A DNA stretch of 41,787 nucleotides from Desulfogranum japonicum DSM 18378 (GTDB lineage Bacteria; Desulfobacterota; Desulfobulbia; Desulfobulbales; Desulfobulbaceae). The notes under the pieces were generated by a model. The model was given only the letters and a program-made list of their open reading frames with translations. It made no database searches and was not told where the DNA came from. The stretch is from contig NZ_AUCV01000051.1 of the NCBI RefSeq assembly GCF_000429945.1, positions 1 through 41,787 of the forward strand, read 5' to 3'. Made by a program: the position numbers and the translations under genes. Of the stretch, positions 1 to 41,787 are shown one piece after another (position 1 is the first letter of the stretch; each line of letters begins with the position of its first letter).

Positions 1-2
1 GA

Positions 3-512
3 TTTCATATGGAATTGACAAATCGTCTTGGCCGGTTCGACCTTGAGGTGGAACCAACGAAAACCAAAGTGATGGAGTTTGGTCGATTTGCTGTTCAAAA
101 TGCCGGCAGAAGGGGGAGAAAAGCAGAGACTTTTGATTTTCTCGGCTTTACCCATTTCTGTAGCACAAAACGGGATGGCAAAGGGTTTCGGATGAAACGG
201 GTAACAGCCCGCAAGAAGTTTATCGCTAAACTGAAGATCTTTAAAGACTGGCTGAAGAAAGCCAGGATCATGAAAACCAAAGATCTCTGGAAAACAGCTA
301 AAGCCAAATTGACAGGCCACTACAACTACTACGGTGTAACCGATAACTTTCCAGGAATTAAACGATTCTTTGAAGGAGTTAAGAAGCTGCTTTTTAAGTG
401 GCTGAACCGTAGGGGGAAGCGAAACTGTCTCAATTGGGAGAAGTTCAATATAATGCTGGAGCGATTTCCTTTACCGAAACCACGTATAATGGTCAGCATG
501 TTTGGCTTTTAG
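3..512 (+). CDS. ltrA: Group II intron reverse transcriptase/maturase, C-terminal part
   Basis: The reading frame is open from the window edge, so the N-terminus and the reverse transcriptase catalytic core lie upstream and out of view. What is visible is the end of the RT and the thumb/maturase part: a GLEVEPTKTKVMEFGRFA-like stretch, the FDFLGFTHF motif, basic helices and the HYNYYGV segment typical of bacterial group II intron proteins. The protein binds its intron RNA, helps it splice, and copies it into target DNA. A recognisable intron domain V lies 17 bases after the stop, as expected for an ORF in domain IV. Whether the whole intron is intact cannot be judged here. The internal ATG at 9 is not a real start. 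The family assignment is secure. Confidence 0.9.
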   Translation, partial: FHMELTNRLGRFDLEVEPTKTKVMEFGRFAVQNAGRRGRKAETFDFLGFTHFCSTKRDGKGFRMKRVTARKKFIAKLKIFKDWLKKARIMKTKDLWKTAKAKLTGHYNYYGVTDNFPGIKRFFEGVKKLLFKWLNRRGKRNCLNWEKFNIMLERFPLPKPRIMVSMFGF

Positions 513-529
513 TGAATTGATCGTGTGAG

Positions 530-562
530 GAGCCGTGTGCGTAAATAGCGCAAGCACGGTTC
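530..562 (+). ncRNA. Group II intron domain V (with domain VI region to about 597)
   Basis: The 33 bases fold as a canonical domain V. A 7-bp basal helix (GAGCCGU with ACGGUUC) carries the catalytic AGC triad, followed by a 2-base bulge (AG) and an upper helix UGCG/CGCA closed by a 7-base loop. A domain VI-like segment follows (GAG ... UACUC), with a candidate branch-point A near 590. By analogy with other bacterial introns, the 3' splice junction would fall near 596-598. The domain VI helix pairs less well than usual, so the exact end is inferred. Confidence 0.72.
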
Positions 563-597
563 TGAGAGGGGCCGGGGCCAACGGGTAATACTCTATA

Positions 598-910
598 GAC
601 AGGAGCTCATGACACGTAGTAGTCGCGTGCGACGAGGCGTCAAGTAAAAGTCAATGAAGTCCCTATCTATTGTTTGCCTGGAGAAACCGGTCTACTCGAC
701 TTTGACCAATAACTCAGCTTGATAATGAAAGAGTTCACCAACTCCGGCCGGTGTAACGGCTAGTTGTAAAGGGGGCGGATCTTTGCCTGGCTCTTGCCTG
801 GCATGTCCTTATTCTTTGACTTAACCTCTTCCTAAAGAAAAACAGCTCGTTAGCGTAGACTCCGGGTTGCTGACACTTCTTTCACTACATGCCACGCTCT
901 ATGACCCCGA
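598..910. other. Non-coding stretch after the intron
   Basis: About 310 bases with no credible ORF or tRNA fold. TCTACTCGAC at 691-700 resembles the 3' end of group II introns and may be the scar of a second intron copy. The heptamer TGCCTGG occurs three times between 675 and 802. Nothing else was recognised. Confidence 0.4.
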
Positions 911-1032
911 CAGTCCCTCCGGAAAAGTCTCCCGCTGGTCGCTTACCTCTTTGCACGATCGCGGTTTCCCGCATAGATAGCCTACCGGAGTTTTCGCTTG
1001 CCCAAATCTGAAGCACCTGTCGCCGGTTACAA
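911..1032 (+). repeat. Dispersed repeat family R, copy A
   Basis: This stretch matches the reverse complement of 17538-17690 almost throughout. The shared blocks include AGTCTCCCGCTGGTCGCTTA, CTCTTTGCAC, TTTCCCGCATAGATAGCCTA and GAAGCACCTGT, and end in a GGTTACAA-like terminus. A related terminal motif (GTGATCAGTTAC) lies just outside at 1074-1085. The element is non-coding and sits between the intron remnant and mobB. Its function is unknown; a non-autonomous mobile element or a structured repeat is possible. Confidence 0.75.
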
Positions 1033-1092
1033 TTCAGAACTTATTGAAATATAATATAGGTGTTGTCAACCCCGTGATCAGTTACAAGCAAA

Positions 1093-1707
1093 TCAGGCTA
1101 TGGCAAAAAACTGCAAGAGAAAATCAATGATTTGCTCTGGCTTATGCAGGTCCAGCCTGGGAACATCCATCGGCATATTGCTGTCCGTGACAACTGCGAG
1201 AAGGTTTGGATCGTAATATTCGCCGCGGCAGAGCAGGGTACTGCCTTGACCGTGGCGATGAATTTCAATTTTTGGTAGCCCGGCAGACTTGAATCCTTCG
1301 ACCAGGATTATGTCAACATCAGGAAAATATTCAGCCAACAATTCGTCAAGGGGTGGTGCCTGCTGCTGTTTTTTGACAAATGCCAGTTTGTTATCCGAAC
1401 AGACTAGCATATTGTCAGCCCCTGCCTGGGTGAAACGATAGCTGTCTTTTCCGGGATGGTCGATTTCAAAATTGGGAGGTCCATGCTTGACCGCCCCAAC
1501 TCTGTACCCCCGACTCTTTAACTCGGCGATCAGCTGTATAAGCAGGGTTGTTTTACCCGTCCCAGATCGGGCTATGAAGGCGACTGCAGGTGGATGCTTG
1601 CTGGCCGTGGCGGTTGCAGCTATGGAAGGAGAGATGTCTTTGAGCGGTGATATGTGCTGTGTTGTTGAATCGAATCTCTGATCTCTGCCATCATAAGAGT
1701 TGAGCAT
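1093..1707 (-). CDS. mobB: Molybdopterin-guanine dinucleotide biosynthesis adaptor MobB
   Basis: A 204-residue P-loop protein. The Walker A motif ARSGTGKTTL lies near residue 47. It is followed by the family signatures VGAVKHGP, a DSYRFTQAGAD segment and DIILVEGFKSAGLPKIEI, which are diagnostic of MobB. MobB binds GTP and assists MobA in attaching GMP to molybdopterin, giving the bis-MGD cofactor of enzymes such as formate dehydrogenase. About 40 residues precede the P-loop region, more than in typical MobB; no internal Met offers a shorter start, and AGGGG upstream of the ATG supports this one. It lies 108 bases after the fdhD-mobA fusion on the same strand, separated by a hairpin, so it may be co-transcribed or attenuated. 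It completes the cofactor-maturation part of the formate dehydrogenase block. Confidence 0.9.
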   Translation of the reverse strand: MLNSYDGRDQRFDSTTQHISPLKDISPSIAATATASKHPPAVAFIARSGTGKTTLLIQLIAELKSRGYRVGAVKHGPPNFEIDHPGKDSYRFTQAGADNMLVCSDNKLAFVKKQQQAPPLDELLAEYFPDVDIILVEGFKSAGLPKIEIHRHGQGSTLLCRGEYYDPNLLAVVTDSNMPMDVPRLDLHKPEQIIDFLLQFFAIA

Positions 1708-1763
1708 GTGTTGTCCCCTGCTGAATCGAAAGTGCGATGAATAAAATATCTGTCCAGGCCTGA

Positions 1764-1787
1764 GGTCAGACTGTTTACAGCCTGACC
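1764..1787 (-). terminator. Intergenic hairpin between fdhD-mobA and mobB
   Basis: Read on the minus strand this is a 10-bp stem (GGUCAGGCUG with CAGUCUGACC, one G-U pair) closed by a UAAA loop. No strong U tract follows, only TATTTT about 14 bases on. It could be a weak terminator, an attenuator or an RNA processing site between the two genes. Confidence 0.45.
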
Positions 1788-1815
1788 ACTATACGGCAGT
1801 TATCCAATATGCCTC

Positions 1816-3240
1816 TTACGTATTACTGACCTTACGCCGCTCAGGTTGGTCTGTATCAATCACTGTGCCGCGCAATCGATAATAATCTTCCGGCGTATTG
1901 ATGTTCTTGAACGTTTTTTCATCAGGGTCATGTCGGCGAATCGTGCTTGCCGGTAATTTCACCCGTTTTACCTTGTCAAAGAAGCTAATGATGCGTTTCT
2001 GGCCGGCATCGAGTACCTGTTCCATGGCTGGCAAACAACTCTTGCTATACAGTGCATGGAGCGGTTCGTGTCCGTTACTGCTATACGGAATCACCAGATC
2101 TCCTTGATCGCCATGGGCACAGATTTCTTTAACCACTGCAGGAGAGATGAACGGCATGTCGCAGGCAGCGACGAAGATTTTTTCGTTTCTGGCGTGGGTC
2201 AGTCCTGAGTGAAGCCCGGCAAGGGAACCCTGCGCGTAATACATATCAGGAACCTTGCGACAGGGAATTTCCTTATAGATATCCGGGGTATTGGTTACGA
2301 TGATAACTTCATTAAAGAGACTTTCCATTCGACGGTATACCTGGTCAATAAAGCGGGCACCGTCAAGGGGCAGCAGGGATTTGTTGCTTCCCATCCGGCG
2401 GCTTTCTCCACCGGCGAGTATAACCCCGGTAACATCGGTGATGCGTTCTTCTTCATTGCTCACAGACAGTTGATGCGGATGGGTGAATACATCCATGTTC
2501 TGTCCTCGGACATAGCCCACCAGGGTGATGCCAGCCTGTTCACAGAGAGTGATGGCCTTGTCGGTGGGTGATGTCCGTGATGCAACCAGGCCAACGCCAA
2601 GCCTGGCTGCTTTGGCTACCATTTCCGTTGAGATCCTGCCGGAGGTGACCAGCATTTTGTCCACCAGGTCAAGGTTGGTTACCATTGCTTCGCCAGCAAC
2701 TCGGTCAATGGTGTTATGGCGGCCGATATCTTCGGCATGCAGCAATAGCGATCCATCATAATCGCCTATTGCCGCTGAGTGGATACCGCCGTGGCTTCGG
2801 TAGTGTTCAGTAAGGTCGTTGAGCTCCTTCATCAATCGCAGGAGTGCACCGGTGGTATAATAGCGTGGCCTTTGTTTGTTCTGGTTGAGCAGGCTGGTTG
2901 GCAGATTATAGGCAATGCCTGTGCCGCAGCCCGAGGTAAGGGTTGGTTGTAACCGCTCTGGTAATTCGTCATTCAGGTGAATTTCGGCAAGACCATATTT
3001 TTCGCATACTTCAAGCAGTAAAATATCATCAAGCGTGTCGATAAAACCTTGGAGACGAAAAAAACCGGTCAGCAGGTAATTGAGCTGATGCGGGGAGCAG
3101 ACCAGGGTTGCCAAATCGTTCCCGTTTACCCGGAGGCGCAATGGATATTCGGTAACGGTGTGGCGTAGAAGCTGTTCACTGCGACCCTGTCTGACACGAA
3201 TTATTTGATGTGGGGTATTATTCTCCATGGGGTAGTCCAT
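1816..3240 (-). CDS. FdhD-MobA fusion: formate dehydrogenase sulfurtransferase and MGD synthase
   Basis: A 474-residue protein in which two normally separate maturation factors are joined. Residues about 1-262 match FdhD, which sulfurates the Mo/W-bisMGD cofactor of formate dehydrogenase. Its TSGCGTG motif (Cys105) aligns with the active-site loop, and conserved HAEDIGRHNTIDR and LVTSGRISTEMV blocks follow. Residues about 268-474 match MobA, with the nucleotide-binding signature GVILAGGESRRMGSNKSLL, a VAACDMPFISP segment and a C-terminal NINTPEDY motif. E. coli FdhD has a CxxC pair; here only one Cys is present in the loop, and the partner position is not Cys. The fusion sits directly downstream of the dehydrogenase genes and upstream of mobB, so it probably matures that enzyme. 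The start at 3240 has no close Shine-Dalgarno; a hairpin may bridge GAGGG to the start codon. Met5 is an alternative start. Confidence 0.92.
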   Translation of the reverse strand: MDYPMENNTPHQIIRVRQGRSEQLLRHTVTEYPLRLRVNGNDLATLVCSPHQLNYLLTGFFRLQGFIDTLDDILLLEVCEKYGLAEIHLNDELPERLQPTLTSGCGTGIAYNLPTSLLNQNKQRPRYYTTGALLRLMKELNDLTEHYRSHGGIHSAAIGDYDGSLLLHAEDIGRHNTIDRVAGEAMVTNLDLVDKMLVTSGRISTEMVAKAARLGVGLVASRTSPTDKAITLCEQAGITLVGYVRGQNMDVFTHPHQLSVSNEEERITDVTGVILAGGESRRMGSNKSLLPLDGARFIDQVYRRMESLFNEVIIVTNTPDIYKEIPCRKVPDMYYAQGSLAGLHSGLTHARNEKIFVAACDMPFISPAVVKEICAHGDQGDLVIPYSSNGHEPLHALYSKSCLPAMEQVLDAGQKRIISFFDKVKRVKLPASTIRRHDPDEKTFKNINTPEDYYRLRGTVIDTDQPERRKVSNT

Positions 3241-3241
3241 T

Positions 3242-3272
3242 GGAAATGAGTTTATGCCAGGTAGGCATTTCC
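3242..3272 (-). promoter_or_regulatory. Leader hairpin next to the fdhD-mobA start codon
   Basis: In the mRNA, GGAAATG (3272-3266) can pair with CATTTCC (3248-3242), one base before the AUG. A competing inner stem, ATGCC with GGCAT (3268-3264 and 3258-3254), shares bases with it. The only good Shine-Dalgarno (GAGGG) lies just upstream of the outer stem, so folding would bring it close to the AUG. A perfect palindrome ATACGCGTAT lies at 3292-3301. A regulatory role is inferred. Confidence 0.35.
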
Positions 3273-3326
3273 CTCAATGAACCCGAATTTCATACGCGTA
3301 TATTTGCAGTAGAAATAGGGGGTAAT

Positions 3327-3358
3327 CAACCGCCGTCTCTTGGTGAAAACGGCGGTTG
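3327..3358 (-). terminator. Stem-loop after the formate dehydrogenase structural genes
   Basis: A perfect 10-bp stem (CAACCGCCGT with ACGGCGGTTG) and a 12-base loop, 27 bases past the stop of the membrane subunit. No long U tract follows on the minus strand, so it may be a partial terminator or an mRNA-stabilising structure that lowers expression of the accessory genes downstream. Confidence 0.55.
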
Positions 3359-3385
3359 TGAGGGTGCTCTAACCCGGATTACGGG

Positions 3386-4609
3386 CTAACTGATACTGGT
3401 AACAGCTTCGCTTTGCGATGCACCTTTTGGTTTGTCGGGATTGATCTTACCGAATGAATCGGGGATAGAATAATCGACGGTCTCAGGATGATGCTCAAAG
3501 ATCGGAAAGTATTTGGCGATCAGTACGAAGAACAGGATATGGGCAGTAATGATGCCGATGGTTACCAGTGACTCAATAAGCGACGGGTAATAGACATGAC
3601 TTGCGTCCATCATGCCGAACATCGAGACGTTGAAACGATTGAGAATCAAACCACAGACAACCAGCAGCGCAGCAGTTACCCGGAGGGTGTCGCTGTTGCG
3701 GACGTCCTTGAACATGAACATGCAGCAGGGCAGAACAAAACCCAGGATAAACTCAGTATAAAATAATATGGTCAGAATGCCGTTATCGAACAGTGGCCTT
3801 TCCGAAAGTACCACCAGGCTGTAAATGCGCAGCCCAATGTAGAGACTGAGTGTCCAGGGCAGAATTTTTGCCAGGGTACGCAGTAACGGCCCTTCATTTG
3901 GCTGGCCCATCCATTTATGGGTGGCGGTTGCTTCCACAATGATAATACACATACCTGTGCAGATGGCGCTGACATAGAAAAGCAGCGGCAACAGCGGATT
4001 GTACCAGAGGTTGTGGAGCTTATCGACTGCGATCAGGAAAAACGTACCCAGTGAAGATTGATGCAGTGTGGAAATGGATGCTGCAAGGATAACCAGAGGC
4101 ATCTCGAGCCAACGCAGGATTCGTAGCGGAATATTCCAACCAAATTTCTCTGCCACCGGCGAGAGGAATTCGAGGAAGAGTACCGTGGTATAGGCCATAA
4201 CACACATGGAAACCTCAAACATAGGCGAGTGCAGGTTCCAGTAACGCAGCACGTGCCAGCCTTTGTGTGGTTGTCCCAGGTCAAGGAGCAGGCCGACACA
4301 GACCAGTGAGTAGCCAAGAAACCCGGTGACAATCGCAGGACGTACCAACGGCTCAAGCTTTTTTATGTGAAAACAGTGGGTAATAGCGCCCAGGGTAAAA
4401 GCCCCGGCTGCCAATGGTACTGCCGTAACAACGTCAAAAGAAACCCACAACCCCCATGGATAGGTATCATCCAGATTGGTGGTTGCTCCCAGCCCAAATA
4501 TAAAACGGGTCACAGCGGCAGCCGCTCCTAAGGCCACCAGGAAAATCATGAATTTGATAAACCAGTGGTATGCCTTGACTTCCTTAACAACTCTTTGAGT
4601 AGCGGTCAT
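3386..4609 (-). CDS. NrfD/HybB-type membrane subunit of formate dehydrogenase
   Basis: A 407-residue integral membrane protein with about ten hydrophobic segments and a soluble C-terminal tail. It resembles the NrfD/PsrC/HybB family, in particular the hydrogenase-2 HybB type, with features such as WGLWVSFDVVTAVPLAAGAF, LLLDLGQPHKGWHVL and HSPMFEVSMCVM. Such subunits anchor periplasmic iron-sulfur oxidoreductases and pass electrons to or from quinone without haem. Here it replaces the cytochrome b (FdnI) found in the E. coli enzyme. It starts 2 bases after the ferredoxin-subunit stop, so the two are translationally coupled. The predicted route is formate (periplasm), then FeS subunit, then menaquinone through this protein. 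Confidence 0.88.
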   Translation of the reverse strand: MTATQRVVKEVKAYHWFIKFMIFLVALGAAAAVTRFIFGLGATTNLDDTYPWGLWVSFDVVTAVPLAAGAFTLGAITHCFHIKKLEPLVRPAIVTGFLGYSLVCVGLLLDLGQPHKGWHVLRYWNLHSPMFEVSMCVMAYTTVLFLEFLSPVAEKFGWNIPLRILRWLEMPLVILAASISTLHQSSLGTFFLIAVDKLHNLWYNPLLPLLFYVSAICTGMCIIIVEATATHKWMGQPNEGPLLRTLAKILPWTLSLYIGLRIYSLVVLSERPLFDNGILTILFYTEFILGFVLPCCMFMFKDVRNSDTLRVTAALLVVCGLILNRFNVSMFGMMDASHVYYPSLIESLVTIGIITAHILFFVLIAKYFPIFEHHPETVDYSIPDSFGKINPDKPKGASQSEAVTSIS

Positions 4610-4611
4610 CT

Positions 4612-5451
4612 TTACTCCTCCTTCTCTTCAGCAGGAGTATGTGCCTGCTCGCTGGTTGCATTTTGATTCATCAGACGTTCACGACGGTGATTTATCCAGG
4701 AGAGAGCGGAAAGCGTACCACCCACGGCAAGGAAAGAAGCCGGGACAAAACGCAGCGCCTGCCAGGTGTAATCCGGTAAAGGCCGCTGGGTAACATCTTT
4801 GAAGCCCAGTTCATCAAAGGGCAGGTTGGTCAGGTAGAGAACCGAGGTACCGCCCGCTTCATGCAGACCGTAGATTTTTTTGATATACTTGTCCGGATGA
4901 TTTGCGAGTCGTTCTTTGGCAATCTTGACCATCTCATCACGGGGGCCATATTCGATCGCGGTGGGGCAGGCAGTGGCGCAGGCAGGTTTTAACCCTTCCT
5001 TGACCCGGCTGTAACAACCTGTGCACTTTCTAACCAGTGGCAGCCCTTTGCTCCATTCATATTTGGGAACACCGAAAGGGCAGGCAACCATGCAAAAACG
5101 GCAACCGATGCAGCGGTCTGCTTTGTAGATGACCGGGCCTTCCGGCGTCTTTTCAAAAGCACCAACCGGGCAAACCGAAGCACAGGCCGGATCGTCGCAG
5201 TGCATGCACATCTCTTTGTAGAACGCAAACTCGTTCTCACCGTTTTTCTGGTAATCGCGGAATTTGATACGGGTGAAGGTATACTCCGACATTGCCGGAG
5301 GATTCTGGTATCCCTCACCGCTGAAAAATTCCGTCTCTTCCGCCTCCAGCTGATTCCATTGCTTGCAGGCAACCTGGCAACCGCGACAACCTGTACATTT
5401 GGTCAGGTCAATTAAAAAGGTATTCTGCTTCGGGTTATGATTCGCACTCAT
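4612..5451 (-). CDS. Formate dehydrogenase iron-sulfur (beta) subunit
   Basis: A 279-residue ferredoxin-type electron transfer subunit of the FdnH/HybA/NrfC class. Four cysteine groups fit four [4Fe-4S] clusters: CTGCRGCQVACK near residues 18-29, CMHCDDPACASVCPVG, CIGCRFCMVACPFG, and CTGCYSR with CATACP. A single hydrophobic segment near residues 233-250 (FVPASFLAVGGTLSALSWI) can anchor it in the membrane, as in FdnH. It carries no signal peptide of its own, so export would be by hitch-hiking with the Tat-bearing catalytic subunit. Its ATG overlaps the stop of the catalytic subunit by 4 bases (ATGA), showing translational coupling. It links the molybdenum or tungsten site to the NrfD-like subunit. 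Confidence 0.92.
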   Translation of the reverse strand: MSANHNPKQNTFLIDLTKCTGCRGCQVACKQWNQLEAEETEFFSGEGYQNPPAMSEYTFTRIKFRDYQKNGENEFAFYKEMCMHCDDPACASVCPVGAFEKTPEGPVIYKADRCIGCRFCMVACPFGVPKYEWSKGLPLVRKCTGCYSRVKEGLKPACATACPTAIEYGPRDEMVKIAKERLANHPDKYIKKIYGLHEAGGTSVLYLTNLPFDELGFKDVTQRPLPDYTWQALRFVPASFLAVGGTLSALSWINHRRERLMNQNATSEQAHTPAEEKEE

Positions 5452-8400
5452 GAGTTGATACCTCCTTTTTCGATATTGCAGAGGAAGGCTTTAAACTCCG
5501 GAATAGTGGTATTGGCGCAGCCAACCGCAGCGGTAAGCGTGTTGGCCGTACCGCCGGTAGCCAGACCGTTGAAACCGAAATGCCATGGCATTCCAACCTG
5601 TTCGACCAGTTTTCCCTGCACACGGAGTGGCTTGATTCGTTCGGTAACCAGAACCCGGGCCTCGATTTGGCCACGTTCTGAGCTGATGGTAACCATATCC
5701 CCGTTTTTCAGACTCTTGGATTCAGCCAGTTCTTCGCTGATTTCGACAAACATGTCCGGAACCAATTCAACCAGCCATGGCAGGTTGCGGGTCATGGCAC
5801 CTGCCTGCCAATGTTCGGAGACGCGATATGTCGTACCGACGTAGGGGTATTTGCCGCTGTTATTTATTTTTCCGGGAATAGCGACCGCAGGGTTACATTG
5901 CTGCGAGGTCATGGCATTGGCAACCGGACTTTCCATCGGTTCGTAATGTTCAGGTAACGGACCGTCGGCAAGACCTGCCGCAAACAATCTGCCATATCCT
6001 TCGGGAATCATGATAAAGGGTGACTTGGTTTCGTCCTCATTCATCGGTACCCAACCGCCATCAGGCACATCTCCTTCCCATTTTCGGGTCATACTATTCC
6101 AGCTGATAATCGGTTTCTTAGGATTCCAGGGACGTCCCTGAAGGTCAACCGAAGCACGGTTGTAGAGAACGCGACGGTTGACCGGCCAGCACCATGCCCA
6201 GTTAGGATAGAAACCCATACCGGTGGGATCTTCCTTACCCCGTCGCTGCATCATGTTGCCCTCTTCGGTGTAGGAGTTGCAATACAGCCAGTTGCCGCTG
6301 GTGGTCGATCCGTCAGCCTGCAGGTAGGCAAAACTGGGCACCTGCTCTCCTTTTTTAAAGGCCTTGCCCTTGATCACCACATCGCGGGTGAACCGGCCGT
6401 TGCATTCGCGAGCGACCAGATCAATGTCAGGTTCATGGCCGTCACCGTAATTCCAGGCCAGGTCAACAATGGGCTCGGGAAAGACACCATCCTCCTGGTA
6501 AAGCTTTTTCAGGTGGGTAACCCACTGGTGAACGATAAAGGCATCGCTCTCAGCGTGTCCCGGAGGATTTACCGCTTTATAACGCCATTGAGTCCAGCGT
6601 CCTGAGTTGGAGATGGAACCTTCCTTTTCCACAGAGGAGGCTGCTGGCAGCAGGAATACCTCGGTATCGATGCTTTTCGGATCAACACCCGGACGCTTCC
6701 AGAAAACAGAGCTCTCTGTCTCCCAGAGGTCAACGGCTACGAGCCATTTGAGCTTATCCATTCCAGAGGCAATGGCATTGACATCCGGTCCACCGACAAT
6801 GGGATTGGTTCCCATGAACACCATGCCTTCAAAGCCACCGTTCTGCAGTCGTTCCATTAAGCGGATATAGGAATAGTTACCGCTTCTTTTTGGCAGGTAG
6901 TCGTAGCAGAAGTCATTCTGTTCCGTGGCAGCTTCACCCCAGTAAGCCTTCAACAGGCTGGTCATATATTTTGGAGTATTGCTCCACCAGTTGGCGCTCT
7001 GGGGATCATTGGTTTTTGGCGTCCATTTTTCGTTATACGCTGCCAGGTTCACATTATCATAGGTCGGCACCTTCAGGTAGCCGGGCAGGATGTGATAGAG
7101 AATTGCGTAATCGGTTGATCCCTGCACGTTTGACTCGCCACGCAGAGCGTTGATCCCGCCACCGGCCATGCCGATGTTACCGAGAAGCAACTGCAACATG
7201 GCATAGGAACGTACGTTTTGGGTGCCGTAGGTGTGCTGGGTAGTACCCATTGCGTACATGACGGTTGCCACCTTGTCCGCTTTGTGGGTTGAAGCAATGG
7301 TGCGCGCCACTTCCATGTAGCTCTGTATTTCAGTACCGGTAATCTCACAGACCTTTTCCGGAGTGTAGCGGGCATAGTGTTTTTTCATCAGCTGATAGAC
7401 ACTACGGGGATGCTCAAGAGTGTCATCACGTTTGGGCATACCGTTGTCATTCAGCTGGTAGGCCCAGCTTTCTTTGTTGTAGCTGAAATTTTCTGGATCA
7501 TAGCCTGAAAAAAGGCCATCATTGAAATCAAAATCTTCACTGACAAGGAACGCAGCATTGGTGTAATGAACCACGTACTCCTTTTGAATCAGATCATTGG
7601 TGAGCAGATAATTTATCAGCCCCCCCATAAAGGCGATATCGGTGCCCGGGCGCAGCTGGGCGTAGATGTCTGCCTTGGATGAGGTTCTGGTATAACGCGG
7701 GTCAACGGAGATCAGCTTGGCGCCATTATCCATTGCCTTTTCCACGTATTTAAAAGAAACAGGATGATTTTCTGCAGGATTTGAACCGATGCACACGATA
7801 ACATCGGCGTGCTGGATATCAATCCAGTGATTGGTCATTGCTCCACGACCGAACGATGCCGCCAGACCGGCGACAGTAGCGCTGTGTCATATTCGAGCTT
7901 GATGTTCCAGGTAGCCGACCCCCATTGCCCGTGCAAATTTACCCAGCAGATAACACTCCTCATTGTCCAGAGCTGCAGCACCGAGCATTGCCATCCCGTC
8001 GTTACGGTTAACCGTATACGTTGTACCGTTGATCTCTTCTTCAGTAACAAAGTTACGGTCGCGGGTTTCTTTCATTAGCTTGGCCATACGCTGCATGGCC
8101 CAATCCCAGGATTTTTCTTCCCATTTGTCACTGCCTGGAGCACGATACTGCACCTTGTCCAGGCGACGTTCGTTGTTTGCCACCTGAAACAGGGCGCTGC
8201 CCTTGGAGCAGAGTGAGCCCTGATTGATCGGGTGCTCGGTATCTCCCTCGATGTTCACGATTTTACCGTTTTTGGTATGGACTATCATGCCACATCCCAC
8301 TGCACAGTATGGACAGACGGTGGTGCTGGTCTGCAAGCCTTTGGTGCGCATTTCCGGTGAATCAACACCAGCTTCACTTTGCTTGCCTGTCAGAGCAACA

Positions 8401-8453
8401 GCACCGGCAGTCAGGCAACTGCCTTTAATAAAATTGCGTCTCGATATTCCCAT
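5448..8453 (-). CDS. fdhG: Selenocysteine formate dehydrogenase, catalytic (alpha) subunit
   Basis: A 1001-residue selenoprotein when the in-frame UGA at 7889-7887 is read as selenocysteine (residue 189). Around it the protein reads EHQARI-U-HSATVAGL, continuing into FGRGAMTNHW, the same context as Sec196 of E. coli FdnG. Without this recoding the gene would look like two ORFs. The N-terminus has a Tat signal (SRRNFIKG), so the enzyme is exported folded to the periplasm. A [4Fe-4S] motif CPYCAVGC...CSKG follows, then the molybdopterin oxidoreductase domains and a C-terminal dinucleotide-binding domain. It oxidises formate to CO2. The start at 8453 was preferred over the one seven codons upstream because AAGGAGAGGGAAGC precedes it. 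It heads the fdh cluster behind a sigma-54 promoter. Confidence 0.95.
7858..7889 (-). ncRNA. Bacterial SECIS element with Sec UGA codon
   Basis: The UGA is at 7889-7887 on the minus strand. Fifteen to thirty-one bases downstream of its start, GUCGCC and GGCGGC form a 6-bp stem (one G-U pair) around the apical loop GGUCU, matching the GGUCU-type loop of E. coli fdhF and fdnG SECIS hairpins bound by SelB. It lies inside the coding sequence at the expected distance. Confidence 0.88.
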
Positions 8454-8503
8454 GCTTCCCTCTCCTTGAATCAAATTTTTTTATAAAAACTTTGAATGTC
8501 ATG

Positions 8504-8519
8504 AGCAAAGGTCGCACCA
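8504..8519 (-). promoter_or_regulatory. Sigma-54 (-24/-12) promoter of the formate dehydrogenase operon
   Basis: On the minus strand the sequence TGGTGCGACCTTTGCT fits the consensus TGGCACG-N4-TTGCT, with the invariant GG and GC exactly 10 bases apart. It lies about 50 bases before the fdhG start and faces it. A sigma-54 activator gene is divergently transcribed next to it. Confidence 0.8.
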
Positions 8520-8641
8520 TCCCTTTGCTGTTTTTTTCTAAAAGCGCTGAGGTGCCGGAAGTAACAGGCAAAAAAGGGGATTGAACCCTTTCAGGGAGGG
8601 CGGTTGTATCCTTTTGTTTTTGTATGATTTCTGGATACATC

Positions 8642-8714
8642 TGTCTCGGTCCGGACAGAAATGCGCACTTCGCAGGTGTTGTATGACTGCTGAATAGACC
8701 AATTGTCCGGCACA
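8642..8714. promoter_or_regulatory. Candidate activator-binding sites between fdhG and its regulator
   Basis: Two dyads of similar composition lie 120-210 bases upstream of the sigma-54 promoter, where enhancers usually sit. They are TGTCTCGGTCCGGACA at 8642-8657 and TGTCCGGCACA at 8704-8714, both with TGT...ACA ends and a CGG core. They are reasonable binding sites for the divergent NtrC-type regulator; this is an inference. The rest of the 437-base gap (8454-8890) holds nothing else recognised. Confidence 0.4.
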
Positions 8715-8890
8715 GATATCTGTTCGATTGTTTGGTGATATATTTTATGAAATAGAGCGGGATGTTGAGAACAATTCTTGGCTAGCAGTTCAATTTCTCG
8801 CTGAAACCTGTTGGTTTTGGTGTATATTGGTAAGAATAGTTCAAACTGGTTAAGGGCGAAATGTATACGCAGTACCTAGAGTAATTTGAT

Positions 8891-10255
8891 ATGCTCCCGA
8901 GAATAATAATTTGTGATGATGAAGAGGGGATGCGACGCTATCTCAACAAAATGCTCCAAAGCTGGGGGTATCATGTTGAAGATTTTGCTGATCCACTGCT
9001 CCTGCTGAACAGCATTGAACAGCATGATACCGAGGCTGACCTGTTACTGCTTGATGTCAAGATGCCGCAAATGAATGGTATCGAGGTACTCAAGCAATTG
9101 CAGACCATAAATGTAAAGTTGCCCGTTATTATCATGACCGGACATGGAACCATCGAATCAGCGGTTGAAGCAATGAAGATCGGTGCCTATGACTATCTGA
9201 CCAAACCTTTTCCACAGGAAAAACTGTTCGCAGTGGTGAAACACACCCTTGAACAGCACCATCTTCGTGAAGAGAATTTCTCTTTGAAAAGGGAGTTGCG
9301 GGAACAAAAGGTTCCTGCTCAACCCATTTTTCGCAGCGATATTTTTCGCCAGGCATATAATCTCGCGCTCAGTGTCGCAGACAGCGACCTGAGTGTTCTG
9401 GTGTTAGGCGAAAGCGGCACAGGCAAAGAACTGGTTGCTGCGGCTGTCCATTATGCCAGTCCACGTAAGAATAATCGGTTCCTGGCCTTAAACTGCGCCA
9501 CGCTGTCTGAACCTTTGCTGGAAAGCCAGCTGTTTGGCCATGTAAAGGGCGCTTTTACCGGGGCAGTTCATGCCCAGAAGGGGTTGCTTGAGGCTGCCAA
9601 TTATGGCACCCTGTTTCTTGACGAGATCGGTGAACTGAGTCCATCCCTGCAGGCCAAGCTATTGCGTGTACTTCAGGAGGGAGAGTTCATTCCGGTTGGT
9701 TCCACCAGAATCAAAAAGGTCGATGTCCGTTTCGTGGCAGCCACCAATAAAAACTTGCAGCAGGAGGTCGCAGACGGTGAATTTCGGGAAGATCTTTACT
9801 ATCGTCTCAACGTATTTCCGGTCGAACTGCCACCGCTACGGGAACGCGAAGAAGATATTGAACCCCTGGCTGAGCACTTTCTTCATAAAATTGCCCTGAA
9901 GACGCGCCGCATCGTTACCGGGATAGAGTCAGAGGCTTTGGATGCCCTGAAAAACTATCACTGGCCGGGAAATGTTCGCGAGTTGGAAAATGTTATGGAA
10001 CGGTGCAGTATTCTTGCCCGTGACGGGGTTATACAAATTTCCCATCTGCCGTTTGCCAACAAGAAACCACAATCTGCAGACCCGCAGGACCTTCCCCTCA
10101 ATCTGCGCGAAACTGAACGTTTGCAGGTTATTCGTGCACTGCGCGAAACCAAATGGAATAAAAGCCAGGCTGCAGAATTACTTGGGGTGACCAGGAGAAC
10201 CATTGATCGTAAAATCAAGGAATTTGATCTTACCAGAAACGAACTGCTTGCTTGA
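8891..10255 (+). CDS. Sigma-54-dependent response regulator (NtrC family)
   Basis: A 454-residue regulator with three domains in order. The receiver (1-120) has phosphoacceptor Asp55 in LLLLDVKMPQ and Lys in DYLTKPF. The AAA+ sigma-54 interaction domain (about 145-385) has Walker A GESGTGKE, the GAFTGA loop that contacts sigma-54, and a FLDEIGEL Walker B. The C-terminal Fis-type helix-turn-helix reads NKSQAAELLGVTRRTIDRKIKEF. When phosphorylated it would bind upstream sites and drive sigma-54 RNA polymerase. The obvious target is the -24/-12 promoter of the divergent formate dehydrogenase genes. It overlaps the downstream kinase gene by 4 bases, so the two form one operon. The start codon has only a weak Shine-Dalgarno. 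Confidence 0.93.
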   Translation: MLPRIIICDDEEGMRRYLNKMLQSWGYHVEDFADPLLLLNSIEQHDTEADLLLLDVKMPQMNGIEVLKQLQTINVKLPVIIMTGHGTIESAVEAMKIGAYDYLTKPFPQEKLFAVVKHTLEQHHLREENFSLKRELREQKVPAQPIFRSDIFRQAYNLALSVADSDLSVLVLGESGTGKELVAAAVHYASPRKNNRFLALNCATLSEPLLESQLFGHVKGAFTGAVHAQKGLLEAANYGTLFLDEIGELSPSLQAKLLRVLQEGEFIPVGSTRIKKVDVRFVAATNKNLQQEVADGEFREDLYYRLNVFPVELPPLREREEDIEPLAEHFLHKIALKTRRIVTGIESEALDALKNYHWPGNVRELENVMERCSILARDGVIQISHLPFANKKPQSADPQDLPLNLRETERLQVIRALRETKWNKSQAAELLGVTRRTIDRKIKEFDLTRNELLA

Positions 10256-12231
10256 TGACAACACCTTTTTATTCTGTATTTTTTTCCATTCGCGGCAAGC
10301 TCACCCTCGCCACCATGATGCCATTGGTCCTGATTCTTGTACTGGTGGCGCTGGCAGCTTCCTATTTAATCAATGCTTCAATCGTTGATCAGACTCAAAA
10401 ACAGATTCGCCAGGACTTGAATGCAGCACAGGTGGTTCTGGAGGAGAAGCAACGGCGATTGTATGAGGTGGTGCGTTTTACAGCACGCTCACTGTCACTT
10501 TCCGGAAGTTTTCGAACTTCTGATCGGGAGTCTCTTCAGCAGTTATTGAGCGAAATCCGACAGCATGAACAATTGGATATTCTCAGATTTACCGGTCCCA
10601 AGGCAAAGGCACTGGTGCCGACCCATGGGAAAAAAGTGACAAGTATTGCTGAGATCGTCACCAGAACATTGACTGACGGGCCCTTACAGGAGATCGTGTT
10701 GTTGAGTGAGGCTGAGCTGGAGCACGATGATCCTGACCTGGCTGAGCGAGCCAGGATATATGATCATACCGGTCAGTCCGGGGTAATTGAGCGGCGCGCG
10801 ATGTTTCTGATAGCTTCTGTACCGCTGTTTGACTCTTCTGGGAAAGTAATGGGGTGTCTTTACGGGGGAGTATTGCTTAATAACAACCTGGCTCTGGTTG
10901 ATAGAATTCAGGAAGTGGTGTACGGCTCTGACGAATATGAAGGCATAGCGGTGGGGAGTGCGACAATTTTTCTGGAAACAAGACGGATTGCCACCACTAT
11001 CCGCTTACAGAATGGAAGCCGTGCTCTTGGAACCCTGGTGTCAGAACAGGTGGCTGAAGCTGTTTTACAGCATAGCGACACCTGGCTTGACCGGGCCCTG
11101 GTGGTCAATGAGTGGTACCTCACCGCATATGAACCCATCTTCAACAATACAGGGCAAACCATTGGTGCGCTCTATGTGGGCATGCTGGAAAAACCACTGA
11201 TCGCCCTGAAAAAACGGGCCTTCATGACCTTATTCGGCTTGTTGATTGTGGGGTGTGTGTTTGGTGGTCTGTTGGCTGGCTGGCTGGCCAGGCGTTTATC
11301 CCAGCCTCTCCTGGCGTTGACCAATTCAGCCAAGAAGATAGCCGGTGGAGAACGGGATGTATCTTTACCTGTCGCCGGGCAGGACGAAATCGGTCATCTT
11401 ACCCACGCATTCGCCGATATGACCAACGCTCTGCGTCTCAGTGATCAGGAGTTGCAGAATCTCAACCATGAATTGGAAAAAAAAGTAGCTGAACGAACGT
11501 CGCAGCTCAAGGAAAAAAGCCTGCAGCTGATTGAAACCCGGGAACAGCTGCTGCTCCAGGAAAAGCTTGTTGCGATTGGCTCTCTGGCAACTGGAGTTGC
11601 CCACGAAATCAATAATCCTGCTGCGATTATCAGGGGCAATGTTGAAATCATGCAGATGAGTTTGCCCGAAGACGCCGGTGAGCGCGAAGAATTGGCTGAG
11701 ATCATGAAACAGGTGGAACGGATTTCGCTGATTACGCAGAATCTGCTCAGTTCCTCCAGACAACAGTCCCTTAATCTGGAACCTGTACAGATCCCCGCAC
11801 TCATTGATGAAATACTCGAACAGCTCAATCATCAGACCGTAATGACCGAAATTAAAGTCTGGAAAGCCTTTGGCAAGGAGTTGCCGGCTGTTGAAGGAGA
11901 TCGCGAGCGTCTACGCCAGGTGTTTACCAATATTATGCTCAATGCTGCACAGGCCATGGCCGGAGAAGGTGAGCTGTCTCTTGCCGGGAGTGTGGTTGAA
12001 GACAGGGTGCGCGTTCAGGTCGCTGACACAGGGCCTGGAATAGATGAAAATCTCCAGGGACAAATCTTCAATCCCTTTTTCACCACGAAAAGTAATGGCA
12101 CCGGTCTGGGGCTTTCGGTTTCTTCCGGTATTATACGGGCCCATAATGGCCTGATTACCGTTTCATCAGGTAAAGGCCAAGGAACTGTTTTCTGGATAGA
12201 CTTACCCATTAAGCAGCGATTTATCGAATAA
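10252..12231 (+). CDS. Membrane sensor histidine kinase, partner of the NtrC-type regulator
   Basis: A 659-residue kinase. It has a transmembrane helix at about 16-42 and a roughly 280-residue extracytoplasmic sensor region that resembles a single- or double-Cache fold (ending YLTAYEPIFNNTGQTIGALYVGM). A second transmembrane helix at about 324-345 precedes a HAMP linker, a coiled coil and the HisKA domain with phosphoacceptor His451 (GVAHEINNPAAI). The HATPase domain carries an N box (NIMLNAAQAM) and DTGPGID and GTGLGLSVS motifs. The Cache-type sensor suggests a small periplasmic ligand; formate or another organic acid would fit the neighbouring operon but is a guess. It overlaps the regulator gene by 4 bases and ends at a strong bidirectional terminator. 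Confidence 0.92.
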   Translation: MMTTPFYSVFFSIRGKLTLATMMPLVLILVLVALAASYLINASIVDQTQKQIRQDLNAAQVVLEEKQRRLYEVVRFTARSLSLSGSFRTSDRESLQQLLSEIRQHEQLDILRFTGPKAKALVPTHGKKVTSIAEIVTRTLTDGPLQEIVLLSEAELEHDDPDLAERARIYDHTGQSGVIERRAMFLIASVPLFDSSGKVMGCLYGGVLLNNNLALVDRIQEVVYGSDEYEGIAVGSATIFLETRRIATTIRLQNGSRALGTLVSEQVAEAVLQHSDTWLDRALVVNEWYLTAYEPIFNNTGQTIGALYVGMLEKPLIALKKRAFMTLFGLLIVGCVFGGLLAGWLARRLSQPLLALTNSAKKIAGGERDVSLPVAGQDEIGHLTHAFADMTNALRLSDQELQNLNHELEKKVAERTSQLKEKSLQLIETREQLLLQEKLVAIGSLATGVAHEINNPAAIIRGNVEIMQMSLPEDAGEREELAEIMKQVERISLITQNLLSSSRQQSLNLEPVQIPALIDEILEQLNHQTVMTEIKVWKAFGKELPAVEGDRERLRQVFTNIMLNAAQAMAGEGELSLAGSVVEDRVRVQVADTGPGIDENLQGQIFNPFFTTKSNGTGLGLSVSSGIIRAHNGLITVSSGKGQGTVFWIDLPIKQRFIE

Positions 12232-12264
12232 CAAAACCTGTAGCAGGGGGAAGGGACCAAGTAG

Positions 12265-12307
12265 TTTTCGGAGCCTCATGTTTTCAAGTGAAGTGAGGCT
12301 CCGAAAA
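12265..12307. terminator. Bidirectional terminator between convergent genes
   Basis: A perfect 14-bp stem (TTTTCGGAGCCTCA with TGAGGCTCCGAAAA) and a 15-base loop. The stem ends in A/T runs on both strands, so it can stop transcription from the kinase operon on the plus strand and from the PEP carboxykinase gene on the minus strand. Confidence 0.85.
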
Positions 12308-12367
12308 GCTGGTCTCAGGTCAGGGCAAACGTGGTGTTTGCGAACTGTTTTTTCCGGTGAGAATTGA

Positions 12368-14359
12368 TCAGGACTTTGGCTGGTTGGCGGCCACGTATTT
12401 AATCATTTCATCGGGAGTGACAATGGCGCCTGCCGATGCTTTCAGGGCAACCAGGTCACGTCGCCAGGTCATAAGAACCCTGAAAAAGGCGTCAGGCATT
12501 CCTTTTTCCCTGGAGAATTCCGTCAGGGACATGTCAATTCGCGAAACCAGGTTTTCCACATACAGCGAAAATTGTTTGGTATAGGTTTCTTTGGGATATT
12601 CCTTACCGATTATCTCTGTAAAGAGTTCTTTCAGATCTTCGTATCTTGGGATGCGGCCAATGGGCGTCCAGATGGATTTCACCTTGCCCAGGTGCATCAG
12701 AGCCATAATTCGCATCCAGACTTTGGTATCCCGTTTTTCTCCTACCAGGCCATCAGGCTCACCGGGAGCGAGACTTCCCCGTCCGCTTTTATGCAACCAG
12801 TAGTTCACCTGGAAACCGGAAGGAAGGTTCTTCGGATCTATACTGGTATTCTCGCCAAAGGCTTCATAGTGGCTGATGTAGTCTGCCAGCGGGCCGGGGA
12901 AGAAGGCTTCATTGGCATAGGGAGAACGTTTTTCACTGCCGTCAGCCCCAATCTCCGTCGCCGTTGTGGCAGAACGGATAATGGCTCCATGAACAACTGT
13001 GTTCATCCAGTCATGTGCCATGACAATGGTGGGCATGGTGGTATAGTCGCGTCCGCCAAAGAGCAGGCAGCTCATTTTTACACCGTTGGCATCCTCTGTA
13101 GCTGGATCGTAATTTTCCAGCTCGTCCAGAGAAATGGTGAATCGTGCATTCTTGTGGGAAGCCTGGATTCCAGACTGGGATGTCCATTCGCCAAGATAGT
13201 TTACGCCCTTCTCAGGGAGTGGTTCGCCCATGCCGTTCCAGTAAGGCCGGCCGTCTGAAACCAGCAGATTGGAGAAGATCACCTCATTGCCATCTCCTTC
13301 CAGAACCTTCATGGTTTCAGCATCATCCTTTTTATTTACCCCTTCAATGATGCCGAACATACCTTTTTCAGGATTAACCGCACGTACCTCGCCGGTCTGT
13401 TTATCTATAAAGATTTTTGCAAGATCATCTCCCACCAGATGGGTTCCGGTCATGGCTGTACCTGTTTTACCGCATCCTGAAGGATAGGCTCCGCCGAAAT
13501 AGATGACTTCGTCATCCATCTGAAAGCCGGTGATGAACATATGCTCATCCAGCCGCTCGCCAAAATAGTTGCGAATATTATTCATATTGGCAAAGCGATG
13601 ATTGATCTTTTTGGGGGCAATGGAGTTGCCAGCGTACTGGTTGTTACTGCTGTATGAACGGAAACGTTCCACATCCATATAGATGCGACGATCTTTCAGG
13701 TCAGCGGAAACATTGGTTTCAGTCAGACGACCGGCGCTATGGTAATTGACGAACATATAGCCTTTTGTCTCAACATCCTTGGAGAACCTTTCCGGAGTCA
13801 TCATCCTGTAGAGCAGGTACTCGCTATGGGTAACATAGTAGGAGTCTGTTACCTGCAGGGTCGGGTCAGAGACCTGGCAGCCGATCGGGCCACGGGAGAT
13901 GAAAGAGATGATCATCTCTTTCTTTTTCATGATATCAGTGATGATGTTTCGCGCTTCAACCACTCCGGCATGCAGTTCCTCTTTTTTCTGGAGAGAGGAA
14001 ATCTCTGTATCTGTGTATGCCAGGTACTTGGTATTGGCGGTATCCCGCCCCTGGTCATTGGGACCGTCAAAATGGCAGGTATGATTATTTTTCTTCAGGG
14101 TGAATTCTTCACCGACCTCCAGGGCTTTTGCGCGAATATAGGCAATGTCTTCCGGAGAACCGGTGTTGATAAAGATAGATGCTGGATTCATACGGGTTGC
14201 CCCGTTATAAATAGGTGCCAGTACTTCGTAGCTGCACTGCATCATTTTTTTCTGGTTGGATTCATCCATCAAACTGGTGAGGTACGTCCTCATCATTTCG
14301 AGCCTGGAGATATCAACATCCTGATTTTGTCGGGTATTCCCGGTAGTGTATTTTTCCAT
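12368..14359 (-). CDS. pckG: Phosphoenolpyruvate carboxykinase (GTP type)
   Basis: A 663-residue protein of the GTP-dependent PEPCK family, interconverting oxaloacetate and PEP with GTP. Supporting motifs are the P-loop YPSGCGKTGTAM near residues 292-303, the second kinase motif VGDDLAKIFID, the metal-ligand region DEHMFITG and the substrate loop YAGNSIAPKK. The usual GTP-PEPCK P-loop reads PSACGKTN, so the Ala-to-Gly and Asn-to-Gly changes mark a divergent branch. The start at 14359 was chosen because the 22 codons upstream (from 14425) encode an unlikely extension running through a poly-T leader; there is no strong Shine-Dalgarno at either. It is a single gene, convergent with the kinase gene, and would feed gluconeogenesis or anaplerosis. 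Confidence 0.88.
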   Translation of the reverse strand: MEKYTTGNTRQNQDVDISRLEMMRTYLTSLMDESNQKKMMQCSYEVLAPIYNGATRMNPASIFINTGSPEDIAYIRAKALEVGEEFTLKKNNHTCHFDGPNDQGRDTANTKYLAYTDTEISSLQKKEELHAGVVEARNIITDIMKKKEMIISFISRGPIGCQVSDPTLQVTDSYYVTHSEYLLYRMMTPERFSKDVETKGYMFVNYHSAGRLTETNVSADLKDRRIYMDVERFRSYSSNNQYAGNSIAPKKINHRFANMNNIRNYFGERLDEHMFITGFQMDDEVIYFGGAYPSGCGKTGTAMTGTHLVGDDLAKIFIDKQTGEVRAVNPEKGMFGIIEGVNKKDDAETMKVLEGDGNEVIFSNLLVSDGRPYWNGMGEPLPEKGVNYLGEWTSQSGIQASHKNARFTISLDELENYDPATEDANGVKMSCLLFGGRDYTTMPTIVMAHDWMNTVVHGAIIRSATTATEIGADGSEKRSPYANEAFFPGPLADYISHYEAFGENTSIDPKNLPSGFQVNYWLHKSGRGSLAPGEPDGLVGEKRDTKVWMRIMALMHLGKVKSIWTPIGRIPRYEDLKELFTEIIGKEYPKETYTKQFSLYVENLVSRIDMSLTEFSREKGMPDAFFRVLMTWRRDLVALKASAGAIVTPDEMIKYVAANQPKS

Positions 14360-14820
14360 TTTCGCCGTATAAAAAATTAAAAAAAAAGTTGTCCCTGGGG
14401 GCCAGGTGAGATTTGCAGGTAACATTCATGCAAATATGACTGAATGTTTACAAGAAAAAAATATCCTAGCCGAATTTGTAATTTTTTTCACTTTACAAAT
14501 CACCTGATAGCTGTATTTTTTTCACGTAAATTACGGAGATAGAAGAAGAAAAGTGTGTTTTCCGTTTTTTTCGGAGAGGTGTGGCTGTCGAGTGACTGTT
14601 TGTTTAAGCTGCTAAAAAGGCATGGTTTTTTAGTCTTTGCCAGGCCTTTTTGTCTGATTTGTACAGTGATTAAAGTGTGATATTGAGAATTTTTCTCTTA
14701 TAACTTTTTGTAGCTATAATGAGAGACTATACGCGTAATTGTCGGTCTGGGTGACTTGTTTTTGTGACTGTGCGCTGACCAGACTGCTACCGTGGAGATG
14801 CCCAGAGGCCTACTTTGTGG
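14360..14820. promoter_or_regulatory. PEP carboxykinase upstream region with poly-T leader and dyad
   Basis: A 461-base gap with no credible gene. On the minus strand, just before the start, CCTGG-CCC-CCAGG is followed by a run of nine T and a second T run, which resembles an attenuator. Further upstream an 8-bp inverted repeat, ATTTGTAA with TTACAAAT (14474-14500), could be an operator. No clear -35/-10 pair was assigned. The remainder is AT-rich and unassigned. Confidence 0.4.
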
Positions 14821-17316
14821 TCATGTGTTCTCGTGTTCCTGTTCGGTTATCTCCGTTGTTTTAACCTGAGGCGTACACTCAGTTTTTCCTGAAAGTTGAC
14901 AGGCAACGCCTTCATCAATGGAACGAAAATGCAGATCTGTTTGCGGAAATGGAATCTCTATACCAGCAAGGGAGAGCTCGTTTTCAATGTCCTGGTTCAG
15001 GTCGCTGAGTACTGTAAGTTTGTCATTGAAATCCATTATCCAGACACGCAGTTCAAAATCAAGGGAAGATGAACCAAAAGCAAGAAACAGGGCTATGGGT
15101 TTAGGAGTGGTCATGACCATGGGATTGGCATTTGCGCAATTGGTAAGTATTTCCAGTACTTTGCTTATGTCTGTTCCATAGGCGACTCCGATTGGTACAT
15201 GTACCCTGACTTGTTTATTGGCCAGGGTCCAGTTTGTTACCTGATTGGTGATAAGGTCTGAGTTGGGGACAACGATCTCTGCGTTATCAAAGGTTTCAAT
15301 GATGGTGGCCCGGAGTCCCAGTTCTTTGACTGTTCCCACTTCGGTGCCGATGCTGACAATATCACCAACCTTTACAGGCCGTTCAAAGAGCAAGATAAGT
15401 CCGCTGACAAAGTTGTTGACGATGGCCTGGAGACCAAAACCAATACCCACACCCAGGGCACCACCAAGAATGGTGAGTTGGTTCAGATGAAAACCAAGGA
15501 CTTTCAGTAAAATAAGAAATCCTACGGTCAGGGTTGCGTAATGGACAAGGCGGGTGATGGACACCTGCACACCTTCTTCGGCACGGTACCTGGGAAGAAC
15601 TTCCTGACGTAAAAAAGTCTGGAGTGCCCTGGAAAAGAGAATGGCTGCGTAGATGACCAGGAAAATGGCCAGCAGGAAACCCGGGGTAATGGAAATATCG
15701 AAAATGGTAACCCCAAAGGAGGTCATGGTGGTGTAGGCAGATTCCACAGTAGCCTGAATACGCCAGATAACGGCAAGCAGGGTCAAGAGAAAGAGTATGT
15801 GGCCTAACCAGATAAGGGGTTGCAGCTGTTTGACGATAATAGAGCCATTTTTACTGATGATTTCAAAGGGTGTTCGAAGCAGTAGCAATTCAAGAAACCC
15901 GACAAACATATGAAAGGCCATCCAGATAAAGAGAATGGCTACCACCGTTTCCAGGCAGGATGTGAAAATAAAAAGAGCCAGTCGATCATACCCGGCAATG
16001 TCTGCAATGATAATGATCAGAGGTAGTTGTCCCCATGTCCTTCTCAGTATTGCAGAAAGTCTGGACTCATCTTTCACGGTTATATGGAGTTGTGCCAGGT
16101 AATACAGAAAGAGTGCTATAGAACCGTAAAAAATTACCAGGTGTACCAACAGGTGGGGTAACTCTATGAGGCGCAGAAGAATAGTTACACTAAGAAAGAG
16201 TGAAATACGACGGAGCATTTTGCCGTTCCACGGGTTTGTACAGACGGAGCGGGTCAGCGCACTCATGGAGAGAATTAAAGGGAGCTGAAAAATAAGATCC
16301 CATTCAGGGGGCTGAACAAAATGCACAGGCAGAATAACCAGTAATTCGAAGATCGTCAGTGAAATGAACATGGCCGATGCTATGGGGTATTCTGCAAATT
16401 TTATCCAGTTTGAATTCTGCTCAACTAACTTCTGGCTTTGTCGAATCAGCAACCCAAAGAGAAAGGTCATCAGGGTACCAATAAGCAAAGACCCGAGATT
16501 TTGTTGCAGGTAGCGTTTTTGGGTATTGAGAAAAAAGGTAAGATTGGAAATACTCTGTTCCCAGAGTCTGGGCTGTATCTGCGAGTAGAACTCCATAGAC
16601 AACATGGATGGCATGGTCTGCTGTATGCCAATCTCCCTGGTTTCAATGACAAGCTCATTGATATCCTGCTCCAGGCTATAAACCTGAACCTGCAGCGTGC
16701 TGATTTGATTGCCGAACAACAGCAAAGGTTTTAACTGGCTTTCAATAAGCTCAAGGGCAGATGTGACAGTCTTGGTCAGCGATTTCATTGTTTCTGCAGG
16801 CTCGACTGTGTCGACAAATCCTTGCGCTTTTTCCTGCAGTGAGTGAATTTTTTCTTTTTTTTCTGCCCAGTTTTCATACCAACTGTCCATCTTTTCGATG
16901 GAGTGGGCTATGGGCTTGTTGAGGCCTTCAATGCGGAGTTTGAGTTTATAGAGTTGATTCTCCAGGCTGGAGAGCTGGTGGTAACTGAGGTTGGGTGTTG
17001 ACCTGGCAATGGTGGTATCCCATTCAATGGCTTTCAATTCTTCCTGCAGGGCTGGCAGTTTTTCCTGCAGGTTATATACATCCGGTGCATTGGAAAGATG
17101 CCTTTGCAGATCTATATATTCCCTGGGCAGTGTCGAAGAGAGGGTGTACAGGCTTATGAGGTAGAGTTTCTGTTGTTCCGGTTGTTGTTCTACCTGGGCA
17201 ATCACCCCGGGCTGCTTGTCCTCCTGTGCGTACACCTGGGAGGACGTAGAAAAAAGAGGCGTCAACAGGGTATGGAATACAAATAACAGGATGCAGATGC
17301 GTGATGATAAGCTCAT
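14821..17316 (-). CDS. MscS-family mechanosensitive channel with large N-terminal extension
   Basis: An 831-residue protein resembling the MscK/YbdG-like larger members of the MscS family. It begins with a signal peptide (hydrophobic ILLFVFHTLLTPLF, likely cut after VYA), then a periplasmic coiled-coil region to about residue 280. Many transmembrane helices follow, ending in the conserved pore helix and beta domain: GGALGVGIGFGLQAIVNNFVSG, LFERPVKVGDIV and EIVVPNSDLITNQVTNW. The channel opens under membrane tension to release solutes during osmotic down-shock. The start at 17316 places the signal peptide at the N-terminus; a further 50 codons upstream are open but look non-coding. It stands alone, tail to start with the PEPCK leader. 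Confidence 0.87.
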   Translation of the reverse strand: MSLSSRICILLFVFHTLLTPLFSTSSQVYAQEDKQPGVIAQVEQQPEQQKLYLISLYTLSSTLPREYIDLQRHLSNAPDVYNLQEKLPALQEELKAIEWDTTIARSTPNLSYHQLSSLENQLYKLKLRIEGLNKPIAHSIEKMDSWYENWAEKKEKIHSLQEKAQGFVDTVEPAETMKSLTKTVTSALELIESQLKPLLLFGNQISTLQVQVYSLEQDINELVIETREIGIQQTMPSMLSMEFYSQIQPRLWEQSISNLTFFLNTQKRYLQQNLGSLLIGTLMTFLFGLLIRQSQKLVEQNSNWIKFAEYPIASAMFISLTIFELLVILPVHFVQPPEWDLIFQLPLILSMSALTRSVCTNPWNGKMLRRISLFLSVTILLRLIELPHLLVHLVIFYGSIALFLYYLAQLHITVKDESRLSAILRRTWGQLPLIIIIADIAGYDRLALFIFTSCLETVVAILFIWMAFHMFVGFLELLLLRTPFEIISKNGSIIVKQLQPLIWLGHILFLLTLLAVIWRIQATVESAYTTMTSFGVTIFDISITPGFLLAIFLVIYAAILFSRALQTFLRQEVLPRYRAEEGVQVSITRLVHYATLTVGFLILLKVLGFHLNQLTILGGALGVGIGFGLQAIVNNFVSGLILLFERPVKVGDIVSIGTEVGTVKELGLRATIIETFDNAEIVVPNSDLITNQVTNWTLANKQVRVHVPIGVAYGTDISKVLEILTNCANANPMVMTTPKPIALFLAFGSSSLDFELRVWIMDFNDKLTVLSDLNQDIENELSLAGIEIPFPQTDLHFRSIDEGVACQLSGKTECTPQVKTTEITEQEHENT

Positions 17317-17537
17317 AAATAACCGGATCGGACAGTGATGATAGGAAGCAAAAGAGTGTGGTTGACACTGGTTAACCAGCCTTGAAAGCATAAAAATATG
17401 TACCAGACCCCTGTGTGCTTTGCAATCCGGTAGTACGGGGGGGGGTACTTTTTTGAACAGAATCAACGTGTTTACGAATGTGATTTGATGTAACTGGTAA
17501 CGGGATTAATAACACTGATATTTCAGTTGTTTACGAG

Positions 17538-17690
17538 TTGTAACTGGTCACAGGTGCTTCAGGTTTGGGCGAGCGTGTTTTTTCGCAGGTAAGGGAAGAC
17601 TCCAGTAGGCTATCTATGCGGGAAAAAGCGATTGTGCAAAGAGATAAGCGACCAGCGGGAGACTTCGCGGAGTCTGTGATCAGTTACGAG
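17538..17690 (-). repeat. Dispersed repeat family R, copy B (most complete)
   Basis: A 153-base non-coding element. Its ends are inverted copies of each other: GTAACTGGTCACAG at 17541-17554 and, reversed, GTAACTGATCACAG ending at 17674. Its interior matches copy A (911-1032) over most of its length and copy C (41622-41676) over one half. A palindromic core ACTTCGCGGAGT lies near the right end. The gap 17317-17779 holds otherwise only a partial extra motif (GTAACTGGTAAC near 17490). Confidence 0.78.
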
Positions 17691-17779
17691 TAATGTATTC
17701 ATTGTGTGTTGCCTGTAACTTACTCTATTTCTTAAGATGCAAGGGAACCTGCAAATAACTTGTTGCACAAAACGAAATT

Positions 17780-18088
17780 ATGAAAAGAATAATAATTGCC
17801 TTACTATGCATATTTTCGACACTTTTTGTTACAGGGTTAATTCTTCAAGGTAATCCATGGCTGTTGCTCATGGTGCTACTTGGAGGAATTATAGGTATAC
17901 CGATGGGTTTGTCATATCCCTTCCCTGTTATCACAAAAGTAGTGATGATCCTTGGGCTTATTGTTTCTTTAATATCAATCTATTTTGGATTCAAAAACCA
18001 TAACAAAGTTATTGGTCAGATAATTGCTGTCGTTGGCATTTTAGGCTGGTTCTTTGTCGGGCTTATGGGGCTGGGTACTGGAACATGA
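17780..18088 (+). CDS. Small hydrophobic membrane protein, function unknown
   Basis: A 102-residue protein, almost entirely hydrophobic, with three or four predicted transmembrane helices (MKRIIIALLCIFSTLFVTGL, then LLLMVLLGGIIGIPM, VVMILGLIVSLISIYFG and IIAVVGILGWFFVGLMGLG). No family was recognised. It is more AT-rich than its neighbours and uses A/T-ending codons (AAA, ATA, AAT). It sits between repeat copy B and repeat-like sequence near 18560-18660, together with the thioesterase gene, which suggests acquisition as a small block. The Shine-Dalgarno is weak. It may be expressed together with the downstream gene, 78 bases away. Confidence 0.6.
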   Translation: MKRIIIALLCIFSTLFVTGLILQGNPWLLLMVLLGGIIGIPMGLSYPFPVITKVVMILGLIVSLISIYFGFKNHNKVIGQIIAVVGILGWFFVGLMGLGTGT

Positions 18089-18166
18089 TTGATGGTGTGG
18101 TGGAACATTAAAAATCTTGAGATGTAATCGGATAAAAAATTTGGTCAGAAAAGGATAAGATTGGTG

Positions 18167-18565
18167 ATGGGAAAGACTTTTGAATTAGAAATGTCTGTGC
18201 GAGACTATGAATGTGATATCCAAGGGGTGGTGAACAACTCTGTGTATCAAAATTATCTTGAGCATGCAAGACACGAATATTTGAAGACAAAGGGCATTGA
18301 TTTTAAAGAATACGCGGATAAAGGAATTAACCTGACCGTAACTCGAGCTGAATTGGATTATAAATATCCGCTAACCAGTGGTGACAAATTCAGTGTCACC
18401 GCCACGTTGGAGAAAGAATCCAAAATCAGATTTGCTTTTTTTCAGGATATTTTCCTTCTCCCTGAAAAGAGAATTGTGTTGAAGGCGAAAATTATTGGTG
18501 TTGCCTTAAATGCCAAAGGGAGGCCTTATATTCCAAAAGAATTTGAAGAAATACTTGATAATTGA
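18167..18565 (+). CDS. Acyl-CoA thioesterase, 4HBT hotdog family (YbgC/FadM-like)
   Basis: A 132-residue single-domain hotdog protein. The signature VRDYECDIQGVVNNSVYQN, with LEHAR after it, matches the 4-hydroxybenzoyl-CoA thioesterase/YbgC group, where the Asp before the GVVNN loop is catalytic. The rest shows the expected beta strands (AELDYKYPLTSGDKFSVTATL). It would hydrolyse an acyl-CoA; the substrate cannot be told from sequence. The ATG at 18167 is taken as the start, but TTG (18161) or GTG (18164) lie closer to AAGGA and remain possible. Like the preceding gene it is AT-rich relative to its surroundings. Confidence 0.82.
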   Translation: MGKTFELEMSVRDYECDIQGVVNNSVYQNYLEHARHEYLKTKGIDFKEYADKGINLTVTRAELDYKYPLTSGDKFSVTATLEKESKIRFAFFQDIFLLPEKRIVLKAKIIGVALNAKGRPYIPKEFEEILDN

Positions 18566-18665
18566 TCACAGTGAACCTGCTCTTTCCTCTGACACCCTGT
18601 AACCCGTTGCACATACAGGGGAGCTGTCAAGCTGAGTGATTTCACCTGTGAGTAGTTACGTAAGA
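18560..18665. repeat. Possible degenerate R-family remnant with stem-loop
   Basis: This stretch begins with TGATCACAG and ends near GAGTAGTTACGTAA, loosely echoing the terminal motifs of repeat R. The 13-mer TGAGTAGTTACGT recurs at 30357-30369. Inside is a 7-bp stem CCCTGTA/TACAGGG (18595-18620), which could end transcription of the thioesterase gene. The assignment is tentative. Confidence 0.35.
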
Positions 18666-18734
18666 AGTTACATAGCCCGTGATCTGTTGCGGCCTGGTCT
18701 TACCGGGTGCTGGTGATCGGTTTCCCAATCTGGC

Positions 18735-19436
18735 TCAAGCGGCCCAGTATACAGTGACAGGAGTTCTTGTTTGCTGCAGTACAGCGCGAATCGGCATGCC
18801 ATGTACATCCGTGCCTTCCATAGCCTGTTGATACACCTTGTGTTTCTGTTCGCCGGTGATGTGGAGAATGATTTCTTTGCTGTCCAGGAGGCAGGGCAGG
18901 GTCATGGTCATGCGCAGATGGGGAGCTGTAACAGGGGTTATCCCCTGGCAAAGGTGAGGATTCTGATCATCTATCGCCTCCAGAAGTTCTATGCTTTCCG
19001 GAAAAAGTGATGCTGTGTGTCCGTCATTTCCCATACCCAGAAGGACCAGGTCAAAGGGCCGATGAATAGCCTTCAGGCGTTGCTCAATTTCAGCCTGCGC
19101 CTGGTGAGGCGTGGCATGGCCTGAGTGCAGGCCGATAAATGTTGCCCCGGAAGCCTTGTTTTGCAGCAGGTGTGTTTGTGCCAGGTGTTGATTGCTCTCC
19201 TCAGAGTCTACCGAAACCCATCGTTCATCGGCCAGGCTGATTATGACCCTGTTCCAGTTGAAATCACGTTGACTCAGCTTTTCAAACAGGGCTACTGGGG
19301 TGGAACCGCCAGAGACGATAAGTGAGGCAGTACCACGTTGATCTATTCCTTGCTGCAGCAGCTGGAGGATTCTGTCTGCCAAAGTTTTTTCCAGTTGGGC
19401 GCGGGTGTTAAATATCGTGCACATTGTCTTGTTCAT
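18735..19436 (-). CDS. pgl: 6-Phosphogluconolactonase
   Basis: A 233-residue member of the glucosamine-6-phosphate isomerase/6-phosphogluconolactonase family. Motifs include LIVSGGSTPVALFEKLS near residues 38-54, ISLADERWV with SNQHLAQTHLL, and LVLLGMGNDGHTASLFP, the last being the signature that separates lactonase from deaminase. It hydrolyses 6-phosphogluconolactone to 6-phosphogluconate in the oxidative pentose phosphate pathway. It begins 18 bases after the glycogen phosphorylase stop, so the two form a small carbohydrate operon: phosphorylase gives glucose-1-phosphate, and after conversion to glucose-6-phosphate the lactonase takes part in oxidising it. No glucose-6-phosphate dehydrogenase is visible in the window. 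Met5 is an alternative start. Confidence 0.92.
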   Translation of the reverse strand: MNKTMCTIFNTRAQLEKTLADRILQLLQQGIDQRGTASLIVSGGSTPVALFEKLSQRDFNWNRVIISLADERWVSVDSEESNQHLAQTHLLQNKASGATFIGLHSGHATPHQAQAEIEQRLKAIHRPFDLVLLGMGNDGHTASLFPESIELLEAIDDQNPHLCQGITPVTAPHLRMTMTLPCLLDSKEIILHITGEQKHKVYQQAMEGTDVHGMPIRAVLQQTRTPVTVYWAA

Positions 19437-19454
19437 GGATAGTCTACTTTGTAA

Positions 19455-21989
19455 TTATTCTTCAACATAGGGAAAAATAATACCGCCTTCAGGGATACGT
19501 TGCCATTTCAGGTGGACAGGGATGGGGGCGACCTTCCACACCTGCGAACAATATTCTCTTATTGCTCTGTCGGAAGAAAATCTATGCATTCTGGCCACAT
19601 TGAGAATCGATTTTTTGGTCCAGGCGTGAATATCCGCAAATTCCTGGTCAACTTTTTCCTGACACTCAATATACGACTGATAATCAGCAAGAAGCAGGTA
19701 TTGATCCTGTCCAAGCAGCTCGTCTACGATTGGACGGAAAAGGTCTCGGTCGCCATAGGAAAAATGTCCGGAACTGATTAGGTTAATTGCTCGTTTCAGT
19801 TCTTCATTTTGTTCATAAAATTTCCGTGGGTTATATCCCCGTTTTTTCAGGGCAAGAACTTCTTCCACCTCCAGTCCGAAATGGAAAAAGTTTTCGGCTC
19901 CTACCTGTTCCCGAATTTCAACGTTGGCACCGTCCAGGGTGCCGATGGTCAATGCTCCGTTTAAGGAGAATTTCATGTTTCCGGTCCCTGAGGCTTCTTT
20001 TCCTGCAAGGGATATTTGCTCAGAGAGGTCAGCAATGGGGTAGACCATATGCCCTGTCTTGACATTGTAGTTGGGGATGAAAAAAACTTTGAGTTTACTC
20101 CGTACATCAGGATCATTGTTGATTACCCGTCCAACGGAGGTGATCAGTTTGATAATTAACTTGGCCATTTGATACCCTGGTGCAGCCTTGCCGCCAAAAA
20201 CGCAGACCCGTGGCTGCACAGGATAGTCCGGGTTATCTTTCAGCCTGTGATACAGGGTTATAATGTGCAGAATGTTGAGATGTTGACGTTTATATTCATG
20301 GATTCGTTTAACCTGCAGATCAAAGAGCGAGGCTGGATGTATCACTATGTCGAGTTTGTCTTTCGCCAGCTGGGCAATTTCCTGTTTATTGGCCAGTTTT
20401 ACCTTGTGCCATGCTTCACGAAAGGCCGCATCTTCAGCCATGGATTCAAGTTTGTTCAGTTTACTCAGGTCTGTAGCCCATTCTTCTCCGATGGCGTCGT
20501 ACAGGAGATCTGATAATCTGGGATTGCTGACAAGCATCCAACGGCGAGGCGTAACGCCATTGGTAATGCTTATAATTTTTTGGGGCCACAATCGGTTGAA
20601 GTCATACAGGGTATGTTCTTTAAGGAGTCTGGTATGTAGGGTGGCTACCCCGTTAATAGTGTGGCTGCCGATGCATGCCAGGTTGGCCATACGTACATAT
20701 CTGGCACCTGTTTCCTCTATAATGGAAAGATTACGGACGATTTCCTGATCTCCTGGGAATCTTCTGCGTACGATGTCGAGAAAGCGGTGATTGATCTCAT
20801 AAATGATTTCCATGTGGCGCGGCAGGAGTCCGCTCATCAGGTCAATGGGCCATTTCTCCATTGCTTCGGGAAGAAGGGTGTGATTGGTGTAGGCAAAGGT
20901 ACGTGTGCATATATGCCAGGCCTGTTCCCAGGTCATGCAATGTTCGTCGAGCAGGAGCCGCATCAACTCCGGAATGGCAATGGCCGGATGGGTATCGTTG
21001 AGTTGAACCGCGAAACTTTTGTGAAAGTTGTCCAGCTTATCATTGGCAAAAAGATGTTGCCTGATCATATCCTGCAGAGAGCAACTGGTGAAAAAATATT
21101 GCTGTTCCAGTCGCAGGCGTTTGCCTTTGAATTCCTGATCATTGGGGTACAGTATCTTTGTGATGTTTTCTGCAGCAATTTTTTCGGCAACTGCTCCACT
21201 GTAATCACCAACATTGAAATCTTCAAAATCAAATGATTTCGGGGCTTCAGCACTCCAGAGCCGCAGTGTGTTGACTGTGTTTACCCGGTAGCCGGGAATT
21301 GGAGTGTCATAGGGGATACCCTTGACCACCCTGGCGGGAATCCACCGGGATCGCATCCTCTTTTCACTATCCTGGTATGTTTCTGTGTGGCCGCCAAAAC
21401 CCACATCCTGGGCAAGGTCTGCTTTTTTAATTTCCCAGGGGTTGCCAGCCTGCAACCAGCGGTCGCTCAGTTCCACCTGCCAGCCGTCTTCTATCTCCTG
21501 GTCAAACATTCCGTATTCGTAGCGAATACCGTACCCTATGGCAGGGATTTCCAGGGTGGCCAGAGAGTCCATGTAGCAGGCGGCAAGGCGTCCCAAACCG
21601 CCATTGCCAAGGCCCGGTTCTTCCTCTCTGTCCATAATCGGGCAGAGGTTCAGGCCGGTCTCATTCACTGCCTGGCGCACTTCATCATAGAGGCCAAGAT
21701 TGATAAGATTGTTGTGCAGGTGGGGACCGAGCAGGTATTCTGCTGAAAAATAGCAGACAACGCGGGTCTCCTGTTCCAGCATCGCTTCCAGGGAGTTGAT
21801 GAACAGGTGCTGCATTCTGTCCCGCACTGAAGACGCCACTGCAAGGTAATAATCGTTTGCAGAAACTGATCGAACTGTTTTGCCCAGTTGATAAAACAGT
21901 TTGTAGGCAAAGGCCCGTTTAAGCTTATTGATGGTACTGTTGTGGCTGTCCGGGGCAGGAAGCAGTTCTTGCGGATGGTGATTGTTCAT
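19455..21989 (-). CDS. glgP: Glycogen/starch/alpha-glucan phosphorylase
   Basis: An 844-residue enzyme of normal family length. It has the AEYLLG and MDREEEPGLGNGGLGRLAACYMDSLATL blocks, RIHEYKRQHLN, and the pyridoxal phosphate site EASGTGNMKFSLNGALTIGT with the cofactor lysine at residue 673. It releases glucose-1-phosphate from storage glucan using phosphate. The start is backed by a strong Shine-Dalgarno (GGAGGTGTTCC). It precedes the phosphogluconolactonase gene on the same strand with 18 bases between them. The region upstream (21990-22150) is short and holds no recognised promoter. Confidence 0.95.
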   Translation of the reverse strand: MNNHHPQELLPAPDSHNSTINKLKRAFAYKLFYQLGKTVRSVSANDYYLAVASSVRDRMQHLFINSLEAMLEQETRVVCYFSAEYLLGPHLHNNLINLGLYDEVRQAVNETGLNLCPIMDREEEPGLGNGGLGRLAACYMDSLATLEIPAIGYGIRYEYGMFDQEIEDGWQVELSDRWLQAGNPWEIKKADLAQDVGFGGHTETYQDSEKRMRSRWIPARVVKGIPYDTPIPGYRVNTVNTLRLWSAEAPKSFDFEDFNVGDYSGAVAEKIAAENITKILYPNDQEFKGKRLRLEQQYFFTSCSLQDMIRQHLFANDKLDNFHKSFAVQLNDTHPAIAIPELMRLLLDEHCMTWEQAWHICTRTFAYTNHTLLPEAMEKWPIDLMSGLLPRHMEIIYEINHRFLDIVRRRFPGDQEIVRNLSIIEETGARYVRMANLACIGSHTINGVATLHTRLLKEHTLYDFNRLWPQKIISITNGVTPRRWMLVSNPRLSDLLYDAIGEEWATDLSKLNKLESMAEDAAFREAWHKVKLANKQEIAQLAKDKLDIVIHPASLFDLQVKRIHEYKRQHLNILHIITLYHRLKDNPDYPVQPRVCVFGGKAAPGYQMAKLIIKLITSVGRVINNDPDVRSKLKVFFIPNYNVKTGHMVYPIADLSEQISLAGKEASGTGNMKFSLNGALTIGTLDGANVEIREQVGAENFFHFGLEVEEVLALKKRGYNPRKFYEQNEELKRAINLISSGHFSYGDRDLFRPIVDELLGQDQYLLLADYQSYIECQEKVDQEFADIHAWTKKSILNVARMHRFSSDRAIREYCSQVWKVAPIPVHLKWQRIPEGGIIFPYVEE

Positions 21990-22150
21990 GGAACACCTCC
22001 ACGGGTAGTATGCTGGAAGATAGAGAAATCATGACGGGATTGCCATGCTGATCCAAGCTTAGCCCAGAGCTTTATCCTTTGCAATGCCTGTGGTTAAGTT
22101 TTCAACAAATCAGTTCGAGCCGTATTTACTCAAAAAATGCTTGTATATTG

Positions 22151-25100
22151 CTATTCCTGCCTGTTTATGGCTGGTAAAAACATCAGCCAGGGAAATGCAT
22201 CATTTTCTCCAATCCCATTACTGTTTTCAAGTGTAGCAATAAGATCGGCATGGAGCTTATAGAAATCCAGGATCTGCATGCCTGTATAAGAATCACCTCC
22301 AAACCCATCAAAATCATCGCCAGCGTTGTCGCCATAGCGTGCACTGAGCGCACGGGCAACACGGTTCCTGTTCCAGCCGTTCGTATCTGCTGCCATATTC
22401 AGCATTTCAACCAGCTGCTGGCCGTACCGCATTCCCTTCATTCGAATGGTAGCAACACGTCCTTCATACGATCCATGGCCTGGAACAGCACTGCCTGAGA
22501 GCAATATTGAGAGGGTTGCATCCTCTGTATCTGAGGCTGTCCAGTCGTTTGTGTAGTTCTCCCAATAGGGGGTTCCTCCATCCAGGCCATGGGACCAGTG
22601 GGTTAAGAATTCTGCTCCGTGGTCTGTCAGGGCGTCGGTGCGTTTTGGGCCTGTTCCATACCACCAGCGCTGCTCTGTTTGCTGTTCTATGTAGCGGCGA
22701 TAGCGGTCATGCCTGTAATCCCAGTTTCTCCCTGCTCCCTGTACCCGCAGGTTGCAGATACCTTTCAATTGCCCCCAGTTCTGCTGCCAGCGCGAGCTGG
22801 TATCAATGCGTGCCTGAAATTTCGTGTCAGGCGCGTTAGCCTCTTCCCACCCCTCCTTGAACAATCCCATGAAAAATGCGTCTGCGCGGAAATCATCGGC
22901 AACATATTGTTCTTCCAGGGTCCACAGGGAGTTGGTAGTGCTATAGCTGTATTTATTATTGAGATAAAACTGGAATGTTGTGGTCCAGCCATGGTCCTGG
23001 GCATACTGGGCAAACTGCTTCCAGACGTTCCGGGTGCCGATCATGTACCCTGAGGGGAAGGCCTCCATCACGTCTGGAGCTTCAAGCCAGAAGGTCTGAA
23101 GAGAGGTTCCACCGCTGTCTACCAGGCTGTTCCAGTAGCTGTGCCCTTTGCCGCCAGTAATTTCGTCATAGCCATAGGTCGTGTCTGCGATGCTGAGTGG
23201 CCAGCCTTCATATCCTGTGGTATAAAAGTTGGCAATTGCCGTGTTTTCGCCAGGCCCGTGATATGGATATACCGGATGATCCGGAGAAAAGGCCGAGCCG
23301 TCGAAGAATGGTCCATAATTGGTAGCAAAGGTACTCCAATCGCTGATTTGTCGAGATGGACCTGTTCCCGACAGGATCGGTGCCCTGTCTTCCACCCAGG
23401 TAGAGCCCCAGCTGTATGGCAGGGTATTGGGAACCATGCGGTGCCTGTGGGTAAGCTGGAACACCTGATAACGGGATGCTTCGTTCTCCCATTTATTGCC
23501 ATATCCATTGAGGTCAATAAAGAAAGTGGGGCTGTCCGGAATGACAGGGCTAGCCACCAGCAACTGGATCTGCATTGTTACTGGACTGCTCAATTCATTG
23601 CAATCAACCGTTACTGTACCTGTATACGTGCCTGGGGCCGTATCCCGCGGGACATAGATATCACTCCAGATGCTCTGGAACGTTCCTCCTGGATTGCTGT
23701 CTGCGTCTGGAATATCCAGAGTTTCTGAAAAAGGTGCAGACAGCGGAATGGCCGGATCTGGATAGGCCGGACTGCCACTGGTGTAATGGAGCTTGAAACG
23801 GTCAATATTTTCCGCTGCAGCAATGATTGCCCCGTTCGGTCCATGGAGATCACTTACCTCTAGAGAAACATCGGTAAGTGAGGCCAGCAGGCGTTCCAGG
23901 ATAACCTGAAAACCGACCACTTCGTTACGTAGAGCCTTCAGGGTTATCGTTTTCGTGGCTGCATTCCAAACCGCATTTGCTTTTTTATAGGCATCATCAC
24001 CGCTGCTGCTATAACCGTCTGTGAGCCGGTTGCCCGTTGCCGGGTTGATCTTGGCCAGTTCAGAACATGCCCAATATTGCAATATGCCGGAAACATGAGC
24101 AATTTGCTTGCCGGTGGGGTCTGGTACAGGAAAGTCGCCATCGGCAAAAGCCGGGGTGGCAAGTGCTGGAGGTACTGTCAGGGTCGTCATCGCAACAGGT
24201 CCACTGTTACCGACTTTATCATACGCCTGCACCCAGAAGTAATAGGTTGTCCCAGGATTGAGATCTTCCAGTAAAAGGCTGTCCGTTGTTCCTGCCTCTC
24301 CCGGCCGTGGTATACGCCAGCGCTCGACGTTGGTTGCTGTTGAAAAATTGTCGTAGGTGGCATATCGAACCGTGTAACCAAAAGCTTTGCCGTCATCGGG
24401 ATCGGTGGGTGCAGTAAAGCGTAGTACAGCCTCACCGTTCCAGTCGCCTGCTTGCGCTTCCAGCCCGGCCACAGCACCTGGGGGAGTTATGTCATCAATT
24501 GATGCCAGCTTGATATAAAGGCGGGGCTGAACTGTAGAGTTCTGTTCAGAAGAGTATATAGTCGGGTTGCCGTTTGCAGATCCAAAGCGGGGATCAGTGA
24601 CCACAAGGCCGTAGTTATCCTGGATCATGGCATATAGAATGGCCGGATCAAGCTGCATGGCAATCCAGGTCTGGCCGTCGCTGGTATATTCTTTAAAGGT
24701 GTCGTTGTGTTTGTAGCCGAAACTTACCAGTGTCCCGAAATTGCCGAATGTAGCGGTACTGAAATCACTGCCCGGATAGGTCCATTCACCATCAGGGTAA
24801 CTGCGCCAGCGCCAGCAGGGTTCACCTGAACCGGCGACGCTACCATAGGAATGTCCTTCAGTCCAGTCACTGTTGATGGTGGAAACCACGAGAGCATTGA
24901 TCGCATCACTGTTGGCTTTTGCCAGGTGCAGCTCTGCAGCTTCGATCACCTTTCCCTGGTAAGCGGACAGATCCCATTGCATGGCCGAGGGATCATCATA
25001 TCCCTTCAGACGGATGGTTGATTTACCACCGTTATTTATCAGCCATTCAGTCTGAGTACTTGGTCCGGAGTAGAAAGCAAACTGATTATCCTCGGTATTT

Positions 25101-25195
25101 AAAACAATATCCACTGTAGCGCGATCCAGCCACGCGGCACAGGCTGGCTTTGCCAGTGCAAGGAACAGGGCAATGCATATACTTCTTGTACTCAT
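22151..25195 (-). CDS. Large secreted protein: DNRLRE-like domain, fibronectin III, DUF4091-like C-terminus
   Basis: A 1014-residue exported protein. An N-terminal signal peptide (ICIALFLALAKPACA) is followed by a DNRLRE/CBM96-like beta domain at about 20-230. That stretch contains AAELHLAKAN and a SDWTEGHSYG motif, and ends at QPRLYIKL. A fibronectin type III domain follows at about 240-340 (PPGAVAGLEAQAG, PGTTYYFWVQAYDKVGNSG). The C-terminal 600 residues resemble DUF4091/GH123-like proteins, with NEVVGFQVILE, WSDIYVPRDTAPGTYTGTVTV, and late FLTHWSHGLDGGTPYW and RMKGMRYGQQLVEML segments. It probably binds or cleaves a surface polysaccharide, but no catalytic residues could be fixed. The second Met was taken as the start because GGAAAC precedes it and the signal peptide then begins properly. 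It is divergent from radA. Confidence 0.72.
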   Translation of the reverse strand: MSTRSICIALFLALAKPACAAWLDRATVDIVLNTEDNQFAFYSGPSTQTEWLINNGGKSTIRLKGYDDPSAMQWDLSAYQGKVIEAAELHLAKANSDAINALVVSTINSDWTEGHSYGSVAGSGEPCWRWRSYPDGEWTYPGSDFSTATFGNFGTLVSFGYKHNDTFKEYTSDGQTWIAMQLDPAILYAMIQDNYGLVVTDPRFGSANGNPTIYSSEQNSTVQPRLYIKLASIDDITPPGAVAGLEAQAGDWNGEAVLRFTAPTDPDDGKAFGYTVRYATYDNFSTATNVERWRIPRPGEAGTTDSLLLEDLNPGTTYYFWVQAYDKVGNSGPVAMTTLTVPPALATPAFADGDFPVPDPTGKQIAHVSGILQYWACSELAKINPATGNRLTDGYSSSGDDAYKKANAVWNAATKTITLKALRNEVVGFQVILERLLASLTDVSLEVSDLHGPNGAIIAAAENIDRFKLHYTSGSPAYPDPAIPLSAPFSETLDIPDADSNPGGTFQSIWSDIYVPRDTAPGTYTGTVTVDCNELSSPVTMQIQLLVASPVIPDSPTFFIDLNGYGNKWENEASRYQVFQLTHRHRMVPNTLPYSWGSTWVEDRAPILSGTGPSRQISDWSTFATNYGPFFDGSAFSPDHPVYPYHGPGENTAIANFYTTGYEGWPLSIADTTYGYDEITGGKGHSYWNSLVDSGGTSLQTFWLEAPDVMEAFPSGYMIGTRNVWKQFAQYAQDHGWTTTFQFYLNNKYSYSTTNSLWTLEEQYVADDFRADAFFMGLFKEGWEEANAPDTKFQARIDTSSRWQQNWGQLKGICNLRVQGAGRNWDYRHDRYRRYIEQQTEQRWWYGTGPKRTDALTDHGAEFLTHWSHGLDGGTPYWENYTNDWTASDTEDATLSILLSGSAVPGHGSYEGRVATIRMKGMRYGQQLVEMLNMAADTNGWNRNRVARALSARYGDNAGDDFDGFGGDSYTGMQILDFYKLHADLIATLENSNGIGENDAFPWLMFLPAINRQE

Positions 25196-25343
25196 GTTGT
25201 TTCCAATCATGTTACTATTATGGTTAAAATTTCATTATACATAGAGAATATCGAAGATTATGTCTTCCTTCCAGAAAAACATGAAGTAGAATGTCGGGGC
25301 AATAGATGTCCTGTGAATTGTTACTAGACCTGAGGAGTTACCT

Positions 25344-26723
25344 GTGGCTCTGCCCAAAAAAGAACAGCCTGTATTTGTTTGTACACAATGCGGATTTACC
25401 AGTAGAAAATGGCTCGGACAGTGTCCTGAATGTGATGCCTGGGATACCTTTGAAGAGCAAAAACAGACCCAGACACTGGCCAGTCGGCGCAATATAGACC
25501 CTCCTGTGCCCATTAACAGCACAGTGGGCCCGGAAAGCGCACGGCTGGTTACCTCCATCGGCGAATTGGACAGGGTTCTCGGAGGAGGAATAGTTCCCGG
25601 TTCACTGGTACTGATCGGTGGAGACCCCGGAATTGGTAAATCGACCCTGATACTTCAGCTCTTAACCGCTATCAGTAAGGGCGGTGGAGAAAATGACAAA
25701 GTGCTCTATGTAACTGGTGAAGAATCGAGCCGTCAGATCCAGATGCGTGCCCAGCGATTGGCCGTGGAAGCACCAACTTTGTACGTTTCCACTGAAAATT
25801 GTGTTGAGTCCATTGCCCAGATGGCAACGGAAATGCAACCGCTGCTTTTAGCCATTGATTCCATCCAGACCATGTATAGCGAGAATGTCAGCTCTGCACC
25901 TGGCTCTGTTACCCAGGTTCGAGAAGGGACTGCTCGCCTGCTGGAGGTTGCCAAATCAAGAAATATTCCTACCTTGCTTGTCGGGCATGTCACAAAGGAT
26001 GGTGCCATTGCCGGCCCCAGGGTTTTGGAGCATATGGTGGATACGGTTCTTTATTTTGAGGGTGACAGAGGACAGGTTTTTCGTATTTTGCGAACAGTGA
26101 AAAATCGTTTTGGGGCAACCAACGAGATTGGTGTTTTTGAAATGAAAGAGCAGGGGCTGGTGGAAGTGTGTAACCCTTCCGCGTTATTTTTGGCTGAACG
26201 GCCCGTGAATGTACCCGGATCTGTTGTCATGCCCAGCATTGAAGGGAGCCGTCCCATTCTGGTGGAAGTACAGGCTTTGGTCAGCAGATCGAGCCCGGGC
26301 AATGCCAGGAGAACTGCCATTGGAGCCGATCCCCAACGGCTGGCGTTATTGACCGCTGTACTGGAGAAAAAATTGGGCCTGACGCTTTATGACCAGGATA
26401 TTTTTTTGAATATTGCAGGGGGCATCAGAATTGATGAGCCTGCCCTTGATTTGGGCATGGTCGTGGCTTTGCTGTCCAGTTTTTTTGAAAAAACCGTTGA
26501 GCCGACCACCGTGGTTTGCGGTGAAGTCGGGTTGGCCGGTGAGATCAGAGCTGTGGGACACATGGATATGCGGATAAAGGAAGCTGCCCGTTTGGGCTTT
26601 AAGAGCTTTCTTCTGCCCATGTCCTGTATGAAGCAGATCCATGAGAAGGATAAAAAGGAAATTGCATGCATCGGCGTCCGAACTATCACCGATCTAGCCG
26701 ATCACTTGTTTTTGGCTGGTTAG
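25344..26723 (+). CDS. radA: DNA repair protein RadA (Sms)
   Basis: A 459-residue RecA-like ATPase that promotes branch migration in recombination repair. It has the N-terminal zinc finger CTQC...CPEC (Cys13, 16, 27, 30), Walker A GGDPGIGKST at 92-101, the RadA-specific KNRFG motif at 253-257, and the C-terminal Lon-like domain with SRSSPGNARRTAIGADPQRL and GGIRIDEPALDLG. The start is GTG, supported by GAGGAG upstream. Length and motifs are normal. It stands at the head of a plus-strand run and is divergent from the large secreted protein; the 148 bases between hold both promoters, not individually resolved. Confidence 0.96.
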   Translation: MALPKKEQPVFVCTQCGFTSRKWLGQCPECDAWDTFEEQKQTQTLASRRNIDPPVPINSTVGPESARLVTSIGELDRVLGGGIVPGSLVLIGGDPGIGKSTLILQLLTAISKGGGENDKVLYVTGEESSRQIQMRAQRLAVEAPTLYVSTENCVESIAQMATEMQPLLLAIDSIQTMYSENVSSAPGSVTQVREGTARLLEVAKSRNIPTLLVGHVTKDGAIAGPRVLEHMVDTVLYFEGDRGQVFRILRTVKNRFGATNEIGVFEMKEQGLVEVCNPSALFLAERPVNVPGSVVMPSIEGSRPILVEVQALVSRSSPGNARRTAIGADPQRLALLTAVLEKKLGLTLYDQDIFLNIAGGIRIDEPALDLGMVVALLSSFFEKTVEPTTVVCGEVGLAGEIRAVGHMDMRIKEAARLGFKSFLLPMSCMKQIHEKDKKEIACIGVRTITDLADHLFLAG

Positions 26724-26740
26724 TAGCTGCTACCTTTTGA

Positions 26741-26863
26741 GCTCTGGTTGATGACATGTACGTAAAAAACGGTATGCGGCAACTGCTCATCAATGATGTT
26801 TCATTGGTGATCGGGCTTGAGGTGTGTGGTGATGCGGGGTATATTGAACGTATGTTTGTTTGA
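26741..26863 (+). pseudogene. Fossil of a NarL/FixJ-type receiver domain
   Basis: About 40 codons between two stops read ALVDDMYVKNGMRQLLIND, followed by VSLVIGLEVCGDAGYIE. This closely parallels the start of NarL-type receivers (VDDH..VR.GL..LL.....VVGEA.DG). The reading frame stops at 26861 and no AAA+, HTH or later receiver motif follows. It is probably the decayed N-terminus of a lost response regulator. The match is by eye and short. Confidence 0.45.
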
Positions 26864-26907
26864 TTGCGTGATGCAGGCGAAGACTTTGTTTTTTATTGGA
26901 GGAACTC

Positions 26908-27504
26908 GTGGATTTTAAGAAACATTTTGATCAGAGCTGGCAGAATTTTACAGCCTTTCTTCCTTCTATTCTGATCATTACGGCAGTATTTCTTTGTGCC
27001 TGTGCATTTTCTTTTGGCATACTCGGCCCGTTTCTGGCTGCCGGATATGTGCAATCCCTGTTGCGTGCTATCCGCGAGCGTCGGCCACCCCAGATGCGCG
27101 ATTTACTTTCTGAAGCAGACCTTTTTCTGCAACTTCTCGTTTTTGGTCTTCTGGTGATGGCAGCGGTGTTTCTGGGTTTGTTTCTGTTTTTCCTGCCTGG
27201 CTTTATCATTATCCTGGCAGTGATATATTTCTGCACCTATCTCTTGCCATTGATGACAGACAGAAAGCTCGACCTGTTTGATGCTCTAAGCCAAAGTGCA
27301 CGCATGGCCATGCAGAAACCTGTAAGTGAGCACGTAGCGGTGGTGGTCGTTCTTATCGTTTTAAGTTCCCTTGGCGGTTCTGTTATTTTTGGAACGCTGT
27401 TTACTACACCTTTTGGTGTTCTCTTTCTGCTTTCTGTATATGAAGAAAAAGTCATACGCCTGTTGCCGGGCAACGGTTCACCACCTCCCCCTCCGGGAAG
27501 TTGA
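26908..27504 (+). CDS. Polytopic membrane protein, function unknown
   Basis: A 198-residue protein with four to five hydrophobic segments (SILIITAVFLCACAFSFGIL, FLQLLVFGLLVMAAVFLGLF, FIIILAVIYFCTYLLPL and AVVVVLIVLSSLGGSVIFG). It has an amphipathic N-terminus (DFKKHFDQSWQNF) and a proline-rich tail (GSPPPPPGS). The layout resembles DUF4013/DUF975-type integral membrane proteins of unknown role, though no firm family call is possible. The start is taken as GTG at 26908 because GGAGG stands five bases before it; a TTG at 26896 overlaps that Shine-Dalgarno and is unlikely. It is followed after 81 bases by the DUF401 permease gene. Confidence 0.7.
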   Translation: MDFKKHFDQSWQNFTAFLPSILIITAVFLCACAFSFGILGPFLAAGYVQSLLRAIRERRPPQMRDLLSEADLFLQLLVFGLLVMAAVFLGLFLFFLPGFIIILAVIYFCTYLLPLMTDRKLDLFDALSQSARMAMQKPVSEHVAVVVVLIVLSSLGGSVIFGTLFTTPFGVLFLLSVYEEKVIRLLPGNGSPPPPPGS

Positions 27505-27585
27505 GGTACATAATATATAAAACTTTTTTTCTGCTGCAAGCATAGTCTGCATTCCCTCCTTAGCTCTGTATGTTGGTCATTTTTT

Positions 27586-28860
27586 ATGCTCCCCTTTGTT
27601 AAAATTTTTGCAGCCTTTTTTCTGATGCTTGTCGGTATACGCTGCAGGTTAGGCTTGTGGCTGTCTGTACTGGCTGGTGGCTTTTCCATGGCCGTACTCT
27701 ATGGACTGCCACTGGATCAGTGGATAGTGATTGCCGCCAAGGCGCTGGTACAGGAAAAATTTCTGTTCCTGATCGCCATTGTAGGCCTTATTCTGGTGTT
27801 ATCCGACGGTCTTGAGCGTTCAGGGCAGTCTAAACGCCTGATCGACGCGCTATCCGGATATTTGACCAGGCCAAAAATCCGTTTGCTCTTCTTTCCCGCG
27901 TTAATCGGCTTGCTGCCCATGCCAGGAGGTGCCGTGTTTTCTGCCCCCATGGTTAAGGCTGTTTCGGAAGACATGCCTGTATCCGATGTTGACAGAGCGG
28001 TAATCAATTACTGGTTTCGCCATGTCTGGGAACTGGCCTGGCCGCTGTACCCCGGCATTATCCTTACTGTTGCCCTGGCTGATATTCCACTTTCCAGTTT
28101 TATTTCCAAAACCTGGCCTGGAATTGTGGCTATGTTCTTTTTTGGTTGGTTTTTCCTGCTGAGAGGTGTCAAAAGCGAGGCAGATTATGCAACACGGCAA
28201 GAAAACGACGTATCAGCCGTGAATGGTGGCTTTCTGTATGTGCTCCTGCAGAGTATTCCCCTGTTGATTGCCATTGTCGGAGCAGTTGGCCTGGAAGTGA
28301 TTCTGGCCAAATTTTTCCCACATATTCCCTTTGAGTGGGGTGTCCTGGCAGCTCTGCTTGCGTCTGCTGTCAGTATTATGGTGCAGAACAGACTTGGCCG
28401 GAGTTTTCTTGGGCAAATCGTCACCAAAAAGAGTTTGTGGTCCATGCTTCTGGTCATCGCTGCCATATTTATTTTTAAAGATACCATGCAGGCAGCCGGT
28501 GTCGTCGAAGCCATGGCCGCTGCGAGCAGTGAACAGTTTGCCCTTCTTACCTCGGCAACGCTTTTGCCTTTCCTGGTTGGCATGGTTGCAGGTATTAATG
28601 TGTGTTTTGTGGGAGCCTGTTTCCCTTTGATTCTTGGACTGCTGGAGCTTATGCATGTGCAGGAGCAGATGCTTGCCTATCTGGTTCTGGGAACATTCTG
28701 CGGATTTACAGGCGTAATGATTTCACCCATCCACATTTGCTTCATGCTCACCTGCGAGTATTTTCATGTGGATCTGCTGACAACTTGGCGCAGACTGGTG
28801 CTTCCCTGCCTGGGCTGCCTGCTGGTGGGGGTGGCGTTGTTTTTTCTGCTGCTTAACTGA
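27586..28860 (+). CDS. DUF401-family membrane permease
   Basis: A 424-residue protein with about ten transmembrane segments. It resembles the DUF401 group of the ion-transporter superfamily: features such as LIAIVGLILVLSDGLERSG, FFPALIGLLPMPGGAVFSAPMV, WFRHVWELAWPLYPGI and GVMISPIHICFMLTCEYF match that family. Two re-entrant-type halves with PMPGGA and SPIH motifs suggest a secondary transporter for small anions. The substrate is unknown. The ATG lacks a strong Shine-Dalgarno and follows a T-rich stretch. It ends in a hairpin facing the convergent receiver-PATAN gene. Confidence 0.82.
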   Translation: MLPFVKIFAAFFLMLVGIRCRLGLWLSVLAGGFSMAVLYGLPLDQWIVIAAKALVQEKFLFLIAIVGLILVLSDGLERSGQSKRLIDALSGYLTRPKIRLLFFPALIGLLPMPGGAVFSAPMVKAVSEDMPVSDVDRAVINYWFRHVWELAWPLYPGIILTVALADIPLSSFISKTWPGIVAMFFFGWFFLLRGVKSEADYATRQENDVSAVNGGFLYVLLQSIPLLIAIVGAVGLEVILAKFFPHIPFEWGVLAALLASAVSIMVQNRLGRSFLGQIVTKKSLWSMLLVIAAIFIFKDTMQAAGVVEAMAAASSEQFALLTSATLLPFLVGMVAGINVCFVGACFPLILGLLELMHVQEQMLAYLVLGTFCGFTGVMISPIHICFMLTCEYFHVDLLTTWRRLVLPCLGCLLVGVALFFLLLN

Positions 28861-28906
28861 TGAATCCGGGACGATTAACCTGAGTTTCTCATGACTGTAT
28901 AGCGGT

Positions 28907-28938
28907 GCAGCAACAGATGGAGAGGCATCCGTTGCTGC
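28907..28938. terminator. Stem-loop between convergent genes
   Basis: GCAGCAACAGATG pairs with CATCCGTTGCTGC around a 6-base loop, 13 positions with one mismatch. It lies midway between the DUF401 gene (ends 28860) and the minus-strand receiver gene (ends 28954). The A/T tract is weak. Confidence 0.6.
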
Positions 28939-28953
28939 ATGCCCGCTAGAAAA

Positions 28954-30180
28954 TCACCGAAAAAAAGCGCTAATTTCAGAGAGGATAGACTCCATTTTTA
29001 TTTTGGCCATGGCCAGGTTTCCTTCTTTGTCTAAAAGCATGATAATGTGCACATGGGCTTTTCCAGCCTGGGTTGCGGTGTAATCCTCGGCTTCATTCAT
29101 GCAGCGTGCAAAGATGTGCGCCTTGGGGGCGTCTATATGCACAACCTGACCTCGGCCGACATTCATAATATCTGTGGCTTTCTGTGCTTTCAGCAGTACA
29201 TCATTGGCCAGTGCTCCAATCTCTGCAAGTTTGATATTGGATGTGTTGACCTGGGCTGCCATTTCTCCATTAGGGGTAAAAACGCCTACAGCCATGAAAC
29301 CATCTACATCCTGAAGTTTTCCCAAAGTGTCTTCTAATTTACCCATATCCAGTTCTCCTTTGGCTGATTTGCCAGTTTGTCCATCCCCCTGGGGTTCAGG
29401 GGCATCGGATGTTGTTTTTTCTTGTATATTTGGATCTTGTTTATCTGAAATGGACTGCTGATGTTCTTCTGAAATATCCTCTAGCTTGTGTTGTGGAATA
29501 GGATCCAGACGTTCATCCTTTCGCTGCATCCCTTTTACCAAAAGGGACATCAACGGTTTGTTGATAATCCTTGGTATTTTCATCTGCGGAGCCTTGATAA
29601 AGGTTATGCGAAGATTATCGCAGGAAAGCAGCAGAAAGAGAGCTTCTTCTCCTTTAAGGTGTGGTGCCGTTGCTGCATGGATTTCACCATCTACCAGGTA
29701 GATGTATCCGTGAATATCATCTTCCTGGACTCTAAGGAGGCAGGTTTTGTTCTCCATGGCCAGGAGCTGAAGAAAATTTGCCAGAGAAAAGCCTGCCATG
29801 GTTCCCTGATTATCCTCTTGATTGAGATTCTCCAGGATGGTGGCTGCTAATCTGCTGATATCGACAGGTTTCTCCAGGAGTTTTGAAAATCCAGAGGCAT
29901 TTAAACGTTCTTCTATTTCAGGGGTGGAAAAAGCCGTCATCACAATGGATGGTAAAAATGGCTGTGTATTGGCAACGTGGGCGAGAAGTTCAAACCCATC
30001 CATCTCCGGCATACGAAGATCTGTAACCAGGAGATCTATTTTTTCCTTCTCCAATATGGGTACTGCTTCTTTGCCATTACCTGCAGTCACCACTACAAAC
30101 TGTCCCTGATAACTGTCCAGGCCAGCTTCTATGCTCTGCAGGAGCCTGGCTTCATCATCGACTATAAGGACTTTTTTCAT
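28954..30180 (-). CDS. Receiver-PATAN-roadblock protein
   Basis: A 408-residue signalling protein with no DNA-binding or enzymatic output. Residues 1-118 form a receiver with phosphoacceptor Asp54 (LLVTDLRMPEMDG) and Lys104 (EKPVD). Residues about 128-222 match the PATAN/DUF4388 domain (FSLANFLQLLAMENKTCLLRV...GEIHAA...GEEAL). A polar linker (225-278) follows. Residues about 280-408 look like a roadblock/LC7 (MglB-type) fold: GFMAVGVFTPNGEMAA, then IGALANDVLLKAQ, and a late IIMLLDKEGNLAMAKIKME. PATAN and roadblock domains are known in small-GTPase and motility control in myxobacteria and relatives, so a role in polarity or motility is plausible but inferred. A sigma-54 promoter lies 220 bases upstream. 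Confidence 0.78.
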   Translation of the reverse strand: MKKVLIVDDEARLLQSIEAGLDSYQGQFVVVTAGNGKEAVPILEKEKIDLLVTDLRMPEMDGFELLAHVANTQPFLPSIVMTAFSTPEIEERLNASGFSKLLEKPVDISRLAATILENLNQEDNQGTMAGFSLANFLQLLAMENKTCLLRVQEDDIHGYIYLVDGEIHAATAPHLKGEEALFLLLSCDNLRITFIKAPQMKIPRIINKPLMSLLVKGMQRKDERLDPIPQHKLEDISEEHQQSISDKQDPNIQEKTTSDAPEPQGDGQTGKSAKGELDMGKLEDTLGKLQDVDGFMAVGVFTPNGEMAAQVNTSNIKLAEIGALANDVLLKAQKATDIMNVGRGQVVHIDAPKAHIFARCMNEAEDYTATQAGKAHVHIIMLLDKEGNLAMAKIKMESILSEISAFFR

Positions 30181-30214
30181 GGCTGCTTTTGCACGGAGAT
30201 TAGTAAGTTATAAG

Positions 30215-30370
30215 GTAACTGTTCACAGCGTATCTGGTCTTTCTGCGATCAGTCGGGCTTAGGTATAACCAATATGCTGCGTCTGCATGCGAACATCTCA
30301 GACACGCTGTAATCCATTATTACTACCGGGGAAGTATCGATTTTCATCATTCCCCTCTGAGTAGTTACGT
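30215..30370. repeat. Possible R-family element D in the leader of the PATAN gene
   Basis: The left end GTAACTGTTCACAG (30215-30228) matches the terminal motif of repeat R at 13 of 14 positions. The right end CTGAGTAGTTACG (30356-30368) loosely mirrors it, and the span equals that of copy B. The interior is different, apart from a GGGGAA/TTCCCC dyad. The match is limited to the ends and is tentative. Confidence 0.35.
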
Positions 30371-30398
30371 CATAAGCATGTTTCTTTGCCTGTGACTT

Positions 30399-30414
30399 TG
30401 CAGGGGATGTGCCA
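30399..30414 (-). promoter_or_regulatory. Sigma-54 (-24/-12) promoter of the receiver-PATAN gene
   Basis: On the minus strand TGGCACATCCCCTGCA matches TGGCAC-N5-TTGCA with GG and GC exactly 10 bases apart. It lies downstream of an NtrC-type activator gene that ends at 30536, and about 220 bases before the receiver-PATAN start. The rest of the gap 30181-30535 was unassigned apart from the repeat-like sequence. Confidence 0.72.
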
Positions 30415-30535
30415 CTTTGTAGTTTTTTATTTGCAGGTGGGATAACAGAAGTTATTTCAGGGTAGTGCGTTGAATCGAAGAGGTGGAGACGGTATTTTTA
30501 ATAAGGTGGTTGCCCGTGCAAAATAAGGCAGTGAC

Positions 30536-31909
30536 CTATTTTGAGTCACCTGGTTTGAGGCAGTACTGATCTATTTTGCGCATCAAGGTTGAGCGTGCTA
30601 TTCCCAAAGCCTTGGCTGTCTGGGTGTGGTTGCCGTCGAAATGGTCCAGTACTTTGCGAATGTGCTTTTTTTCCATGATCTGTAACGGGATTATCTCTCT
30701 ATTCACTATAGGTTGCTGAGACTCAACAGCTTGAACAGGGGAAGGGGGGACGGAATTTCCCAGCCATTTTGAGGGAAACAGAGCACTGCCGCTGCGCAGT
30801 ATGATAGCACGTTCTATAATGTTTTTTAACTCCCGCACGTTGCCTGGCCAATGATAGGCCTGTAATTTTTCCATTTCATCATCAGGAACAGAAACCGATC
30901 CATCCGGAATCCGGTGCTGAATGAAATGCATGCACAGGTCTGCGATATCCTGGGTACGTTCGCGTAAAGGCGGCAGGTGAATGTGAAGTACGCTGAGCCT
31001 GTAATAGAGGTCTTCCCTGAATTTTTTCTGTTTAATGGCCTCTTCGAGATTCACATTCGTTGCTGCTATAATACGTACCTGCACCCGTCGTGCTGCAGCG
31101 CCTCCCAGCCGTTTGATGCTGCCGTCGTCAAGTGCACCAAGCAGTTTTGCCTGCAGGTGAAGGGGGATTTCACCAATTTCATCGAGAAACAGGGTCCCTT
31201 TGTCAGCCATTTCAAACAGTCCCTTTTTGGATTGTTCAGCTCCTGTAAATGCACCTTTTTCATGGCCGAATAATTCAGCTTCGATAAGGTTTTCAGGGAG
31301 TGCCGCGCAGTTGGTACTGACGAAATTCTGTTCCGGATGATCTCGCAGATAATGGATGGACTTGGCAATAACATTCTTGCCTGTCCCGGTTTCGCCGGTG
31401 ATAAGCACAGGCACCCGACTGTTAGCGGCAAGGTGAAGCATTTTACTGATTTGCTGTAAACCTCCCTTTATGCCGACAGGGGTGCTCTGGGTTGATTTTC
31501 GGCGATCATGGTAACGTTTAACCTGCTCGATACGTTCAAGCTCAGCCGTACGGAAAGCCTTGTCAATGGCCAGTTCAAGCTCTTCCAGTTCCAAGGGCTT
31601 TGAGAGATAGTCATACGCACCGTTACGCAATGCCTGGACAGCATGATTGAAACTGGGGAAAGCGGTGATAAAGATAATTTTCAGCTGATCCTGGAGGGCA
31701 AGTAGAGGTTCACAGAGCTTTAATCCTTCGCCATCAGGTAATTTCTGATCCAACAGGATCACCTCTGCATGGTTATGTTTACACCAGCTCAGGCCTTGTT
31801 CTCCTGTGGATACCGTGACGACATGTATGTCTGTGGACGCAAATAAAGAGGCTATGGACTTGCAGAACAACATGTCATCGTCAATGACAAGGAGTGTCTT
31901 GGAGGTCAT
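30536..31909 (-). CDS. Sigma-54-dependent response regulator (NtrC family), second copy
   Basis: A 457-residue regulator built like the one at 8891. The receiver (1-120) has Asp54 ([10 protein letters not shown]) and Lys in DYLSKPL. The AAA+ domain (about 140-380) has [14 protein letters not shown] and FLDEIGEI, and the Fis-type HTH is at the end ([23 protein letters not shown]). The first GTP-loop position reads GKN rather than the common GKE, within family range. It starts 4 bases after the stop of the receiver-kinase gene, so the two are co-transcribed. Its likely direct target is the -24/-12 promoter immediately downstream, in front of the receiver-PATAN gene; this rests on proximity. Confidence 0.92.
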
Positions 31910-31913
31910 AGAG

Positions 31914-33395
31914 TTATACCTTTCTATGATGCGCTTTTGGTCGTTGCAGGCTAATGGTGACGGTGGTACCCAGGGAGAGATAACTTTCTACATGTATTCT
32001 TCCTCCCATGGCTGCAAGCATTTTTTGCACAATGACCAGGCCCAGTCCCGTTCCCGAAGCCTTTGAGGTAAAAAAAGGCTGAAACAGGTGCTGCTGGTCC
32101 TGCTCTGAGATGCCTTTACCATTGTCGTCGATTTTGATATTCACCCACGCATCGTTACTGACGGCACTTATGCTGATCTGTGGCTTTTGCTCCTCTTCAA
32201 GGGCATCGACAGCATTGGTAATCAGATTGAGCATAATGTGATGCAAGGCTCTGTTGTCAGCCCATACAAAGAGATCGTTGTCGGCGATAATGGTCTGGAT
32301 ACGGATCTGTTTATCTTCAAAGTCGTTGCGAATGAGAGTTACAAAGTCATGAATAAAATCACTCACCGAAACAACCTGCATGTCTGGTTTTTCAAAAAGG
32401 CTGTAACTTTTTAATGTTCTGAGGAGATATTCCAGGCGGGCTACTTCCTGAAGAGCCCGTTCCAGAAATTCCAGGATTGTTTCTTTTTCATATTCGTGCA
32501 CATTTCTTTGTAAAACACTTAAGGCCATTTTTATGGAGTTTAAGGGGTTACCTATCTCGTGCCGTATACCCGAAAAAACATACCCAAGGTTTTTTGTAAG
32601 GTTTGCGGCTTCAATGACCGATTCCATTTTACGTTTTTCCGTTACATCGGTGAGGAGTATGATGCGATTTGGACAGGTCGGTTTCAGGAGAAATTGTTCC
32701 ACCGTTATCTGGCGTTCGCCTATGTGCAATGGTTCATAGGTCGATGATTCGCCCTGTGATTCAAGAATTGTGTGAATGAGAACCGGTGGGAGAATATCCC
32801 GAAGATCAGATCCCAGCAATTGTTCTTTAGGGGTGCGCAGAATCGTGATCGCCATGGGGTTGGTATAGACAATCCTGTTGTTTTTCAGTTCGAGGATTCC
32901 CTGGGACATGTATTCCAATACGATTTGAAAATGGCGTGATGAGTCAAGGAGCTCTTTGGTGATATGACGGAATTGCAGATCATCTTTCCCACGGATTGTC
33001 TCTGAAATGGATTTGCTTGAGTGGGCATTGGCTTCGCCAATGGCTTCCAGCAGATGGCTTTCCATTTGTCCGAACGGGCCTTTTGCAATACAGGCATTGG
33101 CACCAAAACGGATGAAATCAATATTCTGTTCCATGGCTGTAGCCGTGATCAGAATGAGGTAGATATCTTCCATGCCTTTTATCTTCCGAATGATCCTGCA
33201 GAGATCATCACCGCCTATGCCTGGCATGATCAAATCAATTATGATGATATCCGGTTTTGCCACCGGCAGAAGGTCAAGGCAGGTAAGGGCATCTTCGGCA
33301 CAATGGACGAGGTAACCTTGTTTCAGGAGCAGATCCTGAATAAACCGGCGTATAACAGGATTGTCATCAACGATAAGAATGGTCTTTTTGCGCAT
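31914..33395 (-). CDS. Cytoplasmic hybrid sensor: receiver-PAS-histidine kinase
   Basis: A 493-residue soluble kinase with no transmembrane helix. An N-terminal receiver (1-118) has Asp54 (IIIIDLIMPG). A PAS-like domain follows (about 155-260; VLEYMSQGILELKNNRIVYTN). HisKA carries His279 (GIRHEIGNPLNSI) and the HATPase domain has NLITNAVDAL, DDNGKGIS and GTGLGLVIV. With the receiver in front rather than behind, the protein is probably controlled by another kinase and then phosphorylates the NtrC-type regulator encoded 4 bases downstream. The gene's leader contains the inverted-repeat element M1, only 13 bases before the start codon. Confidence 0.9.
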   Translation of the reverse strand: MRKKTILIVDDNPVIRRFIQDLLLKQGYLVHCAEDALTCLDLLPVAKPDIIIIDLIMPGIGGDDLCRIIRKIKGMEDIYLILITATAMEQNIDFIRFGANACIAKGPFGQMESHLLEAIGEANAHSSKSISETIRGKDDLQFRHITKELLDSSRHFQIVLEYMSQGILELKNNRIVYTNPMAITILRTPKEQLLGSDLRDILPPVLIHTILESQGESSTYEPLHIGERQITVEQFLLKPTCPNRIILLTDVTEKRKMESVIEAANLTKNLGYVFSGIRHEIGNPLNSIKMALSVLQRNVHEYEKETILEFLERALQEVARLEYLLRTLKSYSLFEKPDMQVVSVSDFIHDFVTLIRNDFEDKQIRIQTIIADNDLFVWADNRALHHIMLNLITNAVDALEEEQKPQISISAVSNDAWVNIKIDDNGKGISEQDQQHLFQPFFTSKASGTGLGLVIVQKMLAAMGGRIHVESYLSLGTTVTISLQRPKAHHRKV

Positions 33396-33407
33396 AAAAC
33401 TCTTTTA

Positions 33408-33568
33408 GGGTTGCGGAAAATAATAAATATCCAAAAATTGCGCAGGATATCGGCTCATTCTCATAACTGTTCCAATGGTTCCATACTGGCCGTATTGATC
33501 CTTTGGAACAGTTATGAGAATGAGTTGAGAGACTAACAAGATTGGATAATTTATTTTTTCCGCGGCCC
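33408..33568. repeat. MITE-like element family M, copy M1
   Basis: A 161-base element with terminal inverted repeats of about 25 bases (left GGTTGCGGAAAATAATAAAT, right reversed GGCCGCGGAAAAAATAAATT). A perfect 22-bp inverted repeat occupies the middle (33454-33475 with 33503-33524, 27-base spacer), so the RNA would form a long hairpin. It contains no ORF. The right flank is TTA, and the left flank also ends in TTA, a possible target duplication. It ends 13 bases before the receiver-kinase start. The rest of the gap (33569-33902) shows only a short ATTCCA/TGGAAT dyad at 33625-33641. Confidence 0.8.
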
Positions 33569-33902
33569 TTAGATCTGAATCGTAGAAAAGAATGTAATGG
33601 ACCGCGATAACCTCTTTGCAGAAAATTCCATGGGGTGGAATATATTTGCCAAACGAATCCTGCTCAGTATGTATTGTAGAAATACAGCGTGTGGATGTCA
33701 AATCGCAGAGCAAAATTCGCTTGCGTAAGCTGTAGATATATAAAGAAAATCGAGGTGGAGAGCCTGTGGCCATTGGTAGTTTTTGGTAAATATCGTGCCA
33801 TGCCACGCAGTGGGGAACCTGCTGGAACAACATGGAGTACGAGATTATGCGGAAAACAAAAAGCTGTTTCAGAGAAACACAGGGATACTGGTATCACTGG
33901 GA

Positions 33903-34976
33903 TTATTGCATGACAGCCAGTATTTTATCAAAGTTGTGAACAAAGGCATTGACGATTTTGGGATCAAAATGACTGCCTTTGGCGTTTTGAATAAGGCGAA
34001 ATGCTTTGTCTGGGCTATATGCTTGTTTGTAGGGGCGTACAGTCGTTAGGGCATCAAAAACATCGGCAATGGCACATACCCTGCCAAAAATGGGAATATC
34101 CTCCTGCTCCAGCCCGAGGGGATAGCCGGATCCATCCCATTTCTCATGATGCGATGCTGCAATGACAGCTCCCGCAGAGAGCAGTTGCGATTTTGAACCT
34201 TCAAGAATTTTTTTGCCAATGAGCGTATGCTGTTTCATGATGTTCCACTCCTCGGCGGTAAGTTTACCTGGTTTCATCAGTATTGCATCGGGAATGCCGA
34301 GTTTTCCCACATCGTGCATGGGGCTGGCCAACCGAAGTATTTCTACGTCTTCCTCGGGCATGTCGATGGCTTGGGCAATGATTTTCGAATATTCACTCAC
34401 CCGGTAAATGTGGTCTGCCGTATTTTTGTCCTTGTATTCAGCCGCTATGCCTAGGCGTTGGATGGTATCCACATAGGCCTGGTAGGTTTGTTGCCTGACC
34501 AGCCGCATTTCTTCCAGTGTTTTTTGCAGGCTTTTAGTACGTTCTTGAACCAGCTCTTCCAAATGCAGTTGATATTGTTTCACTTTGTCCTGCATTTTTT
34601 TCATCTGGAGTTGCGAGGCAGTTCGAACTGTCAGTTCCACTTTGTCAACAGGCTTGACAATGAAGTCGTTAGCCCCAGCTTCAACAGCCTGCAGCCTCTC
34701 TTCTCGTCCGGAAAGGGCTGTAACCATAATAATTGGTAAATCCGTAGGCGTATGCTTCTCCCGTATTTTTCTGGCTGTTTCGATACCGTCTAGTACTGGC
34801 ATCATAATATCCAGAAAAACCAAGTCGTAGCTGTTGTGGTCGAGTTTTTCAAGGGCTTCCAGCCCATTGGAAACTGATTCTGAGCCATACCCGAGAAGTT
34901 GCAGATAATCCCTTAGCAGTTCTCTGTTCAACGGCTCATCATCGACTATGAGTATATTGATTTCGTCGTGTTGCAT
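33903..34976 (-). CDS. Response regulator with HD-GYP domain
   Basis: A 357-residue protein. The receiver (1-122) has Asp56 (LVFLDIMMPVLDG) and Lys108 (DFIVKPVD). A coiled coil (about 125-165) links it to an HD-GYP domain with His221-Asp222 (SPMHDVGKLGIPD) and the HHEKWDGSGYP signature at 276-286. HD-GYP proteins hydrolyse cyclic di-GMP, using a metal pair held by the HD residues. All key residues are present, so activity is likely. It lies 53 bases after the sensor kinase gene on the same strand, and that kinase is its probable partner. GGGA precedes the ATG by about five bases. Confidence 0.93.
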   Translation of the reverse strand: MQHDEINILIVDDEPLNRELLRDYLQLLGYGSESVSNGLEALEKLDHNSYDLVFLDIMMPVLDGIETARKIREKHTPTDLPIIMVTALSGREERLQAVEAGANDFIVKPVDKVELTVRTASQLQMKKMQDKVKQYQLHLEELVQERTKSLQKTLEEMRLVRQQTYQAYVDTIQRLGIAAEYKDKNTADHIYRVSEYSKIIAQAIDMPEEDVEILRLASPMHDVGKLGIPDAILMKPGKLTAEEWNIMKQHTLIGKKILEGSKSQLLSAGAVIAASHHEKWDGSGYPLGLEQEDIPIFGRVCAIADVFDALTTVRPYKQAYSPDKAFRLIQNAKGSHFDPKIVNAFVHNFDKILAVMQ

Positions 34977-35029
34977 ATATTCCCGAAGTCTGTGGCAAGA
35001 GTTAGATATTTGTGAGGCATCATCACGAC

Positions 35030-37276
35030 TTAAATATCCTGGGAAAGTGGAAGTACAACATGAATGGTTGTGCCTTTGTCTTTACCTTCGCTTTCTGCTG
35101 TAATATATCCATGGTGTAATTCCACATATGACTTTGTCAATGTCAGGCCCATACCTACTCCGTCATAGAGTCGGTTTTTGGTGTCTTCAACTTGTTCAAA
35201 TGTGCTGAATATCCGTTGCAGATCTTCTGATTTTATTCCTATACCGTTATCCTTTACTGAAAGCTTCAGGCATTGTTCATCACGCTGAGATAGCGGGTCT
35301 TCGGAACATGGTATCTGTGTTGCCAATATTTCCACAGAACCTCCGGCTGAAGTAAATTTCACTCCATTGGAAAGCAGGTTATAAAGGATCTTCTTGAGTT
35401 TTCGCTCATCAGCTTCAATTGTCTCTGGAAGAGACTCGGTTTTCAGAGAGAGATTGATCTGTTTTTGAGTTGCCTGTTCCTTTACCAGCATCAGGCTGTT
35501 TTCCAGTACCGGCTGCAAGTTAAACACAGAAAGTTGAAGATCCTGTTCTTTGCCTCCGACTCCGGCAAGGTCAAGAACATCATTGATCAGAGTAAGCAAA
35601 GCCTGACTACTGGTTTGAATATAGGACAGATATTCCTGTTGCCGTTCGTTTAACTCACCAGAATCCTCATCACCCAGCAGCTCACTGAAACCAATAATGT
35701 GATGTAATGGAGTTCGCAATTCATGGCTCATGTTAGACAAGAAAGCGCTTTTAGCACGATTGGCGGCTTCAGCATTGTCCCTGGCAATCCGTAAATCTGT
35801 TTCACTTTTTTTCAGAGCCTTTTCAGCCTGCTTACGTTCTTCGATTTCACGATTTGCCCTGTGTATTTCTTCCCGTAGATCACCGTTGAGTTGTTGGATC
35901 TCTTGAACCATGGATGTGTAGTTCATATTCAGGGTTACAAGCTCCTGAATGGAAGAATCAAAGGGTTCTGCGTCATAGTTGCCCTTGGCTATCTGAGTAC
36001 TTCGCTCAGCAATCGCGGCAACCGGAGAAGCAATTTGTGCCGCAATCCTGCGTGCATTGAACAGGAGATAAAAAATGAACAGGATATAAAACAAAACCAT
36101 GCCGGATACGGCAGCATAGCCAATGTTTTTTCCCTGTTTTTCCATGGAGAATACAGGCTCCAGCATGACATTTTTGTCGGCAACCACCATGAGTTTCCAG
36201 CCGCTTTCCTGCTCAGTGGCATGGGCAAGGAGGTATTGACCTGACGGAAGATGCAGTTCCTCTACCGATTTGTTTTCAGTCAATATTCGGCTTATGCTTT
36301 CCGCAACACCTGGAATCGTCGTCTTCAGCAAATTAAATTTTTCAGGCTTAAACGTATCCTGGGCTATCTGTTGATCATATACATGGGTCCGTAGTTCAGT
36401 GAGGTCAAAAAGTTGTTCAACTGCTTCTGGCATGGCCATAATGGTCCCTTTGGCATCAACAAGAAATGCTTTTGCACCCCAGGGAAGCTCCATGTCGAGA
36501 ATGTTTTGGAGAAAAACATCTATGGTGATATCTATGCCAACGACACCTTCCAAAAAATCCTCACGATACACAGGAGCGATGCAGGACATCATCCATCCCT
36601 GACCTGCCGGGTCCAGGTACGTTTCCGTCCAGATTGTTTCCCGGCCGGGGTTATGCTCCGCATCAGCCAGGTAGTAAAAATTGAATTTGGGGATATCCAT
36701 ATCCGGTAGAAACTGGGCATACACATCTGCAATAAAGGGATAGTACCGGTTCATGGAATCAAAGGTGTTCAGATAAACAGCAACAATATTGCTGTTCGCC
36801 TGGGCGGCCAGCTTATACGCATGATCCAGTTGTTCACTGGCTACGGCCTTTTTTTTCTCCTTTGCACCTATCTGGGTCACTGTTGAGAAGAAAAGGCTGC
36901 TTCCCCCTGTGGTGTCGTTGGGCTTATAGTACACTCCATTGTCTGCAAAGCGGTATGCATTGTATGCCGAATCCGGGACTGTAAGGTCATTGAGGTCTGC
37001 GAAAAAATGAGCGGACTCACCTTGAACGATTTTCATGATTTCGGCTATGGATCTGAGATCCCGGCTGAATATTTTGGCTTCAGCCCCAACGATCTCCTCA
37101 AGATGCGCTATACTTTCCGTTTCAAGGGTTGAAATGGTCTTTTTATGGTTGTAGGCGTTGATGCCGAAATACAGCAGCACAAGTGTCAATTCGATGAACA
37201 GTAATGGTAATAGGGCTGCTTTGAAAAACTCCCGAAAAACGATTGTACTCAACGGCTGTATGCTCATGTTGCGCAT
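35030..37276 (-). CDS. Membrane sensor histidine kinase with Cache-type sensor
   Basis: A 748-residue kinase. Transmembrane helix 1 is at about 20-40, followed by a 340-residue periplasmic double-Cache-like region (SAYNAYRFADNGVYY, MSCIAPVYREDFLEGVVGIDI). Helix 2 lies at about 385-410, then HAMP, a coiled coil, HisKA with His518 (SNMSHELRTPLHHIIG), and HATPase with NLLSNGVKF, DNGIGI and GVGMGLTLTKSYVE. The start at 37276 was chosen because TGGAG stands six bases ahead; 26 further codons upstream run into the repeat element M3. It is followed by the HD-GYP regulator, implying a c-di-GMP output. Ligand unknown; dCache sensors often bind amino acids or small organic acids. Confidence 0.91.
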   Translation of the reverse strand: MRNMSIQPLSTIVFREFFKAALLPLLFIELTLVLLYFGINAYNHKKTISTLETESIAHLEEIVGAEAKIFSRDLRSIAEIMKIVQGESAHFFADLNDLTVPDSAYNAYRFADNGVYYKPNDTTGGSSLFFSTVTQIGAKEKKKAVASEQLDHAYKLAAQANSNIVAVYLNTFDSMNRYYPFIADVYAQFLPDMDIPKFNFYYLADAEHNPGRETIWTETYLDPAGQGWMMSCIAPVYREDFLEGVVGIDITIDVFLQNILDMELPWGAKAFLVDAKGTIMAMPEAVEQLFDLTELRTHVYDQQIAQDTFKPEKFNLLKTTIPGVAESISRILTENKSVEELHLPSGQYLLAHATEQESGWKLMVVADKNVMLEPVFSMEKQGKNIGYAAVSGMVLFYILFIFYLLFNARRIAAQIASPVAAIAERSTQIAKGNYDAEPFDSSIQELVTLNMNYTSMVQEIQQLNGDLREEIHRANREIEERKQAEKALKKSETDLRIARDNAEAANRAKSAFLSNMSHELRTPLHHIIGFSELLGDEDSGELNERQQEYLSYIQTSSQALLTLINDVLDLAGVGGKEQDLQLSVFNLQPVLENSLMLVKEQATQKQINLSLKTESLPETIEADERKLKKILYNLLSNGVKFTSAGGSVEILATQIPCSEDPLSQRDEQCLKLSVKDNGIGIKSEDLQRIFSTFEQVEDTKNRLYDGVGMGLTLTKSYVELHHGYITAESEGKDKGTTIHVVLPLSQDI

Positions 37277-37325
37277 TTTCATCTCCAGGTAGATGCTAAT
37301 ACTTGTACTTTCAGGTATTTTTCCA

Positions 37326-37425
37326 GGGCTGCGGAAAATGCTAGCTCTCCACAAATTGCACTGGATATGGGTTCATTTTCACGACTGTTCCATTGGTTCC
37401 ATACCGATGGTATTTTTCACGGACC
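37326..37425. repeat. MITE-like element family M, copy M3 (degenerate)
   Basis: A 100-base relative of M1: GCTGCGGAAAATG at the left, then ATTGCACTGGATATGG, then GACTGTTCCATTGGTTCCAT, which matches the left arm of the M1 palindrome, and TTTTTCACGGACC at the right. The right arm of the palindrome is lost. As with M1, TTA follows the right end. It lies in the leader of the Cache kinase gene, about 50 bases before its start. Confidence 0.65.
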
Positions 37426-37489
37426 TTAATAGAAGGCTATCGTAATTCCTTTCTTTTTTCCAGATAGAAACGAAATTCATCGGTTTTGT

Positions 37490-37507
37490 ATTGAATAAAT
37501 ATTCAAT
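37490..37507. promoter_or_regulatory. Candidate TetR operator palindrome
   Basis: ATTGAATA-AA-TATTCAAT is a perfect 8-2-8 palindrome, 56 bases before the TetR-type gene start. TetR regulators typically bind such sites and repress their own operon. The site lies in an AT-rich stretch suited to a promoter. Binding is inferred. Confidence 0.5.
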
Positions 37508-37563
37508 CAATGGTATTGGCTTTTTCACAAAGTTGTGATGCGTAAAAAAATGGGAGGGTATCT

Positions 37564-38184
37564 ATGGGCAGAAACAGAGAGATAAACCAGGTGATCAAGG
37601 AAGAAAGACGGGAACGTATTCTTTATGGTGCGTTGGAGCTGTTTGCATTGAATGGATTGGCTGGAACCAAAATCAGCGATATTGCCAGGCACACCAATAT
37701 GTCCAATGGGCTTGTGTATCACTATTTTGCATCCAAGGAAGACATTTTTATTGAACTCACCCGAACTGCACTGGAGAGAATGCTGGCAGCATGCCGTTAT
37801 CTTGAAAATTTGGACCTGCCCCCTCATAAAAAAATCAGGTATGCCATGGATGAACTGGTGAAAACGATCAGAACAAAACCGGAAGCAGGCTATTATCATC
37901 TTCTGATCGCCCAGGCTGCGGCATCAACGGGTGTTCCGGCTGAGGTGAAAGTGTTGTTAAATACCAAACGGGCGATTCCCTACGACACCATAGCGGGAAT
38001 TATTTCCCAAGGGCAGAAGCTGGGCACCATAAGACAGGGAAGAGCTGAAGATCTGGCATTTTTTTTCTGGAACAACATAAACGGCATAGCATTACACCAG
38101 GTAATGTATGGCAAAAGCGCCAGATGCCCCCACCTGTCAACCCTATATCACATGTTTTTTACCCGGGAGGCTGAAAATGGATAA
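37564..38184 (+). CDS. TetR-family transcriptional regulator
   Basis: A 206-residue regulator with an N-terminal helix-turn-helix at about 15-65 (RERILYGALELFALNG, then TKISDIARHTNMSNGLVYHYFASKEDIF) that is diagnostic of TetR. The C-terminal ligand-binding part is variable, as usual, and no ligand can be named. GGGAGGG precedes the ATG. It overlaps the alpha/beta hydrolase gene by 8 bases, so the regulator and enzyme form one operon. The regulator may respond to the hydrolase substrate or product. A perfect palindrome upstream is a likely autoregulatory operator. Confidence 0.9.
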   Translation: MGRNREINQVIKEERRERILYGALELFALNGLAGTKISDIARHTNMSNGLVYHYFASKEDIFIELTRTALERMLAACRYLENLDLPPHKKIRYAMDELVKTIRTKPEAGYYHLLIAQAAASTGVPAEVKVLLNTKRAIPYDTIAGIISQGQKLGTIRQGRAEDLAFFFWNNINGIALHQVMYGKSARCPHLSTLYHMFFTREAENG

Positions 38185-39052
38185 CACTTCACATGCCGTA
38201 GTTGCCAATACCGCACGAGGGCCGATCCAATATTGTGAACGTAAAGAAAATCATAGCGATATACAAGGCGCCATATTGACCATTCACGGTGCCATGGGAG
38301 GGTACGAACAATCTGATATATTAGGACAAGCCATTGGCCCAAAAGGGTACCGCTACATTGCCGTATCGCGACCGGGTTACCTGCAAACACCACTCAAAGG
38401 GAAAGAATCCCCGGAGGAACAGGCTGATCTGCTTGCAGCGCTTATGGACGAACTTGGTATTCAGCAGGCCGTTGTCATGGCTATTTCAGGAGGGGGATAT
38501 TCAGCACTGCATTTTTCTCTGCGTCATCCTGAGCGTTGCCGGGCATTAATATTATGCTCAACCACAGGGAGTAAAAACGACGTACCTGTGCCATTTGCAT
38601 TCACCGTAATGAAAGTAATGGCCCGAGTCCCTTTGCTCGTCAATCTCATGCGGAACAGATTTCTGAAAAATGTTGAAAAATCTGTCAAACGATCAGTAAG
38701 CTACCCGGATATAGCGCAGAACCTGATCAACGATGAGCAATTGATGACCTATTATACAGACCTGACCATCAGCACCATGAGCCACATGGGTAAACGAATT
38801 CCAGGGACAGTCAACGATATTCATATTACCCAAAATACCGAATACCCTCTGGAAGAGATTATCGTACCGACTCTGGTGATTCATGGCAGCGATGACCCGG
38901 TGGTTCCCTTTGCAAAGCATGGGAAGAAACTGGCAGAAAGAATACCGGGGGCGCAATTATGTCTGGCTGAGCGTGGTGAACATATGGCAATTTTTACTCA
39001 TAACCAACAGGTGAGAAATGCCGTGTCAGGTTTTCTTGATTCCCTGCCTTGA
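38177..39052 (+). CDS. Alpha/beta hydrolase
   Basis: A 291-residue hydrolase. The nucleophile elbow AISGGGYSAL places Ser104, oxyanion-type HGAMGG lies near the N-terminus, VIHGSDDPVVPF supplies the acid Asp, and GEHMAIF supplies the catalytic His. The first elbow residue is Ala rather than the usual Gly. The substrate is not evident. The start at 38177 is supported by GGGAGG six bases upstream; a longer reading frame from 38108 is open but overlaps the TetR coding sequence. It overlaps the TetR gene by 8 bases and is probably translated from the same message. A 6-bp hairpin at 39100-39115 follows the gene. Confidence 0.88.
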   Translation: MDNTSHAVVANTARGPIQYCERKENHSDIQGAILTIHGAMGGYEQSDILGQAIGPKGYRYIAVSRPGYLQTPLKGKESPEEQADLLAALMDELGIQQAVVMAISGGGYSALHFSLRHPERCRALILCSTTGSKNDVPVPFAFTVMKVMARVPLLVNLMRNRFLKNVEKSVKRSVSYPDIAQNLINDEQLMTYYTDLTISTMSHMGKRIPGTVNDIHITQNTEYPLEEIIVPTLVIHGSDDPVVPFAKHGKKLAERIPGAQLCLAERGEHMAIFTHNQQVRNAVSGFLDSLP

Positions 39053-39099
39053 TTTAGCACAGGGAGTTCTACATAACCTTTTGATTTCCTCCGGTCTTG

Positions 39100-39115
39100 G
39101 CCTTCTTTCGAAGGC
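39100..39115 (+). terminator. Hairpin after the alpha/beta hydrolase gene
   Basis: GCCTTC and GAAGGC form a 6-bp stem around TTTC, followed by TTCCCCC. The tract is short, so it is a moderate terminator candidate for the TetR/hydrolase operon. Confidence 0.5.
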
Positions 39116-39150
39116 TTCCCCCTAAATCCGAAATAATCAGCTTATATTAA

Positions 39151-39262
39151 GGGGCGCGGAAAATAATAAATATCCAAAAATTGCGCAGGATATCGGTTTG
39201 GCGACGTAGTTACCGAGTTGAGAGACAAGCAAGATTGGATAATGTATTTTTTCCGTGACCCC
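39151..39262. repeat. MITE-like element family M, copy M2
   Basis: A 112-base element. Its left part, from GCGGAAAATAATAAATATCC through CAAAAATTGCGCAGGATATCGG, is the same as in M1. The right part, TTGAGAGAC...AAGATTGGATAAT...TTTTTTCCG, also matches. The terminal inverted repeat is extended to GGGG. The central palindrome of M1 is absent; only GGTTTGGCGACGTAGTTACC remains. It lies 18 bases downstream of the RstB-like kinase stop. Confidence 0.8.
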
Positions 39263-39279
39263 AAAAGCAGTATGTGTTT

Positions 39280-40575
39280 TCAGATCAGCAATATAACGGA
39301 AAACCTGGCTCCTCCGAGGGGTGATTGGCCCACAACAATCTGTGCCTCATGCCAGTCGATAACCTGCCGGACTATGGCCAGGCCAAGCCCGTGTCCACCG
39401 GTATCGCGGCTTCGGCTTGAATCCAGGCGGACAAAGGGGTCAAAAATATGCTCTCGGTCAGCCTCCGGAACACCGGGACCATCATCGTCCACATGGATGA
39501 TACATTTACCGTCCTTTTGTTCAATATTCAGAGCCACGCGATGTTCAGCATACTTCATCGCGTTTTGTATCAGATTATATACGGCCCGTGACATGTAGTA
39601 AGGATCAGCCTGCACGGTATACTCATGCATAGGAGGCGAATCGGGCAAGGTGAACCGGATATCAGTATGAAGGGTTTCTGTCTTTGCCACAAGTTCACGT
39701 AACCAGGGAACAACAGGGAGTTTTGTCAGATCCAGTGACGGTTTTTCTCTGTCAAAGCGGGCGTATACAAGAAGTTCTGAAACCAGGGTGTCCAGTTCAT
39801 CCACATCCGTATTAATGTCAGTGATTTTGATGTGTCTTTCGGAGGCATCGGCAGTTGTTTCCAGCATTTCCATGCCGAAACGAATTCTTGAAATCGGAGT
39901 ACGCAATTCATGGGAAACCGCACGGGTCAGCTCTTTGTGAGATGCGATTAAATGCTCTATTTTTGCAGCCATCTTGTTAAATGAATTTGCAAGAGGATAC
40001 AGAGCGGAATGTCTGGTCATTTTTGCACGGGCACTGAAGTCTCCCTGTCCAAAGGATTCAGCTGCAGTACTGATCCGGCGTAACTTCAGCCAAAAAGGCA
40101 ATGCCCACAGCATCGCCATAATAAGAAAGTAGATGGTAATGATACACCAGAAAAGAGCCTCTATACGGACAGGAAAACTAAAATCTTCGATCGGACCCAT
40201 GGTGAGTACCTGATCGTAATTTCCCAGACGTTGATGATAAAGTGTACCGTCTGTGCCAACGACAATTTCGCCTTTTTCAAGCATCTCCCGATCAGTAGTG
40301 TCTATCTTGAGGGAATTTATGGGTTCAATAGCCAAAGGATAACCGAATTGTGCCCGCCGCCCTTTAATATAATCCTCCCATTGATCGTGCGGCACCCCCT
40401 TGATATCTTCAGTCAGTACTGCATACACTCCCTGAACCAGAGAACGATAATACTGATCCATTTCCTGGTCCATTTGTTTAACAACAAAACGATCTGTTAT
40501 GGAGGAAAATGCATAATTCCAGATAAGGGCAGTGAACATGCTGAACAAAAAAAAGGAGAAGAAGACCCGTTTCAT
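39280..40575 (-). CDS. RstB-like sensor histidine kinase
   Basis: A 431-residue kinase. A transmembrane helix at about 5-25 is followed by a short periplasmic region with HDQWEDYIKGRRAQFGYPL and GEIVVGTDGTLY, which parallel E. coli RstB. A second helix lies near 140-165, then HAMP. HisKA has His222 (AVSHELRTPISRI), and the HATPase has NAMKYA, DDGPGV, IFDPFVRLD and GGHGLGLAIV. The start at 40575 gives a proper signal-anchor, lies 7 bases after the regulator stop, and is preferred over an upstream reading frame that overlaps the regulator gene. It forms a pair with the OmpR-type regulator. Resemblance to RstB is by eye. Confidence 0.88.
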   Translation of the reverse strand: MKRVFFSFFLFSMFTALIWNYAFSSITDRFVVKQMDQEMDQYYRSLVQGVYAVLTEDIKGVPHDQWEDYIKGRRAQFGYPLAIEPINSLKIDTTDREMLEKGEIVVGTDGTLYHQRLGNYDQVLTMGPIEDFSFPVRIEALFWCIITIYFLIMAMLWALPFWLKLRRISTAAESFGQGDFSARAKMTRHSALYPLANSFNKMAAKIEHLIASHKELTRAVSHELRTPISRIRFGMEMLETTADASERHIKITDINTDVDELDTLVSELLVYARFDREKPSLDLTKLPVVPWLRELVAKTETLHTDIRFTLPDSPPMHEYTVQADPYYMSRAVYNLIQNAMKYAEHRVALNIEQKDGKCIIHVDDDGPGVPEADREHIFDPFVRLDSSRSRDTGGHGLGLAIVRQVIDWHEAQIVVGQSPLGGARFSVILLI

Positions 40576-40582
40576 TTCATTT

Positions 40583-41305
40583 TCACCAGATATCAGGGAC
40601 AAAGAGATATCCCTGGCCCCAGACCGTTTTGATGCCTTGGGGATTGTCTGGGTCATTTTCCAGTTTTTTACGGAGTCGGGATACTGCCAGGTCAACGCTG
40701 CGGTCAAGGCCATCGTACTCAATGCCACGTAGTTTCATATAGAGTGTTTCCCGGTCTAGGATGTGACCGCTGGCTTCGGCCAAAAGCCAGAGCAGATCAA
40801 ATTCGTTGGTGGTCAGTGTGACGGAGTTACCGGCCAGGTAGACGGATCTGGATGATTTGTTGATGAGTAAACTACCAAAGATCAACTCATTTGCCTGAAC
40901 GCTTTGTTCCTTGCCGTCAGGCATGTTGTTGGAATGATGGAAACGGCGCATGAGAGCTCGTATCCGGGCCAACAATACTCTGGGCTCCACGGGTTTTTTG
41001 ACATAATCATCGGCCCCCATCTCAAGACCGGCTACCTGATCCATATCGTCTTCACGAGCGGTCAGCATGAGAATCGGTCCCTGATAGTCCGGGCGTACTG
41101 TTCGGCAGACCTCCAGCCCATCCATTCCCGGGAGCATCAGGTCAAGAATAACCAGGTCAGGCTGTTCGTTCAGTATTCGTTTGGGGGCTGTATCACCCCT
41201 TCTTTCAATGGACACTGTAAACTGATTTTTTGTCAGATACTCTGTAATCAGGTCGCCCAGGCGGCGGTCATCCTCAACCAGTAAAACGTATTCTTTGGTT
41301 CTCAT
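40583..41305 (-). CDS. RstA-like OmpR-family response regulator
   Basis: A 240-residue regulator with a receiver (1-120; Asp55 in LVILDLMLPG, Lys in DYVKKPVEP) and a winged-helix DNA-binding domain (about 140-238; LTTNEFDLLWLLAEASGHILDRETLYMKLRG, and RSVDLAVSRLRKKL). Its sequence follows E. coli RstA closely in several blocks, including YDGLDRSVD. The ATG at 41305 is chosen over a TTG eight codons earlier; neither has a clear Shine-Dalgarno. It precedes the RstB-like kinase by 7 bases and is the first gene of that operon. A perfect palindrome at 41343-41358 lies 38 bases upstream and may be an operator. Confidence 0.9.
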   Translation of the reverse strand: MRTKEYVLLVEDDRRLGDLITEYLTKNQFTVSIERRGDTAPKRILNEQPDLVILDLMLPGMDGLEVCRTVRPDYQGPILMLTAREDDMDQVAGLEMGADDYVKKPVEPRVLLARIRALMRRFHHSNNMPDGKEQSVQANELIFGSLLINKSSRSVYLAGNSVTLTTNEFDLLWLLAEASGHILDRETLYMKLRGIEYDGLDRSVDLAVSRLRKKLENDPDNPQGIKTVWGQGYLFVPDIW

Positions 41306-41342
41306 AGTGCTGTTAGATCTGTATATCAACGGTTGGTATTTT

Positions 41343-41358
41343 CCGAGCTGGAGCTCGG
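41343..41358. promoter_or_regulatory. Palindrome upstream of the RstA-like gene
   Basis: CCGAGCT-GG-AGCTCGG is a perfect 7-2-7 palindrome. It lies 38 bases before the regulator start. It could be a binding site or an mRNA hairpin. OmpR-type regulators more often use direct repeats, so another factor may bind. The surrounding gap (41306-41621) holds no credible gene. Confidence 0.4.
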
Positions 41359-41621
41359 CAACATCATGAAGTTCAGCTTATGGTATTTAACGTTATCTTG
41401 TTTCATTTTTCAATTTTCCAGAAAAAGAGCCCTGTATCTATTGGGTTTATGTGCCCAACTGTACTATCTCATACGCTGCAAACGAGTTTTTGAGGCTGTG
41501 TTACGCCTACAATTGCTTACACTTTGATACAGAGATCGCACAGAGGAATGGCAATATTCTCTATATTCTGGCAAAAGTATTTATTGGTGCCTTGTTAACA
41601 GGTTGTTTCACAACAATATGG

Positions 41622-41676
41622 GTAACTGATTACAGGTATCCCACGAAGTCTCCCGCTGGTCGCTTATCTCTTTGCA
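41622..41676 (+). repeat. Dispersed repeat family R, copy C (half element)
   Basis: GTAACTGATTACAG, then GAAGTCTCCCGCTGGTCGCT and TATCTCTTTGCA, match the corresponding half of copy B (reverse strand) with only a few differences. The second half is absent; the sequence diverges after 41676. The element lies upstream of the gene that starts at 41759. Confidence 0.75.
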
Positions 41677-41731
41677 TGGGAGCATTACGCGTTTGTCCAA
41701 TAACGGTTGCGTTCAAATATGAATCATGATA

Positions 41732-41758
41732 GCGTTATCTCCATTAAGGAGGTAACGC
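41732..41758 (+). promoter_or_regulatory. Hairpin burying the Shine-Dalgarno of the last gene
   Basis: GCGUUAUCUCC pairs with GGAGGUAACGC (11 pairs, one G-U) around the loop AUUAA. The second arm contains the Shine-Dalgarno GGAGG and ends at the base just before the AUG. The structure would block ribosome binding unless melted or bound by a factor; RNA thermometers and autoregulated mRNAs use this arrangement. As DNA it could instead be an operator. Confidence 0.6.
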
Positions 41759-41787
41759 ATGGAATCACTGATTATTCGCGGTAAGAG
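41759..41787 (+). CDS. Start of a gene truncated by the window edge
   Basis: Nine codons are visible (MESLIIRGK), preceded by AAGGAGG six bases upstream, so this is a well-marked start. The N-terminus resembles UvrA (such as MDKIEVRGA), but nine residues do not allow an identification. The leader hairpin at 41732-41758 covers the ribosome site. Confidence 0.6.

Follow-up and report, generated by a model that had tools for sequence, protein, structure and literature searches.

A stem-loop at the start codon of an ISKra4-type transposon as a probable guard against translation of read-through transcripts

Insertion sequences with guarded starts

The insertion sequences IS10 and IS50 carry near their outside end an inverted repeat that folds only in transcripts arriving from outside, and it is then that the transposase start is hidden. 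The locus considered here lies at one end of a 41,787-nucleotide stretch of DNA from Desulfogranum japonicum DSM 18378 (NZ_AUCV01000051.1; referred to below as the window), which makes up the whole of contig C44 in its genome. It would resemble IS10 and IS50 in having a hairpin that hides a start in outside transcripts only, here in silico for the window and with a predicted start point. In contrast to them, whose transposases belong to other families, it is a DruA-like first gene that would be guarded here, and the sequence of the stem varies between relatives. Regulation of IS50 and IS10 is the subject of PMC4265352 and PMC5006887, in the available portions of which the point about read-through is absent.

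IS200 has two stem-loops, one of which terminates impinging transcripts and the other of which occludes the ribosome binding site (PMC3196728). Like the present element it is an insertion sequence in whose transposase message a stem conceals the ribosome binding site, but its transposase is of the Y1 type, and no terminator-like site was found in positions 41500-41787 that hold the end of the window's element. The accessible part of PMC3196728 does not say of IS200 that its own message should escape through an overlap between left arm and promoter. With ISPpu9, as far as the available text of PMC8450116 goes, structure in the 5′-UTR similarly limits translation of the transposase, but there it is two small RNAs that exert the control.

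The accessible part of PMC3942029 treats ISKra4 as one of three groups of a single Mutator-like family, and records that extra genes, of unknown function, are present in four ISKra4 elements and that several elements insert upstream of sigma-A promoters. The transposase family and the presence of extra genes in those four elements are shared with the transposons described below, but that part mentions neither a hairpin leader nor a first gene of the DruA family, and DUF4338 is absent from the main text. Druantia figures, in the portion available of PMC11090510, as a neighbour of other systems. The mainly open-access literature covered on DruA/DUF4338 and transposases, ISKra4, leader stem-loops, read-through and leaderless transposases gave no report of the present leader.

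An element end at the contig end

The relevant features are at the end of the window, all on the forward strand.

41641..41676 (+): left part of a dispersed-repeat copy interrupted by the element, by sequence similarity
41678..41787 (+): left end of an ISKra4-type transposon, running off the contig end
41678..41698 (+): terminal inverted repeat GGGAGCATTACGCGTTTGTCC, with which the shared part starts; inverted ends bound the relatives
41707..41714 (+): -35-like motif TTGCGTTC, also met ahead of other DruA genes, where TA follows its first hexamer at 17 nt
41730..41735 (+): predicted -10-like hexamer TAGCGT
41732..41742 (+): left arm of the hairpin, overlapping the -10-like box and the predicted start point
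41748..41758 (+): right arm of the hairpin, holding the Shine-Dalgarno sequence GGAGG (41748-41752)
41759..41787 (+): start of the DruA-family ORF1, with the first 9 complete codons (MESLIIRGK..), cut by the contig end

All 110 bases of 41678-41787 recur in contig C64 of the same genome and the first 94 in C91 (99%), with different flanks. Immediately upstream, 41641-41676 matches 17635-17670 at 97% over 36 nt and 925-955 at 97% over 31 nt, and this similarity to a dispersed repeat (window 925-1052 and 17518-17665, with at least 46 matches in the genome, 40 of 123 candidates having been scored) stops one base before the element boundary. Because the 110 bases are shared between different flanks and the repeat similarity ends at the boundary, sequence comparison indicates that a mobile element has inserted into a copy of the repeat and that the contig stops within this element. 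Such an insertion would account for the contig break and, most likely, for the "half copy" of a repeat R that the original prediction had placed upstream of the hairpin; a half copy is indeed present at 41641-41676 and is probably the one meant, R having been left undefined there. The original prediction had not recognised the site as a transposon's left end.

The copies in C44 and C91 are each cut off by the end of the contig, and in the C64 copy the reading frame stops after about 37 codons. A search for the ORF2 of the window's own element met only partial or distant transposases in the assembly, and no right end of its own copy was found at these. An intact copy in this genome is presumed. 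Close to the point at which the copy in C64 is broken off lies a GGGGTCAGAGTAAAA-like sequence (L001, about 1650-1680), variants of which lie nearby in the same contig (L001, 1360-1385 and 2165-2190), and this sequence is perhaps the edge of another mobile element.

Two-gene relatives

Of 257 genomes from the order, 15 including this one contain the end sequence when as many as 2 mismatches are allowed, and a reversed-pattern control matched 0. The related transposons measure 2.3-2.4 kb between inverted ends and carry two genes, one of the DruA family (PF14236) and one for an ISKra4-family transposase. Inverted ends bound seven of them (L110, L112, L113, L116, L155, L156 and L158), and in 7/7 the stop of ORF1 reads ATGA and overlaps the start of ORF2, which in L113 is broken into several frames. 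Target duplications of 8 bp flank L155 and L158 (2/7), and L110 has 7/8 matching bases; comparison of 12 flanking bases gave no clear duplication for L112, L113, L116 and L156.

One whole element of 2366 bp, with inverted ends and two ORFs, comes from a Desulfobulbaceae MAG (L050/L110, JANTGB010000294.1). Its ORF1 of 293 aa matches Pfam DruA at 2.3e-34, and it is through this full-length relative that the gene running beyond the window, whose identity the original prediction had singled out for checking, is assigned to the DruA family. Short N-terminal peptides gave nothing with Pfam or NCBIfam. Against the NCBIfam ISKra4 model (cut-off 205 bits) the two full-length ORF2 proteins tested, from L116 and L112, score 242.3 and 239.6, and the partial ORF2 of L050 scores 71.2 bits, below the cut-off. 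The window holds only 9 codons of ORF1, and by its relatives its element would belong to the ISKra4 family. Structure prediction for ORF1 was of low confidence (pLDDT 58.6), and a PDB sequence search gave no match up to E 0.1. A Druantia defence system was considered in view of the DruA gene in L050 and rejected, as neither ORF has a PADLOC match and the next gene is a transposase.

A plasmid collection gave two records with distant matches. A scan of genome contigs gave 3 loci, among which was the L050 element already described. The pattern search of viral contigs found none; a search there with alignment A1 gave 4 loci on 3 contigs, all distant. A separate stretch of 384 bp between the same inverted ends (G023:C133:1154-1537, covering L009, L015 and L054) is too short for a transposase gene and is likely a non-autonomous, MITE-like derivative.

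The hairpin and its conservation

Arm GCGTTATCTCC (41732-41742), the loop ATTAA and arm GGAGGTAACGC (41748-41758) make 11 continuous pairs, one of which is U-G. The hairpin is thus present as originally described, with both arms, a 5-base loop and GGAGG inside; that the arms "pair completely" is right as to the 11 continuous pairs and has to be relaxed for the U-G, and the right arm does not stop one base before AUG, since it reaches 41758 and directly adjoins the ATG at 41759. Folding of the leader, which had been suggested as a check, gives the hairpin in the minimum free energy (MFE) structure of 188 nt of the window. Taken over its full length, this longer fold has no exceptional stability (z -1.27; 23/200 shuffles as stable). 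A scan of both strands of the window shows 13 places with stems of at least 11 pairs, G-U allowed and the loop being 3-8 long, so the claim made here rests on position and conservation and not on size: hairpin size alone is not rare, and what is unusual is the siting on the Shine-Dalgarno sequence and start codon, together with the conservation. The exact two-arm pattern (one free base per arm, loop of 3-8) occurs genome-wide only at the element's three copies.

L050 has the same stem as the window and a different loop, and the stems of L116 (GUCUUGCCUU...GAGGCAAGAC) and L090 (GCCUUGCUUC...GAAGCAAGGC) also adjoin the ATG. Alignment of these three with the window (4 sequences, gaps only in the loop) gives pairing in 95.5% of cells, two-sided changes in 4/11 stem pairs and a covariation score of 0.530, where slid structures score 0.045-0.152. 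Among shuffled controls 0/500 reach the covariation score, 27/500 the number of two-sided pairs and 397/500 the number of pair types. Covariation in relatives is what the original prediction had proposed to check. Compensatory changes that leave pairing and position as they were are seen in the close relatives, and from four sequences the covariation is suggestive rather than conclusive. An interrupted stem is kept in L161/L164 and the G575 copies, and in G031 pairing of the Shine-Dalgarno sequence is kept with different partners.

A wider sample comprised 81 distinct DruA leaders, 28 of which (19 clusters) have a Shine-Dalgarno sequence and a long leader. In these 28 the left and right segments pair with their own counterparts at a mean of -10.5 kcal/mol and with swapped ones at -6.4, and 0/20000 permutations are as low; own pairing ranks first in 8/19 clusters, within the first three in 13/19 and worse than third in 6/19. 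With 10 held-out leaders, fetched after the idea had been noted, 481/20000 permutations are as low (four held-out leaders close to earlier ones were dropped from this set), a weaker result in the same direction. The last 14 nt pair with upstream sequence at a mean of -13.4 in the 28 Shine-Dalgarno leaders vs -5.6 in 38 short ones.

A promoter-like motif ahead of DruA genes

The window has a promoter-like pair, TTGCGT at 41707-41712 and TAGCGT at 41730-41735, from which the element's own +1 is predicted near 41742, the last base of the left arm. A sigma-70 consensus scan of 41500-41787 gave no site, the hexamers being poor sigma-70 matches. The motif recurs, as TTGCGTTC, GTGCGTTC, TGGCGTC, TGGACTC and similar variants, upstream of DruA starts; on a list compiled after inspection of the leaders it is in 43/64 leader clusters, and it was missing from 22/81 leaders in the first scan. 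TA stands 17 nt after the first hexamer of the motif in 37/43 motif clusters (3.5 expected) and at other spacings in at most 10/43, and TAnnnT stands at 17 nt in 20/43 (1.0 expected). A held-out test that took its motif list from the earlier set, with 13/30 clusters lacking the motif and left uncounted, has TA at 17 in 13/17 motif clusters, and TAnnnT at 17 in 4/17 and at 19 in 5/17.

Promoters were placed in 69/81 leaders by score at spacings of 16-18 with a bonus for 17, so this placement is not itself evidence for the spacing. From the -10-like box to the start codon there are 6-11 nt in 38 of the 69 leaders and 19-39 nt in 29/31 of the others. In the short-distance group the ATG is at or just after the predicted +1 and a Shine-Dalgarno-like site is present in 0/38, for which reasons these 38 messages are probably leaderless. 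In the long leaders the left arm often covers the -10-like box and the start point: in counts that left out L125+1486 and L147+1480 (the swap and energy tests included both), the innermost left-arm partner is at most 3 nt from the predicted +1 in 15/26 and 8 to 35 nt upstream of it in 11. Upstream of the predicted +1 lie 235/244 partner bases, a count to which geometry contributes, since the greater part of the upstream sequence that was folded lies there too.

A proposed lock against read-through and its rivals

The reading to which we give a probability of roughly 70% is that the hairpin is a read-through lock of a two-gene ISKra4-type transposon from which the mRNA of the element's own promoter escapes. 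Transcripts entering the element from host DNA would carry both arms, fold, and conceal the Shine-Dalgarno sequence of ORF1; ORF2, starting inside the ORF1 stop (ATGA), is probably coupled to it in translation and would be blocked too. Transcripts from the element's own promoter would have their 5′ end at the inner edge of the left arm, so that this arm is missing and GGAGG exposed. Since the left arm covers the -10 box and the predicted start, the lock should exist only in outside transcripts, an overlap that the original prediction had also overlooked; the "downstream transcription start" that it named as a refutation is in effect the mechanism now proposed. Transposition would in this way be tied to the element's own promoter and shielded from accidental activation by neighbours. 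The sequence basis of the proposal comprises the element boundary, the hairpin, covariation, the recurrent promoter-like spacing and the ORF overlap in relatives, and it is from this that we infer promoter activity, start point, translational effect and coupling.

In silico at 37 C, the probability that the window's GGAGG is unpaired is 0.001 in read-through RNA vs 0.60 in RNA from the predicted own start. Averaged over the 28 leaders, folding energy is -12.3 kcal/mol for the full leader and -1.6 kcal/mol for RNA that starts at the predicted +1, and with start offsets of 4 to 8 nt it stays between -2.3 and -1.5 kcal/mol. Mean unpaired probability is 0.30 for read-through RNA, 0.58 for own RNA and 0.38 with shuffled upstream sequence. 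Read-through RNA is more closed than own RNA in 20/28 leaders and more closed than shuffled in 20/28; with this compliance, and with 0.30 only somewhat below the shuffled 0.38, the rule that read-through RNA is more closed than own mRNA is not universal.

The original prediction had read the tight stem as pointing to translational control by temperature, a ligand or a protein, or to an operator at the gene start. Control through the locked Shine-Dalgarno sequence is supported by the covariation, but the triggers are not. GGAGG has an in silico probability of being unpaired of 0.000 at 4 C and still only 0.012 at 75 C, so that an RNA thermometer was rejected, and a known riboswitch or other RNA family was rejected likewise, with 0 Rfam matches up to E 1 in 41400-41787. 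That the hairpin acts within the element's own mRNA as a switch for ORF1 translation, responding to temperature, a ligand or a small RNA, is accordingly unlikely, even though the Shine-Dalgarno sequence is paired in a long transcript and ISPpu9 offers a leader that hides the ribosome binding site and that an antisense RNA helps to open (available text of PMC8450116). Besides the closed stem and the lack of an Rfam match, the loop varies among the four aligned relatives, and the predicted +1 sits at the left arm's inner end, where the 17-nt TA spacing (37/43, as against at most 10/43 elsewhere) would put it.

A palindrome that is near-perfect, lies 55-81 bp inside the element end and overlaps the predicted -10 would also suit a DNA operator, or a binding site for the transposase or DruA. 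For a protein operator of fixed sequence, however, the stems of close relatives differ too much while their pairing persists, U-G wobbles break the symmetry at the DNA level, and in the window, L050, L116 and L090 alike the stem adjoins the start codon and holds the Shine-Dalgarno sequence; we regard this reading as distinctly improbable. A chance hairpin of no function could be argued from the 13 places in the window with stems as long, but its position and its covariation across elements make this very hard to credit.

Two leaders, possibly to one end

The read-through lock may be one form of something more general. A tentative proposal, for which we would give slightly less than even odds, is that DruA transposons of ISKra4 or IS66 type share the rule "translate only from our own promoter" and follow it with two interchangeable leaders, one leaderless with ATG at +1 and the other with a Shine-Dalgarno sequence locked by an arm that is the element's own -10 region, promoter and RNA lock being the same bases and co-evolving as a unit. 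The leaderless class would arrive at the same end in that its read-through message has neither a Shine-Dalgarno sequence nor a 5′-terminal AUG. If true, one group of transposons would have protection from read-through built in, in two forms that converge. Which messages are translated could then be predicted from a sequence grammar (8-mer, 17 nt, TA, then a leaderless start or a hairpin). DruA, named after the Druantia defence system, here heads the genes in two kinds of transposon.

The second kind was met in four loci (L114, L115, L118 and L120) in which DruA-family genes directly precede IS66-family transposases; the IS66-family model NF033517 is above cut-off in L114 and L120, and L115 and L118 are similar by eye. 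Elsewhere DruA-family genes sit in open frames of about 690-780 aa. Transposon genes of this sort may be the origin of the DruA found in Druantia. The outer parts of the dispersed repeat that the window's element interrupts (925-1052, 17518-17665 and 41641-41676) resemble inverted GTAACTG-TCACAG ends and are similar to the sequence preceding the DruA genes of L063 and L064, for which reason the repeat may have arisen from a DruA/IS66-type element as a short, non-autonomous form. A second dispersed repeat family is present in the window at 33404-33568, 37322-37371 and 39147-39261, and it includes a long inverted repeat at 33454-33524 whose arms are 91% complementary.
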